DNA of 64,000 nt. It comes from SAR86 cluster bacterium AG-390-O18 (GTDB taxonomy: Bacteria > Pseudomonadota > Gammaproteobacteria > Magnimaribacterales > AG-339-G14). The notes below the pieces were generated by a model. That model was not told the origin of the DNA, ran no database searches, and was given only the letters and a program-made list of their open reading frames with translations. The translations under genes and the position numbers were made by a program. Location: contig QCHF01000002.1 in NCBI GenBank assembly GCA_003279605.1, positions 509,586 through 573,585 of the forward strand, written 5' to 3'. Positions 1 through 64,000 of the stretch are shown one piece after another (position 1 is the first letter of the stretch; every line of letters starts with the position of its first letter).

Positions 1-332
1 ATTTCTTCAACTACAGAAATCAAGAAAAGATAGCCAACCCAGATTAATTGACGAAAATCAATTTCTCTTTTTGTATATTTAAGAAACCCAAAGATAAAAC
101 TAGCAACTATCAAACTCCAAAGAAGATATTTCAGAGGATTTCTGAATAAATTATCCAGTGAAGATAATAGAGCGGTTTGAATGGATGGCAGCAAAAGACA
201 AATAATCGCTATTGAAGTCATCGTTAGACCATGTCTGGCAAGGACTTGACGAAATTTAGAGATGTAATTCTTTTGGGTTAAGGCTGCTCTTTGTAGTCGA
301 CCAGCAGGAATTGGATTAGAAGCTTCCTTCAT
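1..332 (-). CDS. Membrane protein of unknown family, N-terminal part only
   Basis: The reading frame opens at an ATG (332 to 330) and runs off the left edge after 110 codons with no stop. I do not recognise the family. The first 35 residues are polar and basic. Hydrophobic segments follow at about residues 36-57, 69-85 and 95-108, and the visible part ends in SVVEE. A Glu pair at the end of a membrane helix fits the first motif of CPBP/CAAX-type intramembrane proteases (EExxxR) and also VanZ-like proteins, but the deciding residues lie outside the window. It starts 19 bases after the dapD stop on the same strand, so it is probably the next gene of the map-dapC-dapD operon. That it is coding is fairly sure; its function is open. 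Confidence 0.6.
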   Translation of the reverse strand, partial: MKEASNPIPAGRLQRAALTQKNYISKFRQVLARHGLTMTSIAIICLLLPSIQTALLSSLDNLFRNPLKYLLWSLIVASFIFGFLKYTKREIDFRQLIWVGYLFLISVVEE

Positions 333-351
333 TGATGACTATACGATTAAG

Positions 352-1239
352 TTAATCGTTGGAATGCAATTCTTCGTTGAGTTCTATGACTTTTTTATTC
401 GGGCGACACTGAATGGAACCCGTTAAAGAATTTCTGATAAATAAAAGATCGGATTTCGAAGCAAGCTCAGACGCTTTAAGGGTTTCAGAAATCTCACCTT
501 TGTCATCGATAACCTCCACTTTGGAAGAAGCTGTTAGATAAAGTCCAGCCTCAACTGTGCATCGGTCTCCTAATGGAATGCCTAAACCGGAATTGGCGCC
601 AAGCAGACAATTTTTCCCAAGAGAAATTCGAACATCGTTACCACCGGATAAAGTTCCCATGGTGGAAGCGCCACCGCCAATATCGGTTTTATCGCCAATG
701 ACAACTCCTTGGGAAATTCTGCCTTCGATCATTGCTTCGCCTAAAGAACCGGCATTAAAGTTCACAAAGCCCTCGTGCATGATAGTTGTTCCGGATCCCA
801 GATAAGCTCCCAATCTCACACGGTTGGCATCGGCAATTCGGACATCGGATAAAGTTACGTAATCGGTCATGCGTGGAAATTTATCAATGCTGTGGACCAA
901 GATATGTCGGTTCTCTTTTCTTGCCTCAAGTTGCGCTTTTTTGAAATCGGCAATTGAGAAAGGACCTTCAGAGGTCCAAACGACATTTTGTAAAATTCCA
1001 AAAATACCATCTAAATTAATTTCGTTTGGTTTGACCAAGCGATAAGAAAGCAAATGCAGTTTTAAATAGGCTTCTGGTACTGAAGTAGGGGCTTTGTCAT
1101 CACTGACAGATACTTTTTCAAAAATAGCATCGGATGACTCAAGATCTTCAGCGGAAATATTCTCCTCGGCGAAAAACATTTCAATCCACTCACCGTCGCT
1201 GTTTTTTGTGCCAATTCCTAAGCCAGTCCAATTACTCAT
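352..1239 (-). CDS. dapD: 2,3,4,5-tetrahydropyridine-2,6-dicarboxylate N-succinyltransferase
   Basis: DapD succinylates tetrahydrodipicolinate with succinyl-CoA in the cytosol. This is the committed step of the succinylase branch to meso-diaminopimelate and lysine. At 295 residues it is a little longer than E. coli DapD (274). The C-terminal half has the glycine- and isoleucine-rich hexapeptide repeats of a left-handed beta-helix acyltransferase (GVVIGDKTDIGGGAS, then ISLGKNCLLGANSGLGI at about residues 178-225). Its start overlaps the end of the aminotransferase gene by 8 bases, and that enzyme acts on the DapD product, so the pair is translationally coupled. The product feeds MurE at 58.2 kb, which has the diaminopimelate-type substrate motif. 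Confidence 0.93.
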   Translation of the reverse strand: MSNWTGLGIGTKNSDGEWIEMFFAEENISAEDLESSDAIFEKVSVSDDKAPTSVPEAYLKLHLLSYRLVKPNEINLDGIFGILQNVVWTSEGPFSIADFKKAQLEARKENRHILVHSIDKFPRMTDYVTLSDVRIADANRVRLGAYLGSGTTIMHEGFVNFNAGSLGEAMIEGRISQGVVIGDKTDIGGGASTMGTLSGGNDVRISLGKNCLLGANSGLGIPLGDRCTVEAGLYLTASSKVEVIDDKGEISETLKASELASKSDLLFIRNSLTGSIQCRPNKKVIELNEELHSND

Positions 1240-2401
1240 TATCTAAAACCTTTTTTATGCTTGTTAATGCTTTTGTTGTTGATTCTATATCATGCACTAA
1301 AGCAATTCTTAAATATTGCTCTGCAGGATTTTGCCCATTGTCTTCAGCGCCTAAATATTTACCTGGTAATACTATGACTTGCTCTTCGTCGTAAAGTTTT
1401 TTGGTAAAAGCTTCGGTATCCTTTACTCTCAGCCAAAGATAGAAAGCTCCATCTGGGGTTAAAGAGTCTTTGGCTAAAATTTCTTCAGCCAATTTAAATT
1501 TTTCTGCATAGGCGGCTCGATTGTCTTCAACAGTTTTGTCGTCTGCCCATGCCAAAGTACTCGCATTTTGAATGGGCAAGGGGACGCTGACACCATGAAA
1601 CATGCGATATTTTGAGAAGGCGGCAATGATACTGGCGTCTCCAGTAGCACAACCGGATCTAAAGCCTGGTAAGTTGGAACGCTTTGAGAGACTGTGCAAT
1701 GCTAAAACATTCTCCAAGCTACCATTTACTTCCATGGCAGCTTCCAAAAGGGAAGTGGGTTTTTCACCAAAATAGATATCTATGTAGCATTCATCGCTTA
1801 AAACTTTAAAACCAAATTCTTTGGAGAGCCTTACCACTTTGCAAAGTTCAGTTTTACTCATTACTTTGCCGGTAGGATTGGAAGGCGAGCAAAGAACAAG
1901 CAGCTGACATTTCTCCCAAACTTCTTGCGCGACATTTTCCAAATCCATTTGGAAATTATTTTCTTCAGAGCAATTTAAAAAATGAGGTTTGGCGCCTGCA
2001 AACAATGTCGCGCCACCGTAAATTTGATAATAAGGGTTCGGCATACAAACATAAGGTTTCTCACTAACTGCTTCTCTATTGACCATGGTTTGAATGGCAG
2101 AGAAGGTTCCTTCTCTGGTCCCGCCAACCAAAAAGATTTCTTCATCTTTAACAGCTTTAAGATTGAAATTATTGGCTAGATAATTTTGGTAGCTTTTTTT
2201 CAGTTCAGGCACCATCGCCATCGGAGGGTAGTGACTGAATAATTCTTTGTTCTGATTGATGGCGTCTAAAATTTTTGGACTAGCCGGATGCTTTGGCTCG
2301 CCAATGGATAAATTGATTTCTGCTGGAGATTTTTTTGGGTTAACGAGTTTTCTCAATCTTTCAAAGGGATAAGATTGAATCTCAGCAATTAAATTATTCA
2401 T
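1232..2401 (-). CDS. dapC: N-succinyldiaminopimelate aminotransferase (class I/II PLP aminotransferase)
   Basis: A fold-type I PLP aminotransferase of 389 residues. The family would convert N-succinyl-2-amino-6-ketopimelate to N-succinyl-LL-diaminopimelate using glutamate. Visible landmarks are an N-terminal INLSIGEPKHPAS segment, the SPSNPTGKV motif, DECYIDIYF with the PLP-binding Asp/Tyr region, and LHSLSKRSNLPGFRSG holding the Schiff-base lysine. The gene sits between map and dapD and overlaps dapD by 8 bases, which favours DapC over a generic aspartate aminotransferase. Enterobacteria use ArgD/SerC for this step, while many other proteobacteria carry a dedicated DapC like this. The reaction is inferred from family and context. 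Confidence 0.85.
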   Translation of the reverse strand: MNNLIAEIQSYPFERLRKLVNPKKSPAEINLSIGEPKHPASPKILDAINQNKELFSHYPPMAMVPELKKSYQNYLANNFNLKAVKDEEIFLVGGTREGTFSAIQTMVNREAVSEKPYVCMPNPYYQIYGGATLFAGAKPHFLNCSEENNFQMDLENVAQEVWEKCQLLVLCSPSNPTGKVMSKTELCKVVRLSKEFGFKVLSDECYIDIYFGEKPTSLLEAAMEVNGSLENVLALHSLSKRSNLPGFRSGCATGDASIIAAFSKYRMFHGVSVPLPIQNASTLAWADDKTVEDNRAAYAEKFKLAEEILAKDSLTPDGAFYLWLRVKDTEAFTKKLYDEEQVIVLPGKYLGAEDNGQNPAEQYLRIALVHDIESTTKALTSIKKVLDNE

Positions 2402-2404
2402 AGA

Positions 2405-3169
2405 CTAAAAACTTTCTTCACTTCTTTGGGTAAGAACTTCAAAGCCGTCTTGAGTCACTAGGATGGTGTGTTCCCATTGGGCAGATAATCTGCCATCTGT
2501 AGTCTCGACCGTCCAACCATCGGTTTTGGACAGTTTGGTTTTGTAAGTACCCAAATTGATCATGGGCTCGATGGTAAAGCACATGCCTTCTTGTAAGGAC
2601 ATGCCGGTATTGGGTTGACCATAATGCAAAACTTGCGGATCTTCATGAAAGACTTTGCCAATGCCATGTCCGCAGTATTCTCTTACAACTGAATAATGAT
2701 TGCCCTCGGCATGGACTTGAATGGCATGACCAATGTCACCCAATCTAGCTCCAGGTTTAACTTGCTCAATACCGCGATAAAGGCATTCTTGAGTAATATC
2801 AACCAGGCGTTGTGCATGCGGTTGGGCTTTGCCAACCATAAACATTTTGCTGGTATCGCCGTGGTAGCCATCTTTGATGACGGTGACATCGATATTTATG
2901 ATGTCATTGCTTTTTAGAATTCTATTTTCAGTGGGAATGCCATGACAAACCACTTGATTGATCGAGGTGCAAATCGATTTTGGAAAACCTTTGTAGTTCA
3001 AAGGCGCTGGAATGCAACCGATTTCATCCACGATGTAGTCGTGACAAATTTTGTCCAGTTCACCGGTGGAAATTCCCGGCTTTACATGCTCACCGATCAT
3101 CTCCAAAGTCTGAGCAGCAAGCTTACCTGCGACTCTCATCCCTTTTATATCATCCGAATTTTTAATCAT
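2405..3169 (-). CDS. map: Type I methionine aminopeptidase
   Basis: Removes the initiator methionine from nascent proteins in the cytosol. The 254 residues match the usual length. Metal-site residues are visible in order: the substrate-binding His in VCHGIP, the Asp of NIDVTVIKDGYHGDTS with its second Asp, the His of YCGHGIGKVFHEDP, the Glu of FTIEPMI, and a late Glu in SAQWEHTILV. It is the first gene of a minus-strand set (map, dapC, dapD) with 3 bases to the next gene. In enterobacteria map diverges from rpsB-tsf. Here it diverges from carA across a 138-base gap that must hold both promoters. Confidence 0.95.
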   Translation of the reverse strand: MIKNSDDIKGMRVAGKLAAQTLEMIGEHVKPGISTGELDKICHDYIVDEIGCIPAPLNYKGFPKSICTSINQVVCHGIPTENRILKSNDIINIDVTVIKDGYHGDTSKMFMVGKAQPHAQRLVDITQECLYRGIEQVKPGARLGDIGHAIQVHAEGNHYSVVREYCGHGIGKVFHEDPQVLHYGQPNTGMSLQEGMCFTIEPMINLGTYKTKLSKTDGWTVETTDGRLSAQWEHTILVTQDGFEVLTQRSEESF

Positions 3170-3204
3170 AAGTTAAATTTTTAATGGACTTTACAGAGTT
3201 ATTT

Positions 3205-3239
3205 CATTAGAGTCACATTCTAATGCAAACGGCATTAGA
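3205..3239 (+). promoter_or_regulatory. Mutually exclusive hairpins in the carA leader
   Basis: CATTAG at 3205-3210, CTAATG at 3220-3225 and CATTAG at 3233-3238 allow two alternative stems. The middle copy can pair upstream, or downstream as the perfect 8-bp stem TCTAATGC (3219-3226) with GCATTAGA (3232-3239) around a 5-base loop. Five bases further on lies the terminator-like hairpin at 3244-3285. Alternative pairing ahead of a terminator is the usual layout of an attenuator, and carAB is controlled this way in some bacteria. It could equally be an operator palindrome. No transcription start is known, so the function is inferred. Confidence 0.4.
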
Positions 3240-3243
3240 TTTT

Positions 3244-3285
3244 AAAACGCGATCCATAGTTTCTACTTTGTTCGCGTTTTTTTTT
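3244..3285 (+). terminator. Terminator-like hairpin ahead of carA
   Basis: AAAACGCGA (3244-3252) pairs perfectly with TCGCGTTTT (3272-3280) around a 19-base loop, and a run of nine T (3277-3285) follows. It lies 22 bases before the carA start in a gap between divergent genes. No plus-strand gene upstream needs terminating, so it is better read as an attenuator in the carAB leader than as an end-of-gene terminator. Confidence 0.5.
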
Positions 3286-3307
3286 ACCCATTTGAAGCAG
3301 GTGTTTC

Positions 3308-4432
3308 TTGAGAGCTAAACCTGCTCAGCTCATCTTAAAATCGGGTGAAATCTTCGATGGCGAAGCTTTTGGCTACACCAAAGAAAAAGTAGGCGAGCTG
3401 GTTTTCAATACTTCAATGACCGGTTACCAAGAAATCATCACCGATTTGTCTTATACCGATCAACTCATTTGCTTTACTTATCCGCATATTGGAAACGTTG
3501 GGACCAATATCGATGATCATGAATCTGTCGTTGGCGGTGCGAGTGGTGTGGTGATCAGAGACCTAACGCGAGTTGAGAGCAATTGGAGAAATGAACTTTC
3601 TTTGGCTGATTTTTTAAAGGCCAATAAAGTGCCAGGCATAAAAAACATCGATACTAGAAAGTTAACCAGAGTTTTAAGAAACAAAGGTTCTCAACCGGCC
3701 TTTATTTCGTATAAGAAAAAGACCAAAAAAGATATTGAAAAATTGTTCGAAAGATTCGGCAGCTTAAAAGGCAAAGATTTAGCCTCCAAAGTAACGACTG
3801 CAAGATCTTACTTATGGAAAAAGCCAAGTTATGGCACAAAAAAACCCAAACTCAAATACAAAATCATTGCACTTGATTTTGGCGTCAAACACAACATCCT
3901 TCGTTTGTTAGTGGATCGCGAATGTGAGGTAGAGGTTATGCCTGCCAATACCGACTTTGAAATCATTCTTGGAAAAAAACCAGATGGTGTATTTTTATCC
4001 AATGGGCCGGGAGACCCTGAACCATGTCATCAACCAATAGAAACTATTTCAAGATTGATAAGAGAAACAAAAATACCTTTGTTTGGTATTTGTTTGGGTC
4101 ACCAACTTTTAGGTTTGGCGTTAGGCATGAAAACTGAAAAAATGAAATTCGGCCACCATGGCGCCAATCATCCTGTAAAAAATCTCATCACCAACGAAGT
4201 GGCAATAACCAGCCAAAACCATGGCTTTACGATTTCGGAAAAGTCCTTATCAAAAGATATTTCTATTACACATCGATCTTTGTTCGATGGCTCCATCCAA
4301 GGAATTTCTTTTCAAAAAAATCGCGTGTTTGGTTTTCAAGGTCATCCAGAAGCAAGTCCAGGACCGCAAGAGTTACAATCACTCTTTGACACTTTCATCA
4401 CTCAGGTAAATAAATATGCCAAAAAGAACTGA
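3308..4432 (+). CDS. carA: Carbamoyl-phosphate synthase small (glutaminase) subunit
   Basis: CarA hydrolyses glutamine and passes ammonia to CarB for carbamoyl phosphate, the precursor of pyrimidines and arginine. The 374 residues comprise an N-terminal CPSase_S domain (about 1-140: [20 protein letters not shown]) and a C-terminal class I glutamine amidotransferase. The nucleophile Cys is in [12 protein letters not shown] and the His/Glu pair is in GHPEASPGP. The start is a TTG at 3308 with an AGG-type ribosome site just before it. No ATG near it gives a plausible N-terminus, and the protein begins with the expected [11 protein letters not shown]. The gene overlaps carB by 17 bases. Confidence 0.95.
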
Positions 4433-7400
4433 TATTAAATCTGTTCTGATCATTGGCGCAGGGCCAATCATCATTGGTCAAGCTTGTGAATTTGATTATT
4501 CTGGAGTTCAAGCTTGTAAAGCTTTAAGGGAAGAGGGTTACAAGGTCATCTTGGTTAATTCCAATCCAGCTACAATTATGACAGATCCCGGCTTGGCAGA
4601 TGCCACCTACATTGAACCCATTACATGGCAATCTTTGGAAAAGATTATCAAGATCGAAAAACCTGATGCCATTTTGCCGACCATGGGTGGGCAAACAGGG
4701 CTAAACGTAGCTCTGGATTTAAATAAAAAAGGAATTCTTAAAAAATACAATATTGAATTGATTGGTGCTACCAAAGAAGCGATCGATAAAGCCGAAGATC
4801 GAGAACTCTTTGCTGCAGCAATGGGAAAAATTGGCCTTAAAGTACCCTTGGCAAAACTCGCACATAATATTGAAGAGTGTTGGGAAGTACAAAAATTAGT
4901 TGGTTACCCGTGCATCATTAGACCTAACTTTACTCTGGGTGGTTCTGGCGGAGGAATTGCGTACAACAGCGATGAGTTTGAAGAGATTTGTCACAGAGGC
5001 TTGGATTTATCACCAACTTCCGAACTTTATATTGATAAATATCTTGCAGGCTGGAAAGAGTATGAGATGGAAGTTGTTAGAGATAAAGCCGATAACTGCA
5101 TTATTATTTGTTCTATTGAAAATTTTGACCCTATGGGAGTTCATACTGGAGATTCGATTACAGTAGCTCCAGCACAAACATTGACCGATAAGGAATACCA
5201 AATGATGCGAAATGCCTCAATGGCTATTCTGCGAGAAATCGGAGTAGAAACCGGCGGATCCAATGTCCAGTTTGCCATCAACCCAGATGATGGAGAGATG
5301 GTCGTTATTGAAATGAATCCAAGAGTTTCCAGATCGTCTGCTTTGGCATCCAAGGCAACAGGTTTTCCGATCGCCAAGATAGCGGCAAAACTTGCCGTTG
5401 GTTTCACTTTGGATGAATTGCAAAACGATATTAGTAAAGATTCCATTCCTGCCTCTTTTGAGCCAACGATTGATTATGTAGTCACAAAAATTCCAAGATT
5501 TAACTTTGAAAAATTCGCGGGCGCCAATCCTACTTTGACTTCACAAATGAAATCGGTTGGAGAGGTTATGGCTATTGGTTCCAACTTTAAAGAATCATTA
5601 CAAAAAGCCATGCGTGGTTTGGAAATTGGCTCTTCAGGTTTCGAATCGCCTGAACAAGCTAAAAATGTTTCCGCTATCAAACCAAGACTAATTACCCCTA
5701 CCCCTGAGAGACTTTGGTTTATTGGAGAGGCTTTTAGAAAAGGTATGGATATCAATGAAATCCAAGCTTTTACCGGTATTGATCTTTGGTTTCTAAAAGA
5801 AGTCCAAGAAATCATTAATTATGAAAAAATTATCAAATCCAAAAAATTTCTCTCTTCCCGAGATTTATTCCTCGAAGCCAAAAAAATTGGCTTCTCAGAT
5901 AAAAGAATTGCGGAGTTAATCAGTAAGTCTGAAAAAGACATTCGAGCAAAAAGAAGAAGATTAAAAATCAAACCGGTCTTCAAAAGAGTAGATACCTGCG
6001 CTGCTGAGTTTGAAACCTCAACGGCATATATGTATTCAACTTATCAAGATGAATGTGAATCCAATCCTACTAAGAAGAAAAAAATCATGGTTCTTGGGGG
6101 CGGGCCCAACAGAATTGGTCAAGGAATTGAATTTGATTATTGTTGTGTGCACGCTGCTCAAGTTTTAAAAGAGGAGGGTTTCGAAACCATCATGGTGAAT
6201 TGCAATCCGGAGACGGTATCTACTGATTACGATACCTCCGATAGGCTTTATTTTGAGCCAATTACTTTAGAGGACGTCTTAGAAATTTACGAAGTGGAAA
6301 AACCAAAAGGTCTGATCATTCAATACGGCGGACAAACGCCACTCAAACTTGCCAAAGATTTAGAAAAAAACGGCGTTCCAATTTTGGGCACTTCACCTGA
6401 TCAAATCGATTTGTCTGAGGATCGTTCTAGATTTCAAAAATTTGTAAAGAAAAACAAACTGCTTCAGCCAGCCAATGGTATGGCATCCAATAATACCCAA
6501 GCGATTAAAATTGCCAATCGAATTGGCTATCCAGTCGTCGTAAGACCTTCTTATGTTTTAGGCGGACGAGCCATGGAAATTGTCTACGATGATGAGGATC
6601 TAAAAAAATACTTAACCGAAGCTTTGGACGTAGATACAAAAAATCCGGTTTTAATTGATAAGTTCTTGGACTTAGCGATTGAGTTTGATGTCGAAGCAAT
6701 AAGCGACGGCAAAAACCATATCATTTGCGGCGTACTTCAACATATCGAGCAGGCAGGAGTCCACTCAGGAGACTCAGCTTGTTCTATTCCCCCTTACAGC
6801 ATTGATAAAAAATTGCTTGAAGAAATTGAAGCTACTGCAATCAAAGTCATTAAGAATATGAAAATTTCTGGTTTGGTCAATATCCAACTGGCCTATGCAA
6901 ATAAAGAATTATATCTATTGGAAGTCAATCCTAGAGCTTCTCGAACCATTCCTTTTGTTTCAAAAGCTATAGGCTCTCCGTTAGCGAAAATTGCCGCTCA
7001 AGTAATGTCTGGTAAAAATTTAAAAACTTTGGGGATAACGAAATTCAAAAAACCTAAATTTTATTCTGTCAAAGAGGCAGTTCTTCCTTTTGAAAAATTT
7101 CAGGCAGTCGATCCAATTTTGGGCCCAGAAATGAGATCTACCGGCGAAGTCATGGGGATAGCACCATCATTTGTAGAAGCATTTGAAAAGGCTGAAATAG
7201 CTGCTGGGGTATCTATACCTTTGAAGGGATCTGCGTTCTTGAGTGTTAGAAATACAGACAAAACTTATCTAGAAGAACTTGCTAAAAGTTTAACCAATTC
7301 AGGCTTTGAATTAGTAGCTACCAGAGGAACTGCAAGAGATTTGGAAAACATGGGCTTTAAAGTAAAGAAAATAAATAAAGTTTTGGAAGGCAGACCGCAC

Positions 7401-7610
7401 ATCATTGATTTGATGAAAAATAAAGAAATCAGTCTTGTGGTTAATACAACCGAAGGAAGAGAATCAATTACAGATTCAGCTTCAATTCGAAGAACTGCTT
7501 TAGATCAAAAGATTTGTAGTTCTACTACTATTGAGGGCGCAAGAGCGATATGCAAGGTAATAGAAAATCAGGTTGATTGGAGGGTAAAAAAACTTCAAGA
7601 TATCTATTGA
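4416..7610 (+). CDS. carB: Carbamoyl-phosphate synthase large subunit
   Basis: CarB makes carbamoyl phosphate from bicarbonate, ammonia and two ATP. The 1064 residues match the family length (about 1073). Two homologous ATP-grasp synthetase halves are visible: the first starts [18 protein letters not shown] near residue 12, the second [16 protein letters not shown] near 560. Each carries its VNPR/MNPR metal-binding motif ([24 protein letters not shown]). The C-terminal 130 residues form the MGS-like allosteric domain, which binds UMP and ornithine in E. coli. Base composition drifts along this gene: it resembles the GC-richer left end for most of its length and the AT-rich remainder of the window toward its 3' end. 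greA follows after 4 bases. Confidence 0.97.
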
Positions 7611-7614
7611 GGAT

Positions 7615-8094
7615 ATGACTGATAAAGCCCCAATGACCGTGGAAGGTGAGAAAGCCTTGCGCGCTGAACACGAACATCTTACAAAAAATGTAAGAATCCA
7701 ATTGTCCAAAGAAATTGCTGCAGCCAGAGAGCTAGGCGATTTGAAGGAAAATGCCGAATATCACGCAGCTAAAGAACAACAAGGACTGACAGAAGCAAGA
7801 ATCAGAGAGATAGAGTCTAAATTAACTAATTCTCAAGTTATAGATGTAACTGCTATACCGCCTTCAGGCAAAGTAATTTTTGGCGTTACATTGGATCTTT
7901 ATGATTTAGGGAAAGATGAAGAAGTGATTTTCAAAATAGTTGGCGAAGATGAAGCAAATGTAAATGAGGGAAAAATCTCTTTTTCCTCCCCTTTAGCAAG
8001 AGCTCTTATAGGTAAGGGTGAGGGTGATATCGCTAAGTTTGAAAGTCCTGCTGGTCCTCAAGAATACGAAATAGTAGCTATTAAGCACATTTAA
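7615..8094 (+). CDS. greA: Transcription elongation factor GreA
   Basis: GreA binds in the secondary channel of RNA polymerase and stimulates cleavage of backtracked RNA. The 159 residues have the two expected parts. An N-terminal coiled coil carries the tip motif AAARELGDLKENAEYHAAKE, whose acidic residues help the cleavage reaction. The C-terminal FKBP-like domain ends in SPLARALIGKGEGD. The gene starts 4 bases after carB and is followed by rlmE, the arrangement found in pseudomonads and enterobacteria, so it is probably read from the carAB transcript. Confidence 0.95.
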   Translation: MTDKAPMTVEGEKALRAEHEHLTKNVRIQLSKEIAAARELGDLKENAEYHAAKEQQGLTEARIREIESKLTNSQVIDVTAIPPSGKVIFGVTLDLYDLGKDEEVIFKIVGEDEANVNEGKISFSSPLARALIGKGEGDIAKFESPAGPQEYEIVAIKHI

Positions 8095-8095
8095 T

Positions 8096-8677
8096 TTGAG
8101 CAAAAATCCCAACTATACCGGCGGAGAAAGGTTTAATAAGCTTTCGAAAAAAGATGGTTATCGATCAAGAGCAGCCTATAAACTAAAACAGATACACAAG
8201 TCGCATAATTTAATCAAACAAAATCAAAATATTTTAGATATTGGTTGCGCTCCAGGTAGTTGGATTCAAGTTGTAAAAGAACTTACAAAAGGAAAAACTT
8301 CCATTACAGGCATAGATATACTTCCAATGGCTAAAATTGAGGGAATTACTTTTCTACAAAAAGATTTATTGGAAGTTAATAACGATGACCTAAATGACCA
8401 TTTTGATCTTGTTTTATCTGATATTGCCCCCAATATAAGTGGTATAGGTATAACCGACACTGAAAATATGATTGAACTTTTGAATATAGAGATATATCTA
8501 ATAAATAAATATCTTGTAAAAGGAGGTTCTTTTCTAGCAAAATGTTTCCAAGGTAGTTCTTTTGATTATTTAAAGGAGTTTATGAAAAAAAATTTCGAAG
8601 AGGTAGTAAGAATAAAACCAGAGGCATCCAGAACAAATTCAAAGGAATGCTATTTATTAGGAAAAGTTAAAAAATAA
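8096..8677 (+). CDS. rlmE: 23S rRNA (uridine-2'-O) methyltransferase RlmE (RrmJ/FtsJ)
   Basis: RlmE 2'-O-methylates U2552 in the A loop of 23S rRNA in the large subunit, using SAM. The 193 residues are a single Rossmann-like domain. Visible motifs are the [11 protein letters not shown] segment with the first catalytic Lys, the SAM-binding [14 protein letters not shown], the [10 protein letters not shown] motif with the catalytic Asp, and [12 protein letters not shown] with the second catalytic Lys. The start is a TTG at 8096, one base after the greA stop. ftsH starts 5 bases after the end, as in the E. coli rlmE-ftsH pair. Confidence 0.93.
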
Positions 8678-8682
8678 GAATT

Positions 8683-10593
8683 ATGTCGCAGTTAATGAGA
8701 AATATTTTAGTTTGGCTTGCAATTTCAGGTATTACTTTCGTTGCTATCCAAAACATTTACAATCAAAGTCCATCACAGAATATGAATTATTCTGAATTCG
8801 TATCTCTGGTTAATAAAGATCAGATTTCGCAAGTATCCTTTAAAGGTGATGGCTATACCATTGAAGGGATCACTCAAGAAGGAAACTCTTTTACAACAAC
8901 TCGCCCCCTTTACGTACAAGATGATCAGTTAATGACAGATCTTTTTGAGCACAGAGTTGAAGTTTTGGGAGAAGAGCCTCAAAGAGAAAGTATCTGGACA
9001 CAACTTCTAGTAGCTAGCTTCCCAATTCTCATAATCTTAGCCATTTTCTTTTTCTTCATGCGTCAAATGCAAGGAGGTATGGGAGGCCGTGGCGGCCCAA
9101 TGTCATTTGGTAAGAGCAAAGCAAGAATGCTAGAAGGTGGAAAAGTAAAAACAACATTCAGAGATGTAGCTGGAGTAGAAGAAGCAAAAGAAGAAGTTCA
9201 AGAACTGGTAGATTTTTTAAGAGATCCTTCAAAATTTCAAAAACTTGGGGGAAAAATTCCTCGTGGTATTTTAATGGTAGGTTCTCCTGGAACAGGTAAA
9301 ACATTACTTGCTAGAGCAATAGCTGGAGAGGCTAAAGTACCATTTTTTACCATTTCAGGTTCTGATTTTGTAGAAATGTTTGTTGGAGTTGGAGCTTCTA
9401 GAGTAAGAGACATGTTCGAACAAGCCAAACGCCAAGCACCTTGTATTGTATTCATTGATGAAATTGATGCAGTAGGTCGTCATAGAGGAGCAGGTCTAGG
9501 TGGAGGTCATGATGAAAGAGAGCAAACACTTAACCAGCTTTTAGTTGAAATGGATGGTTTTGAAGCTAATGAAGGAATCATTATCATCGCCGCTACAAAT
9601 AGACCAGATGTTTTAGATCCTGCTTTATTGAGACCTGGAAGGTTTGACCGTCAGGTGGTTGTACCACTTCCAGATATCAAAGGAAGAGAACAGATTCTTA
9701 ACGTTCATGTTCGGAAAGTTCCAATCGATCAGGATGTTGAAACTTCTTATATAGCAAGAGGGACGCCAGGTTTTTCAGGAGCAGATTTAGCAAATTTAGT
9801 TAATGAAGCTGCTTTATTCGCTGCTCGATCCGGTAAAAAGAAAGTCTCCATGGAAGAATTAGAGCTTGCTAAAGACAAAGTAATGATGGGTGCTGAAAGA
9901 CGTAGCATGGTAATGAGTTTGGATGAAAAAACAAAAACTGCTTATCACGAGGCAGGCCACACCATTGTTGGAAGAGCCTTAGAACACCATGATCCAGTTT
10001 ATAAAGTTTCAATTATTCCACGTGGAAGGGCTCTTGGAGTTACCGTATTTCTGCCTGAAGAAGATAAATATAGTTACAGCAAAGAATCCATTTTAGATAG
10101 AATTTGTGGATTGTTTGGAGGAAGAATTGCCGAAGAATTAATTTACGGTGAAGGCGGAGTAACAACTGGAGCATCTAACGATATAGAGAGAGCTACAGAA
10201 CTAGCAAGAAATATGGTCACTAAATGGGGCTTATCCGATAAATTAGGTCCAATTAAATACGATGAAGAAACCGATGAACCTTTTCTTGGAAGAAGTGCAG
10301 GTTCAAAATCTACTTCTGTTTCAGATAAAACTGCAAACTTAATTGATGAAGAATCAAAAAAAATTATCGACACGTGTTACAAAAAAGCTACAAAACTTTT
10401 GAAAGATAACTTAGATAAGCTTCATATGATGGCCGAATCTCTTGTAGAGCTTGAAACCCTAACGAGTGATCAGATTGATGACATCATGGCTGGAGCTAAA
10501 CCAAGAAGTAATGATGACGATGATATTTCTTCTGATAAAGATAATAAAAAAGGAGAAGAACCTCCTATTAAGGATCCTGCAGAACAAGTCTAA
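8683..10593 (+). CDS. ftsH: ATP-dependent zinc metalloprotease FtsH
   Basis: FtsH is the essential inner-membrane AAA+ protease that degrades damaged membrane proteins and regulators such as LpxC. It has 636 residues, with membrane helices at about 6-25 and 105-126 flanking a periplasmic domain. The AAA module follows: Walker A GSPGTGKT at 200-207, pore loop MFVGVG near 232-237, Walker [12 protein letters not shown] and the second region of homology [20 protein letters not shown]. The zinc site HEAGH is at 422-426. An acidic C-terminal tail ends the protein. It follows rlmE by 5 bases and precedes folP by 11, the enterobacterial order. Confidence 0.97.
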
Positions 10594-10604
10594 AGCTTCC
10601 TAAC

Positions 10605-11408
10605 ATGCTCTTTCCAAAAAAAGAGTTAGATCTTTCTTCCCCAAAAGTCATGGGGGTTTTGAACCTAACGCCTGACTCTTTTTTTGATGGAGGCAAATTT
10701 CTTAAAAAAGATAATACTTTTGATGAATCAAAAGTACTTAATTCAATTGAATCAATGATTGAAGATGGCGCTGATTTAATTGATATCGGAGCTCATAGTA
10801 CAAAACCTGGATTTACCAAATTACCCCCTGAAGAAGAACTGGATCGAATAGGATTTATTTTTGAAAAGTTGAAAGATTATCCAATCCTTTTTTCAGTTGA
10901 CTCATTCAATTTTGCAGTAATTAAAGAAGCCATCTTGAATAAAATTGATTTAATCAATAATGTTTTTTCATTTAAAGATGAAAAAAGTTTTAAATTGGTT
11001 TGCAAAGAAAACATACCCGTTTGTGTTTGCCATCAAGGCGATCCTGAAAATAAAGAAAATATATTTAACCAAATAGAACTTTTTTTCTCTGAAACAGAAG
11101 TTAAATTTAAGAAAGGAAACTTTAATATAAAAAATTTAATTTTTGACCCCGGATTTGGATACGGAAAAACTCCTTTTCAGAATTTAAAAGTATTATCTAA
11201 TTTAGAGAAAATAAAAAAAGATAGGATCTTATTAGCTGGTCTATCTCAGAAGAAATTTTTGAACTTACTTTTTGAGACAAAAGAGAATCATCTAAACGAA
11301 CAAAGCTTAACTGCTGCTATAATAGCTTCTCTAGGTGGGGCAAATATTTTAAGAGTTCATCAAGTTAAAGAAACCGTTAATTTATTGAGAACTATATGGC
11401 CAAAATAA
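10605..11408 (+). CDS. folP: Dihydropteroate synthase
   Basis: FolP condenses p-aminobenzoate with 6-hydroxymethyl-dihydropterin diphosphate in folate synthesis and is the sulfonamide target. The 267-residue TIM barrel shows VMGVLNLTPDSFFDGG for diphosphate binding, DLIDIGAHSTKPG (usual form DIGGESTRPG), FSVDSF, and FDPGFGYGKT near the pterin site. The family's MHMQG stretch reads CHQGDPEN here, so it is a somewhat divergent member. It overlaps glmM by 13 bases, so the two are probably translationally coupled, as in the ftsH-folP-glmM order of E. coli. Confidence 0.93.
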   Translation: MLFPKKELDLSSPKVMGVLNLTPDSFFDGGKFLKKDNTFDESKVLNSIESMIEDGADLIDIGAHSTKPGFTKLPPEEELDRIGFIFEKLKDYPILFSVDSFNFAVIKEAILNKIDLINNVFSFKDEKSFKLVCKENIPVCVCHQGDPENKENIFNQIELFFSETEVKFKKGNFNIKNLIFDPGFGYGKTPFQNLKVLSNLEKIKKDRILLAGLSQKKFLNLLFETKENHLNEQSLTAAIIASLGGANILRVHQVKETVNLLRTIWPK

Positions 11409-12754
11409 TAAACGCAAAAAAGAAATTCTTTGGCACTGATGGCATCAGAGGCCCGATTTCTTCTAAAACTAGCCCAGATTTCATCCTTAAACTAGGTTGG
11501 GCAGCAGGGGAAGTTTTCAAAGATCAGGGAATATCATCATTTATTATTGGTAAAGATACAAGAATTTCTGGCTATATGTTGGAGGCGGCTCTTCAGGCAG
11601 GAATAATTTCTTCAGGCTTAAATGTTCGTTTGGTTGGTCCATTGCCAACTCCTGCGATATCTTATTTAGTCAGCACTTTTAAAAGTCAGGCAGGAATTGT
11701 CATAAGTGCATCTCACAATTCGTATGAAGATAACGGGATTAAATTTTTTGACGATAAGGGACAAAAAATTTCCGATGAAATAGAACTTTTAATTGAACAA
11801 AAAATTTCAGAACCAATTAAAGTTGTAGAACCTGAAAATTTAGGAAAAGCAGCCAGATTATCTGATGCCAGTGGTCGTTATATAGAATACTGCAAAAACT
11901 CTTTGTCTAAAGAAATTACCTTGAATAACTTAAAAATAGTTATCGATACAGCAAATGGGGCAGCATATGATGTCGCCCCAAAAGTTTTTACAGAGTTAGG
12001 CGCTGAAGTAGTTTCGATATCAGATAATCCAAATGGCCTAAATATTAATCAAAATTGTGGATCAACGGATCCAAACGTCGTAAAAAAATCCGTGTTAGAT
12101 CATAACGCTGATTTTGGAATTGCTTTTGACGGTGATGGTGACAGATTAGTCATAGTCAACTCAGAAGCAAAGGCTTTGGATGGAGATGATATTTTATTTT
12201 TATTGGCAAAATTTAAATTTGAAAATCAGATTGTTCTTGGATCTAAAGGGGTTGTTGGAACAGACATGACAAACAAGGGTCTAGAAAATGCTTTATCTGA
12301 AATGGGTATCGAATTAGTAAGATCTAAGGTCGGAGATAAATATGTTTTGGAAAAGCTTTTAGAACTTGGTTGGCAGCTAGGCGGTGAGCAGTCAGGACAT
12401 ATTATTTGTTTAGAAAGCGTTGCAACAGGCGATGCAATTATTGCTGCTATCAAATTTTTTGAAGCTTTTCTTGCTTTTGGTAAACCATTAAATGAAATTC
12501 TTGCTCCTTTTAAGAAATATCCCCAAATACTCACAAACATCGAAGTTGAAAATGCTGAGAGTATTTTGGCTAATAAAAAATTCAAAAATTCTTGTGAAAA
12601 AGCTCAAAAAGAAATTTCGGAATTTGACGGTAAGATTTTAGTAAGAAAATCAGGAACCGAGTCTTTATTAAGAATTTTAGTGGAAGCCAAAGATTCTAGA
12701 GCAACAGAGATTCATAGCAAGCAACTTACAAAGCTTGCTAAAGAATTAGTATAA
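11396..12754 (+). CDS. glmM: Phosphoglucosamine mutase
   Basis: GlmM interconverts glucosamine-6-phosphate and glucosamine-1-phosphate, feeding UDP-GlcNAc for peptidoglycan and lipopolysaccharide. The 452 residues show the alpha-D-phosphohexomutase layout: FFGTDGIRG at the N-terminus, the phosphoserine loop ISASHNSYEDNGIKFF, the metal loop DGDGDRL, the sugar-binding GGEQSGHII and the C-terminal phosphate loop RKSGTESLLRI. The gene overlaps folP by 13 bases and precedes tpiA by 5. Its product supplies the MurA step encoded at 41.7 kb. Confidence 0.96.
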   Translation: MAKIINAKKKFFGTDGIRGPISSKTSPDFILKLGWAAGEVFKDQGISSFIIGKDTRISGYMLEAALQAGIISSGLNVRLVGPLPTPAISYLVSTFKSQAGIVISASHNSYEDNGIKFFDDKGQKISDEIELLIEQKISEPIKVVEPENLGKAARLSDASGRYIEYCKNSLSKEITLNNLKIVIDTANGAAYDVAPKVFTELGAEVVSISDNPNGLNINQNCGSTDPNVVKKSVLDHNADFGIAFDGDGDRLVIVNSEAKALDGDDILFLLAKFKFENQIVLGSKGVVGTDMTNKGLENALSEMGIELVRSKVGDKYVLEKLLELGWQLGGEQSGHIICLESVATGDAIIAAIKFFEAFLAFGKPLNEILAPFKKYPQILTNIEVENAESILANKKFKNSCEKAQKEISEFDGKILVRKSGTESLLRILVEAKDSRATEIHSKQLTKLAKELV

Positions 12755-12759
12755 TTTCC

Positions 12760-13512
12760 ATGAGATATTTAATTGCTAACTGGAAAATGAATTCAGTTGA
12801 TTTAGATGCTTGGGAGCGAGAATTTATAAATATTGTTAGTTCTCAAAATAACTTCCCAAAATCTGATGAATTAAAGTTAATAGTTTGTCTTAATTTGTAT
12901 GACTACTATATTCTTTCCGAAAAAATTAAAACTTCAAAACATGAAATTTTTAACAAAATTTCGCTCTTCGCCCAAGATGTTTCTCATCATGATGAAGGGG
13001 CATTTACTGGACAAATTTCATCTAAATTTTTAAAAAAAGCTGGAATTGAAGGCTCAATTATTGGCCACTCAGAGTTAAGAGAAAATGGCGATACAGAAAA
13101 TATTGTTTTTGAAAAAGGTTTAAAGTTAAAAGAGGATGCATTGTCTAGTATTTTTTGCATTGGAGAAGATTTAGAAATTCTAGAAAACAACAAAAAAAAG
13201 TCTTTTCTATTAAATCAACTACAGGCTTTCTGTAAAAAAAACCTATCACCAGACCTTTTGGCATATGAACCAATATGGGCAATTGGTTCTGGAAAAGAAG
13301 CAGATTCAGAAAATATTGCTTCTGCAGTATCAATTATTTTAGATTTTTTTGAAAAAAAGAAAATTGATTGTCCTATTTTGTATGGCGGAAGTGTCTCTAA
13401 AAATAATATTGAAGAAATAATTTCTATTCCTGGGATTGATGGTTGCCTTGTAGGAAATTCTTCGCTTGAGGGCGAACAATTTGCTATTATCGCTTCGAAA
13501 ATTAAATCATGA
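12760..13512 (+). CDS. tpiA: Triosephosphate isomerase
   Basis: TpiA interconverts dihydroxyacetone phosphate and glyceraldehyde-3-phosphate. The 250-residue barrel has the active-site residues in place: Asn and Lys in ANWKMN, His in IIGHSELRE and the catalytic Glu in AYEPIWAIGSG, with the phosphate loop YGGSVS. The usual GHSERR reads GHSELR, a small departure next to the catalytic His. The glmM-tpiA-secG order matches pseudomonads rather than E. coli. Its stop overlaps the secG start as ATGA. Confidence 0.95.
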   Translation: MRYLIANWKMNSVDLDAWEREFINIVSSQNNFPKSDELKLIVCLNLYDYYILSEKIKTSKHEIFNKISLFAQDVSHHDEGAFTGQISSKFLKKAGIEGSIIGHSELRENGDTENIVFEKGLKLKEDALSSIFCIGEDLEILENNKKKSFLLNQLQAFCKKNLSPDLLAYEPIWAIGSGKEADSENIASAVSIILDFFEKKKIDCPILYGGSVSKNNIEEIISIPGIDGCLVGNSSLEGEQFAIIASKIKS

Positions 13513-13826
13513 TTACAGTATTTATAGTTTTACAGGTATTGATCGCCATTTCTTTGGTAGTAATAATTTTACTTCAACATGGAAAAGGCGCAGATATTGG
13601 TTCCGCTTTTGGAGGTGGAAACAACAATGCGATGTTTGCTCCTGCAGATGCTACAAATATTTTAACTAAAATAACTTGGGGTTTAGTTATTGCTTTTTTC
13701 TCAATTACTATTGCAATTTCAGCTTATCAAAAAACTTCTTTAGATTCTGAGTTAGAAGTCTTTAAAAACTCGCAGCCTCAAGAAATCATAGAAGAAAAAC
13801 CTTTAATTGAAGATCTCCCTGAGTAA
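13509..13826 (+). CDS. secG: Preprotein translocase subunit SecG
   Basis: SecG is the small auxiliary subunit of the SecYEG channel in the inner membrane. The 105 residues contain two membrane helices (about 1-21 and 54-74) joined by the conserved loop LLQHGKGADIGSAFGGG, the best family marker, followed by an acidic tail. It overlaps tpiA by 4 bases (ATGA). tRNA-Leu(GAG) begins 2 bases after the stop, so that tRNA is probably processed from the same transcript, as in the secG-leuU pair of E. coli. Confidence 0.94.
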   Translation: MITVFIVLQVLIAISLVVIILLQHGKGADIGSAFGGGNNNAMFAPADATNILTKITWGLVIAFFSITIAISAYQKTSLDSELEVFKNSQPQEIIEEKPLIEDLPE

Positions 13827-13828
13827 TT

Positions 13829-13915
13829 GCCGAAGTGGTGGAATTGGTAGACACGCTATCTTGAGGGGGTAGTGGACTTAGGTCCGTGGAGGTTCAAATC
13901 CTCTCTTCGGCACCA
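13829..13915 (+). tRNA. leuU: tRNA-Leu (anticodon GAG)
   Basis: An 87-base type II tRNA with encoded CCA. The acceptor stem is GCCGAAG (13829-13835) with CTTCGGC (13905-13911), and the anticodon GAG lies at 13863-13865. It has a long variable arm and the T-loop GGTTCAAATCC. It reads CTC and CTT leucine codons. It begins 2 bases after the secG stop, as leuU does in E. coli. Confidence 0.96.
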
Positions 13916-13919
13916 TTAC

Positions 13920-13948
13920 TTGACCTATGTAAAACTTAATCCTATACT
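13920..13948 (+). promoter_or_regulatory. Sigma70-type promoter of tRNA-fMet
   Basis: TTGACC (13920-13925), a 17-base spacer and TATACT (13943-13948), followed by CGCC. The predicted start is near 13955, six bases before the tRNA. It has the same hexamers and spacing as the promoter at 14051-14079. Confidence 0.75.
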
Positions 13949-13960
13949 CGCCAAGCTTTC

Positions 13961-14037
<77 letters not shown>

Positions 14038-14050
14038 ATCTAGACAACTA

Positions 14051-14079
14051 TTGACCATTCTTCTCTATACTCCTATACT
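14051..14079 (+). promoter_or_regulatory. Sigma70-type promoter of the rimP-nusA-infB operon
   Basis: TTGACC (14051-14056), a 17-base spacer and TATACT (14074-14079). The dodecamer TCCTATACTCGC (14071-14082) repeats 13940-13951, so both promoters share the -10 box and the GC-rich bases after it. The predicted start is near 14086, leaving a leader of about 80 bases with two hairpins before rimP. Confidence 0.75.
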
Positions 14080-14097
14080 CGCTTTCAAATTATTGTT

Positions 14098-14117
14098 TTA
14101 ACTAACTTATTAGTTAA
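14098..14117 (+). repeat. Perfect AT-rich hairpin in the rimP leader
   Basis: TTAACTAA (14098-14105) and TTAGTTAA (14110-14117) form a perfect 8-bp stem around a 4-base loop, shortly after the predicted transcription start of the rimP operon. Its role is unknown; it could be RNA structure or a protein site. Confidence 0.5.
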
Positions 14118-14125
14118 GAATTTTT

Positions 14126-14150
14126 AATAGGCCCTTTAGGGCCTATTTGT
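14126..14150 (+). terminator. Terminator-like hairpin before rimP
   Basis: AATAGGCCC (14126-14134) and GGGCCTATT (14139-14147) form a perfect 9-bp stem with a TTTA loop. The T tract after it is short and broken (TTTGTTATG). It lies between the promoter at 14051-14079 and the rimP start at 14165. It could end tRNA-fMet transcripts, partly attenuate the nusA operon, or mark a processing site. A strong stem with a weak U tract suggests partial read-through. Confidence 0.55.
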
Positions 14151-14164
14151 TATGTAAAAGAAAA

Positions 14165-14620
14165 ATGCTAGAACAAAAGATTGCTGACATTTTAAAAAAG
14201 GATATTGAGAGCCTAGGTTGCTCTATTTGGGGAATAGAAATTTCAGGCGGTTCCTTTTCAAAGCATGTAGTTATTTACATCGATAAAAAGAATGACTTGA
14301 TAACTTTGGAAGATTGCGAGAGTGTGAATATTCAAGTAAGAGAAGTTTTGGACAATTTCTCTGAACTAAATTTCAACTTTAGCTTGGAAATATCATCGCC
14401 TGGAATTGATCGTAAATTTTTTAACATTAATCAGCTTAAAGATTATTTAGGCGAAACAATTAACTTATCTTGTTTTTTAGATGGAAAAAAATGCAAATTA
14501 AAAGGAGAGCTTAAAGAAGTATCTGAAGAAGAAATTTCTCTAGTGTCTCAAGGACAGATTTATCAAATCTTGAAAGGGGATTATCTATCCTCAAATTTAT
14601 TAGGGGCTACCAATGAATGA
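14165..14620 (+). CDS. rimP: Ribosome maturation factor RimP
   Basis: RimP assists 30S subunit assembly. I chose the ATG at 14165 (151 residues) over an in-frame TTG at 14147, because that TTG lies in the terminator-like stem and the family begins close to this ATG (MLEQKIADILKK). The N-terminal alpha/beta domain (1-85) carries the family's SSPGIDRKF signature, and an Sm-like beta domain follows. The gene overlaps nusA by 8 bases and is the first gene of the classic rimP-nusA-infB-rbfA-truB-rpsO-pnp series. Confidence 0.93.
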   Translation: MLEQKIADILKKDIESLGCSIWGIEISGGSFSKHVVIYIDKKNDLITLEDCESVNIQVREVLDNFSELNFNFSLEISSPGIDRKFFNINQLKDYLGETINLSCFLDGKKCKLKGELKEVSEEEISLVSQGQIYQILKGDYLSSNLLGATNE

Positions 14621-16088
14621 AGAAATATTATTAGTTGCAGACTCAGTTTCAAACGAAAAGGATTTACCAAGAGAGACAATCTTTGAAGCAATAGAATTTG
14701 CTCTCGCTAGCGCTGCAAAGAAGAGATATAAAGAAGAAGTAAATATTCTTGTTGATATCGATCAATCTACAGGAGACTATCAAACCTTCAGGTACAAAGA
14801 TGTTGTAGATTTTGAGAATTATGAGGATAGTGAATTGCACATCTTGGTTGATAGTGATTTTGCAGAAGAAAACGATCTTAAAGTTGGCGATAAATTCAAA
14901 GAGCAAATAGAAAATGCTGAATTTGGAAGAATATCTGCGCAAGCCGCTAAACAAGTTATTGTTCAGAAAGTAAGGGATGCTGAAAGATTAGAAATTATTA
15001 AAAGATTTAGACCTTCTTTAGGTCAATTAGTATCAGGTTCTGTAAAAAAGGTTACTCGAGAGTATATTATTGTTGATCTTGGAGATAATGCAGAGGCTTC
15101 TTTACCAAGAAAAGATCTTATCCAAGGCGAAATTTATCGAGTTGGAGATAGAATAAAAGGGATTCTTGAAGAAAGTATCAGGGAAAATAGAGGTCCTCAA
15201 TTAGTTTTAAGCAGAAGCTCCAGAGAAATGGTGTCAGAACTATTTAAATTAGAAGTTCCAGAAATTGCTGAGGAAGTAATTGAGATTAGAGCTGTTGCTA
15301 GAGAGGCTGGAGCTAGAACAAAAATTGCTGTAAAAACTAATGACGCAAGAATTGATCCTGTTGGAGCGTGTGTTGGTATGAGAGGTTCTAGAGTACAGGC
15401 AGTATCAAATGAATTAGGAAATGAGAGAATCGATATTGTTGTTTGGGAAGACGATCAAGCTAAATTACTTGTAAATACTTTAGCTCCCGCAGAAATTCAA
15501 TCTATTGTAATGGATGATGAAAATCAATCCATGGAAGTTGTAGTAAAGGATGAAAACCTAGCTTTAGCAATTGGTAAAAGCGGTCAAAATATCCGACTTA
15601 CTTCTGAATTATTAGGCTGGCAAATACAAATAAAAGGAGAGTCTTCGGGAGAAGAAGATTCAGGAATCTCCAAGCTTATTGAATATCTTGGAGTTGATAG
15701 AAATTTAGCATTAAAACTAATAGAAAATAATCTTGAAACTGTTCAAAAAATATCTGAGTCAAAACCAGAAGATTTTGAAGGCATCGATGGTTTAGAAGAA
15801 GAGGTTATTTTAACTCTTATAGAAAGAGCAGAAGAGTCTCTTCTTGAAATTGCTTTGCTAGAACTAGATGAAGATGAATCAGAAGAAGAAAATAAAGAAG
15901 CAAGAAAATTAATATTATCCGATGGCTTTTCTGAAGAAGAATTGGAATTGCTAGTTAAAAATGAAATTCTTACTGTTGAGAATTTAGCTGATTTAGCTAC
16001 AGATGAATTGACTGAAATTTTTGAAATGGATGAAGAAAGAGCATCTAAACTAATAATGTCAGCTAGACAAGAATGGTTGGAAGATTAA
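14613..16088 (+). CDS. nusA: Transcription termination/antitermination factor NusA
   Basis: NusA binds RNA polymerase and nascent RNA and modulates pausing, termination and antitermination. The 491 residues match gammaproteobacterial NusA. They comprise an N-terminal polymerase-binding domain (about 1-125), S1 domain (about 135-200, SGSVKKVTREYIIVDLGDNA), KH1 (VGACVGMRGSRVQAV), KH2 (AIGKSGQNIRLTSELLGW) and two acidic C-terminal repeats (about 360-490) of the kind that bind the polymerase alpha subunit in E. coli. It overlaps rimP by 8 bases and infB follows after 3. Confidence 0.97.
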   Translation: MNEEILLVADSVSNEKDLPRETIFEAIEFALASAAKKRYKEEVNILVDIDQSTGDYQTFRYKDVVDFENYEDSELHILVDSDFAEENDLKVGDKFKEQIENAEFGRISAQAAKQVIVQKVRDAERLEIIKRFRPSLGQLVSGSVKKVTREYIIVDLGDNAEASLPRKDLIQGEIYRVGDRIKGILEESIRENRGPQLVLSRSSREMVSELFKLEVPEIAEEVIEIRAVAREAGARTKIAVKTNDARIDPVGACVGMRGSRVQAVSNELGNERIDIVVWEDDQAKLLVNTLAPAEIQSIVMDDENQSMEVVVKDENLALAIGKSGQNIRLTSELLGWQIQIKGESSGEEDSGISKLIEYLGVDRNLALKLIENNLETVQKISESKPEDFEGIDGLEEEVILTLIERAEESLLEIALLELDEDESEEENKEARKLILSDGFSEEELELLVKNEILTVENLADLATDELTEIFEMDEERASKLIMSARQEWLED

Positions 16089-16091
16089 ATT

Positions 16092-18401
16092 ATGGCAGAT
16101 ATAAATGTTAAACAACTTTCTAAAGCAATAAAAATTGATTTAGATAATTTGTTAGCGCAGATGAAGGCTGCAGGACTTTCTCATAAATCAGAAAAAGATA
16201 TTGTCAGTTCTGAAGATAAAAAAGTACTTCTAAAATTTATTAAAGATAGTAAGAAAGATAGTAAAAAAACAATTTCTCTAAGTAGATCTTCCCAAAAAAC
16301 TGCAAAACCAAATTTATCGGTCACAAGAATAAATTCTCCAGATAAAGAAAAAAAATCTGATCTAAAACAAGACTTTACTGGAGCAATTGATTTTGATGAA
16401 GCAGAAAGAAAAAGGTTGAATGCACAAAATGAGTCAGCTGAAGAAGAAAAAAAGAAAGCCGAAGCAAAAACAAAAGTTGTTAGAAAAACAAAACAAGAGC
16501 CCCAAAAGAAAGTTCCTCAAAACCTTAGGAAGGATAAAAAAGAATTTAAAGATAGTTCTAAAGAAGATCAAAGAGAGCAAGAAGGAGAAAAATTTTTAGA
16601 AAAAAACCTTGAAAATGTTCAAAAATTTGAAAAGCCTCAAGAATTCATTCAAAAAGAAGTAAAAATTCCTGAAACTATAGTGGTATCAGACCTTGCTAAA
16701 GAACTATCTATAAAATCTTCAGATTTAATCAAATCCCTTATGAATAGTGGAGTCATGGTGACTTTAAATCAATCCATTGATCAAGAGACGGCTATTTTAG
16801 TTGTAGAAGAGCTAGGACATATTGGTATTCCTCAAGAGATTGAATCCGAAGAGGAAAAAATTCTTGAACATATAGTATATGAGGGAGATGAAGAGCTAAG
16901 AAATCCTGTGGTTTCGGTTCTAGGACATGTCGACCATGGAAAAACCTCAATACTAGATTTTATTAGAAAATCATCTGTTGCTGATCAGGAAGAAGGCGGA
17001 ATTACTCAAGGAATTGGTGCTTATCAGGTAGATCATAATAACCAAATCATTACTTTTATTGATACTCCTGGGCATGCAGCCTTTTCTGAAATGCGAGCGA
17101 GAGGAGCCAATTCTACAGATATTGTAGTTTTGGTTGTTGCTGCAGATGATAGCGTTCAACCTCAAACAGAAGAGGCTTTTAATCATGCAAAAGCTGCAAA
17201 TGTTCAGGTGATAGTTGCAGTAAATAAAATTGATAAACCTGATGCAGATTTAGAGAAAGTAAAAGGGGATCTCTCAAAAATGGGTCTTGTTCCAGAAGAT
17301 TGGGGTGGAGACACTCAAGTAGTCCCCGTTTCGGCAAATACTGGAGAAGGAATAGATGACTTAATAGAAAATATCACTTTGCTTTCTGAAATGCTGGAAT
17401 TAAAAACTAATCATGCTGGTCCAGCATCTGGAGTAGTTTTAGAATCTGGTGTTAAAAAAGGAGAGGGAGCCGTTGCAACACTCCTTGTTCAGAGAGGTAC
17501 TTTAAACAATGGAGATTTTATTTTGATTGGGGATCAATTTAGAAAAATAAGAAGCCTCAAAAACTTTTTAGGAACTCAAATTAAAACTTCCCCTCCATCA
17601 TCTCCTGTTGCAATATCTGGTCTTGAATATCCTCCTAATGCTGGACAGGAATTCATGGTTGTTAAAGACGAAAAGGCTGCGAAAAGTTTATCTGAAGAAA
17701 GAGCCAGTAAAAGGAGGGATAATAGACTTGCTAAAAAGGGAGTAGTTAGTTTAGATGGTATTTTTGCTGGAGCCGGAGATTCAGCTAAACCTTCGGTAAA
17801 TTTAATCATTAAAACGGATACAAATGGTTCTGCCGAAGCAATTGCAGGCGCCATAAATAACTTAAAAGTAGAAGAAGCAAATATCAAAATAGTCCTAGAC
17901 GGCGTCGGTCCTGTTTCTGTCAACGATGTAAATTTAGCTGTTGCTTCAGAAGCCATTATTCTTGGGTTTAACGTAAGGTCAGATGCTGCAGCAGAAACGC
18001 TTGCTGAAACTGAAGAAATAAAAATTCAATATTTTGGAATAATTTATGACTTGCTTGATGCCGTAAAAGAAATAATTGAAGGTTCACTTGAGCCTGAAAT
18101 AAAAGAGGTTACAGTTGGAATTGCAGAAGTTAAGGATACGTTTAAATCTCCAAAATTTGGCTTGATAGCCGGTTCAATTGTTATAGAGGGAGCAGTAATA
18201 AAAAATCTTCCAATTAGAGTTCTTAGAGATAACATTGTTATTCATGAGGGCAAGCTTGATTCTTTAAGAAGATTCAAAGATGAGGCAAGTGAAGTAAAAA
18301 GTGGAACAGAATGTGGAATTGGTATCGAAAATTACAACGATGTAAAAGTTGGAGATAAAATAGAAGTTTTCGAAAGAACAGAAACTGCTAGAAAAATTTA
18401 A
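16092..18401 (+). CDS. infB: Translation initiation factor IF-2
   Basis: IF-2 is the GTPase that brings fMet-tRNA to the 30S subunit and promotes subunit joining. The 769 residues are shorter than in E. coli (890) because the charged linker is reduced. Order: the IF2_N fold at 1-55, a lysine/glutamate-rich linker to about 190, a second IF2_N-like segment at about 195-245, the G domain with GHVDHGKTS, DTPGHAAF and NKIDKP, then domains II-IV ending in GIENYNDVKVGDKIEVFE. It follows the initiator tRNA and nusA as in most gammaproteobacteria. rbfA starts directly after its stop codon. Confidence 0.97.
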   Translation: MADINVKQLSKAIKIDLDNLLAQMKAAGLSHKSEKDIVSSEDKKVLLKFIKDSKKDSKKTISLSRSSQKTAKPNLSVTRINSPDKEKKSDLKQDFTGAIDFDEAERKRLNAQNESAEEEKKKAEAKTKVVRKTKQEPQKKVPQNLRKDKKEFKDSSKEDQREQEGEKFLEKNLENVQKFEKPQEFIQKEVKIPETIVVSDLAKELSIKSSDLIKSLMNSGVMVTLNQSIDQETAILVVEELGHIGIPQEIESEEEKILEHIVYEGDEELRNPVVSVLGHVDHGKTSILDFIRKSSVADQEEGGITQGIGAYQVDHNNQIITFIDTPGHAAFSEMRARGANSTDIVVLVVAADDSVQPQTEEAFNHAKAANVQVIVAVNKIDKPDADLEKVKGDLSKMGLVPEDWGGDTQVVPVSANTGEGIDDLIENITLLSEMLELKTNHAGPASGVVLESGVKKGEGAVATLLVQRGTLNNGDFILIGDQFRKIRSLKNFLGTQIKTSPPSSPVAISGLEYPPNAGQEFMVVKDEKAAKSLSEERASKRRDNRLAKKGVVSLDGIFAGAGDSAKPSVNLIIKTDTNGSAEAIAGAINNLKVEEANIKIVLDGVGPVSVNDVNLAVASEAIILGFNVRSDAAAETLAETEEIKIQYFGIIYDLLDAVKEIIEGSLEPEIKEVTVGIAEVKDTFKSPKFGLIAGSIVIEGAVIKNLPIRVLRDNIVIHEGKLDSLRRFKDEASEVKSGTECGIGIENYNDVKVGDKIEVFERTETARKI

Positions 18402-18728
18402 TTGTTTAGTTCAAAGCCCTATAAAAGAGCTCAAAGAGTTTCAGATAACATAAGACGAGAAATAGCTAATATCTTTAGTTTTGAAATTAGCGATCCAAGA
18501 CTTAAAGGCCTCACAGTAACTGAAGTTCAGTTAAGCGACGATTTATCATCTGCAAAAATATTTCTTTCTAATTATTTAAATCAAGCATTAAATGCAGATC
18601 AAGATGGTATTACTAAAGCTTTGGAGAATTCAAAACCCTTTGTCAAAAAAAAGCTAGGACAGAATATTAAATTAAAAAAAATGCCTGAACTTTTATTTTT
18701 TATAAATCAGCAGGATACCCCAATTTGA
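18402..18728 (+). CDS. rbfA: 30S ribosome-binding factor RbfA
   Basis: RbfA is a small KH-fold protein that binds immature 30S subunits and helps form the 5' end of 16S rRNA. The 108 residues are shorter than in E. coli (133), which has a flexible tail absent here. The family core is clear: KRAQRVSDNIRREIANIF, then DPRLKGLTVTEVQLSDDLSSAKI and a late KKMPELLFF. The start is a TTG immediately after the infB stop. The stop overlaps the truB TTG start as TTGA, so the three genes are probably translationally coupled. Confidence 0.9.
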   Translation: MFSSKPYKRAQRVSDNIRREIANIFSFEISDPRLKGLTVTEVQLSDDLSSAKIFLSNYLNQALNADQDGITKALENSKPFVKKKLGQNIKLKKMPELLFFINQQDTPI

Positions 18729-19597
18729 TATCTGGATTATTAGTTCTAAACAAACCTTCTGGAATTTCTTCAGGAGAATTTATTAGAAAGTTAAAACCTT
18801 TTCTTGATGATTCTAAGATAGGTCATTCTGGCACCCTAGACCCTCTAGCTAGTGGCGTTATTCTTGCATGTATTGGTCAGATGACTCGATTTACAAATTT
18901 TTTAGCAAATGAAAAAAAGACATATATCGCAGAAATGATGTTTGGTATTCAGACTGATACTGGTGATCTAGATGGAAAAATTGAAAAGAAGCTAAAAAAA
19001 ATCCCAACAGAAAAGGATTTTAAAAAGATTGTAAAAGAATATATCGGCAGCATAAACCAAGAAGCTCCTAAATATTCTTCTTTAAAATATAAAGGCAAAC
19101 CTCTTTATCACTATGCTAGGAAGAATAAAGAAATTCCAAAAAAAATAAGAGAGATAGAAATTTATAAATTAGATTTAATTTCTTTTGATCAAAATAAGTT
19201 TAAGTTTTTAGTTGAGTGTGGAAAAGGAACATATATAAGGTCTCTTGTTAATGATCTAGCCAAGGATTTAGATTGTGTTGCAGTATTATCTAATTTACAG
19301 AGAACCATTTCTGCTGACCATGATATCGGCGAAGCTCATGAAATTGAATCAATAAATAGCGAAAATATTAATAGCAAAATAATTCAAATGGGGGATGCAC
19401 TTAGGAGCTTAGATAAGATACAATGCGCCTCAGAAATAATAGATAGGATAAAAAAAGGCCAAAAAATATATTTGAAAGAGGCCGAAATAAAAAGCAAATA
19501 CCTGAGATTGTTTGACGAAAAAAATAAATTCTTTGGAATTTTAAAAAACATTAACGGTTTAGTTTCACCCAAAAGGTTAATATCTATAGAAAATTAA
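18725..19597 (+). CDS. truB: tRNA pseudouridine(55) synthase TruB
   Basis: TruB makes the universal pseudouridine 55 in the T loop of tRNAs. The 290 residues carry the family signature around the catalytic Asp (KIGHSGTLDPLASGVI), plus KTYIAEMMFG, the YSSLKYKGKPLYHYAR segment and the GKGTYIRSLVNDLA motif. A C-terminal PUA-like tail follows. The start is a TTG whose last two bases begin the rbfA stop (TTGA). No closer ATG would keep the expected VLNKPSGISS N-terminus. rpsO follows after 19 bases. Confidence 0.94.
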   Translation: MISGLLVLNKPSGISSGEFIRKLKPFLDDSKIGHSGTLDPLASGVILACIGQMTRFTNFLANEKKTYIAEMMFGIQTDTGDLDGKIEKKLKKIPTEKDFKKIVKEYIGSINQEAPKYSSLKYKGKPLYHYARKNKEIPKKIREIEIYKLDLISFDQNKFKFLVECGKGTYIRSLVNDLAKDLDCVAVLSNLQRTISADHDIGEAHEIESINSENINSKIIQMGDALRSLDKIQCASEIIDRIKKGQKIYLKEAEIKSKYLRLFDEKNKFFGILKNINGLVSPKRLISIEN

Positions 19598-19616
19598 ATA
19601 ACTAAGGAGGAAGTTC

Positions 19617-19886
19617 TTGAGTTTAGAAACAAAAACAAAGGAAGAGATTATTTCAAATTTTGCACAGTCTAAGGGAGACACAGGTTCCCCAGAAGTTCAA
19701 ATAGCTTTGTTAACAGCAAATATCGAATCTTTACAAGCTCATTTCAAAGACCATGCCAAAGATCATCATTCTAGACAAGGACTTATAAGAATGGTTAACA
19801 CAAGACGTAAACTTTTGGATTATTTGAAGAAAAAAAATCCTAAAAGATACAGTTCTATTCTCTCAGAATTAAACCTCAGAAAGTAA
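19617..19886 (+). CDS. rpsO: 30S ribosomal protein S15
   Basis: S15 binds the three-way junction of 16S rRNA early in 30S assembly. The 89 residues equal the E. coli length. The rRNA-binding [21 protein letters not shown] stretch is intact, with the conserved [14 protein letters not shown] before it. The start is a TTG at 19617 preceded by AAGGAGGA (19602-19609), the strongest ribosome binding site in this operon. It may compensate for the weak start codon. pnp follows after 29 bases. E. coli has an RNase III hairpin in that gap, for which there is little room here. Confidence 0.95.
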
Positions 19887-19915
19887 CTTAGAGTTACATA
19901 AATTAAGGAAAATAA

Positions 19916-22003
19916 ATGAATGATATGAAAGTTATATCTTGCACTAAAGAAATTGCAGGAAGAAATGTTACATTAGAGACAGGAAAGGTTGCTCGACAAG
20001 CAACTGGATCAGTAGTTGCATCCTCGGGAGATACCAAAGTTTTGGTTACTGTGGTTGCTGGACAAGATAAATCAGACATGGGATTTTTCCCCCTCACTGT
20101 AAACTACATTGAAAAGTTTTATGCTTCAGGAAAAATTCCTGGTAGCTTTTTTAGAAGAGAAGGGAGGCCTTCTGAAAAAGAAGTTCTTACATCAAGATTA
20201 ATAGACAGACCAATTAGACCTTTATTCCCTAAAGGTTTTGGTAGAGAAGTACAGATTATCTGTACCGTTTTATCCATGGATAAAAATGATGATGCTGATG
20301 TTATTTCTATCATAGGTGCATCAGCAGCACTTCAACTCTCAGGACTTCCTTTTCAAGGGCCTTTATCTGCAGCAAAAGTTGGTTTCATAGATGGGAATTA
20401 TGTTCTTAATCCATCCTTAGAAGAGATAAAAAATTCCTCTCTTAATATGATGGTGGCTGGTTCTCAAGACGCGATATTCATGGTTGAATCAGAGGCAAAA
20501 GAGCTTTCGGAAGATCAAATGCTTGGTGCTATTCTTTTTGCTCAAGCTGAAATGCAATCAAGTCTAGAGTTAATAGAAGAATTAGTTTCGCAAGCTTCAA
20601 TTTCTCCAATTGAGTTTGAAGCTAAGGAAGAAGACGCTGAAACAAAGGAAAAGGTCAACAGTCTAGTTTCTGTGGAATTATCTGAAGCTTATCAAATAGC
20701 AGAAAAGGCTAACAGACAAGAAAAAATTGCTGAATTAAAAGAAAAAGTAAAGACATCTTTTGAAGATCCTGAAGACGAGAAAATTGATGAAGCTCTTAGT
20801 CAATTTAAATCTTTAGAGTCTGAGATTGTAAGATCAAGATTATTATCCGGAGAGTCAAGAATTGATGGAAGAGATCTAGATACGGTTAGACCAATTTCTA
20901 TTGAGGTTGGAGTTTTGCCACAGGCTCATGGCTCAGCATTATTTACCAGAGGCGAGACTCAATCAATTTCTGTAGCAACTATGGATTCTTTAAAGCTGTC
21001 GCAATTAATTGATTCATTACATGGGGATTTAAAGGATCCTTTTATGCTCCATTATAATTTTCCTCCTTTTTCTGTTGGAGAAGCAGGAATGGTTGGAAGC
21101 CCAAAAAGAAGAGAAATTGGTCATGGAAAACTTGCAAGAAGAGCTTTAGAGGCTGTTTTACCTAATCCAGCTGATTTTGAATATGCAATTAGAGTCGTAT
21201 CAGAAATTACTGAGTCTAATGGTTCAAGTTCTATGGCTACAGTTTGCGCTTCAAGTCTAGCAATGATGGATGCAGGAATTCCATTAAAAAAACCTGTAGC
21301 AGGAGTTGCCATGGGATTAGTAAAAACTGATGATCAACACTGTGTAATTACTGACATCTTAGGAGATGAAGACCATCTAGGAGATATGGATTTCAAAGTA
21401 GCAGGAACAGATACAGGAGTAACTGCTTTGCAAATGGATATAAAAATTGCTGGAATAAATGAACAAATTCTTGAAGATGCTCTTAATAAAGCTCACACAG
21501 CAAGAAATCACATTTTAGGAGAAATGAATAAAGTTTTATCTGAAAGTAGAGCTGAATTGTCTCCGCTTGCTCCTCAAGCAATCGAGCTCAAAATTCCAAA
21601 AAATAAAATAGGCGAGGTCATTGGTAAAGGTGGAGCAAATATAAAAAAACTTACCGAGGAAACTAATACAAATATAGATATCTCCGATAATGGATCAGTA
21701 AAAATTTATGGTCGAAGTAAGGAAGAACGAGAAGATGCTTTACAAAAAATCGAGTTTATTACATCTGACCCTGAAGTAGGTTTGGTGACTTTAGGAACTG
21801 TAGAAAAAATAGTAGATTTTGGTGCTTTTGTGTCTTTCGATAACGGAAGAGAGGGTTTAGTACACATTTCAGAAATTTCTGAGGAGAGGGTAAAAAACAT
21901 TGCTGATTACCTTGTTGAAGGAGAAGAAGTTGAAATAAAAGTTATCGGAATAGATGATAGAGGAAAAGTAAAACTCTCTATGAAAGAAGTATCATCTGAA
22001 TAA
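19916..22003 (+). CDS. pnp: Polyribonucleotide nucleotidyltransferase (PNPase)
   Basis: PNPase degrades RNA 3' to 5' by phosphorolysis and is a core part of mRNA turnover. The 695 residues hold two RNase PH domains separated by an all-helical domain (about 215-300), then KH (KIGEVIGKGGANIKKL, about 560-610) and S1 (TLGTVEKIVDFGAFVSF, about 622-690). Conserved catalytic-side residues are visible in FFRREGRPSEKEVLTSRLIDRP and in SGESRIDGRD. It is the last gene of the rimP operon. No clear terminator follows before the lipoprotein gene. Confidence 0.97.
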   Translation: MNDMKVISCTKEIAGRNVTLETGKVARQATGSVVASSGDTKVLVTVVAGQDKSDMGFFPLTVNYIEKFYASGKIPGSFFRREGRPSEKEVLTSRLIDRPIRPLFPKGFGREVQIICTVLSMDKNDDADVISIIGASAALQLSGLPFQGPLSAAKVGFIDGNYVLNPSLEEIKNSSLNMMVAGSQDAIFMVESEAKELSEDQMLGAILFAQAEMQSSLELIEELVSQASISPIEFEAKEEDAETKEKVNSLVSVELSEAYQIAEKANRQEKIAELKEKVKTSFEDPEDEKIDEALSQFKSLESEIVRSRLLSGESRIDGRDLDTVRPISIEVGVLPQAHGSALFTRGETQSISVATMDSLKLSQLIDSLHGDLKDPFMLHYNFPPFSVGEAGMVGSPKRREIGHGKLARRALEAVLPNPADFEYAIRVVSEITESNGSSSMATVCASSLAMMDAGIPLKKPVAGVAMGLVKTDDQHCVITDILGDEDHLGDMDFKVAGTDTGVTALQMDIKIAGINEQILEDALNKAHTARNHILGEMNKVLSESRAELSPLAPQAIELKIPKNKIGEVIGKGGANIKKLTEETNTNIDISDNGSVKIYGRSKEEREDALQKIEFITSDPEVGLVTLGTVEKIVDFGAFVSFDNGREGLVHISEISEERVKNIADYLVEGEEVEIKVIGIDDRGKVKLSMKEVSSE

Positions 22004-22059
22004 AAATTCTGTTTTAATTAAATTAGAAATTTGATAAATTAATGCTCTTGGGAGTTAGA

Positions 22060-22473
22060 ATGACCTTTCTAAAAAAAGCTAATCAAAAGTACCTATTTTA
22101 TGGCTTTATAGCTCTCTTTTTAATTGGCTGTGCCAATCCTGTATGGTGGTATAGAAGCCCTACGTCTGACTACACTCACTTTGATTTTGACCCAACTGAA
22201 CTTAATTGTATTGAGTTAACAGAGCAAGTAATTAGAGTTTCTGGGATTATTTCTGATTTGGCGTCTAAATTAACAGAACAGGCTGATAGAGATACAGGCT
22301 ATGCTCAATTTGGTTTTGAGACCAACAACCCTAGAGCAGGCTCAAATTTTTTTGGTTTTAGATCTACAGCTGTAGATCCAAAAGTAGTTGAATACAAAGA
22401 AACTCTTGCAGTTTTAGAAGAGATGCAAGTTTTGCTAATCGACAACTGTGCTCCAGATCAAGTAGATCCTTAA
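22060..22473 (+). CDS. Small lipoprotein of unknown function
   Basis: A 137-residue protein that I do not recognise. A signal peptide (YGFIALFLIGC) ends in a lipobox, so the Cys near residue 26 is probably lipidated. The mature part has a PVWWYRSP stretch, two further cysteines that could form a disulfide (one in ELNCIE, one near the end in DNCAP), and a central helical region. I placed the start at ATG 22060 because a GGGAG ribosome site lies just upstream; an ATG 18 bases earlier has no such site. It follows pnp by 56 bases and converges with tRNA-Met. Envelope location is inferred from the lipobox only. Confidence 0.7.
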   Translation: MTFLKKANQKYLFYGFIALFLIGCANPVWWYRSPTSDYTHFDFDPTELNCIELTEQVIRVSGIISDLASKLTEQADRDTGYAQFGFETNNPRAGSNFFGFRSTAVDPKVVEYKETLAVLEEMQVLLIDNCAPDQVDP

Positions 22474-22487
22474 ACCTCTTAATTTAT

Positions 22488-22564
22488 TGGTGGCTATGGG
22501 TAGACTTGAACTACCGACCTCAGCATTATGAATGCTGCGCTCTAACCAGCTGAGCTACATAGCC
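22488..22564 (-). tRNA. tRNA-Met, elongator (anticodon CAT)
   Basis: 77 bases on the minus strand with encoded CCA. The acceptor begins GGCTATG and pairs fully with CATAGCC, unlike an initiator. The anticodon loop reads TTCATAA and the D and T arms are regular. CAT could also be the lysidine-modified tRNA-Ile2. The acceptor and D arm look more like elongator tRNA-Met of E. coli than tRNA-Ile2, whose acceptor is GGCCCCT. Confidence 0.9.
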
Positions 22565-22573
22565 AAAAAATGG

Positions 22574-22602
22574 ATTCTCTTTGTAGTTAGACTAATTGTC
22601 AA
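22574..22602 (-). promoter_or_regulatory. Promoter of tRNA-Met
   Basis: On the minus strand, a perfect TTGACA (22602-22597), a 17-base spacer and GAGAAT (22579-22574, four of six consensus bases) lie 9 bases before the tRNA. The element sits in the short gap after ychF, so the tRNA can be made independently of that gene. Confidence 0.55.
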
Positions 22603-22606
22603 GATT

Positions 22607-23695
22607 CTAAACATTAAATCTAAATAAAATTATATCGCCGTCCCTAACTTCATAATCTGATCCTTCAGATCGCCATTTTCCTTGAGCTTTAGCACCTTGC
22701 TCTCCATCAAATTCAATAAAATCCCTGAAAGACACAGTTTCGGCTCGAATGAATCCTTTTTTGAAATCAGTATGGATTACTCCCGCAGCATCCGGCGCTT
22801 TGGTTCCATTTTTTATTACCCAAGCTCTAGATTCTGATTGACCTGATGTAAAGAAAGTTTGTAATCCTAAAGTTCTAAAAGCAGTTTTTATTAATTTATT
22901 AAGACCTGGCTCTTCTAATCCTACAAGATCTATTAGTTCCTGCTTGCTTTCATTTTCAAGTTCACTTATTTCAAATTCTATTTGGTTACACATTTCAATT
23001 AATTGCGAGCCATTTGAATGCGCCTTTTCTCTTAATTTTTTAAGACCATCGGTCTCTTCCATATCCTCATTCAAATTTGCAATAAAGATAACTGGTTTTG
23101 CCGATAACAGGCCAACTTCACTTACAAAAGTTTTATTTTCCTCATCTTTCAAATATTCAAAAAGAGAACCTCCTTTTTTGAGAATAGTTAAAATATCTTC
23201 TATTCTCGAAAGATCTTTCAATAAATCCTTATCTCCACTTTTTGCTTTTCTAACAATTCTTTCTTTTGTTTTCTCTAAAGATTCTATATCAGACAAGATT
23301 AATTCCATTTCTATGATTTCAACATCCGAAATTGGATCTACTCTTTCATTCACATGAGTAACCTCATTATCTTCAAAGCACCTTACAACATGAATAATTG
23401 TTTGAGTCTCTCTTATGTGACCTAAAAATTTATTTCCTAAACCTTCTCCTTTTGATGCACCTTCAACTAAACCGGCAATATCAACAAATTCAACGGTGGC
23501 AGGAATCACTTTTTCCGATTTAGAAATTTTCGAAATTTTATCCAATCTTTCATCTGGTAATTCAACTATTCCATGATTTGGTTCAATCGTACAAAAAGGA
23601 AAGTTTTCTGCAGCAATTCTCGAGGCAGTAAGGGCATTAAATAGTGTTGATTTACCGACATTAGGCAAGCCAACTATTCCACATTTTAAAGACAT
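22607..23695 (-). CDS. ychF: Redox-regulated ATPase YchF (OLA1 family)
   Basis: YchF is a universally conserved P-loop protein of the Obg group that binds ATP rather than GTP and associates with ribosomes; its exact role is unsettled. The 362 residues match the family (363 in E. coli). Visible parts are the P loop GLPNVGKSTLFNALT, switch region NFPFCTIEPNHG, DIAGLVEGASKGEGLGN, a coiled-coil middle, and a C-terminal TGS domain ending in YEVRDGDIILFRFNV. It follows pth with a 1-base overlap, the same pth-ychF pair as in E. coli. Confidence 0.96.
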   Translation of the reverse strand: MSLKCGIVGLPNVGKSTLFNALTASRIAAENFPFCTIEPNHGIVELPDERLDKISKISKSEKVIPATVEFVDIAGLVEGASKGEGLGNKFLGHIRETQTIIHVVRCFEDNEVTHVNERVDPISDVEIIEMELILSDIESLEKTKERIVRKAKSGDKDLLKDLSRIEDILTILKKGGSLFEYLKDEENKTFVSEVGLLSAKPVIFIANLNEDMEETDGLKKLREKAHSNGSQLIEMCNQIEFEISELENESKQELIDLVGLEEPGLNKLIKTAFRTLGLQTFFTSGQSESRAWVIKNGTKAPDAAGVIHTDFKKGFIRAETVSFRDFIEFDGEQGAKAQGKWRSEGSDYEVRDGDIILFRFNV

Positions 23696-24264
23696 TAGTT
23701 ATTCAGTTTATTTAAGGCTTTATCCCAATCCTCTTGTAAAATAAATTCTATAATGGAAAGGCCTTTATCTATACATTGCAGGCGATCCATCTTTTCCTCT
23801 TTTTTTCCTTTCTGAATCACGTACTTATTTACTTTTTTCTTATCACCTGGATGATCAATTCCGATTCTAATTCTTTTAAAATCTTGAGATCCAAGATTTT
23901 CAAAAATACTTTTCAAACCATTATGACCCCCATGTCCTCCGCCTGCTTTTAATTTTATTACTCCTGACTTCAAGTCAAGATCATCATGAATGACAATAAT
24001 ATTTTCTATATTCGTATTAAATTTATTTTTTAATAACTTTAAAGCAGCCCCGTTATGATTCATAAAAATGGTGGGAGTTGCAAAAATAACTTTTTTATCA
24101 TGGATAACTACTTCTGCCAAAAAGGATTTTAAAGTTTTCTTTTCTTTTAAATCAAAAGAATATTTTTTTTGAGCTTCAAGGATAAAGTCTGTTCCAACAT
24201 TATGCCTAGTATTGGAATATCTTGAGCCTGGGTTACCTAGGCCAACGACTAGAAAAGAACTCAT
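23695..24264 (-). CDS. pth: Peptidyl-tRNA hydrolase
   Basis: Pth releases peptides from peptidyl-tRNA that dropped off ribosomes. The 189 residues are close to E. coli Pth (194). Active-site elements are present: GLGNPGSRYSNTRHNVG with the catalytic His, FMNHNGAALK with the Asn, and HDDLDLKSGVIKLKAGGGHGGHNGL with the Asp. It lies between rplY and ychF on the minus strand, with gaps of 15 and -1 bases. This grouping (prs, rplY, pth, ychF) is common in gammaproteobacteria. Confidence 0.95.
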   Translation of the reverse strand: MSSFLVVGLGNPGSRYSNTRHNVGTDFILEAQKKYSFDLKEKKTLKSFLAEVVIHDKKVIFATPTIFMNHNGAALKLLKNKFNTNIENIIVIHDDLDLKSGVIKLKAGGGHGGHNGLKSIFENLGSQDFKRIRIGIDHPGDKKKVNKYVIQKGKKEEKMDRLQCIDKGLSIIEFILQEDWDKALNKLNN

Positions 24265-24279
24265 GAAAACTTATGAAAG

Positions 24280-24978
24280 TTAGTCTTTAGATTCTTCCTC
24301 AGAACTACTCTCATCCGCAGCATCTGCAGTTTCTGAGGCCTCATCTGTAGACTCTTCGGATTCGTCTACTTCACCTTCAGACGGCTCGTCATCAATATCA
24401 AGGGCAGCTCTAGTTACGTTTACACTTGCAACTGGCTGGTCTTGGTTATTAAGAATATTAGTACTAAGAGAAACTCCTTCTGGAAGGATAATTTGAGATT
24501 GCATCACATTTGAACCAATTACTAAGTCTTTCATGTCAATCTCAATGAACTCTGGAAGATTTTGAGCACTACAAGTCAATTCAATTTCATTTTTAAGATG
24601 TGAAATCATTCCTCCTTCCTGTTTTACCCCAATACAAACCTCTTCATTAATAAATTTTAGAGGCACATTAATCGTGATATTAGTCTTTTCACTTACGGCC
24701 TGAAAATCGACGTGGATTGGTCTGTCATTAGAAGGGTTTAATTGAACTTCCTTTAAAATGACTTTTTCAGCACCATCATTTTGGTTTAACTCAATCACTT
24801 GAGAAAAAATACTGGGATTTTCTAGAATTTTTACTAAATCTTTTTCTAAAACTTTAACCATTTTAGCATCGTTTTCTTGACCATAAACTATCGCAGGAAT
24901 CTCTCCTGATTTTCTTAAGATTTTTGCTGAAATATTATTTTCTCTTATTTCGGCAGATATAGATGTTGATTCACTCAT
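24280..24978 (-). CDS. rplY: 50S ribosomal protein L25/general stress protein Ctc
   Basis: L25 binds 5S rRNA in the large subunit. The 232 residues are of the long Ctc/TL5 type, not the 94-residue E. coli form. The N-terminal L25 domain (about 1-95: LRKSGEIPAIVYG, NDRPIHVDFQAV) is followed by a beta-rich second domain to about 190. A strongly acidic tail of about 40 residues, rich in Glu, Asp and Ser, ends the protein. It begins 2 bases after prs, so both come from one transcript. Confidence 0.94.
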   Translation of the reverse strand: MSESTSISAEIRENNISAKILRKSGEIPAIVYGQENDAKMVKVLEKDLVKILENPSIFSQVIELNQNDGAEKVILKEVQLNPSNDRPIHVDFQAVSEKTNITINVPLKFINEEVCIGVKQEGGMISHLKNEIELTCSAQNLPEFIEIDMKDLVIGSNVMQSQIILPEGVSLSTNILNNQDQPVASVNVTRAALDIDDEPSEGEVDESEESTDEASETADAADESSSEEESKD

Positions 24979-24980
24979 TT

Positions 24981-25934
24981 TTATAAAAACATTTGGCTAA
25001 TGGATTCTTCTTTATTAACCCTATTTATAGCCTCAGCTATAGTCTTATCCATAGAAATGGTTTTAATCTTTTTAGTTGATGAGGCCATTTCTGAAAGCGG
25101 AATTGTATCAGTAACTATTAATTCGTCTAGTCTTGAATTACTAATATTTTTTAAAGCATTTCCGGAAAGGACTGCATGAGTAGCGTAACTTACAACCTTT
25201 TTAGCGCCAGACTCTTTTAAGGCTTCAGCAGCATTACAAATTGTTCCAGCCGTATCGATAATATCATCAACAAGAATACATGTTTTGTTTTTTACATCTC
25301 CAATAACATTCATGACTTGAGATTGATTTTCCTTTTCTCTTCTTTTATCAATAATTGCTAAATCAGCATCATCTAAAAACTTAGCCAATGCTCTTGCTCT
25401 AACAACTCCTCCAACATCGGGAGAAACCACCATTTGATTTTTATATTTCGTCTTAACGATGTGATCAAAAATTACACTTGTTCCATAAACATTATCAACT
25501 GGAATATTGAAGAAGCCTTGAATTTGATCAGAGTGCAGTTCGATAGTAAGGACTCTGTTGGCACCAGCACTTTGCAACATATCAGCTACTAATTTTGCAC
25601 TTATTGGAACTCTTTCTGATCTAACTCTCCGATCCTGTCGAGCATATCCAAAATAAGGTATCACTGCTGTAATTCGTGATGCCGAAGCACGCCTCAAAGC
25701 ATCAATCATAATAATTAATTCCATTAGATTATCATTCGCCGGAAAACAAGTAGACTGAACAATGAAAACATCCTTTCCCCTAACATTTTCTTCAATCTTG
25801 ATATTCATCTCCTGATCGCTAAATCTCCCCACAGTTGCTTTTCCAAGAGGTTTATTAAGTTTTTTAACAATTTTTTTTGCTAGACCAGGATTTGAATTTC
25901 CGGAGAAAATAACTAAGTTGTTTTTAGAATTCAT
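24981..25934 (-). CDS. prs: Ribose-phosphate pyrophosphokinase (PRPP synthase)
   Basis: Prs makes PRPP from ribose-5-phosphate and ATP for nucleotide, histidine and NAD synthesis. I chose the ATG at 25934 (317 residues, N-terminus [19 protein letters not shown]), which matches the E. coli length of 315. A longer frame reaching 25970 would read into tRNA-Gln. Visible motifs are the ATP-binding [40 protein letters not shown] and the PRPP loop [13 protein letters not shown]. The start codon is only 9 bases from the tRNA-Gln 3' end and no Shine-Dalgarno sequence fits between. Confidence 0.96.
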
Positions 25935-25943
25935 TTTTATTTT

Positions 25944-26018
25944 TGGCTGGGGTGGATGGATTCGAACCATCGCATGGCGGCATCAAAAGCCGCTGCCTTA
26001 CCGCTTGGCTACACCCCA
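25944..26018 (-). tRNA. tRNA-Gln (anticodon TTG)
   Basis: 75 bases on the minus strand with encoded CCA and the acceptor TGGGGTG pairing with CACCCCA. The loop TTTTGAT gives anticodon TTG, and the T arm is GATGGTTCGAATCCATC. The weak first pair U1-A72 is typical of tRNA-Gln. It is embedded between ispE and prs: its 5' end overlaps the last 10 bases of ispE, and its 3' end is 9 bases from the prs start. It is probably excised from a shared transcript. Confidence 0.95.
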
Positions 26019-26824
26019 GAATTAAGCAGTTCATTTAATAAAGGCGATTTGTTAATAGTATTAGTAATAACATATGGTAATTTTCTTGGTGCATTATCCA
26101 TTATTTCCTTTCCCTCTTCAAAAGAATTAATTTTTGTGAACATACTACTTCCTGTTCCAGAGATACTTACTTCTTTATTTTTGCTTAAAAAGTCATATGC
26201 TTCTTTGACCAGAGGATAATTAAACAAAACCCACTCTTCAAAATAGTTTCCCTTTAAACTATCTCTTTTATTTGAAATTTCCTCAAATGTTACAGCGTTA
26301 AAAGCATCTTTTGTGGATATTGAACATCCAGGAAATAGAATCATGACTAAATCTTCTGGAAATTCCTTAGGTTCAATTATCTCTCCTATTCCTGAGACTC
26401 TTCCAGAGAGGCCTTTTAAAAAAAATGGTATATCCGAACCTAAAGATTTACCTAGATCTACTAAAACATCTAAGGATAAATTGAGATTTGCGAGACTATT
26501 AACTGCAAGCATTACAGTTGCCGCATTAGAACTTCCGCCCCCAAGTCCAGAGCCGAGAGGAATGTTTTTCTCAATTTTTACGGAATAATTAAGCTGGGCA
26601 TCACAAAAGGACTCAATCATCTTCAAAGCTTCAGTAACTAAATTTTCTTGTTGAGACAGCTGAATTTTTGTTGTGGAAACTGAAAGTTTATTTGAAGAAC
26701 AAATCTCGACTTTATCTCCCCAATTTAAAAATTGAAAATCTGAATCTATATCATGGTAGCCATCCGATCTCTTTCTGACTAATTTCAAAGATAAATTAAT
26801 TTTCGCTGGAGAACTAAATATCAT
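26009..26824 (-). CDS. ispE: 4-diphosphocytidyl-2-C-methyl-D-erythritol kinase
   Basis: IspE phosphorylates CDP-methylerythritol in the non-mevalonate isoprenoid pathway. The 271 residues show the GHMP-kinase motifs: SPAKINLSLKLVRKRSDGYH at the N-terminus, the ATP loop PLGSGLGGGSSNAA, and a late SISGTGSSMF. The stop codon TAG and the last two residues are encoded by bases that are also the 5' end of tRNA-Gln. The ispE-prs neighbourhood is the same as in E. coli. The gene overlaps the end of the putative lolB by 11 bases. Confidence 0.93.
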   Translation of the reverse strand: MIFSSPAKINLSLKLVRKRSDGYHDIDSDFQFLNWGDKVEICSSNKLSVSTTKIQLSQQENLVTEALKMIESFCDAQLNYSVKIEKNIPLGSGLGGGSSNAATVMLAVNSLANLNLSLDVLVDLGKSLGSDIPFFLKGLSGRVSGIGEIIEPKEFPEDLVMILFPGCSISTKDAFNAVTFEEISNKRDSLKGNYFEEWVLFNYPLVKEAYDFLSKNKEVSISGTGSSMFTKINSFEEGKEIMDNAPRKLPYVITNTINKSPLLNELLNSGV

Positions 26825-27254
26825 AGAGTTTCATTGAGAATCTAAATTTTTGAAAATTTCCTTGAATAATTAGACCTGTTTTATTAGATAAATGCTTTTT
26901 TAGTTTAAGATTTTGTAATGAAAAATTCTGGCATTCGATATTTGTACATTTGAAGAAGAACCATTTAAGAAATAACTTCAAATCAGACTCTTTTATGATG
27001 TTTTCATATTTAAAGTTAGTTTTGATTTCTTCATCTTTAAACAAAATATTAAAGTCTTTACTCAAACCATCTAAATTCAATTTAATTCTTTTCTCATCTT
27101 CACTGACATTTATGATTCCTGAGAAATATTCATAATTCGAAGCAAGAGAAAACTTACCTTTTTTAAAAAAATTATCTTCATTAATTTCGATTGCTGCACA
27201 CGAAAAGAGAAAAAAAATCAAAAAAAGATAATAAACTAAAAACGATTTTTTCAT
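26814..27254 (-). CDS. lolB: Short lipoprotein, probable outer-membrane lipoprotein receptor LolB
   Basis: A 146-residue lipoprotein: signal peptide with lipobox (LIFFLFSC), then a small beta-rich domain starting KKGKFSLAS, where LolB proteins have a similar Gly-x-h-a-h strand. LolB receives lipoproteins from LolA and inserts them into the outer membrane. E. coli LolB has 207 residues, so this would be a reduced form. The assignment rests mainly on position: lolB precedes ispE-prs and diverges from hemA-prfA in E. coli, and this gene has exactly that place. Sequence similarity by eye is weak, so another lipoprotein is possible. Confidence 0.5.
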   Translation of the reverse strand: MKKSFLVYYLFLIFFLFSCAAIEINEDNFFKKGKFSLASNYEYFSGIINVSEDEKRIKLNLDGLSKDFNILFKDEEIKTNFKYENIIKESDLKLFLKWFFFKCTNIECQNFSLQNLKLKKHLSNKTGLIIQGNFQKFRFSMKLYDI

Positions 27255-27279
27255 ATGTAAGCAGTCTAGATACTATAAT
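27250..27279 (+). promoter_or_regulatory. Candidate prfA promoter (leaderless start)
   Basis: A perfect TATAAT at 27274-27279 with TTCATA (27250-27255) 18 bases upstream. Only 7 bases separate the -10 box from the prfA ATG at 27287, so the expected transcription start falls on or next to the A of the start codon. The -35 box overlaps the lolB start codon on the other strand. Confidence 0.5.
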
Positions 27280-27286
27280 AGTTTTT

Positions 27287-28378
27287 ATGCTGGAGTCGGT
27301 AAAAAAGAAACTAGAAGAAATTCAAATTAAACTTTCCCAAATGGAATCTGAGCTCTCAAAGCCGGAAACAATAGAAAATCAAACTAAGTTTACTTCTATT
27401 TCAAAAGAATATTCAAACCTAAAACCTATTGTTGATAGTTTTAGCGAATTTAAATCTGTTGAGGAAAATATTGATGAATCAAATAAACTTTTGAATGATT
27501 CGGATAGTGAAATTAGAGCCTTAGCTCAAGAAGAAATAGAAAGTCTCAAAAATAAAAAAGACTCGTTAGAAGAAAATTTAAAAAAAATGCTGTTACCAAA
27601 AGATCCAAATGACGAAAAAAATGCATTTATAGAGATTCGCGCTGGTACAGGAGGCGATGAAGCAGGACTATTTACTGGCAATTTATTTAGGATGTTTTCC
27701 AGACTATCAGAAAGACGCAAATGGCAAATAGAAATCATTAGCTCTAGAGAAAGCGAAAAAGGAGGTTTCAAAGAAATAGTATCTAAAATTACTGGAAGAG
27801 GTGCTTATGGTTTTCTCAAATATGAATCAGGAATACACAGGGTTCAAAGGGTTCCAGAAACGGAATCACAAGGCAGAATTCATACTTCAGCATGTTCAGT
27901 AGCCGTCCTGCCAGAGGCAGATGAACAGGAAAACATAAACATTGATAAGTCAGAAATTAGAGTTGATACTTTTCGAGCATCTGGCGCAGGAGGACAGCAC
28001 GTTAATAAAACTGATTCAGCAGTTAGGCTGACACATATTCCATCTGGAATTGTCGTTGAGTGTCAGGATGGAAGATCGCAACATAAGAATAAAGAGAAAG
28101 CTATGTCTTTACTTCAAAGTAAATTGAATGAAGCAGCCTTAGAAGAACAAGCTAAAGAATTAGACTCTCAAAGAAAAATCATGGTTGGAAGTGGCGATAG
28201 GTCAGAAAAAATTAGAACTTATAATTTTCCTCAAAGCAGAGTTACTGATCACAGAATAGAATTTTCTGTACATAATTTGGAAGAATTTTTAGATGGCGAC
28301 ATGGAAATTATGCTATCAGCCCTTACAGAAGAGAATGAAGCAAAAAAACTTATAAACTTAGAAAATGAACCTACCTGA
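27287..28378 (+). CDS. prfA: Peptide chain release factor 1
   Basis: RF1 terminates translation at UAG and UAA. I chose the ATG at 27287 (363 residues, E. coli 360; N-terminus MLESVKKKLEEI). A longer frame to 27191 would run through lolB and its promoter region. The stop-reading domain lies around residues 185-195. The catalytic GGQ is in RASGAGGQHVNKTDSAVR, and the C-terminal helix region ends the protein. prmC, which methylates this GGQ glutamine, overlaps the stop by 1 base. hemA, which precedes prfA in many gammaproteobacteria, is absent here. No Shine-Dalgarno sequence precedes the start. Confidence 0.96.
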   Translation: MLESVKKKLEEIQIKLSQMESELSKPETIENQTKFTSISKEYSNLKPIVDSFSEFKSVEENIDESNKLLNDSDSEIRALAQEEIESLKNKKDSLEENLKKMLLPKDPNDEKNAFIEIRAGTGGDEAGLFTGNLFRMFSRLSERRKWQIEIISSRESEKGGFKEIVSKITGRGAYGFLKYESGIHRVQRVPETESQGRIHTSACSVAVLPEADEQENINIDKSEIRVDTFRASGAGGQHVNKTDSAVRLTHIPSGIVVECQDGRSQHKNKEKAMSLLQSKLNEAALEEQAKELDSQRKIMVGSGDRSEKIRTYNFPQSRVTDHRIEFSVHNLEEFLDGDMEIMLSALTEENEAKKLINLENEPT

Positions 28379-29187
28379 TGCTTCTTAAGGATAAGTTAAT
28401 AGAAACTAAAAACAAAATTGATAGTCTTGATGCTGAAATTATTTTTCAACATGTTCTTAAAATAGATAAAGCAAAAATTTATTCAGATATAAAAAAAGAA
28501 ATTAATAAAAAAGATTTAAGCTCTATTGACCTAATGGTGGAAGAGAGATTAAAAGGGAAACCACTAGCTTATTTAATCGGAAAGAAAGGGTTTTGGAAAA
28601 ATAATTTTATTGTCACTCCAGATGTCCTGGTTCCGCGTCCAGAAACTGAAGCATTGGTAGAAGTAATTCTTAATGAAAATCTTCAAGGCAAAACTCTTCT
28701 TGAGCTTGGAACAGGGTCTGGAGTGATTTCTATATCCATTGCTCAAGAAAATAGAGATTGTTTTATTTTTGCAACAGATATTTCCATTAGAAGTATCTTG
28801 GTGGCAAAACAAAATGCAGCAAAGTTTTGCTGTGAAAACATAATTTTTTTAAATCACGACTGGAATAATGAATGGCTTTTTCCTCGGGTAGATTACCTAA
28901 TTTCTAATCCTCCTTATGTAGATAAAGAGGCAACTACTGGTGAAGAAGAAGGAATCTGGTATGAACCAGAAAAAGCTTTATTTTCAAAAGATAAAGGCCT
29001 ATCTGATTTAAAATTAATATTATCTAAAGGAAAAAATTTCTTAAATGAAAATGGTAAAGTCTATTTAGAACATGCTCCTAATCAATACGAAGAATTAAAT
29101 AAATTTGCATTGAAAAATGGGTATCTTAATTTTTCGAATTTAAATGATTTAAATGGAGATAAAAGAGTTTCGATCTATCAATGTTAA
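28378..29187 (+). CDS. prmC: Release factor glutamine N5-methyltransferase PrmC (HemK)
   Basis: PrmC methylates the GGQ glutamine of RF1 and RF2. The 269 residues have an N-terminal helical recognition domain (about 1-75: LAYLIGKKGFW and PDVLVPRPETEALVE follow it) and a Rossmann methyltransferase. The SAM loop is LLELGTGSGVISISIA and the catalytic motif is ISNPPYVDKEA. It directly follows its substrate's gene with a 1-base overlap and overlaps the next gene by 7 bases. Confidence 0.95.
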   Translation: MLLKDKLIETKNKIDSLDAEIIFQHVLKIDKAKIYSDIKKEINKKDLSSIDLMVEERLKGKPLAYLIGKKGFWKNNFIVTPDVLVPRPETEALVEVILNENLQGKTLLELGTGSGVISISIAQENRDCFIFATDISIRSILVAKQNAAKFCCENIIFLNHDWNNEWLFPRVDYLISNPPYVDKEATTGEEEGIWYEPEKALFSKDKGLSDLKLILSKGKNFLNENGKVYLEHAPNQYEELNKFALKNGYLNFSNLNDLNGDKRVSIYQC

Positions 29188-29918
29188 AAGAAGAATTATT
29201 AAGATATAGCAGACATATTATGTTGCCTGAAATAGACATTGAAGGGCAGGAAAAAATTAATAATATGTCCTTGGCATTTATAGGCATGGGTGGCTTAGGA
29301 TGCTCTGCCTCTCTTTATTCAACTTTATCTGGATTCGGTAAAATCAAAATAATAGACTTTGACTTTGTAGAAGCTTCAAACTTACAAAGGCAAATTCTTT
29401 TTGATGAAAATGACTTATCAAAAAACAAAGCCACTACCTCAGTAAAAAAATTATCTCAATTAAATCCTTTTGTTGAACTAACAGGATTAGAGGAAAAAAT
29501 TGATTCTGAAAACATCAAATATCTTCTGAAGGATTCAGAAATAATTCTTGATTGCTCTGATAATTTTGAAACAAGAAAAATTGTAAATAGATATTGCGTA
29601 AAACATAGCAAAATTCTCATTTCTGGATCTTCTATAGCTTGGAAAGGACAATTGGGCTGCTTTGATTTAAGAGATGCTAAGAATTCTTGCTATGAGTGTT
29701 TATTTGAAGATCTTGAGAACGAAGATTTATCATGCAGAGAGTCTGCGATTGCTTCTCCGTTAGTTGGAGCTATAGGTTCTTTAATGGCAATTGAAGTAAT
29801 AAAAGCGACTATAGAAAAAAATTTTGAATCTTATTTTATGATTTTTGATTCGTTGAAAGGAGTTTTTAAAAAAGTTGATATCCATAAAAATCCAGAATGT
29901 AGGATATGTAGAATCTAA
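29181..29918 (+). CDS. moeB: MoeB/ThiF-family adenylyltransferase
   Basis: E1-like enzymes of this family adenylate the C-terminal glycine of a ubiquitin-like sulfur carrier: MoaD for molybdopterin, ThiS for thiamine. The 245 residues begin with RYSRHIMLPEIDIEGQEKI, then the nucleotide loop IGMGGLGCSAS, DFDFVEASNLQRQILF with the ATP-contacting Arg, and DCSDNFETR. Two Cys pairs (CYECLF, and CRIC at the C-terminus) form the structural zinc site. prfA-prmC-moeB is a known order in pseudomonads, which favours MoeB over ThiF. No MoaD or ThiS gene is in the window, so the partner is unknown. Confidence 0.82.
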   Translation: MLKEELLRYSRHIMLPEIDIEGQEKINNMSLAFIGMGGLGCSASLYSTLSGFGKIKIIDFDFVEASNLQRQILFDENDLSKNKATTSVKKLSQLNPFVELTGLEEKIDSENIKYLLKDSEIILDCSDNFETRKIVNRYCVKHSKILISGSSIAWKGQLGCFDLRDAKNSCYECLFEDLENEDLSCRESAIASPLVGAIGSLMAIEVIKATIEKNFESYFMIFDSLKGVFKKVDIHKNPECRICRI

Positions 29919-29921
29919 ATC

Positions 29922-30977
29922 ATGTTTAAAGGATATATAGAAGGTTATTATTCTCGCAGGTTACCAATTGATGCTTTTAAAGACTTAAAGGCGCCAATTT
30001 CTCATTACTTTTATGGACCGAAAGAAGATATTTATTTACGTCATCGATGGCAGGAACTTGATAAAAATCTTAAGAGAAGAATTCTTCCAAAAAAAATCAA
30101 GCAAGTTTATTGCGTTTCTCCTACTTCAGAATTTTTTAAAGATAGCAAAAAAAATCTAAGTCTTTTAAAAAGAAAATTGTCTCATGCTCTTGAGAAGGCA
30201 GGCTTTGATGAAATAGCAATTTTCTTCGATGATATTGATATTACTAATTTTGGGCAGGAAGCTGCAGATAAAGATTTGGGAAAGAAACATGCAGAAGTTT
30301 TAAATGAAGTTTCTATGTACTTTCCAAAACAAAAAAATATTTGGTTTTGTCCGTCAATTTATAATTTATCTTTATCAAAGGGGATATTTGATGAAGGATA
30401 TCTAGGAGGGCTAAAAGAAAATTTAAATAAGCGCATAGTTATTTTTTGGACAGGAGATAATGTTATAAGCGAAAAGATTGATAATTCATCTCTAAAGTCT
30501 ATTCAAGATTTTTTTAAAAATCCTATAGCCATTTGGGATAATTTTTATGCAAATGATTATTGCCCAAGTAGACTGTTTCTAGGTCCCTTAAAAGCAAGAT
30601 CTTTAAACAAATCAATAGTTGGGCATTTTCTCAATGGAACTGGTTTAAAAGAAACAGACAAATTTTTATTAAATTATTTATTTAAACCAAGGCAGAAAGT
30701 TCCTTATTTACCTAAAGAATTAAAACCAATCTTCGCTGATCCCTTTAAGAAGTTAAACGAAAAGGAATTACAGTGCGCTTTAAATATTAGTAAAAAATCA
30801 ATTCGATTTATTTTTGAAAACCCTCTCGATGAAATTTTATTGGAATGGAAACCATTTTTAATGTCTTCTTTAAACGATATAAAACTTTTTAATTTAGAAT
30901 CAAAAAAAGAGGTTGAAGGATTTCTTGAGCGAAGATATTCTCCTTTATTCGTAAAGGGTTTAACAAAAAAAAGGTGA
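29922..30977 (+). CDS. GH84-family beta-N-acetylglucosaminidase (O-GlcNAcase-like)
   Basis: 351 residues resembling the catalytic domain of human O-GlcNAcase and bacterial GH84 enzymes. Family landmarks occur in order: GYIEGYYSR at 4-12 (family GxxEGFYG), YGPKEDIYLRHRW at 31-43 (human YAPKDDYKHR..W), the catalytic Asp pair in FFDDID (D103, D104), WTG at 176-178, and WDNFYANDY at 205-213 (human WDNIHANDY). GH84 removes terminal beta-linked GlcNAc by substrate-assisted catalysis. There is no signal peptide or membrane helix, so it should be cytosolic. The C-terminal 90 residues are not recognised. It sits 3 bases after moeB and 4 before an acyl-CoA ligase. The substrate is unknown: a glycoprotein, a wall-recycling fragment and a free GlcNAc glycoside are all possible. 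Confidence 0.85.
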   Translation: MFKGYIEGYYSRRLPIDAFKDLKAPISHYFYGPKEDIYLRHRWQELDKNLKRRILPKKIKQVYCVSPTSEFFKDSKKNLSLLKRKLSHALEKAGFDEIAIFFDDIDITNFGQEAADKDLGKKHAEVLNEVSMYFPKQKNIWFCPSIYNLSLSKGIFDEGYLGGLKENLNKRIVIFWTGDNVISEKIDNSSLKSIQDFFKNPIAIWDNFYANDYCPSRLFLGPLKARSLNKSIVGHFLNGTGLKETDKFLLNYLFKPRQKVPYLPKELKPIFADPFKKLNEKELQCALNISKKSIRFIFENPLDEILLEWKPFLMSSLNDIKLFNLESKKEVEGFLERRYSPLFVKGLTKKR

Positions 30978-30981
30978 GATT

Positions 30982-32598
30982 ATGTTAGGTAATATGATGA
31001 ATGAACAACTTCTAATTTCAGGAGTTTTAGAACATGCTATAAAAAATAACGCCAATACAGAAATAGTAAGCAACACTATAGAAGGAGGTATACACAGATA
31101 TACCATCAAGGATTCTGCAAAAAGATCAAAGAAATTGGCCAATGCTTTGCTTAATTTGAATATTAAAGAGGGGGATATAATTGCCACAATGGCAGTAAAC
31201 AGTTATCGCCATTTAGAACTTTATTTTGGTATTTCTGGATTGGGGGCCGTTCTTCATACTCTTAATCCAAGATTGTTTCCAGATGATATTAAGTACATTG
31301 TTAATCATGCCGAAGATAAATATATCTTCGTTGATGCGCCTTTCTTACCAATCATAGAAAATGTCATTTCTGACCTTAAAACAGTTAAAGGAATTGTGGT
31401 ACTTACTGATAAGGAGCACATGCCATCTTCATCAATTAAAAATCTCATTTGTTATGAAGATTTTATTGATGATGAATCTGAAGAAATAGTTTGGCCTGAA
31501 TTTGATGAGAATACAGCATCATCATTGTGTTATACATCTGGTACAACTGGAAATCCTAAGGGAGTTCTTTATTCTCACAGATCAACAGTTTTGCATGCTT
31601 GGTATGCTACTGCTGGGAATGCAATGAATTTAACTTCTGAAACTGTTTTACTTCCTGTAGTGCCAATGTTTCATGTTAACGCGTGGGGAATTCCATATGC
31701 CTCATTTATGTACGGCGCCAAAATGGTTTTTCCAGGTCCCTTTACTGATGGTGAATCAATTTGTAATTTAATTACTTCTGAAAAAGTAAATCAGCTTATG
31801 GGAGTTCCTACGGTATGGCTTGACTTGCTGAATTATACTGAGAAGAACAATATCAAACTTGAGTCTGTAAATAGTGTTTTGGTTGGTGGCTCTGCTGCTC
31901 CAAAAGCTATGATTAAAGCCTTTCAAGAGAAACATGATTGTTTTTTACTTCATGGTTGGGGTATGACAGAAATGAGTCCGCTTGGGACACTCAATTCCTA
32001 CACTCCAGAGATGGATAGCATGGATCTTGAAGAAAGATATGAAATTCAAACAAGCCAAGGTAGAGCAGTTTACGGTTGTTCAATGAAAATAGTAAATGAT
32101 GAAGGTGAGGTTCTTCCTAATGAAGGAAAAACGTTTGGGAGACTTATGGTCAAAGGACCTGCAATTATTGAACGTTACTTTAAGTCTAATGAGACTGCTC
32201 TGGAAGATGGATGGTTTGATACAGGAGACGTCGCAACGATAGATACTCATGGCTATATGAGAATAGTTGATAGAAGTAAAGATGTTATCAAATCCGGAGG
32301 AGAGTGGATTAGCTCTATTGATCTAGAAAATACAGCAGTTGGACATCCGGGAGTAGCAGAGGCATGTGTTGTTGGAGTTGCACATGCCAAATGGGATGAA
32401 AGACCTTTATTGTTTATTGTTAAAAATGGCTTAGAAGAATGTGATAAAGATTCAGTATTGGATTACCTTTCTGATAAAGTAGCAAAGTGGTGGCTTCCTG
32501 ATGACGTTATCTTTTTAGATGAACTTCCTCACGGAGCAACAGGAAAGCTTCTCAAGACAGGTTTGCGAGAAGATTACAAAAAACATTTAATGAAATAA
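30982..32598 (+). CDS. Acyl-CoA synthetase (AMP-forming, AlkK/DmdB-like)
   Basis: A 538-residue member of the ANL superfamily that activates a carboxylic acid to its CoA thioester through an acyl-adenylate. Visible motifs are the P loop [16 protein letters not shown], the GWGMTEMSP adenine motif, [11 protein letters not shown], the hinge [17 protein letters not shown] and the catalytic Lys near the C-terminus in [11 protein letters not shown]. The N-terminus (MLGNMM...[10 protein letters not shown]) resembles medium-chain ligases of the AlkK type and DmdB, the methylmercaptopropionate-CoA ligase. Substrate choice cannot be read by eye. A Shine-Dalgarno-like AAGGTGAG precedes the ATG. A MaoC-type hydratase follows after 17 bases. 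Confidence 0.88.
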
Positions 32599-32615
32599 AA
32601 ATCAAGGAGAAAACA

Positions 32616-33068
32616 ATGGCTGGATTAGTACCTGCAGACACTTTAAAGGATTACATTGGTAAAGATATGGGGGCTTCCGATTGGTTAAAAGTCGATCAAG
32701 ACAGAATAAATCAATTTGCTGATGCAACGAATGACCATCAGTTCATTCACATCGATTCAGAAAAAGCTACACCGCTTTTTGGCTCAACAATAGCTCATGG
32801 ATTCTTATCCCTCTCGTTGATGGCTGGGTTGCCTGCTCCTCAAGTTGCTCCTGAGGGCATGACCATGGTTTTTAATTATGGACTTGATAAAGTTCGATTT
32901 TTAACCCCCGTTAATGTGGGTTCAAAAGTAAGGACTAAATCAACACTTTTATCTGTTGATGATAAAGGTGACGGAAGATATCTTTTGAAATATGAAGTTG
33001 TAATGGAGATAGAAGGTCAAGAAAAACCTGCTTATGTAGCCGAGTCTTTGTCTATGTTCATTACTTAG
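32616..33068 (+). CDS. MaoC-like (R)-specific enoyl-CoA hydratase
   Basis: A 150-residue single hot-dog-fold protein of the MaoC dehydratase family. The hydratase motif with catalytic Asp and His is visible as FADATNDHQFIHID (about residues 32-45), followed by STIAHGFLSLSLMAGL. Such enzymes hydrate trans-2-enoyl-CoA to (R)-3-hydroxyacyl-CoA. It follows the acyl-CoA ligase by 17 bases behind an AAGGAGA ribosome site. The two may act in sequence on a CoA thioester, though other beta-oxidation genes are not nearby. Its stop overlaps the gatB end on the other strand by 8 bases. Confidence 0.88.
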   Translation: MAGLVPADTLKDYIGKDMGASDWLKVDQDRINQFADATNDHQFIHIDSEKATPLFGSTIAHGFLSLSLMAGLPAPQVAPEGMTMVFNYGLDKVRFLTPVNVGSKVRTKSTLLSVDDKGDGRYLLKYEVVMEIEGQEKPAYVAESLSMFIT

Positions 33069-34500
33069 ATAATTTCTCTTTTAAAAGTTTATTTACAACT
33101 TGTGGACTTGCGCTTCCCGAAGTTTTTTTCATAACTTGGCCAACGAAAAAGCCTTGCAACCTATCTTTGCCTGATTTTAGTTGCTCAAATTGTTTTTGAT
33201 TTTCAGAAATCACCTCATCAAGAATTTTTTCAATTTCATCATCGTTAGAAATTTGTTCTAAACCTTCGTTCTGAATGAGTTCCTGTATTTCTCCTCCTTC
33301 ACTCCACACAATCTCAAGAAGTTTTTTTGCAGAGGGTCCAGAAATTTTCTGGTCTTCAATATTTTGAATTATTTCTGCAATATGCTTTGGACTCACTTTG
33401 GATTCTGAAATATTAGTATCATTTTTATTGAGAAGGGCAAATAAGTCTCCAGTAATCCAATTTACGGCATTTTTTGGAGAAACTTCATAAGACAATACAT
33501 CTTCAAAAAAGGACGCAGTTTCTTTATTTGCTGTTACAAGTTCAGCATTTTCATCTGATAAATCATAAGATTTCATGAGCCTTGCTTTCATAATATCTGG
33601 CAATTCAGGTAGATTTTTTCGCACATCGTTAATTTGATCTTCTGAAATTTTAATAGGAATTAAATCTGGTTCGGGAAAATAGCGGTAGTCGTTTGCTTCT
33701 TCTTTTGAGCGCATGGACCGCGTAAGATTTTTTTTAGAATCATACAATCTTGTTTCCTGAACAATTTTTCTTCCCTTTTCTAGCTCTTTTATCTGTCTAT
33801 CTATTTCAAAAATAATAGCTTTTTCAACAAATTTGAAAGAATTTATATTTTTTAATTCAGTTCTAGTACCTAGTTCCTGATCATCAGGCTTTTTAACAGA
33901 TACGTTAGCGTCGCATCTCATAGATCCTTGTGACATATCTCCATCTGAGATTCCTAAGAAAGTAACAATGCTGTGTATTTTTTTTAAATACTCAACTGCT
34001 TCCTCAGCAGAACTTAGATCGGGTTCAGAGACTATTTCTAATAAGCAGGTTCCAGCTCTATTTAAATCGATTGCAGAATTATTAGTGTACAAGTCATGGA
34101 TAGATTTTCCTGCATCTTCTTCAAGATGAGCTCTAGTAACACCAATAATTTTCGATTTTTCATCAAGTTTTATTTCAACACTTCCTCTGCCGACTATCGG
34201 ATCATCTAATTGACTTATTTGGTAACCTTTAGGTAGGTCAGGATAAAAGTAATTTTTTCTTGCAAAAATAACTTTTTCAGATATTTGAGCATTTATTGCA
34301 CAACCAAACTTTAATGCATGATTAATTGCTTCCTTGTTTAAAACAGGCAAAACACCAGGAAGACCTAAGTCAATTTCACTAGCTTGAGTGTTTGGTTCAG
34401 CACCAAAAGCTATTGGAGAAGAGGAAAAAAGTTTTGTTCTGGTTGCAAGTTGCACATGAACTTCCAATCCAATAACCGGCTGCCAATTATTTAAACTCAT
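33061..34500 (-). CDS. gatB: Aspartyl/glutamyl-tRNA amidotransferase subunit B
   Basis: GatB is the kinase and tRNA-binding subunit of GatCAB, which amidates mischarged Asp-tRNA(Asn) or Glu-tRNA(Gln). The 479 residues begin with WQPVIGLEVHVQLATRTKLF. They contain DLPKGYQISQ, the RCDANVSVKK motif and the YRYFPEPDL signature, then a helical domain and a C-terminal YqeY-like tRNA-binding domain (GFFVGQVMKKTSG). It overlaps gatA by 14 bases. tRNA-Gln in this window has the U1-A72 pair seen in GlnRS-charged organisms. Use for Asn, Gln or both cannot be decided here. Confidence 0.96.
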   Translation of the reverse strand: MSLNNWQPVIGLEVHVQLATRTKLFSSSPIAFGAEPNTQASEIDLGLPGVLPVLNKEAINHALKFGCAINAQISEKVIFARKNYFYPDLPKGYQISQLDDPIVGRGSVEIKLDEKSKIIGVTRAHLEEDAGKSIHDLYTNNSAIDLNRAGTCLLEIVSEPDLSSAEEAVEYLKKIHSIVTFLGISDGDMSQGSMRCDANVSVKKPDDQELGTRTELKNINSFKFVEKAIIFEIDRQIKELEKGRKIVQETRLYDSKKNLTRSMRSKEEANDYRYFPEPDLIPIKISEDQINDVRKNLPELPDIMKARLMKSYDLSDENAELVTANKETASFFEDVLSYEVSPKNAVNWITGDLFALLNKNDTNISESKVSPKHIAEIIQNIEDQKISGPSAKKLLEIVWSEGGEIQELIQNEGLEQISNDDEIEKILDEVISENQKQFEQLKSGKDRLQGFFVGQVMKKTSGSASPQVVNKLLKEKLSK

Positions 34501-35926
34501 GGAAATCCGTTAATTTTTGAAATTTATTTGCAAGGTTAAGAATTTTTCCTTCGTCAAGATAATTTCCTATGAGTTGAAGGCCAATTGGCATTTCGTTTAC
34601 CTTACCTGATGGAATAGATAACGCTGGCAAACCTGCCAAGTTTGCAGGTATTGTGTAAATATCTTGTTCATACATTTCAACAGGATCGCTTATTGAACCA
34701 AGCTCAAAAGAAGAATTAGAGCAGGTAGGCATTGCTATTGATGTAACTTTTTTAAAAGCTTCATCAAAGTCTCTCTTTATTAAATTTCTTATTTTCAGAG
34801 CCTTATTGTAAAAGGCATCATAGTAACCTGTTGAAAGGCAGAATGTTCCAATGAAAATTCTATTTTTAACTTCTCTGCCAAATCCTTCTGTTCTTGAATT
34901 TACATAAAGATCCTCTAGAGAAGATACGCTTTCGCTTCTATGACCAAATCTAATTCCATCGTATCTCGCTAAATTGGCTGAACACTCTGCAGGAGCTATT
35001 ACATAATAAGCTGGCAATGAATACTCAATATGAGGCAGATTTATTTCTTCAATTTTTGCTCCGTCTTTTTCAAGAATGGAAATTGCATTCTTGAACGAAT
35101 CTCGCACCTGATCATTTTTCATATTTTCAATTAGTTCTTTAGGAATTCCAATTACATGCTCTTGATCAGCATCCACTTCCTTTTGAAAATCTTTAACTTC
35201 TTCATTCAAAGAAGTTGAGTCTTTTTGATCAAATCCAGACATATATTTGAGAGCTACAGCGGCATCTTTAGCATTTTTCGCAATTATCCCCGCTTGATCA
35301 AGGCTAGACGCAAAAGCTATCATTCCCCATCTTGAAACTCTTCCATAAGTTGGTTTTATGCCAGTAACTCCGCAAAAAGAAGCTGGCTGTCTTATGGAGC
35401 CCCCAGTATCAGTTGCAGTTGCAAATGAGCAAAGGTTAGCTCTAACAGCTGCTGCTGATCCGCCTGAAGAGCCTCCTGGAGAAAGTTTTTCATTGATGGG
35501 ATTCAAAACATTTCCATAAAAGCTTGTTTCGTTAGAGGATCCCATCGCAAATTCATCCATGTTTGTTTTTCCTATGGTAATAGCTCCGGCATTATCTAAT
35601 TTAGTGAAGACCTCTGAAGAATAAGGAGAAATAAAGCTAGATAACATTTTAGAACCACAAGTTGTTTTTTTATCTTTAATACAAAAAATATCTTTATGAG
35701 CAATTGGAATCCCTTCTAGAGGCCTAACTTTATTTTGTGCAATATTTTCATCTGCTAGAAGTGCATTTTCTTTAGATTCTTCTTCAAAGACTGAAATGTA
35801 ACAATTTAATGATTTTTTTTTCTTAATTTCGTCTAAATATGCATCTGCAATTTCTCTAGATGAGAAAGATTTATCAGCAAGTCCATGTATTTGATCTGTC
35901 AAAGAGAGGTTGATTAATTCACTCAT
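34487..35926 (-). CDS. gatA: Aspartyl/glutamyl-tRNA amidotransferase subunit A
   Basis: GatA is the glutaminase that supplies ammonia to GatB. The 479 residues carry the amidase-signature catalytic triad: the Lys in IAHKDIFCIK, the cis-Ser in SPGGSSGGSAAAV and the nucleophile Ser in TDTGGSIRQPASFCG. The start lies 2 bases after the gatC stop. gatB follows with a 14-base overlap, so all three subunits come from one transcript. Confidence 0.97.
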   Translation of the reverse strand: MSELINLSLTDQIHGLADKSFSSREIADAYLDEIKKKKSLNCYISVFEEESKENALLADENIAQNKVRPLEGIPIAHKDIFCIKDKKTTCGSKMLSSFISPYSSEVFTKLDNAGAITIGKTNMDEFAMGSSNETSFYGNVLNPINEKLSPGGSSGGSAAAVRANLCSFATATDTGGSIRQPASFCGVTGIKPTYGRVSRWGMIAFASSLDQAGIIAKNAKDAAVALKYMSGFDQKDSTSLNEEVKDFQKEVDADQEHVIGIPKELIENMKNDQVRDSFKNAISILEKDGAKIEEINLPHIEYSLPAYYVIAPAECSANLARYDGIRFGHRSESVSSLEDLYVNSRTEGFGREVKNRIFIGTFCLSTGYYDAFYNKALKIRNLIKRDFDEAFKKVTSIAMPTCSNSSFELGSISDPVEMYEQDIYTIPANLAGLPALSIPSGKVNEMPIGLQLIGNYLDEGKILNLANKFQKLTDFHEFK

Positions 35927-35928
35927 AA

Positions 35929-36216
35929 TTATTCAATTACTTTGGGGGTGAGATAAAAGCCAGAGTCTTTTTCCTTAGAAAGTTCTTGTAGTTTTTCTCT
36001 TTCAATATCTTTTTTTTCGATGTCTTCTCTCAAAGTCTGAGTATTTTCTATAGGGTGAGTTAACGGATTAACTTTTGAAGTATCTAACTCATCCATTTTG
36101 TTAACCATTGTCAAAATAGATTCCAAGTCTTCAATCAAAGAGGCAGATCTCTCCTCGTCTATTTTTATCTTACTCAATAAAGAGATGTTTTTAAGGTCTT
36201 GTTTCGTAATTTTCAT
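35929..36216 (-). CDS. gatC: Aspartyl/glutamyl-tRNA amidotransferase subunit C
   Basis: GatC is the small structural subunit that wraps the GatA-GatB interface. The 95 residues have the typical helix-loop pattern: ITKQDLKNISLLSKIKI at the N-terminus, then the extended TLREDIEKKD segment (usual form LRxD) and a LTPKVIE end. It is first in gatC-gatA-gatB. The 80-base gap to the divergent mreB gene is very AT-rich. A TATAAT overlaps the gatC start codon itself, so it cannot be this gene's -10 box. Confidence 0.92.
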   Translation of the reverse strand: MKITKQDLKNISLLSKIKIDEERSASLIEDLESILTMVNKMDELDTSKVNPLTHPIENTQTLREDIEKKDIEREKLQELSKEKDSGFYLTPKVIE

Positions 36217-36296
36217 TATAATGGTTCAACGAGAGGAAGATTTTATATCAACTTAAAATCAACTACTATTCGAAATATTTAAAATATTACAAAATT

Positions 36297-37337
36297 ATGG
36301 TTCTAAAAGCTCTTAAAGGCATCTATTCAACAGATTTATCAATTGACTTAGGTACCGCTAATACACTTATTTTTGCTAAAGGGAAGGGCATTGTTTTAAA
36401 TGAACCTTCCGTAGTAGCTATAAAAAAATCTGAAGGACACAGATCTGTTGTTGCGGTAGGCTCTGAAGCAAAAAGAATGCTAGGAAGAGTTCCTGGAAAC
36501 ATCGAAGCAATTCGACCTCTTAAAGATGGAGTTATAGCAGATTTTCAAGTGACAGAAAAAATGCTTCAACACTTTATTCAAGTTGTTCATGGCGAAAATT
36601 TTTTTAAACCAAGTCCAAGAATATTGATTTGCGTACCTTGTCAATCAACTCAAGTAGAGAGAAGAGCAATAAGAGAGTCAGCTCTTCAAGCTGGTGCGCG
36701 AGAAGTAAGATTAATAGAAGAGCCTATGGCAGCTGCAATTGGCGCTGGATTACCAGTTGAAGAGGCATCGGGTTCTATGGTTGTGGATATTGGCGGAGGT
36801 ACAACCGAAATAGCAATTCTTGCTCTCAATGGCGTTGTTTTTTCCAGCTCCTTAAAAACAGGGGGAGATAGATTTAATGAAGCTATCGTGTCTTACATAA
36901 GAAGAAAATATGGAGTTTTGGTTGGAGAATCTACTGCCGAAAGAATAAAAGAAACTGTTGGTTGTGCAACTCCTGAAAGTGAAGATAAATCAATGGAAAT
37001 TAGAGGAAGAAATTTAGCTGAAGGCGTTCCAAACACAATTAATTTTTCAAGTTTAGAAGCTTATGAAGCTATATCAGGACCTCTATCTTCAATTCTTCAA
37101 TCTATAAGAAATGCTTTAGAACAATCCCCTCCAGAACTGAGTGCAGATATTTCTGAAAGAGGGATAGTTTTGACAGGGGGAGGCGCTTTGCTTACCGACC
37201 TAGATATAATGATATCTGAGCAAACTGGAATTCCAGTAATTGTTGCTGATGATCCTTTAACCTGTGTAGTAAAAGGCGGGGGAATTGCTTTAGACATAAT
37301 TGACAAATTTGATGTAGATCTTCTATCTACAGAGTAA
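36297..37337 (+). CDS. mreB: Rod shape-determining protein MreB
   Basis: MreB is the bacterial actin that guides lateral cell-wall synthesis. The 346 residues match E. coli (347). Actin-fold motifs are present: phosphate 1 loop [12 protein letters not shown], phosphate 2 loop [14 protein letters not shown], and the adenosine motif [11 protein letters not shown]. It begins mreBCD, so the organism is probably rod-shaped or curved. The upstream gap (36217-36296) is shared with gatC and shows no convincing promoter by eye. Confidence 0.97.
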
Positions 37338-37341
37338 TTCC

Positions 37342-38190
37342 ATGTTCGGCGGTGAACACAAACAAACTGATATTGCACAATCAGCTATATTCACCACTGG
37401 GTCAATGCGAGCAAGTCGTTTCTATCCAGCGATTCTTTTTACTTTTCTTGTAATGTATGGAGATTATTCGTTTGATTTAAGCAGTAAAATTAGAATCGTT
37501 TCGTCATATATTTTTTCTCCTTTCTCTCAAATTGAATATCTTGCTAGAGACAGTTTTAATTCATTTGATTCATATTTTTCATCTCAGAAAAAGCTTTCTG
37601 AAGAAATTATCATGTTAAGAAATAAGATAAAAGATTTAGAAAATCAAAATCTCGCTCTTCAAAATACAAAAACTTCTTTAAATGAGCTTGAAGAACTTTT
37701 TGACTTAAGAAAGAGTTTTCAGGAAAGAGAAATTTTTTTAGGCAAGATCAAAGATTTCAAGAAATTTCCAAAAGAACTTATTTCAGTTGAAATTAGAACA
37801 AAAAATATTACAAAAGACATGATTGCTTTTAATGCTTTTGGGTTAATTGGGGTTATAGACGAACTACTTAGTAACTCAATAAAAATCATACCTCTTCACG
37901 ATGCATCAATAAAAGTTCCAGCAAAGAATGCTAGAACCTTGGAAAATATAATTATAGTTGGAACAGGTGAGCCTAAAACATTTCAAATTGAAGAATTTAA
38001 AAAAAATGGAGATATAAAAATAGGGGATAAAATCATTTCATCTGGATTGGGAGGTAGGTTTCCAGAAGGTTTTTTACTTGGAAGGGTGACTGAGGTAGAA
38101 GAAAATGATCAATCAAATTTTTTGCAAATTACAGTTGAAAATACTTTTGACTTTAGTTTTGGTTCTAAAATTTTATTTACTAAGCCATGA
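37342..38190 (+). CDS. mreC: Rod shape-determining protein MreC
   Basis: MreC is the periplasmic scaffold of the elongation machinery and binds PBP2 and MreD. The 282 residues have a short cytosolic N-terminus, a membrane helix around 30-46, a coiled coil near 80-120 (EEIIMLRNKIKDLENQNLA) and two beta domains. The late GDKIISSGLGGRFPEGFLLG signature is the strongest family mark. It starts 4 bases after mreB and its stop overlaps the mreD start by 4 bases. Confidence 0.94.
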   Translation: MFGGEHKQTDIAQSAIFTTGSMRASRFYPAILFTFLVMYGDYSFDLSSKIRIVSSYIFSPFSQIEYLARDSFNSFDSYFSSQKKLSEEIIMLRNKIKDLENQNLALQNTKTSLNELEELFDLRKSFQEREIFLGKIKDFKKFPKELISVEIRTKNITKDMIAFNAFGLIGVIDELLSNSIKIIPLHDASIKVPAKNARTLENIIIVGTGEPKTFQIEEFKKNGDIKIGDKIISSGLGGRFPEGFLLGRVTEVEENDQSNFLQITVENTFDFSFGSKILFTKP

Positions 38191-38693
38191 ATAGTCTTGA
38201 TGATAAAAAATCTTCTATTTTTAATTTTTATTTTTTCGTAGGACTTACTTTAATTATCGCTTCAATAATTGAGGTTTTATTAAATGATTTCTTGCTATCT
38301 AGGTTAACTTTACCCTTAACTCTGATGACCTTAATTTATTGGAATGTAGCAACACCCAGGAATGTAGGTTTCTTTTGGACCATGCTTTCTGGTTTTATTT
38401 TAGATATCTTTTTAGGATATCTCTTAGGAATTCATGTTGTTATATTTCTTTTGGCATCATACTTTTCACAAAGATACTTCCATAGGTTTAGAGCATTGTT
38501 TAGATTACAACAATCTTTGATTGTGGCAATTATTGTTTTCATTTATCAAATTTATTTCATTCTTATATCTAATAATTTCACCTCATCTATAGTTTTTGAA
38601 TTATTGATCTTAACAATAATCTCTAGCCTTTTTTGGCCAATTATTTACGGAGTTTTGAGATATTTGAGGATAAAACTTACTTACGGACAGTAA
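38187..38693 (+). CDS. mreD: Rod shape-determining protein MreD
   Basis: MreD is the integral membrane member of the MreBCD complex. The 168 residues hold about five hydrophobic helices. Features shared with the family are the WNVATPRNVGFFWTMLSGF stretch (family form P..vg...aw..Gl..D) and LDIFLGYLLGIHVVIF. The start overlaps the mreC stop (ATGA). It converges with lptB across only 9 bases, with no terminator visible between them. Confidence 0.9.
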   Translation: MNSLDDKKSSIFNFYFFVGLTLIIASIIEVLLNDFLLSRLTLPLTLMTLIYWNVATPRNVGFFWTMLSGFILDIFLGYLLGIHVVIFLLASYFSQRYFHRFRALFRLQQSLIVAIIVFIYQIYFILISNNFTSSIVFELLILTIISSLFWPIIYGVLRYLRIKLTYGQ

Positions 38694-38702
38694 AAATTTT
38701 GC

Positions 38703-39416
38703 CTAAGTTACATCACCAAGATAGACTTTTTTAACTAATTCATTTTGAACAATTTCATTTGGAATACCTTGTGCTATAACTTGTCCTGAATTAATGACAT
38801 ATATGAAATCACAAATATCCAGAGTAGCTTTAACATTGTGATCGCTTATTAAAACCCCTATGCCTTTTTCTTTAAGACCCTTAATCAATGTCTTTATCTC
38901 ACTTATTATGAGGGGATCAATTCCTGCAAAAGGTTCATCAAGCAATATTAGTTTTGGACTTAATGCAATTGCTCTAGCAATTTCAACCCTTCTTCTCTGA
39001 CCCCCGGATAAAGAATTACACTTTTGAGCTTTGATATTCATTAGATCAAATTCTTCAGAAATTTGAGTTAATTTATTTTCAATTTCTCTCTTATCATATT
39101 TTTTTGCTTCTAGTGCAGCCTTAATATTTTCTTCAACAGTAAGTTCTCTAAAAACAGAAGGCTCTTGAGGAAGGTAAATTACTCCTAGATCTGATCTTTG
39201 TTCAAAACTTAGGCTATTTACTAACTTTGAGTCATAAAGCACTTCTCCTTCAGAAGGTTTGCTCAAACCAGCCAAAATAGAGAACAAAGATGTTTTACCT
39301 GCTCCATTTGGACCCAGCAAACCATATATACTATCTGAAGTTATAGAGATATCTATGCCCTCAAGTATATTTATCTTGTTGAAAATTTTTTTAAGTTTTT
39401 TCCCTTCAATACGCAT
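38703..39416 (-). CDS. lptB: Lipopolysaccharide export ATPase LptB
   Basis: LptB is the cytosolic ATPase of LptB2FGC, which extracts LPS from the inner membrane. The 237 residues have Walker A GPNGAGKTS, Q loop YLPQEPSVF, signature LSGGQRRRVEIARA, Walker B LILLDEPFAGIDP and switch His ISDHNVKATL. The YLPQEPSVFRELTVEENI segment is typical of LptB rather than other ABC ATPases. It follows lptC by 5 bases. In E. coli lptA lies between lptC and lptB; here it is missing. Confidence 0.94.
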   Translation of the reverse strand: MRIEGKKLKKIFNKINILEGIDISITSDSIYGLLGPNGAGKTSLFSILAGLSKPSEGEVLYDSKLVNSLSFEQRSDLGVIYLPQEPSVFRELTVEENIKAALEAKKYDKREIENKLTQISEEFDLMNIKAQKCNSLSGGQRRRVEIARAIALSPKLILLDEPFAGIDPLIISEIKTLIKGLKEKGIGVLISDHNVKATLDICDFIYVINSGQVIAQGIPNEIVQNELVKKVYLGDVT

Positions 39417-39421
39417 ATGAA

Positions 39422-40051
39422 TTAATAATTTTTAATATTTAGTTTTGATGGAAAAATTAATTCTCCATTTGATTTTAACTTCACCAAAGACGTCTCTGTC
39501 ACTAACCCTTCATTATCTTTTAAATATATAGGACTACCTTTAAAAACCATCTCACCTTCATTCAAAATAATTTCTTTCACAGAGATTTCATATTCATCTA
39601 TAAAAAGTATTAATTCATTAGATGATAAGTTTCTTTTATTAAGATCAATATCAATTTTGCTAGCTTTTCCTAAAATAATTTTTTCATTTACCTTGCCAGA
39701 GATTTCCGTTTTATTTTCAAGTTGTACTAAATTTTTATCGTAAGCAATTGTTCCCTTATTTGATTTTATTTTTAAAAAGGTATTTTTTCCGGAAATATCT
39801 ATTTTTGGCTGATAAACATAAAGGTTTTTTTCTTCTTTTAAAGAATTAACCATTGAAGATTTTACTTTTAAAACAAAATCACTCTCTTTAAAACCTAAAT
39901 TAATGGAAATATTTTTTGCTTCAAAAACTATTTCGTTATTTTGTTTAATTAATTTAGAAGATGACGGGTTTAAAAAAAATGAAGACAAAAACAAGACAGA
40001 ACCAATAAGAAAAAATAAAGCAACTAAATATACAAAAATGCTTTTTGGCAT
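39422..40051 (-). CDS. lptC: LptC-like LPS transport protein
   Basis: A 209-residue protein with an N-terminal membrane helix (about 5-27) and a periplasmic region made of beta strands, as in LptC. E. coli LptC has 191 residues. The strand pattern (IVFEAKNISINLGF, FLKIKSNKGTIAYD, VQLENKTEISG) fits the LptC/LptA jellyroll repeat. LptC takes LPS from the LptBFG complex and hands it to LptA. It sits between kdsD and lptB, sharing one base with kdsD, which supports the call. Because no lptA is present, it may be an LptC with extra strands, or LptA may be encoded elsewhere. Confidence 0.75.
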   Translation of the reverse strand: MPKSIFVYLVALFFLIGSVLFLSSFFLNPSSSKLIKQNNEIVFEAKNISINLGFKESDFVLKVKSSMVNSLKEEKNLYVYQPKIDISGKNTFLKIKSNKGTIAYDKNLVQLENKTEISGKVNEKIILGKASKIDIDLNKRNLSSNELILFIDEYEISVKEIILNEGEMVFKGSPIYLKDNEGLVTETSLVKLKSNGELIFPSKLNIKNY

Positions 40052-41028
40052 TAAATTATTTTTGCTGAAAGAATTTCATGCATTCTGATTAAACCTGTTA
40101 TTTTTTTATTAGAGTTCTTTACGATCAATGAATAAATCTTTTGGTCTTCCATAATCCTCGAAACATCAAGGACAAGATCAAAATCATTAACAAATTTAAA
40201 ATTTTTAGTCATAACTTTTTTTATAGGAGTTGAAGTAAGGTCTATACGATTATTTATCATTCTTCTTAAATCTCCATCTGTGAAAATACCTTTCACAAGA
40301 CCTTGAATTTTTATCAAGCCTAATCCAAAACCTTTTTTTGAGATTTTCTCCATTGCGTCAATTATAGAAATATTTCCATCTATGAAAGGCAAATCTTTTT
40401 CTTTGATCATAATTTCTTTTACCTTAATGAAACTTTTACCAAGACTACCACCTGGATGATTTGCACCAAAGTCAGACCTTTTTAAACCTCCATGGTTTGC
40501 TATAGCTATAGAAATAGCATCCCCAATCATCATCATGGCAGTCGTACTAGATGTTGGGACAAGGTTCAGAATATCTGCCTCCTTTTCTAAACTCAAAGAT
40601 ATATGCGCTATAGATGATAATGCTATGGTTGAGTTTTTGTTTCCAGTAACAGAACAAATATTCACTTTTTTTTGCTTGAGGTTAGGAAGCAGATCAACTA
40701 ATTCTTCCGTCTCTCCTGAATAAGAGAAAATAATTAATGAATCTTTTTTGGTTATCGCACCAAGATCTCCATGACTAGCCTCAGCTGCGTTTATATAAAA
40801 AGATGGTTTTCCTAGACTAGAAAGCGTGGCTGATATTTTTTCAGATACCTTTCCTGATTTCCCTATACCCAAAAAGATTAAATTTCCTTTTGTTTCTAAT
40901 AAAAAGTTACAAACCTCATTGAATTCATTTTTGGAAATTCCTGAAGAAACTGTTTGAAGAGCATCAATTTCATTCGAAATGACTTTTTTACCAATTTCAA
41001 AAAAATTAATTTTTTTTGGTTTTTTCAT
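40051..41028 (-). CDS. kdsD: D-arabinose-5-phosphate isomerase
   Basis: KdsD converts ribulose-5-phosphate to arabinose-5-phosphate, the first step to Kdo for lipopolysaccharide. The 325 residues have a SIS domain (about 40-180: FLGIGKSGKVSEKISATLSS, FSYSGETEELV, and NLVPTSSTTAMMMIGDA) and a C-terminal CBS pair (about 205-325: GIFTDGDLRR). Length matches E. coli KdsD (328). It is first in kdsD-lptC-lptB and diverges from mlaC-murA, as in E. coli. The kdsC phosphatase gene that normally follows is absent. Confidence 0.94.
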   Translation of the reverse strand: MKKPKKINFFEIGKKVISNEIDALQTVSSGISKNEFNEVCNFLLETKGNLIFLGIGKSGKVSEKISATLSSLGKPSFYINAAEASHGDLGAITKKDSLIIFSYSGETEELVDLLPNLKQKKVNICSVTGNKNSTIALSSIAHISLSLEKEADILNLVPTSSTTAMMMIGDAISIAIANHGGLKRSDFGANHPGGSLGKSFIKVKEIMIKEKDLPFIDGNISIIDAMEKISKKGFGLGLIKIQGLVKGIFTDGDLRRMINNRIDLTSTPIKKVMTKNFKFVNDFDLVLDVSRIMEDQKIYSLIVKNSNKKITGLIRMHEILSAKII

Positions 41029-41078
41029 CTGTGATTAATTATCCTGTAGTAGACTAGGCTATTTAAATCCGATTATAA

Positions 41079-42966
<1,888 letters not shown>

Positions 42967-42967
<1 letters not shown>

Positions 42968-43590
42968 TGTTAATTGTTTTACCAAAAGGAAGATTACTAA
43001 AAGAAATTAAAAATCTTTTGGAAAAGATAGGCGTATCTTTTGAAGACTCATCAAGAAAGCTAGTTATGGATACCTCTGTCAAAGGTATCAAAGTTGCGAT
43101 TCTTAGATCTTGGGATATTCCTAAGTTTGTCAATAAAGGTATTGCAGACATGGGCTTTGTTGGGAAAGATGTTCTTAATGAGATTGAAGATGAAGAAAAT
43201 TTTTATGAATCTTTAGATATGGGATTTGGCAGGTGTCGTCTTTCTTTAGCTGCTTATGAGAAAATGAATAATTCAAACAAACCTGTAGTGGCAACGAAAT
43301 ATCCAGTTTCTGCGAAAGCTTTCTTTGCTTCAAAAATGCAGAATGTCGAAATAATAAAATTAAAAGGCGCTATAGAAATTGCTCCAATACTTGGACTTTC
43401 GGATTATATAGTTGATCTTGTTCAAACGGGAAATACGCTGAAAGAAAATGGATTATCTGAGTTAGAGGTGATTCAAGATATTTCAACTAGATTAATCATT
43501 AATAAATCCTCTTTCAAAACAAACAACTCAAAAATAGAAAGATTAGTTCTTTCTATGAAAGATGCTCTCAATGAAAACTCTAAAAATTAA
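42967..43590 (+). CDS. hisG: ATP phosphoribosyltransferase, short form
   Basis: HisG joins ATP and PRPP in the first step of histidine synthesis. The 207 residues are of the short type, which lacks the C-terminal regulatory ACT-like domain of the 299-residue E. coli enzyme. Short HisG normally needs the HisZ subunit; hisZ is not in this window. Visible motifs are LPKGRLLKEI, ADMGFVGKDVL and the PRPP loop DYIVDLVQTGNTLKENGL. It shares one base with murA and overlaps hisD. Confidence 0.94.
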
Positions 43591-44875
43591 GCAAGTATCT
43601 TTTACTTTCGCCAAAAAATACTTATTGCAAAATAAAATTACAAATAAAGCTTCTCATATCCGAGAAGCTGTCCAAAAAATAATCCATAATGTAAAAAAAA
43701 ACGGTGATAAAGCTTTAATAAATCTTTCTAATAAAATTGATAAAACAGAATTTAAAACCGTTTCCGAAGCTTCTTTTAATAAGTCTGATCTAAAAGAGAA
43801 TTATGAAAAGTTAGATAGTGGAACAAAGAAAAACTTAAATTTTATTAAGAAAAGAATAATAAATTTTCATAAAGCAATAAAGATAAGTGATTTAAAAATA
43901 AAGGATGGAATATTTAATTTTTTAGGTCAAATCCATAAACCTATAGATAAGATTGGGCTTTATGCGCCCGGAGGAAAAGCTGTTTACCCATCATCTATTC
44001 TAATGACTGCTTTAGTTGCAAGAGTGGCAGGTTGTAAAGAGATTAATCTTTTCTTTCCAAGTTCCTCCAGAAAAGCAAAAACGTTAATGCTAGGGACTGC
44101 TCATTTAGCTGGAATAACTAACGCTTATAACTTTGGCGGAGCTCATGCAATAGCTGCAATGGCATATGGGACAGAGACAATACCAAAGTCAGATAAAATC
44201 TTTGGACCTGGAAATAACTATGTTGCAGAAGCAAAAAGACAGGTATTTGGAGATGTTGGCATAGATTCATTCGCCGGCCCATCTGAAGTATTAATTATTT
44301 CCGATAAGAAAAAAGGGTTTGAAGAATTAGCTGCCGATCTAATTGCCCAGGCTGAGCATGGAGAAGATTCTAAATGTATTTTCATTCAAATTGGAAAAGG
44401 GGGATTAGAGGCTTTGTTTAAAGAACTTGACCTACAAGTGAATGCTGCCCCAAGAGGGAAAACAATAAAAGCAGCTTTAGAAAAAAATTCAATGTTTATT
44501 CAGGTTAAAAATTTAGAAGAAGCAATTGAAATTAATAACCTTGTGGGACCAGAACATTTGCAAATTATTTATAAAAATTTTAAAGAGTCTTTATTAAAAA
44601 GATTCATTGCTGGAGCTATTTTTATTGGAGAAAATAATACGGCTGTGTTGGGAGATTATGCTGCGGGACCAAGTCATGTCATTCCAACAAATTCTGCTGC
44701 CAGATTTAGTTCGCCTGTCAGTATTGAAGACTTTTTAGTAAGAACCTCTGTAACAGAAATTAAATCTATAAAAAATAAAGCCAAATATAATGAACTACTT
44801 GATAATTCGATATTTTTAGCAGAACTAGAAGGTTTGTATGGGCATGCAAATGCTTTAAAACTGAGGCGTAAATAG
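43562..44875 (+). CDS. hisD: Histidinol dehydrogenase
   Basis: HisD oxidises histidinol to histidine in two NAD-dependent steps. The 437 residues (an internal ATG at 43571 would give 434) match the family. Landmarks are IGLYAPGGKAVYPSSILM, FGGAHAIAAMAYGTETIP, IFGPGNNYVAEAKRQVFG, GIDSFAGPSEVLII and the zinc-site region AQAEHGEDS. The start lies inside hisG (29-base overlap), so the two are coupled. The gene converges with the DegS-like gene with only 3 bases between stops. The rest of the his pathway is elsewhere. Confidence 0.95.
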   Translation: MLSMKTLKIKQVSFTFAKKYLLQNKITNKASHIREAVQKIIHNVKKNGDKALINLSNKIDKTEFKTVSEASFNKSDLKENYEKLDSGTKKNLNFIKKRIINFHKAIKISDLKIKDGIFNFLGQIHKPIDKIGLYAPGGKAVYPSSILMTALVARVAGCKEINLFFPSSSRKAKTLMLGTAHLAGITNAYNFGGAHAIAAMAYGTETIPKSDKIFGPGNNYVAEAKRQVFGDVGIDSFAGPSEVLIISDKKKGFEELAADLIAQAEHGEDSKCIFIQIGKGGLEALFKELDLQVNAAPRGKTIKAALEKNSMFIQVKNLEEAIEINNLVGPEHLQIIYKNFKESLLKRFIAGAIFIGENNTAVLGDYAAGPSHVIPTNSAARFSSPVSIEDFLVRTSVTEIKSIKNKAKYNELLDNSIFLAELEGLYGHANALKLRRK

Positions 44876-44878
44876 ATA

Positions 44879-45652
44879 CTATCTATCTACAATTGAATTG
44901 AAGACTTCAATAACTGTATCTACAGGGATGGCAAAATTTAACCCCTGATTTCCTCCGGAAGTCGATCTGATTACATTTACAACGCCTAATAATCTTCCTC
45001 TATCATCAATTAATGCTCCGCCAGAGTTTCCTGGATTTATTGATGCATCAGTCTGGATAAAATTTCCTTTTTTATCCTGGAAAGTTCTATTTATGGCACT
45101 AACTATTCCTTTGCTAAATGATTGCCCCAATCCTTGAGGATTACCAATTGCAATTACAGACTCTCCAACTTTAACCTGATCTATGTTTTTCCTGATTTTA
45201 AAAGGTTTCAGATCAATCGAATCAATAACTCCTAGAACTGCAATATCTGCTTCTGAATCAAATCCTAATATTTGTGTTTTTACTGTTTTGCCTAAATGAT
45301 TTTCTACTATCAATTCTTGATTTTGATTAAAAGCATCGCTAATAACGTGAAAATTTGTAACTATCAGGCCTTTTTCCATAACAACTCCTGATCCATTAGG
45401 GAAAAAGCCGGTTTTAACAACTCGTCTATTGTATTTAAAGCCAAATTCATTTGACTGTTCTTGCCAAGCTTTCCATTTTTTTATTGTCCAAATATTTACA
45501 ACCGAAGGAGAAGTTCTTTCAAGTACATTTGAAATATTATGATAGAAAGGGATATAGATATCTGTTTTCCCATAGAAATTAGAAAAAATTAAACCAGAAA
45601 GGGCGCCTAAAATTACCCATAAAGAGATGACAAAATAACTTTTTTTAATCAT
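44879..45652 (-). CDS. DegS/HtrA-like membrane-anchored serine protease without PDZ domain
   Basis: 257 residues: an N-terminal membrane anchor (about 5-25) followed by a trypsin-like protease domain. The triad is visible: His in IVTNFHVISD, Asp in SEADIAVLG and Ser in PGNSGGALI, with ASINPGNSGG typical of HtrA proteases. DegS in E. coli cleaves RseA to release sigma E and has a C-terminal PDZ domain (355 residues). Here the protein stops right after the protease domain (NFAIPVDTVIEVFNSIV). I chose the ATG at 45652; the reading frame could start at a TTG 12 bases upstream. degS lies near rplM-rpsI in E. coli too, which supports orthology. Confidence 0.8.
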   Translation of the reverse strand: MIKKSYFVISLWVILGALSGLIFSNFYGKTDIYIPFYHNISNVLERTSPSVVNIWTIKKWKAWQEQSNEFGFKYNRRVVKTGFFPNGSGVVMEKGLIVTNFHVISDAFNQNQELIVENHLGKTVKTQILGFDSEADIAVLGVIDSIDLKPFKIRKNIDQVKVGESVIAIGNPQGLGQSFSKGIVSAINRTFQDKKGNFIQTDASINPGNSGGALIDDRGRLLGVVNVIRSTSGGNQGLNFAIPVDTVIEVFNSIVDR

Positions 45653-45709
45653 TGATAATAGCAATTATAACCTCTCTGAGTTATCATTCTCGCCTTTCAA
45701 AACTTATTT

Positions 45710-46138
45710 ATGGAAACTAAGAGTTACAAAAGCGTTAATATAGAAAAGAATTGGCACCTAGTTGATGCTGAGGACAAAGTTTTAGGCAGATTGGCTGTCA
45801 AAATAGCTACTATTCTCTCAGGAAAAAATAAAGCACAGTATTCTCCAAATGCTGACCTAGGAGATTTTGTAGTTGTTGTTAACGCTGAGAAAGTTAAGGT
45901 AACTGGGAATAAATTTTCTCAAAAAAACTATTACCATCACACAGGATATCCTGGAGGACTTAAAACAAAATCTTTTGAAAAGATGCAAGAAGATTCTCCT
46001 GAAAAAATAATTGAAAAGGCAGTAAAAGGAATGCTACCTAAAAATAAACTTGCTAATCAGATAATTAAAAAGTTAAAAGTTTATTCGGGTTCCTCTCATC
46101 CTCATATTGGACAACAACCTAAAGAATTATCAATTTAA
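45710..46138 (+). CDS. rplM: 50S ribosomal protein L13
   Basis: L13 is an early-assembly protein of the large subunit and in E. coli also regulates its own mRNA. The 142 residues equal the E. coli length. Family signatures are [19 protein letters not shown], the [19 protein letters not shown] stretch and [20 protein letters not shown]. The upstream gap of 57 bases is shared with the divergent DegS-like gene. It contains TATCAT at 45682-45687 followed by TCTCGCC, a possible -10 box without a good -35. rpsI follows after 9 bases. Confidence 0.96.
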
Positions 46139-46147
46139 TTTAAGAAT

Positions 46148-46537
46148 ATGTCTGAAGCAATATACGCAACTGGAAGAAGAAAAAGTGCAACAGCTAGAGT
46201 CTACCTTTATGAAGGTTCAGGAAATATATTAATAAATGATCTACCTTTAGAAGAATACTTTGGTAGAGAAGTAGCTAAAATACTTGTAAAACAGCCTTTG
46301 AAACTTTTAAGTTGTGATCAAAAATATGACTTTAAAATTAAAGTTTCTGGTGGAGGTTCCTTCGGGCAAGCTGGCGCTATAAGACATGGTATTTCAAGAG
46401 CGTTGGAAAAGAAAGATAGCGAGTTTAGAGGAGCATTAAAATCTGCAGGCTACTTAACAAGAGATTCAAGAAAAGTGGAAAGAAAAAAAGTTGGATTAAG
46501 AAAAGCAAGAAAAGCTCCTCAATTCAGCAAAAGATAA
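46148..46537 (+). CDS. rpsI: 30S ribosomal protein S9
   Basis: S9 is a small-subunit head protein whose basic C-terminal tail reaches the P-site tRNA. The 129 residues match the E. coli length (130). They carry [35 protein letters not shown] and the tail [22 protein letters not shown], ending in the conserved SKR. It follows rplM by 9 bases, and petA begins 3 bases after its stop, so ribosomal protein and bc1 genes share a transcript. Confidence 0.97.
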
Positions 46538-46540
46538 AAC

Positions 46541-47134
46541 ATGCAACCCAAAAGTCCTCCTAATCCTGGTAGAAGGAAATTCCTTACTTATACGACTTCT
46601 TTCCTAGGAATTATAGGAGCGTTTTTCACAGCCATACCTTTTGTCAGTGCCTTTAAACCAAGTGCTAAAGCAGAAGCTGCCGGTGCCCCAGTAAAAGTTG
46701 ACCTTTCAAAATTACTTCCAGGAGAAATGATGACTGTTGAGTGGAGAGGAAGGCCAGTTTTTGTAGTTAATATTCCAAAAGAAAATAAAAACTTCATAAC
46801 AAAAAACTTAGAAAGACTAGCTGATCCGAATATGGAAGATCCTTCTCAACCGGATTATGCAAGAAATGATATTAGATCAAGAAAAGAAGGAATAGCTGTT
46901 TTAACTGGAGTTTGTACTCATTTGGGGTGTGCTCCAAAGTATTATCCAGAAGCAAAGCCAGAAGACTTTGATTCAAATTGGCAGGGAGGATTTTTTTGTC
47001 CTTGTCACGGTTCAAAATTTGACTTGGTTGGAAGGGTTTATGCAAATGTTCCTGCCCCTACGAATTTAGTTGTGCCTCCACATTTTTTTGAAAAAGATAA
47101 CTTATTGGTTATCGGATCAGACGGAGTAAGTTAA
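46541..47134 (+). CDS. petA: Ubiquinol-cytochrome c reductase iron-sulfur (Rieske) subunit
   Basis: The Rieske subunit of cytochrome bc1 takes one electron from ubiquinol. The 197 residues begin with a twin-arginine motif and membrane anchor ([17 protein letters not shown], then about 20-40 hydrophobic). The 2Fe-2S ligands are in CTHLGCAP and CPCHGSKFD, the standard two-Cys two-His set. The fold ends with [10 protein letters not shown]. It overlaps petB by one base. The rpsI-petABC-sspA order occurs in pseudomonads, not in E. coli, which lacks bc1. The complex implies aerobic respiration through cytochrome c. Confidence 0.96.
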
Positions 47135-48390
47135 TGAGCGAAAACACTATTGGAAAAAAAAGTCTTGAATGGGTAGATAGTAGATTTCCTGTTGTAGATC
47201 TATTCGAAAGGCATCTTTCAAAATATTATTCTCCTTCCAATATAAACATTTGGTATTTATTTGGCTTCCTTTTATTGATTGTTCTAGTAATGCAGATTTT
47301 AACCGGTTTGTGGTTAATGATGAATTATACCAATACAGCAGAAGGAGCATTTTCTTCTATTGAATACATCATGAGGGATGTAGATTATGGATGGCTTATT
47401 AGATACATGCATGCTGGAGGAGCATCAGCATTTTTTGCCTTGATTTATCTGCATATGTTTAGAGGCATGATGTATGGGTCTTACCAGAAACCTAGAGAAT
47501 TAATTTGGGTTGGTGGATGGTTCGTATATGTTCTCCTCTGTGCAGAAGGCTTTACAGGTTATGTTCTTCCTTGGGGGCAGATGTCATTCTGGGCAGCACA
47601 AGTAATTATATCTCTAGTAGGCTCTATACCTTACTTTGGAGAAGATCTTGCTATTTGGATCAGAGGTGATTACATAGTATCAGGAATTACTTTGTCGAGA
47701 CTTTTTGCTTTCCATGTAGTTTTATTACCAATTTTAATTATCGCAGTAGTTTTCTTTCATATTTTAGCGCTTCACGAAATTGGCTCAAATAATCCAGATG
47801 GCATTGATGTCAAGAAACACACAGACCAGGATGGTGTTCCTTTAGACGCTAAACCTTTTTTTCCTTATGACATCACACATGATTTCTATGCATTAGGAGT
47901 ATTTTTAATAATATTTTGTTCTGTAATATTTTTCTTCCCAGAAGGAGGAGGATACATCATCGAGTACGTTAACTATGAGCCTGCTAATCCACTTTCTACG
48001 CCAGCCCATATTGTACCTTCATGGTATTACACTCCATTTTATGCCATGCTCCGAGCTATAGATTTCCCACTATTTGGATTAACTGCTAAGTTTTTAGGCT
48101 TCGTTGTGATGGCTGCAGGAATTGCAATTTTTGCTGCTCTACCTTGGTTAGATAGAAGCCCAGTTAAGTCAATAAAGTATAAAGGTATTTACAGTAAAGC
48201 TTTTTTAACTGGATTTGTATTAAGTTTTTTTGTTCTAGCTTACCTTGGATCTGTTCCGCCTACTGAAACAAAAAATATGCTGGCTAAAGTATTTACCTTT
48301 ATCTATTTTGCATATTTTCTATTAATGCCCATTTACACAAAATTTGAGAAATGCAAACCCGTTCCAGAGCGTGTTGGAGATCTAGCTTGA
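47134..48390 (+). CDS. petB: Ubiquinol-cytochrome c reductase cytochrome b subunit
   Basis: Cytochrome b carries the two haems and both quinone sites of complex III. The 418 residues contain at least eight membrane helices. The haem-ligand histidines are visible in [22 protein letters not shown] and in the later [20 protein letters not shown] pairs. The quinol-site motif appears as PVKSI further on and as the [13 protein letters not shown]-like region near 270. It shares one base with petA. Its stop overlaps the TTG start of petC. Confidence 0.96.
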
Positions 48391-49049
48391 AAAGCCTTTT
48401 TTATCTAGTAGCCATATTTTCTTCTCTCCTCATTTTTTCTGCCGGAGAATATCGATGTGGTTCAATAGAATGTGATAATTTTAAGTCAGATGTTTCAGAT
48501 AAAGCTTCATTACAAAGAGGATTATCTACTTATATGAATTATTGCTATGGCTGTCATTCCCTTAAGTATTCAAGATACAAAAGGATAGCCGAAGACTTAC
48601 TTATTCCATTAGAAATGTATGAAAACAATTTAATTTTTGATGGTTCAAAAATAGGCGAACTTATGGAGATAAGTCTGACAAAAGAAGACGCAGTAAATTG
48701 GCTTGGAGCTTATCCTCCTGACCTGACATTGGAGGCGAGATTAAGAAGGCCTGATTGGATATATACTTATTTAAGAAATTATTATCCTGATTCTTCAAGA
48801 CCATATGGAGTAAACAATAGGGTCTATCAAAATGTAAACATGCCTCACGTTTTAGAAGACATGCAAAATACTCTTCCTAAAAATCAGTACGATCAAGTTA
48901 TATATGATTTAACTAATTTTATGACATATGTAGCAGACCCTTCCGCAGAACAACGTAAAAGAATTGGTACTTATGTGCTACTTTTTTTGATAATTTTTAC
49001 AGCTTTTGCTTATATGACATATAAAGAATTTAAAAAAGATTTAAAATAG
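48387..49049 (+). CDS. petC: Ubiquinol-cytochrome c reductase cytochrome c1 subunit
   Basis: Cytochrome c1 passes electrons from the Rieske protein to soluble cytochrome c in the periplasm. I place the start at the TTG 48387 (220 residues). It overlaps the petB stop as TTGA, has GGAG about 7 bases upstream, and gives a clean signal peptide ([18 protein letters not shown]). An in-frame ATG at 48351 would put an unlikely basic stretch ahead of it. The haem site is CYGCH, the axial Met lies in [10 protein letters not shown], and a C-terminal membrane anchor ([18 protein letters not shown]) ends the protein. sspA follows after 4 bases. Confidence 0.93.
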
Positions 49050-49053
49050 TATT

Positions 49054-49686
49054 ATGAGTATTCTAAGCAATAGGTCCGCTATGGTTTTGTTCCATGATGA
49101 TATTGGGCACAGATCTCAAAAAGTCAGAATAGTAATTGCTGAAAAAGGGATAACTTGCAATTTGGAGGTGCTCAGTAAAGATGATCTACCTAAGGATATT
49201 TTAGAGGTAAATCCTGATGGACATTTACCTCTTTTGATAGACAGAGAACTCTCCTTATATCACTCTGGTTTAATAGTTGAATATCTTGATGAAAGATTTC
49301 CTCATCCACCTCTTTTACCTGTTTATCCCGTTTCAAGAGCTCAATTTAGATTAATCCTCCAAAGAATTGAAAAGGACTGGGCTGAAAATTTAGATGTCCT
49401 TGAAAATACAAATTCTTCAAAACCTCAACTTACAAAAGCAAGAAACGACCTACAAAAAAATATTTCAAACTCTTTGGCGATGTTTGATAATAAAAGATTC
49501 TTCAGAAACGATGAGTTTTCGGTTTTAGATGCTGTAATCGTTCCAATTCTTTTAAGGCTTGATCATCATCAAATTAAAATTCCTAACAATAAAGCATCAA
49601 AACCTCTTTTTGATTACATTGAAAGGATGCAGGACTTACCTAGCGTCAAAGACAGTTTTACTTCTTTAGAAATAGAATTGCTTTAA
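49054..49686 (+). CDS. sspA: Stringent starvation protein A
   Basis: SspA is a glutathione-transferase-like protein that binds RNA polymerase and alters promoter choice in starvation in E. coli. The 210 residues match its length (212). They show the N-terminal thioredoxin-like part with MVLFHDDIGHRSQKVRIV, NPDGHLPLLIDRELSLYHS and YLDERFPHPPLLP, and an all-helical C-terminal domain. The active-site Ser/Cys of true transferases is not in place, as expected for SspA. In E. coli it lies in rplM-rpsI-sspA-sspB; here petABC intervenes and sspB is absent. It converges with lpoA across 5 bases. Confidence 0.92.
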   Translation: MSILSNRSAMVLFHDDIGHRSQKVRIVIAEKGITCNLEVLSKDDLPKDILEVNPDGHLPLLIDRELSLYHSGLIVEYLDERFPHPPLLPVYPVSRAQFRLILQRIEKDWAENLDVLENTNSSKPQLTKARNDLQKNISNSLAMFDNKRFFRNDEFSVLDAVIVPILLRLDHHQIKIPNNKASKPLFDYIERMQDLPSVKDSFTSLEIELL

Positions 49687-49691
49687 TTTTA

Positions 49692-50750
49692 TTAAAAACC
49701 AATTTTTTCTGGCTTAATAAAAATTTGATTCTCCTCCTTGGAGTATTCACCTAGTAGCCCATTAAACCTAGCATTGATCCCTCTACCAAAAAACAATAGC
49801 AAATCAAACCCTAAAGAATAGAAAAGCTTTTCTTGAATTTGTTTTTTTGAAAACTCATCATCAAATAAAAAGTTATTGCTCAACAAGATGGGATGTTCTA
49901 AGCCTTTTAAATTAGAATTAAATTCCTTTTTTGAAAATCTCCATAGATCAAGTTGGCCAGGTAAGGTATAAACCTCAGGCTCAAAAATTAAGTTGAAATT
50001 AATTGCAGGGATAATTCTCTCCGCTGAAATTTCCTTTGTATCAATAATAATTTTTTTTATATCTTTCCTGAACCTTGGAGTTTGGTAAATTCTATTTTGA
50101 GTTATTCTTTCTAACTCTCTTTTTCTGTCAGAACTTTTATTAATTTCAAAAAGGAGTGAAATTTTCTTTTCAATGTTTAACTTATTCTTGATTAAAATAT
50201 AATTTTTTGCCTTTAATTCTCCATCCGTTAAAACTACTGATTCTTCCGGAAGAATGTCAGGATCAGAGCTGTAAAGATAGTCTATATAGCCATAGAATGG
50301 ATCTATAATATTTAAATCTAATTTAACCTTTTCTTTTAATCCGATGACTACCAAAATATTGTTATTATTTTTTAAATTACATTCATTTAAAATATCAACT
50401 AAGTTGTTGTTAAGGTAAATTAGTTTTTTTGTTTTAGAGGATAGTTTTGAGCAATCAAAAGATTTTTCTTTAGAAAAATCTATAAAATTAATAGCAGCAT
50501 TTCTTTTCTGTCTTTCTTCTAAAAAAAAGTAGCCATTTTTGATTCCTTCCAAAAAGGATTTCTGAATAGCATTTTTATCTTCATAAAAAATAATATCTAT
50601 ATTTGAGATTAATCGAGATGAACTCAGTTTGAGATCTTTACTTTTAAATACTTCAGCACCATCTTCTTTTTTCGAGTATTCATTGCTAGTTAAAGTGCAG
50701 CAAGTTAGGATGAAAACCAAGACAACATGAGAGATTATTTTTTTTAACAT
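49692..50750 (-). CDS. lpoA: Shortened LpoA-like lipoprotein (PBP1A activator family)
   Basis: 352 residues starting with a lipoprotein signal peptide (HVVLVFILTC lipobox). The C-terminal half resembles the LpoA (YraM) periplasmic-binding-like domain. It has RFRKDIKKIIIDTKEI, a PAINFNLIFEPEVYTL stretch and an end LFYSLGFDLLLFF...NGLLGEYS where E. coli LpoA reads ALGFDAYRL...LSGATGQLS. E. coli LpoA has 678 residues, with an N-terminal TPR-like domain that this protein lacks. In E. coli it activates PBP1A from the outer membrane. The neighbour rsmI diverges from it, as yraL and yraM do in E. coli. I chose the ATG at 50750, which overlaps the rsmI start. Confidence 0.72.
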   Translation of the reverse strand: MLKKIISHVVLVFILTCCTLTSNEYSKKEDGAEVFKSKDLKLSSSRLISNIDIIFYEDKNAIQKSFLEGIKNGYFFLEERQKRNAAINFIDFSKEKSFDCSKLSSKTKKLIYLNNNLVDILNECNLKNNNNILVVIGLKEKVKLDLNIIDPFYGYIDYLYSSDPDILPEESVVLTDGELKAKNYILIKNKLNIEKKISLLFEINKSSDRKRELERITQNRIYQTPRFRKDIKKIIIDTKEISAERIIPAINFNLIFEPEVYTLPGQLDLWRFSKKEFNSNLKGLEHPILLSNNFLFDDEFSKKQIQEKLFYSLGFDLLLFFGRGINARFNGLLGEYSKEENQIFIKPEKIGF

Positions 50751-51573
50751 GATAGGAACATTATATTTAGTTGCCACACCAATTGGTAATTTAGAGGATA
50801 TAACTTTAAGAGCAATTAGAATACTTAATGAGTCAAGCATTGTCCTTGCGGAAGATACAAGAAATTCAAAAAAACTTTTTTTAGCGCATAAAATTTCCAG
50901 TAAGTTGGTTTCTTATAATGACTTTTCATCTCAAACAAAAATTTCTTCGATAATAAAATACCTCAAAGATGGAAAAACCATTTCTTTGATTTCTGATGCT
51001 GGAACACCTTTAGTCTCAGATCCAGGACATGAATTGGTTTCACAAGTTATCAGCGAGAAAATCAATGTTGAAAGTATTCCAGGCCCTTCTTCAGTAATCT
51101 CAGGATTAATTACTTCTGGATTTAAGAATAATAAATTTATCTTTGAAGGATTTTTACCAAAAAAATCTAGTGAATTGAAATCATTGCTTTCAACATGCAA
51201 TTATGAAACTAAGACAATTATCTTCTTTGAATCCCCTTACAGAATAAAAAAAACTTTAAAAGTCATGGGAGATGTTCTTGGTAAAAATAGAAGAATTAGT
51301 ATTGCTCGTGAAATGACTAAAATGCATGAAACAATTCTAAGAGGCACAATCGAAGAGATGAACCGCATAGCAGATGTGGATTCCAATCTTCCTAGAGGTG
51401 AAATTGTAATTATTTTAGAAGGATCTGATAAGAAAAGCGATGACATTGACAAAAAATTGGATTATTTACATGCATCATTATCAAATGATCTTTCTTTGAA
51501 ACAATTTTCAAAGATTTTTTCAAAAATTTCGAAACAAAGCGCAAAAGAAATTTACAACAAATATAAAGAATAA
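50749..51573 (+). CDS. rsmI: 16S rRNA (cytidine-2'-O) methyltransferase RsmI
   Basis: RsmI 2'-O-methylates C1402 in the decoding centre of 16S rRNA. The 274 residues are of the tetrapyrrole-methylase fold: GTLYLVATPIGNLEDITLRA at the N-terminus, ILNESSIVLAEDTRNSKKL, SLISDAGTPLVSDPGHELV, IPGPSSVISGLITSG and FEGFLPKK. The ATG at 50749 overlaps the lpoA start codon (CATG shared by both strands), and no Shine-Dalgarno sequence precedes it. The RNase P RNA gene follows directly and its promoter lies in the end of this gene. Confidence 0.95.
   Translation: MIGTLYLVATPIGNLEDITLRAIRILNESSIVLAEDTRNSKKLFLAHKISSKLVSYNDFSSQTKISSIIKYLKDGKTISLISDAGTPLVSDPGHELVSQVISEKINVESIPGPSSVISGLITSGFKNNKFIFEGFLPKKSSELKSLLSTCNYETKTIIFFESPYRIKKTLKVMGDVLGKNRRISIAREMTKMHETILRGTIEEMNRIADVDSNLPRGEIVIILEGSDKKSDDIDKKLDYLHASLSNDLSLKQFSKIFSKISKQSAKEIYNKYKE
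50760..50789 (-). promoter_or_regulatory. Candidate lpoA promoter inside the rsmI coding region
   Basis: On the minus strand, a perfect TATAAT (50765-50760) lies 9 bases before the lpoA ATG, with TTACCA (50789-50784) 18 bases upstream of it. Transcription would begin about two bases before the start codon, so the lpoA mRNA would be nearly leaderless. The element lies wholly within the first codons of rsmI. Confidence 0.45.
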
Positions 51574-51580
51574 GTATAAT
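51551..51580 (+). promoter_or_regulatory. Promoter of rnpB
   Basis: TTTACA (51551-51556), an 18-base spacer and a perfect TATAAT (51575-51580). The predicted start at about 51587 is exactly the expected 5' end of the RNase P RNA. The -35 box lies inside the last codons of rsmI and the -10 box just after its stop. Confidence 0.75.
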
Positions 51581-51586
51581 TCCCGC

Positions 51587-51927
51587 GAGCTGACCGAGTA
51601 ATCGCTGCATTGCAGAGGAAAGTCCGGGCTCCATAGGAAAAAGTGCCAGGTAACTCCTGGAGGTAGGTTTTAAAAACTTACCATGGAAAGTGCAACAGAA
51701 AATAAACCGCCTTAGGGTAAGGTTGAAAAGGTGAGGTAAGAGCTCACCGTGTTCTTTGGTAACAAAGAACAGCTAGGTAAACCCCACTTGGAGCAAGGCC
51801 AAATAGAGATTTTATAATGTTTTCCGCATTGAATCTGGGTAGGCCGCTAGAGATTCATGGCGACATGAGTTCGAGATGAATGATTACTTCAAACAGAACC
51901 CGGCTTATGAGTCAGCTCAATCCACCT
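51587..51927 (+). ncRNA. rnpB: RNase P RNA, bacterial type A
   Basis: Catalytic RNA of RNase P, which trims tRNA 5' ends. P1 is GAGCTGAC (51587-51594) with GTCAGCTC (51911-51918). P2 is GAGTAATC (51596-51603) with GATTACTT (51882-51889). The conserved P4 strands are AGGAAAGTCCGGGCTCC near 51616 and ACAGAACCCGGCTTAT near 51894. TAAACCCCACTTGGAGCAAG and AGGCCAAATAG follow the type A consensus, and GGTAGGCCGC carries the GGU that pairs with tRNA CCA. It is about 340 bases against 377 in E. coli. Most of the loss is at P3, reduced to a 4-bp hairpin at 51605-51615. Confidence 0.95.
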
Positions 51928-51973
51928 AAGCAGCCTTTATTTCAGTGTAAAAATCTGTTTTTAGGGGGCTTTT
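51928..51973 (+). terminator. Probable rnpB terminator
   Basis: AAGC (51928-51931) pairs with GCTT (51968-51971), and CC (51934-51935) can pair with GG near 51964, flanking an inner AAAAA/TTTTT hairpin (51949-51962). A short T run ends at 51973. The stem is imperfect, so this is a moderate call, but it sits where the mature RNA should end. Confidence 0.4.
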
Positions 51974-51990
51974 ATATATTTACAATCTTC

Positions 51991-52030
51991 TAAAAGTGTG
52001 TAAAAGTGTGTAAAAGTATACGTTAGTGTA
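51991..52030 (+). promoter_or_regulatory. MraZ box: four in-phase 10-bp repeats
   Basis: TAAAAGTGTG, TAAAAGTGTG, TAAAAGTATA and CGTTAGTGTA follow each other without a gap. All four keep AGT(G/A)T at the same offset, starting at 51995, 52005, 52015 and 52025. They lie 19-58 bases before mraZ. E. coli MraZ binds TGGGN repeats at the same 10-bp pitch, and the Mollicute box is AAAGTG(T/G) at 10-bp pitch, so this is probably the autoregulatory site of the division cluster. A possible -10 box TATACG (52017-52022) lies within it. Confidence 0.75.
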
Positions 52031-52048
52031 ACTTTTTGGGACTACTTT

Positions 52049-52525
52049 ATGGCTGGACTTTATGGGTTTAGCAGTCTTTCCTTAGACACAAAGGGAAGAA
52101 TTGTTATACCTGCAAGATACAAAGATTTGTTGAAGGAAATGGCTTCAGGGTCGATTATTATTACTCGAGACCCCCAATATCCATCACTCTTGATTTATCC
52201 AGGAGCATTATGGAAGAAAATTTCTGATGCCTTTGAAAATCTATCTGGCCTAAATCCAAAAATTAGATCTTTACAGTGGAATTTCCTTGGAAATGCTCAT
52301 GCAATTGATTTTGAAGTTTCAGAAAGAATGACTCTTCTTATTCCTCAATCCCTTAGAAATTACAGTCAAATTAAAGAAAAAACTAAAGTTGTTCTCATTG
52401 GTATGGGCCAAAAACTAGAACTATGGAGCGAAAAAAACTGGAAACTTAAAGAAGAGGGGAAAAATATTAAAGGTGAAAGACTAGAAATTGAACTTCCTAG
52501 TGAAGTTCAGGAGATCCCATTTTGA
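52049..52525 (+). CDS. mraZ: Transcriptional regulator MraZ
   Basis: MraZ is a ring-forming, AbrB-like DNA-binding protein that represses the division and cell-wall cluster, including its own gene. The 158 residues match E. coli (152). The first DNA-binding motif is intact (LSLDTKGRIVIPARYKDLL). The second, usually DxxGR, reads EVSERMTLLIPQSLRNY, so the repeat is degenerate but LIP-xxLR is kept. It is preceded by four in-phase direct repeats. Its stop overlaps the rsmH TTG start as TTGA. Confidence 0.93.
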   Translation: MAGLYGFSSLSLDTKGRIVIPARYKDLLKEMASGSIIITRDPQYPSLLIYPGALWKKISDAFENLSGLNPKIRSLQWNFLGNAHAIDFEVSERMTLLIPQSLRNYSQIKEKTKVVLIGMGQKLELWSEKNWKLKEEGKNIKGERLEIELPSEVQEIPF

Positions 52526-53394
52526 ATTATTCTCATGAACCAGTTTTATTGAAAGAGACTTTAAAGAATCTCATTTATGATAAAAGCGGTTCATACCTTG
52601 ACTGTACCTTTGGCTTAGGAGGACACTCAAAAAAAATTCTAGAAAATCTTAATTCGGATGGACATCTTTACTCAATTGACAAGGATAAAGAGGTCAAAGA
52701 TTATGCAAATCTTATCAAGGATGAGAGATTTAAATTCCAAACATCAACTTTTTCAAACATCTCAAGCCTATTTTCAAAAAACACTATGAGTGGCGTTCTT
52801 TTTGATTTAGGGGTCTCATCTCTTCAATTAGATAAGCCGGAAAGAGGTTTTAGCTTTATGCGAGAGGGTGAATTAGATATGAGATTTGATAATAGTTCAG
52901 GAATATCTGCTAAAGAATGGATAAACACTGCATCAGAAAAGGAACTTGCTGACGTTTTTTATTTTCTTGGAGAGGAAAGAAAATCGAGACAGTTTGCAAA
53001 AAAAATCATCCAGGCAAGGAAAGGAAAAGATATTTTTTCTACAAAAAATCTGGCAGAGCTTTTCAAACCAAAAGGGTTTCAAAAAAAACATCCAGCCACA
53101 AACATTTTTAGAGGTATAAGAATCTTAATTAATAATGAATTTGAGGAATTAAAAGAAGGCCTAATTTCAGCAATAAAAGTTCTAAAAGATAGGGGTGTTT
53201 TAGCTGTTATTAGCTTCCATTCAGCCGAAGATAGAATAGTCAAAAACTTTTTCAAGAAAGATTACAAAATTTTTTTTGAAGGCATTAACTTGAAAAACAT
53301 AAATAAAATAAAGCCATCGAAGGAAGAGAAATTATCTAACCCTCGATCTAGAAGTGCAATTTTAAGAATTGGAGAAATAGAATATGTCTCTTAA
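52522..53394 (+). CDS. rsmH: 16S rRNA (cytosine(1402)-N4)-methyltransferase RsmH (MraW)
   Basis: RsmH adds the N4 methyl to C1402 of 16S rRNA, the same base that RsmI, encoded 1 kb upstream, methylates on its ribose. The 290 residues begin with the typical NYSHEPVLLKETL. They show the SAM motif YLDCTFGLGGHSKKIL, GVLFDLGVSSLQLDKPERGFS, MRFDNSSGISA and SFHSAEDRIVKNFF. The start is a TTG overlapping the mraZ stop. It overlaps ftsL by 11 bases. Confidence 0.95.
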   Translation: MNYSHEPVLLKETLKNLIYDKSGSYLDCTFGLGGHSKKILENLNSDGHLYSIDKDKEVKDYANLIKDERFKFQTSTFSNISSLFSKNTMSGVLFDLGVSSLQLDKPERGFSFMREGELDMRFDNSSGISAKEWINTASEKELADVFYFLGEERKSRQFAKKIIQARKGKDIFSTKNLAELFKPKGFQKKHPATNIFRGIRILINNEFEELKEGLISAIKVLKDRGVLAVISFHSAEDRIVKNFFKKDYKIFFEGINLKNINKIKPSKEEKLSNPRSRSAILRIGEIEYVS

Positions 53395-53653
53395 ATACAT
53401 ATCATTTCTTTCTCTTTTACTTATCTTAACTTTAGTTTTGTTTGTTTACTTACAACTGGATTTTAATATTAAAAAAACAAACTCAGATATTTACAAGCTG
53501 ACAAAAGCATTTAATTATGAATTAGATGAGAATTTATCTTTAGGCAGTAGAATACAATTAAAAAAATCTCTCAAAGAGGCTTATGAGAATTCTTCGCAAA
53601 GCCTTTCCATGACTAGACCTGATGAGATATTAAATATTGAGGTTGCAAATTGA
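53384..53653 (+). CDS. ftsL: Cell division protein FtsL
   Basis: FtsL is a small bitopic protein that forms the FtsQLB complex and activates FtsWI. The 89 residues have one membrane helix (about 4-24) followed by a short periplasmic region with heptad-like hydrophobics (DFNIKKTNSDIYKLTKAFNYEL). FtsL sequences are poorly conserved, so the call rests on size, topology and position right after rsmH. E. coli FtsL has 121 residues. Its stop overlaps the ftsQ TTG start as TTGA. Confidence 0.85.
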   Translation: MSLKYISFLSLLLILTLVLFVYLQLDFNIKKTNSDIYKLTKAFNYELDENLSLGSRIQLKKSLKEAYENSSQSLSMTRPDEILNIEVAN

Positions 53654-54150
53654 ATATAAGGCTCGATATAAAAATATTTTTCCTTTTTTCATTAGTCTCA
53701 CTTAGTAGTTATGCACTAGCTTCTTCCTTTGCCGGTTTAAATACACAAGAAAAAGAGTTTAAAAAAATACCTCATTTTTACTTAAATGGTGTTGAAGTTA
53801 TTTCCCAAAACGGTGAATTAATCTTATTAGATGATAATTATTCTTTAGCTTTGGTTAATTTATTAATTGATGGCAAAGAACCTTTGGGATTGATGAATAA
53901 TTACTACGAAATCCAAGAAGTCTTATTACTGAAGGATCTTCATATTAAAGAACTAGAATATAAGAAATTCGGACAAATAAAAATTCAAACGGCAGGTAAT
54001 GAATTTATTAAATTTCAAGATTTTCAACTTTCTGACCAACTAATAACTTTGAAATTATTTTTTCAGAGTAAAGAATCACAAAATTTATTAAGAAACTTTA
54101 AAACCATAGATTTGAGACATAAAAATAAATTAGCAATTGGATATTATTAA
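53650..54150 (+). CDS. ftsQ: Minimal FtsQ: membrane helix and beta domain, no recognisable POTRA domain
   Basis: 166 residues: an N-terminal membrane helix (about 8-26), then a region that fits the FtsQ beta domain. The end IDLRHKNKLAIGYY matches the FtsQ C-terminus (E. coli VDLRYDSGAAVGW). GVEVISQNGELILLDDN matches the strand that opens the beta domain (VxxxGxVF). In E. coli FtsQ (276 residues) a POTRA domain of about 70 residues lies between helix and beta domain; here only about 20 residues do. The gene stands between ftsL and ftsA and shares one base with ftsA, as ftsQ does elsewhere. FtsQ links FtsL/FtsB to the early divisome. Confidence 0.75.
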   Translation: MNIRLDIKIFFLFSLVSLSSYALASSFAGLNTQEKEFKKIPHFYLNGVEVISQNGELILLDDNYSLALVNLLIDGKEPLGLMNNYYEIQEVLLLKDLHIKELEYKKFGQIKIQTAGNEFIKFQDFQLSDQLITLKLFFQSKESQNLLRNFKTIDLRHKNKLAIGYY

Positions 54151-55379
54151 TGGCAAATAATAATAAAAATAATTTAAGAGTTGGAATAGATATAGGAACT
54201 TCTAAAGTTGTTTGCATAATTGCAGAAAATACCTTGGAAGGCATAAACGTATTGGGCTTAGGTATTCAAAATTCAATAGGTCTTCGAGATGGAGTCATTG
54301 TAGATATTGAATCAACAGTAGCTGCTGTCAAAGAGGCAGTTTCTAAAGCTGAGCTTATGTCAGGTAGGCAGGTTACAAAAGCTTTCGTAGGAATTTCAGG
54401 TGGTAGTGTTAATGGCTTAAATTCCTCTGGAGCCGTACCAATTAAAGATAGAAAAGTAAAAATGAGTGAGGTAGAAAAGGTTATGTCTACTGCTCAAGCT
54501 CAAAGAATTCCAGAGGGCTACGAGCTTTTACATGCTTTGCCAAGAGAATTCATCATTGATAATCAATCTGGAGTCAAAGCACCATTAGGTATGGCAGGAG
54601 TAAGGCTTGAAGCTCACGTACATTTAGTTTCTTGTCTTAAGAATTCTGCAACAAATATTGGATCTTGCATGAAAATATGTGGAATAGACGTTCAAAAATA
54701 CGTATTGGAACAACTTGCTTCTAGCCATTCAGTTCTCACAGATGATCAAAAGAAATTAGGTGTTTGTCTTATTGATATTGGCGGCGGAACTTCTGACGTA
54801 GCAATTTTTTCAGATGGAGCAATTAGTCATACAGTCAATGTTCCAATTGCTGGAACACATGTTACTAATGATATTGCAAGGGCAATTCAAACTTCGATTC
54901 AAAATGCGGAAGATATTAAAAAGAAACATGGTTGTGCCTGGAGTGAATTAGCAGATTCCGATGAAATGATAACTACTCAATCAATAAACGGTAGAGAAAA
55001 TCAATCATTCTCAAGACATGGTCTTTCGACCGTCATCGAAGAAAGATATCAAGAAATTTTTCAAATTATTAAGCAAAGAATGGGAAATATAAATCTAGCT
55101 CAAGCAATACCTGCAGGAATAGTGTTGACCGGAGGTGCATCAAGAATAGAGGGTATTTCTCAATTAGCTGAGGCAATATTTCAAGCTCCTGTTAGAGTTG
55201 GAAAACCTCAGGGATTAATTGGGTTAAGCGATATTTTATCAAATCCAATATATTCCACAGCTGTTGGATTAATTTTATTTGCTCAAAAGGAACAGGAAGA
55301 AGATTATATGGATTTTGCAATGTTAAACGAAAAAGGCCTGATAAATAAAGCCTTTAGATGGATACAGAATACTTTTTAA
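54150..55379 (+). CDS. ftsA: Cell division protein FtsA
   Basis: FtsA is an actin-like protein that tethers FtsZ filaments to the membrane and recruits later division proteins. The 409 residues have RVGIDIGTSKVVCIIAE, the FtsA-specific 1C subdomain (about 85-165: MSEVEKVMSTAQAQRIPEGY, MAGVRLEAHVHLVS), IDIGGGTSDVAIF and GIVLTGGASRIEGI. The last 13 residues (NKAFRWIQNTF end) form the amphipathic membrane helix. It shares one base with ftsQ and precedes ftsZ by 19. Confidence 0.96.
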   Translation: MANNNKNNLRVGIDIGTSKVVCIIAENTLEGINVLGLGIQNSIGLRDGVIVDIESTVAAVKEAVSKAELMSGRQVTKAFVGISGGSVNGLNSSGAVPIKDRKVKMSEVEKVMSTAQAQRIPEGYELLHALPREFIIDNQSGVKAPLGMAGVRLEAHVHLVSCLKNSATNIGSCMKICGIDVQKYVLEQLASSHSVLTDDQKKLGVCLIDIGGGTSDVAIFSDGAISHTVNVPIAGTHVTNDIARAIQTSIQNAEDIKKKHGCAWSELADSDEMITTQSINGRENQSFSRHGLSTVIEERYQEIFQIIKQRMGNINLAQAIPAGIVLTGGASRIEGISQLAEAIFQAPVRVGKPQGLIGLSDILSNPIYSTAVGLILFAQKEQEEDYMDFAMLNEKGLINKAFRWIQNTF

Positions 55380-55398
55380 CTTTATTTTAGGAGGAGTT

Positions 55399-56523
55399 AT
55401 GAAATATAAACTAGTAGACAATGGGAAGAGAAATCAAACCATAATAAAAGTAGTTGGTGTTGGTGGGTGTGGAGGCAATGCCATAGACCATATGGTAGCC
55501 AATGGAGTTGAAAGCGTGGAAACCATTTCTGCAAATACTGATTCTCAAGCTCTAACTAAAAATAAAGCAGCTGAAAAAATAATCCTAGGAGAATTAAATA
55601 ATCATGGACAAGGAGCTGGAGGAAAGCCAGATGTAGGCAGAGATACTGCTTTAGATGATTATGAAAGGTTAACGACAATGTTTGATGGCGCCGATATGGT
55701 ATTTATAGCAGCAGGAATGGGAGGAGGAACTGGAACAGGCGCAGCTCCTATAGTCGCCAGAGCTGCAAAAGAAGTAGGTGCTTTAGCAGTAGCTATTGTC
55801 ACAAAACCAATGTCTTTAGAGTTTAAAGATGACTTAGCAGAAGGTGGAATAAAAGAGTTAAGATCGGAAGTTGATTCTTTAATAACTATTCCTAACCAAA
55901 AATTAAGTGAAGTTTTTGGAGGCGATTGCACTATGTTAGAAGCTTTTGGCCATGCAAATGATGTTTTGTTAGGAGCTGTGAGAGGTATTGCTGACATCAT
56001 CACACAAACTGGCTATATAAATGTAGACTTTAATGATGTTAGAACTGTTATGGCTGAGCAAGGAGTTGCTATGATGGGAACAGGCGTTGCCAGTGGTCCA
56101 AGTAGAGCAAAAGATGCAGCAGCTCAAGCAGTTGGAAGCCCTCTTTTGGAGGATATAAATTTACAAAATGCTAAAGGAGTTTTAGTAAATATAACCGGAA
56201 AAGGTATCAAGGTTGGCGAGATAGAGGACGTTCTTCGACAGGTATCAGAATTCGCAAGTGATGGCGCTCAAATAATCCATGGCGCAGTAGAAGATAAAGA
56301 CATGGAAGGAGACATAAAAGTAACTATCATAGCGACAGGTTTATCAGATAGCTCTCAACAAAATGATAAAGCTTCAGGATTTAAGGTTGCTAACGATCCA
56401 TATGGTAGATTTCAGGAAGTACCGACTTTAGGAAAAGTTGAAAATGAGATTCCAAAAAATGAATCAACCAAAAAAAGTGATTATCTAGACATACCATCAT
56501 TTGTGAGAAAACAGATAGATTGA
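55399..56523 (+). CDS. ftsZ: Cell division protein FtsZ
   Basis: FtsZ is the tubulin homologue that forms the division ring. The 374 residues (E. coli 383) have VVGVGGCGGNAIDHM, the GTP signature GMGGGTGTGAAP, and the synergy-loop residues NVDFNDVRTVM. A short linker leads to the C-terminal peptide DYLDIPSFVRKQ, which binds FtsA and ZipA. A strong Shine-Dalgarno TAGGAGGAG lies just before the ATG, the best in this cluster and consistent with high demand for FtsZ. ftsI starts one base after the stop, which is not the usual neighbour. Confidence 0.97.
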   Translation: MKYKLVDNGKRNQTIIKVVGVGGCGGNAIDHMVANGVESVETISANTDSQALTKNKAAEKIILGELNNHGQGAGGKPDVGRDTALDDYERLTTMFDGADMVFIAAGMGGGTGTGAAPIVARAAKEVGALAVAIVTKPMSLEFKDDLAEGGIKELRSEVDSLITIPNQKLSEVFGGDCTMLEAFGHANDVLLGAVRGIADIITQTGYINVDFNDVRTVMAEQGVAMMGTGVASGPSRAKDAAAQAVGSPLLEDINLQNAKGVLVNITGKGIKVGEIEDVLRQVSEFASDGAQIIHGAVEDKDMEGDIKVTIIATGLSDSSQQNDKASGFKVANDPYGRFQEVPTLGKVENEIPKNESTKKSDYLDIPSFVRKQID

Positions 56524-56524
56524 T

Positions 56525-58159
56525 TTGAATGCAAGCGAGAATAATAAATACAGAGAACTTACTCTCTGGATTATAATATTCTCTATTCTATTAGCTTTAC
56601 CAACTAAGTTAGTCTTTTTTCAAAAAAACGACTTTAGTTTAGGAAAAGAATTTTCACAAAAAGCCTCAATCAGGCAATCTCCTATTGCTTCAAAAAGAGG
56701 AGTAATTTTCGATAGAAATAATTATGTCTTAGCCGAAGATATTCCATCTTATGAGATTGGCATCTCCCTAAAGGACTTTTCATTCGATCCACTTCATATA
56801 AATCTCTTATCCACTAATTTAGATTTAGATAATGATAGGTTAAAAAAGCGATTAGCCAGAAAGAAAACCAAATATTTGGTCCTTAATCAAAAAGTAGTAA
56901 AACAAAAAAAAGAACATATTCAGTCTTTAGAAATTCCTGGGATAGTCATAAGCAATAGAACATTTAAAAGAAATTATCCTCAAGGAGAAATATTTTCTCA
57001 ATTAATAGGGCTTACTAATTATAAAAATGAAGGCGTAAATGGAATCGAGTTTGCTCTTGATGAAACTTTAAAAGCAGAAGATGGTTATCAAGAAAAAATT
57101 CTTTCCAGAAAATCAGGAGTTATTCAAAATACAATAATTAAAGAGCCGATTAATGGCTCTGCAGTTAACTTAACTGTTGACTCTAAAATACAATTTATCT
57201 TATTTGATAAGCTTAAAAAAGCTGTTGAATTTCATAATGCAGAATCTGCGTCAGGAATAATTATTGACTTAGATTCAAATGAAATTCTAGCAATGACAAA
57301 TTTCCCGTCGTTTGATCCTAATAACAGAAAAAAACTTAAAAACATGGAATTATTGAAAAATAATTCAGCGATAGAGCTGTTCGAGCCAGGTTCTACTGTA
57401 AAACCCCTAGCTTTATCAGCTTTATTAAAAAATAATCCAGAGTTAATTAAGTCAGCTGTGAATACTTCTCCAGGATGGATAGAATTTGAAGGTTATAAAA
57501 CTGAAGATGCCAGAAACTATGGGACGTTGTCTACAGAAGAAATAATTGCTAAATCTAGTAATGTTGGGATGGTAAAGTTATGCTCCGATTTTGATCCCAA
57601 TCAAATTCTTCGAACTTATTACTCTCTTGGTTTTGGGAAATATATGAATGAAATTTTTATCTCAACTCGAGAAGGCTATCTCCCAGAATATAAAAATTTA
57701 TCGCTAAGAGAAAAAGTTTCACTTTGTTATGGATATGGTCTACAAACAACTTTAGTTCAATTAACTTCAGCATACAGTACTATTTTTTCAGAAGGAGTTT
57801 ATCGTCCACTTAAATTAATAAAAAACTCCTCTCAATTTGAAGAAGAAAGAATTCTTAGCAAAGAAAATGCTAAACAAATAAAAAAAATATTATACAACGC
57901 AATAAAAAACGGCACTGGATTTCGGGCTATAGTTAATGATCATGATGTTTTTGGGAAAACAGGAACGGCAAGAATTTTTAAGAATCAGAAGTATAATGAT
58001 GATCTGCATAATGCCTTATTCATAGGAATGACGAAAATAGAAGATAAAGAGTACTTGCTTGGACTATTTGTTAAAAATCCAAAGATTAATGGAGAAGGAG
58101 GAGGCGATGTAGCTGCTCCAATATTTTCGGAGATTATTGAAACAATTCAAAAACTTTAA
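56525..58159 (+). CDS. ftsI: Peptidoglycan D,D-transpeptidase FtsI (PBP3)
   Basis: FtsI cross-links septal peptidoglycan together with FtsW. The 544 residues (E. coli 588) have one N-terminal membrane helix (about 13-30), the dimerisation domain with RGVIFDRNN, and the transpeptidase domain. Active-site motifs are in order: SxxK as EPGSTVKPL, SxN as SSNVG and KTG as FGKTGTARI. The start is a TTG one base after the ftsZ stop; the N-terminus NASENNKYRELTLW fits. In most gammaproteobacteria ftsI follows ftsL directly; here ftsQAZ separates them. murE follows after 2 bases. Confidence 0.95.
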   Translation: MNASENNKYRELTLWIIIFSILLALPTKLVFFQKNDFSLGKEFSQKASIRQSPIASKRGVIFDRNNYVLAEDIPSYEIGISLKDFSFDPLHINLLSTNLDLDNDRLKKRLARKKTKYLVLNQKVVKQKKEHIQSLEIPGIVISNRTFKRNYPQGEIFSQLIGLTNYKNEGVNGIEFALDETLKAEDGYQEKILSRKSGVIQNTIIKEPINGSAVNLTVDSKIQFILFDKLKKAVEFHNAESASGIIIDLDSNEILAMTNFPSFDPNNRKKLKNMELLKNNSAIELFEPGSTVKPLALSALLKNNPELIKSAVNTSPGWIEFEGYKTEDARNYGTLSTEEIIAKSSNVGMVKLCSDFDPNQILRTYYSLGFGKYMNEIFISTREGYLPEYKNLSLREKVSLCYGYGLQTTLVQLTSAYSTIFSEGVYRPLKLIKNSSQFEEERILSKENAKQIKKILYNAIKNGTGFRAIVNDHDVFGKTGTARIFKNQKYNDDLHNALFIGMTKIEDKEYLLGLFVKNPKINGEGGGDVAAPIFSEIIETIQKL

Positions 58160-58161
58160 TA

Positions 58162-59568
58162 ATGCTTTCCTTAACAGAAAATCTTTCGAAATTAGAAGGT
58201 ATAAAAATCACAGGATTTACAGATAATTCAAATTTTGTAGAGCCAGACTATGCTTTCATATCTTTTTCAAAAAATCCAAAGGAAGCACTTAAATATTCCA
58301 AAGATGCTATTGATAAAGGCGCCATAATTGTCATTAGCCAAGTGAACCTTTATGAACATTTAAAAGATAAAAATTTATATGATTCAAATTTAGTCAATCA
58401 CAAAGATAAATATTTAGAAACTCTTTTTGCAAGATCAAAAAAAAGCATCAAGATCGTCGGAATTACTGGCACAAATGGAAAATCTTCAACCGCATTTTTT
58501 CTTCACCAACTTCTATCTTTTAAGGATTCCAATACAACTCTATTAACGAATACACCAGAAGTTTCAAATCTTAAAAATACACAATTCACTCCCTTAACTA
58601 CTCCAGATAATTTTTTACTTCATCATTTTTTAAAAAAATCTATTGATTTAAAGAGAAAATACTTTCTTATGGAAGTTTCCTCGCATGGCATAGACCAAAG
58701 AAGAATTTCTGGTTTAGATTTTTTTGCTAAGTCCCTCACGAGCTTTTCAAAAGATCATCTTGATTATCATAAAAATTTAAGTAGTTATAGAAATGCTAAG
58801 AAAAGCTTTTTCTCAACATCAGATGAAAACAACATCGTATCCATTGATAATGATTTAGGAAGGGAAATTCATTCTGAAAATAAATCAACTTTGACCGTTT
58901 CAGTGAATGACAAAACTGCAAATTTGTACTTAGAAAATAATTTAATAAAAACACCTTGGGGAGATTTAACAAATTATCTTCCTTTTAAAAGTAAATTTAT
59001 GATTTCAAATTTTTTATGTGCTTTGGGTCTATATGGAAAGATATTCAATGAAATAGATTTTGAGGCAGAAATGCTTAAAAATATGAAAAACCTTCCAGGC
59101 AGGTTACAAAAAATTCGTTCGTTTCAAGATAAAATTTGCTATGTAGACTATGCACATACTCCAGATGCATTGAAATCTGTTTTGGATTATTTGAGAAGTA
59201 GCTATAAAGGAAAAATCATAACTTTATTTGGATGTGGCGGGGAAAGAGATTCATCCAAAAGAAGTGATATGGGAAAAATTGCCCAAGAGAGATCGGATTT
59301 TCAAATTATTACAAACGACAATCCAAGAAATGAAGATCCAAAAAAAATAGTTGCTCAAATTGTCAAAGATATGGATTTAAAAAACTTTGACATCATTTTT
59401 GATAGAAAAGAAGCAATTTCTGAGGGTTTAAAAAAACTTAAGAAATTGGAACCAGAATCAGTTTTGCTTATTGCGGGAAAAGGCCATGAGAACGTTCAAA
59501 TTTTAAAGGGCAAGGAAATAGAATTTAACGATTTAAAAATTTTGAATGAACTGAAGGATGTTATTTAA
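58162..59568 (+). CDS. murE: UDP-MurNAc-L-Ala-D-Glu:meso-diaminopimelate ligase MurE
   Basis: MurE adds the third residue of the stem peptide. The 468 residues have the ATP loop VGITGTNGKSSTAFF, the YAHTPDALK motif and the DNPRNEDP motif, which marks meso-diaminopimelate rather than lysine as substrate. This agrees with dapD and dapC at the left end. A lysine carbamylation site is expected in the KSFFST region. It follows ftsI by 2 bases and overlaps murF by 11. Confidence 0.95.
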   Translation: MLSLTENLSKLEGIKITGFTDNSNFVEPDYAFISFSKNPKEALKYSKDAIDKGAIIVISQVNLYEHLKDKNLYDSNLVNHKDKYLETLFARSKKSIKIVGITGTNGKSSTAFFLHQLLSFKDSNTTLLTNTPEVSNLKNTQFTPLTTPDNFLLHHFLKKSIDLKRKYFLMEVSSHGIDQRRISGLDFFAKSLTSFSKDHLDYHKNLSSYRNAKKSFFSTSDENNIVSIDNDLGREIHSENKSTLTVSVNDKTANLYLENNLIKTPWGDLTNYLPFKSKFMISNFLCALGLYGKIFNEIDFEAEMLKNMKNLPGRLQKIRSFQDKICYVDYAHTPDALKSVLDYLRSSYKGKIITLFGCGGERDSSKRSDMGKIAQERSDFQIITNDNPRNEDPKKIVAQIVKDMDLKNFDIIFDRKEAISEGLKKLKKLEPESVLLIAGKGHENVQILKGKEIEFNDLKILNELKDVI

Positions 59569-60823
59569 AAAGAATATAGAAAATCTTGCCACTTTTGGGG
59601 GAGGAAAAATTTATTGTCAAAATATTGACTTCAAAAAAATAGTTTTTAATTCAAAAGATATCAAAAGAGGAGATGTATTTTTACCTCTTAAAGGACAAAA
59701 TCATGATGCTCATAAATTTATTTCTGAAGCATATGATCTTGGGGCTGCATGCGTTGTTTCTGAAAAACAGATTGACAATAAAAATCATATTCTAGTTAAG
59801 GATACGAACGCTTTTTTAGAAAATATCGCCAAAAAACAAAGAGAACTATTTGAGGGGCTGGTAGTAGGAATTACAGGGAGTAATGGCAAAACCACAACAA
59901 AAGAAACTCTAAGTAAATATTTCAAGGACAAATTGAAGCAAAATGATGTCTATAAAAGCTATGGAAATTTTAATAATTTTTATGGTCTTTGTTTTTCTCT
60001 TTTGGAATTAAGTCCCCATCATAAAGTGGGTTTTTTTGAAATTGGAACAAATAATCCTGGAGAAATTTCAAAATTATCTAATATTTTGAAAATGAATCTA
60101 AGCATAATTACAAATATCGGAAATGCTCATTTAGAAGGCCTAAAAAACATCGACGGCGTGGCAAATGAAAAAAGTGATATTTTTGTTTTTACCAAGGATG
60201 AAGGATATTGTTTAGGGGGCATTCCAAAAAAATATTTAAATCTAGTTAGAGATAAATCGTCTGGTAAAAAAAGAATTTTCATAAGCGACAATGATCCAAA
60301 AAAATTAATTAAAACTGCCATTATGAAAATTAATGATCTTCTAGAGGTTGAGTATCTACCTAAAGAAATAGATAGCTTCTTAGATAAAAAAATTGATGTT
60401 CCTGGCAGGTTTGAAATAAGAAAATCAAAGTCAAAAGCCCTGATTATTGACGATTCCTACAATGCAAATCCAGATTCCTTTTTATATGCTTTCAAAAAAA
60501 TAAAAAATCTAGATCTTTCAAAAATTTCTTTAATTGAAAAAGGTTCGAAATATCAAAAAAAAATATGTGTTATGGGGCAAATGGGAGAACTTGGAGAAAA
60601 GTCCGAAGACTTACATAAATATATTCTCAAAGAGGCATCTTCAATATTTGATGTTGTTTTAGCAATAGATTTCAAGGTGAATTTGAAAGCATCAAACATA
60701 TCTTTTTTTAAAAGAGAAAAAATTGATTCTTATTTGAAAGAATATCTTGAAGAAGATGTTTTAATTTTCTTCAAAGGTTCACGTTCGGTTAAAATGGAAA
60801 ACATTATCAAGAATCTTACTTAA
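59558..60823 (+). CDS. murF: UDP-MurNAc-tripeptide:D-Ala-D-Ala ligase MurF
   Basis: MurF adds the D-Ala-D-Ala dipeptide to complete the UDP-MurNAc pentapeptide. The 421 residues show the N-terminal recognition domain (FNSKDIKRGDVFLPLKGQ), the ATP loop VGITGSNGKTTTKETL, NFNNFYGLCFSLL, EIGTNNPGEI and the YNANPDSFLYA motif with FKGSRSVKMEN at the end. It overlaps murE by 11 bases and precedes mraY by one. Confidence 0.94.
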   Translation: MLFKKNIENLATFGGGKIYCQNIDFKKIVFNSKDIKRGDVFLPLKGQNHDAHKFISEAYDLGAACVVSEKQIDNKNHILVKDTNAFLENIAKKQRELFEGLVVGITGSNGKTTTKETLSKYFKDKLKQNDVYKSYGNFNNFYGLCFSLLELSPHHKVGFFEIGTNNPGEISKLSNILKMNLSIITNIGNAHLEGLKNIDGVANEKSDIFVFTKDEGYCLGGIPKKYLNLVRDKSSGKKRIFISDNDPKKLIKTAIMKINDLLEVEYLPKEIDSFLDKKIDVPGRFEIRKSKSKALIIDDSYNANPDSFLYAFKKIKNLDLSKISLIEKGSKYQKKICVMGQMGELGEKSEDLHKYILKEASSIFDVVLAIDFKVNLKASNISFFKREKIDSYLKEYLEEDVLIFFKGSRSVKMENIIKNLT

Positions 60824-60824
60824 A

Positions 60825-61907
60825 ATGTTTTTACCAATACTTGAATATTTAGCGGAAAGCTTTGGACCTCTAAGGGTCTTTAACTATTTCACTTTTAGAG
60901 CAATTCTTGCAACATTAACCTCATTGGTTTTTATTCTTTTTTTTGGTAAGACCTTTATAAGATTCATAGCAAAACAAAAATATGGCCAGATCATCAGAGA
61001 GGAAGGCCCACAAAGTCATTTAGAAAAAAAAGGAACTCCCACGATGGGAGGGTTATTAATTTTATTTTCTATTTTATTTTCATGCCTTTGCTGGGGAGAT
61101 TTAAGTAATAAGTATCTTTTGGTTTCAATGGCAGTAACCTTCTTATTTGGCGTTATTGGGTTAATTGATGACTATTTAAAACTGCGTTATTCAAATAGCA
61201 AAGGTCTTAGTGGTAGAAGTAGGCTTTTATGGGAAATTTTAGTAGCTTTATCTGCAAGTTCGTTGATTTACTATTTTGCTACGAGCGCAGAAGAAACTAC
61301 TTTGTTTCTTCCATTTTTTAAAGACTTTGCCCTGCAACTTGGAATTTGGTTCATTTTATTTAGCGCCTTGGTTCTTGTTGCAACTGCAAATGCTGTGAAT
61401 TTAACTGATGGGCTAGATGGACTAGCAATAATGCCTTCAGTAATGGTGGCTGCAGGAATGGGAATAATTGCATACATTTCGGGTAATGCAATTCTCTCGG
61501 ATTATCTTAATGTTCCCTATCTTTTTTATTCAACCGAAATAGTAATTTTTTGTGGGGCGCTTGTTGGAGCTGGGATAGGATTTCTCTGGTTTAATACTTA
61601 TCCAGCACAAATGTTTATGGGCGATGTAGGATCTCTGTCTTTAGGAGCGGCATTAGGAATTATTGCAGTAAGTGTAAGACAAGAGTTTATATTGATGTTG
61701 ATGGGGGGAGTTTTTGTGATTGAAACTATGTCTGTAATTCTCCAGGTTGCTTCTTTCAAATTAACTGGCAAAAGAATATTTAAAATGGCTCCTTTACATC
61801 ATCATTATGAACTCTCAGGGCTTGCTGAACCAAAAATAATTGTCAGATTTTGGATTGTTACTTTAATTCTTGTTCTTTTTGCTTTAGCTACTTTTAGATT
61901 GAGATAA
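60825..61907 (+). CDS. mraY: Phospho-N-acetylmuramoyl-pentapeptide-transferase MraY
   Basis: MraY transfers phospho-MurNAc-pentapeptide to undecaprenyl phosphate, making lipid I in the inner membrane. The 360 residues equal the E. coli length and form about ten helices. Conserved motifs are KKGTPTMGGLLI, the Asp-rich IDDYLKLRY, AVNLTDGLDGLAIMP, the metal-binding FMGDVGSLSLG and MAPLHHHYELSG. It follows murF by 1 base and murD follows after 2. Confidence 0.97.
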   Translation: MFLPILEYLAESFGPLRVFNYFTFRAILATLTSLVFILFFGKTFIRFIAKQKYGQIIREEGPQSHLEKKGTPTMGGLLILFSILFSCLCWGDLSNKYLLVSMAVTFLFGVIGLIDDYLKLRYSNSKGLSGRSRLLWEILVALSASSLIYYFATSAEETTLFLPFFKDFALQLGIWFILFSALVLVATANAVNLTDGLDGLAIMPSVMVAAGMGIIAYISGNAILSDYLNVPYLFYSTEIVIFCGALVGAGIGFLWFNTYPAQMFMGDVGSLSLGAALGIIAVSVRQEFILMLMGGVFVIETMSVILQVASFKLTGKRIFKMAPLHHHYELSGLAEPKIIVRFWIVTLILVLFALATFRLR

Positions 61908-61909
61908 AA

Positions 61910-63112
61910 ATGAATTCATCTGAACCTGTACTTATCCTTGGTAAAGGAATTACAGGAGAGTCATTTAGAGAATATTTTTCTAAAAAAAAACAACCATTTA
62001 TTACTTACGACACAAGGGTAAGAAAGGAGAATTTCAATTTAAAAAAAAATTTAGATTTTAATTTTATTGCCGAAGAAGAGATCGATTTTGACAACTTAAA
62101 ATTTATAGCATGCAGTCCAGGATTTGACTTAAATCACAACATAATTAAAACAGCAAAAGAAAAAAACATTGAAATTAAAAGTGACATAAATATTTTTTTA
62201 GAAGAAAACACATCAACAAAAATATTAATTTCTGGAACCAATGGAAAATCAACAGTTTGTTTATGGTTAGAAAAATTATTCAATTACCAAAATTTAGATA
62301 CTCTTGCCATTGGAAATATCGGAAGACCAGTTTTGGAATTTGTAGAGGAAAAAAAAGATTTTTTTGTTGTAGAGGTTTCAAGCTTTCATTTGGATATAGC
62401 GCCATTACCCAAATTCAAATTATCAGTTTTGTTAAATATTTCACCTGATCATATTGATCGTCATGGGAGTTTTAATAATTATGCAAAAATAAAAAAGAAG
62501 ATAAGTGACAGTAGTGAAATTTCAATTGTTAATGAAAATCTCAAAGAATTTATTCCTCTAGCTGATTGTTTTTTTAGCAACAAAGGATCTGTAAAAGATC
62601 AAAACTTTAGCGTAATCAAAGAGATTTGTTCCTGCTTAAATCTTAATTTTTTAGAAAAAGATATTTTGAACTGTTTTGCTCAGCTTCCTCACAGAATGGA
62701 ACTTTTTTATCAGTTAGATGGAAACATAACCTTTATAGATGATTCAAAAGCAACTAATGTAGCTTCATCATTAGAAGGCCTGAAAAGTATAGATGAATCC
62801 AAGTCATTGATAGTCTTTTGCGGAGGAAGATCAAAAGATCAGGATTTTAAAAGTTTCACTGATTATCTAAATAAACGCGCAAAGAAAATTTATTATTTTG
62901 GAGAGAGTACAAAAATTTTAAAAAAGCTTCTTGATTCGTCAAAGTCTCAAGAAGTTTCAAACCTGGAAGAGGCAATTCATTCTGCTTTTAAAATTATTGA
63001 AAGTGATACCACTTTGATTCTTTCACCGGCTTGTTCTAGTTTAGATATGTTCGAAAGCTTTGAGGAAAGAGGAAAAAAATTCAAGGATTTAGTTTTCAAT
63101 GCCAAAATTTAA
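61910..63112 (+). CDS. murD: UDP-N-acetylmuramoyl-L-alanine:D-glutamate ligase MurD
   Basis: MurD adds D-glutamate, the second residue of the stem peptide. The 400 residues are a little short (E. coli 438). Visible are the N-terminal nucleotide-sugar domain (LILGKGITGESFREYF), the ATP loop ILISGTNGKSTVCLWL, LLNISPDHIDRHGSF, the LPHRMEL motif and DDSKATN for ATP/ligand binding, then a C-terminal LSPACSSLDMFESFEERG. It overlaps ftsW by 14 bases. Confidence 0.94.
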   Translation: MNSSEPVLILGKGITGESFREYFSKKKQPFITYDTRVRKENFNLKKNLDFNFIAEEEIDFDNLKFIACSPGFDLNHNIIKTAKEKNIEIKSDINIFLEENTSTKILISGTNGKSTVCLWLEKLFNYQNLDTLAIGNIGRPVLEFVEEKKDFFVVEVSSFHLDIAPLPKFKLSVLLNISPDHIDRHGSFNNYAKIKKKISDSSEISIVNENLKEFIPLADCFFSNKGSVKDQNFSVIKEICSCLNLNFLEKDILNCFAQLPHRMELFYQLDGNITFIDDSKATNVASSLEGLKSIDESKSLIVFCGGRSKDQDFKSFTDYLNKRAKKIYYFGESTKILKKLLDSSKSQEVSNLEEAIHSAFKIIESDTTLILSPACSSLDMFESFEERGKKFKDLVFNAKI

Positions 63113-64000
63113 AAACCAATCAACATTGCAAAGGATTTTTCTCGGCAAGCACGACCGCTCACTCGGGTTTGCTGATATTGATATACCTATGTTGTTTATT
63201 TCAACGTTCTTATTATTTTTTGGTATTGTCATGGTCACCTCTGTTTCTCTTCCTCTTACCTCAGGGACACTCAATATGACTTTGAGCCATATTCAAAAAA
63301 TTTTCATTGCGTTTGTTTTTGCATTATTTGCTTTCAGGATGCCAATGAGCTTTTGGCAAAAAAACTCAATTTATTTTTTAATGTTTTCTTTATTTTTATT
63401 GATATTGGTTTTTGTTCCCTTTATAGGAAAAGAAGTTAATGGCGCATTCAGATGGATTAGGGTTTTGGGATTTTCTTTTCAACCCTCTGAATTAATGAAG
63501 TTTTCTTTAATCATTTATATATCCTCATATTGCATCAGAAAATATGATGAATTTAGAGAAGAATGGTTGGGCTTTTTTAAACCAGTTTTTTTGATTTCGC
63601 TTTCTATATTACTCATTTTACTTGAACCAGATTTAGGTTCATCGGCAGTAATCTTTATTGTATCTTTTTCTATACTTTTTATTGCTGGAGCCCCTTTAAA
63701 GCATCTTATTTCAATTTTTATAGTTGGATTATTTACATTTATTGGCTTGATATTTACAGCGAGCTATAGGATCAAAAGAATTATGGGATATTTAGATCCA
63801 TGGAATAACGAATTTGCAGAGCAGTTAAGAGCTTCTTTAAGCGCAATAAGTAATGGCCAATGGTTTGGAGTAGGCATCGGAAATAGTCAGATGAAAGAGG
63901 GATTTTTATCGGATGCTCAAACCGACTTTATTTTTGCGATTATCACAGAAGAATTAGGCATTGTTTTTAGTTTAGTTTTAATTTTAGCTTTCTCATACTT
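63099..64000 (+). CDS. ftsW: Peptidoglycan glycosyltransferase FtsW, N-terminal 300 residues
   Basis: FtsW is the SEDS-family glycosyltransferase that polymerises septal peptidoglycan with FtsI. The frame opens at the ATG 63099, inside murD, and runs off the right edge without a stop. Family motifs are plain: GAFRWIRVLGFSFQPSE, LEPDLGSSAV (with the Asp of the usual PDLG), a DPW segment, GVGIGNSQMKEGFL and AQTDFIFAIITEELG. Several membrane helices are visible. In E. coli murG, murC and ddlB follow; their presence lies outside the window. Confidence 0.95.
   Translation, partial: MPKFKNQSTLQRIFLGKHDRSLGFADIDIPMLFISTFLLFFGIVMVTSVSLPLTSGTLNMTLSHIQKIFIAFVFALFAFRMPMSFWQKNSIYFLMFSLFLLILVFVPFIGKEVNGAFRWIRVLGFSFQPSELMKFSLIIYISSYCIRKYDEFREEWLGFFKPVFLISLSILLILLEPDLGSSAVIFIVSFSILFIAGAPLKHLISIFIVGLFTFIGLIFTASYRIKRIMGYLDPWNNEFAEQLRASLSAISNGQWFGVGIGNSQMKEGFLSDAQTDFIFAIITEELGIVFSLVLILAFSY

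Follow-up and report, generated by a model that had tools for sequence, protein, structure and literature searches.

The window, a stretch of 64,000 nucleotides from a SAR86 cluster genome, carries a GH84 gene whose product, cytosolic as judged from its sequence, is probably a beta-N-acetylglucosaminidase that stands in for NagZ in the recycling of peptidoglycan. The basis of this reading lies in the family, fold and catalytic pair of the protein as well as in its gene and genome associations. Of the glucosaminidase families searched (GH3, GH20, and GH84), only GH84 offers a candidate for the NagZ cut. Proteins with ANDYC and NxxGxxxD are likely to form a hitherto unrecognized cytosolic GH84 clade that carries out the NagZ step in SAR86, SAR116, and Granulosicoccaceae independently of NagZ ancestry, having been acquired two or more times within SAR86. 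SAR86 and SAR116 are abundant ocean bacteria which are mostly uncultured; if the reading is true, GH84 constitutes a non-orthologous replacement of NagZ in abundant marine bacteria.

The GH84 Gene and Its Locus

The gene and its neighbors, together with the codons discussed below, are located as follows.

27287..28378, forward strand: prfA (PCRF and RF-1 domains; start probably at an internal Met, the listed ORF starting at 27191)
28378..29187, forward strand: prmC (TIGR03534, 232 bits, cut-off 199)
29181..29918, forward strand: moeB/thiF-type adenylyltransferase (PF00899; the best NCBIfam models are MoeB, all below cut-off)
29922..30977, forward strand: GH84 beta-N-acetylglucosaminidase-like protein, putative NagZ substitute (351 aa; PF07555, 138.3 bits; model Z 30 vs. 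human O-GlcNAcase)
30021..30023, forward strand: Lys34 codon (PKED), invariant in 53/53 aligned proteins
30228..30233, forward strand: catalytic D103-D104 codons, both residues invariant in 53/53 (position checked)
30534..30563, forward strand: WDNFYANDYC (residues 205–214), the Cys being part of the subfamily signature
30633..30659, forward strand: NGTGLKETD (residues 238–246), subfamily signature N-x-x-G-x3-D, in 69/72 loci
30982..32598, forward strand: acyl-CoA ligase (PF00501)
32616..33068, forward strand: MaoC-domain protein (PF01575)

The GH84 frame starts with ATG and encodes 351 residues with zero internal stops, while the opposite strand of 29922..30977 is packed with stops. The first-pass annotation had placed the gene in a tight translation-factor operon of a reduced genome. 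Both descriptions stand: prfA, prmC, and a ThiF/MoeB-type gene lie upstream, the gaps on the 5′ and 3′ sides of the GH84 gene measure 3 and 4 bases, and the genome (G000) amounts to 1,275,802 bases (1.28 Mb) on three contigs at 96.6% completeness. A 98% identical GH84 copy is found on a SAR86 cluster contig (L001). Of two further SAR86 loci of the prfA-prmC type that were compared, one (L016) has the same arrangement, prfA-prmC-moeB-GH84-acyl-CoA ligase-maoC, and the other (L026) has it without moeB. In a different SAR86 genus (G006), GH84 is located elsewhere, adjoining an esterase gene. SAR86 GH84 copies thus occur with prfA-prmC or elsewhere, and none lies beside recycling genes in the loci examined.

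The ligase directly 3′ of GH84 has 3-(methylthio)propionyl-CoA ligase as its best model (783 bits, below the cut-off of 822) and is followed by the MaoC protein (30982–33068). These two genes perhaps represent a DMSP-demethylation (DmdB-like) step in SAR86.

Family, Fold, and Catalytic Residues

The protein had been assigned to GH84 on the strength of its landmark motifs, and a profile search bears this out, with PF07555 (NAGidase) matching at an E-value of 4.4e-40 and 138.3 bits against a curated Pfam cut-off of 25. All motifs are at the places originally given, namely GYIEGYYSR at residues 4–12, PKEDIYLRHRW at 33–43, FFDDID at 101–106 (with D103/D104), WTG at 176–178, and WDNFYANDY at 205–213. 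Among solved structures, chains of human O-GlcNAcase give the best sequence matches (E about 5e-28), and the solved chains matched include human O-GlcNAcase, OgOGA, TtOGA, BT_4395, and NagJ. GH3/NagZ models are absent from the profile matches. The protein may function like NagZ without being NagZ by descent.

The AlphaFold2 model (pLDDT 88.6, pTM 0.88) fits human O-GlcNAcase with a Z-score of 30.1 over 341 aligned residues at an rmsd of 3.1. Among the 50 entries listed by the fold search, Z-scores range from 26.4 to 30.1 and the titles name O-GlcNAcase or GH84, apart from a few general ones (“hydrolase”). In the model, D103 and D104 directly follow barrel strand 97–101 (mean pLDDT of residues 101–110, 74), which agrees with their proposed role as the catalytic pair. 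Conservation was assessed in an alignment of 53 rows (A1), comprising the window protein and 52 of 72 GH84 loci, a selection that omits near-copies, the L030 fragment, the three long proteins of Myxococcota, and several others. The Asp pair is kept in all 53 proteins, and K34, Y147, W205–N207, and N238 are likewise invariant. The latter residues are positioned at or just past the ends of strands 28–31, 140–143, 202–206, and 232–238 in the model, a placement that fits a barrel active site. GH84 catalysis is substrate-assisted.

The proposal that the enzyme lacks a secretion signal and is cytosolic likewise holds at the level of prediction. Within the first 45 residues, no hydrophobic N-terminus is present (the highest 15-residue Kyte-Doolittle mean is 0.07), the first barrel strand of the model begins at residue 2, and no signal peptide is visible.

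Distribution of GH84 and NagZ in the SAR86 Family

The SAR86 family set comprises 40 genomes in four genera, with 32 genomes in g1–g3 and eight in g4. By profile search, GH84 is present in 30/32 genomes of g1–g3 and in 0/8 of g4, and 20/20 SAR86 copies fetched by profile keep DD, WDN..AND, and P-K-E-D. Genomes of g1–g3 contain at most one GH3 gene, with an open frame of 807–831 aa, and seven of the eight g4 genomes contain a second GH3 with a frame of 337–346 aa. The g4 GH3 that was tested corresponds to NagZ by NCBIfam NF003740 (421.7 bits, cut-off 207), and the motif KHFPGHG is found in all seven NagZ-size GH3 proteins of g4. Across the 40 genomes, 30 have GH84 without a NagZ-size GH3, seven have NagZ without GH84, none has both, and three have neither (Fisher p 6e-6, for genomes that are not independent). 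The three genomes with neither gene (G001, G004, and G024) are 70–81% complete. The search for nagZ suggested by the first-pass annotation accordingly returned no NagZ-size GH3 where GH84 is present in the family. The g4 pattern may reflect a single event.

The large SAR86 GH3 was considered as NagZ and rejected. KHFPGHG is absent from all 22 g1–g3 proteins inspected (of 25, frames 807–831 aa) and is found in 0/30 large SAR86 GH3 loci (L101–L123, L148–L154), a set in which genomes G082 and G083 duplicate G026 and G028. The six large proteins compared share 22–27% identity with g4 NagZ over 157–185 residues. Five SAR86 genomes outside the 40 (G066–G070) were included in the GH3 search. No sign was seen of GH84 having taken over the nagZ position itself; in the three g4 loci inspected (L134, L135, and L137), no prfA, prmC, or moeB homolog surrounds nagZ.

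Recycling Genes in SAR86

AmpG is found above cut-off in 34/40 SAR86 genomes and AnmK in 34/40, and both occur in all four genera. AmpG, AmpD, and AnmK are all present in the window’s genome. Here, AmpG scores 389.5 bits (cut-off 350), AmpD, located next but one to AmpG, scores 261.6 bits (cut-off 143), and AnmK matches PF03702 at 289 bits (cut-off 24), its best NCBIfam model lying below cut-off (345.6 vs. 367). AmpD is close to AmpG in this genome and in one g4 genome. An AnmK match is missing from four GH84-bearing genomes (G026 and G027, 91–92% complete, as well as G008 and G012) and from two NagZ-bearing ones (G017 and G018).

MurQ was rejected as a SAR86 partner. No match lies above cut-off in any of the 40 genomes, and the weak matches in 34 of them, mostly frames of about 610–630 aa, are probably GlmS as suggested by size and NCBIfam cross-hits. 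Since MurQ is not found above cut-off, the AnmK product may take the MupP/AmgK/MurU route, as described for Caulobacter (PMC13046382).

Two conserved neighborhoods were observed among these genes. Between AmpD and AmpG lies a small conserved gene (160 aa, YajQ-like by eye), an arrangement with identical gene order in two genera (L162:6682-8984 in G000 and L163:7444-9742 in the g4 genome G022). AnmK of the window’s genome lies directly 3′ of an M23-type endopeptidase gene (L139:5987-8378; ShyC/MepM-like, below cut-offs), and a similar AnmK neighbor was seen by eye in three other SAR86 genera (L164, L165, and L166).

GH84 in Recycling Clusters of Other Lineages

Relatives of the window gene are clustered with the recycling pathway in two other lineages, SAR116 and Granulosicoccaceae, and in none of the SAR86 loci examined. 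Among 58 genomes of the alphaproteobacterial SAR116 family, 39 contain GH84 and AnmK, one GH84 alone, one AnmK alone (G121), and 17 neither (Fisher p 1.6e-12, uncorrected for relatedness or missing contigs, and joint loss of neighboring genes can arise from a missing contig). The 40 GH84-positive genomes include one with a partial match (G105) and one with a stop-broken gene (G103). GH84 and AnmK share a contig in 37 of the 39 genomes, with AnmK upstream and on the same strand in 37/37 and no more than 2.5 kb away in 36. None of the 58 SAR116 genomes yielded a GH3 match, so that GH3 is also missing from all 18 genomes without GH84.

The SAR116 GH84 gene lies downstream of anmK and near murQ and ampG, often together with Amidase_2 and NlpC/P60 genes. 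In one representative locus (L038), AnmK, MurQ, and AmpG each exceed an NCBIfam cut-off; the NlpC and Amidase_2 neighbors fall below theirs and are therefore named by Pfam only. Over all alphaproteobacterial GH84 loci, the markers AnmK, MurQ, and AmpG are found in 23/26, 22/26, and 19/26, respectively, loci truncated by contig ends being scored as misses in this tally of whole loci. In Granulosicoccaceae (Pseudomonadota), AmpG accompanies GH84 in 6/6 loci, MurQ in 5/6, and AnmK in 3/6, in an order unlike the alphaproteobacterial one. Two of the six Granulosicoccaceae genomes yield no GH3 match, and four contain a GH3 with the NagZ motif whose N-termini are lipoprotein-like by eye, so that these enzymes are probably not cytosolic.

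Several side observations concern these loci. A PIG-L type gene (GlcNAc de-N-acetylase family) is located just upstream of GH84 on the opposite strand in L038 (5231–5917) and at the matching place in 24/26 alphaproteobacterial loci; its product might act on the released sugar. The 17 SAR116 genomes in which GH84, AnmK, and GH3 are all missing have either lost sugar recycling or are incomplete. In G103, one of the 39 genomes scored as having both genes, GH84 and AnmK adjoin each other on contig 25 and each is interrupted by stops or frame changes, as if they had decayed together or through a sequencing fault. The NagZ-like GH3 proteins of Granulosicoccaceae (L144–L147) combine their lipoprotein-like N-termini with a shortened catalytic loop KHFPGHGRGSDSH.

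The distribution and gene neighborhoods also bear on a cytosolic catabolic role, in which the enzyme would trim other GlcNAc glycans, for instance chitin taken up from outside or oligosaccharides from a host. GH84 enzymes can act on various beta-GlcNAc aglycones, glycans of this kind are met by marine bacteria, and GH20 was found in 0/40 SAR86 family genomes by profile search, all of which such a role would accommodate. Carbohydrate-uptake genes are absent from the identified neighbors, however, and both the NagZ-bearing genus without GH84 and the AnmK/MurQ/AmpG clusters would be left unexplained, making glycan catabolism improbable.

Subfamily Signature and Phylogeny

A signature consisting of AND[YH]C and a later N-x-x-G-x3-D is present in 69/72 GH84 loci. 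It is lacking in three long proteins from Myxococcota (757–942 aa as called), of which L069 has a lipoprotein-like start and L065 likewise from an internal Met; a GH3 with the NagZ motif is kept in all three of their genomes. WDNFYAND served as a retrieval pattern for loci, which accounts for some of its conservation among the 72; the following Cys and NxxGxxxD were part of no pattern. Among 41 genomes with a signature-type GH84, a set that overlaps with the SAR86, SAR116, and Granulosicoccaceae sets, 29 have no GH3 match and eight have only the large motif-less GH3. The remaining four are the Granulosicoccaceae genomes with the lipoprotein-like GH3.

The AnmK, MurQ, and AmpG markers are found in none of L025–L030, L032, L033, L035, L058, L067, L068, L072, and the three Myxococcota loci. 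One signature-type protein (L029, Fibrobacteria) belongs to a 5.2-Mb Fibrobacterota genome (G071) without a GH3 match, possibly the same swap of NagZ for GH84 in another phylum; no recycling genes were seen in its 8.6-kb locus.

A first tree of 71/72 loci came with long-branch warnings. A single SAR86 GH84 clade is rejected by the AU test (p 0.00056; 49/72 loci, the one-clade group having been named after the first tree was known), and the copies form two clades, both in NagZ-less genera. If this is right, GH84 would have entered SAR86 on two or more occasions, always in NagZ-less lineages. Human O-GlcNAcase and SAR116 copies resemble the window protein to roughly the same degree (32% with L038 and 26% with L063).

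The separate clades and loci of the SAR86 copies raise the question of whether NagZ substitution is confined to the SAR116 and Granulosicoccaceae enzymes, the SAR86 proteins having drifted in function and g1–g3 having simply lost the NagZ step. The location of SAR86 copies in a translation-factor operon or alone, their placement in other clades, and the four GH84-bearing genomes without an AnmK match would agree with such a course. It is nonetheless unlikely, given that the SAR86 copies have the subfamily signature and the Asp pair, that AmpG, AmpD, and AnmK are present in the window’s genome, and that GH84 and NagZ exclude each other over 40 genomes.

Protein O-GlcNAc Editing

For a cytosolic enzyme of this family, the first-pass annotation had considered either an intracellular GlcNAc-modified substrate or a new GlcNAc recycling step. 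The first option is not sustained. A search for the O-GlcNAc transferase family GT41 (PF13844) gave 0/40 SAR86 family genomes, the window’s own included, using a profile that was positive in two of 14 named control genomes (Caulobacter and Synechococcus), and protein O-GlcNAc cycling was rejected as the main reading. The recycling option is favored, with nagZ missing from GH84-bearing SAR86 genomes and recycling clusters in other lineages. A true O-GlcNAc hydrolase might still act in the cytosol if proteins were modified by a non-GT41 transferase or non-enzymatically; the nearest solved relatives are O-GlcNAcases, their catalytic residues match, and the protein is predicted to be cytosolic. 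Set against this are the GT41 result, the replacement of the human-type NPNCEFEAN, and the NagZ swap and anmK linkage of relatives, which would be left unexplained. Such a function is thus highly improbable.

Proposed Role in Peptidoglycan Recycling

NagZ is the known enzyme of this recycling step in Escherichia coli and Caulobacter, as listed in Table 1 of PMC13046382, the main text of which makes no mention of GH84. In the pathway proposed for the window’s genome, lytic transglycosylases would release GlcNAc-1,6-anhydroMurNAc-peptides, which AmpG would import. The GH84 enzyme would then cut the GlcNAc-beta-1,4-anhydroMurNAc bond of this presumed substrate, probably by the substrate-assisted mechanism described for GH84 (PMC10636738) and by means of the D103/D104 pair. 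AmpD would presumably strip the peptide next, and AnmK could then phosphorylate the freed anhydroMurNAc.

The substrate of AnmK is anhydroMurNAc freed from GlcNAc. A genome with AmpG, AmpD, and AnmK and without NagZ therefore needs another cutting enzyme. Weighing against this role are the position of the SAR86 GH84 genes away from recycling genes, the comparable similarity to human O-GlcNAcase, the three SAR86 genomes with neither enzyme, the GH84-bearing genomes without AnmK, the SAR116 genomes that lack both GH84 and GH3 (G121 with AnmK alone), the NagZ-motif GH3 of four Granulosicoccaceae genomes, and the missing MurQ in SAR86. If GH84 is that enzyme, the chemistry of O-GlcNAc removal would be a cell-wall recycling activity which GH84 inhibitors might block, and a concrete role would emerge for bacterial “O-GlcNAcases” that owe this name to their human counterpart.

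In the open-licence literature, no link was found between GH84 (or O-GlcNAcase) and peptidoglycan recycling, muropeptides, AmpG, or NagZ/AnmK, nor between SAR86 and O-GlcNAcase or peptidoglycan recycling. The few papers that came up concern NagZ inhibitors and, by title, other glucosaminidases and fungal GlcNAc sensing. The GH84 family and the recycling pathway are each known, and their pairing was not found among the open-licence papers listed.

Comparison With Known Systems

Human O-GlcNAcase shares the fold, the Asp pair, and the WDN..AND motif with the window protein. In the human enzyme ANDY is followed by Asp and NPNCEFEAN is present, in contrast to the Cys and NxxGxxxD of the window protein. 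With only 351 aa, the latter cannot accommodate the acetyltransferase-like domain of human O-GlcNAcase, and the GT41 partner of the human system was not found in the window’s genome.

Clostridium perfringens NagJ and Bacteroides BT_4395 have the catalytic domain and fold in common with the window protein; both are much longer than 351 aa and are secreted. TtOGA (Thermobaculum terrenum) and OgOGA (Oceanicola granulosus) are bacterial GH84s matched by both sequence and fold. TtOGA has been reported to be intracellular, so that a cytosolic bacterial GH84 is not new in itself, and has a GT41 partner in its own genome, in contrast to the SAR86 family, although O-GlcNAc protein was described as undetectable in T. 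terrenum (PMC4683255). Reading the window protein as a NagZ substitute suggests muropeptides as substrates worth trying for intracellular bacterial O-GlcNAcases such as TtOGA.

The closest functional counterpart is NagZ, a GH3 enzyme with the same proposed step, the same cytosolic place, and the partners AmpG, AmpD, and AnmK, which co-occurs with GH84 in 0/40 SAR86 genomes. It belongs to an unrelated family, the GH84 fold and Asp pair of the window protein standing in place of GH3 chemistry.
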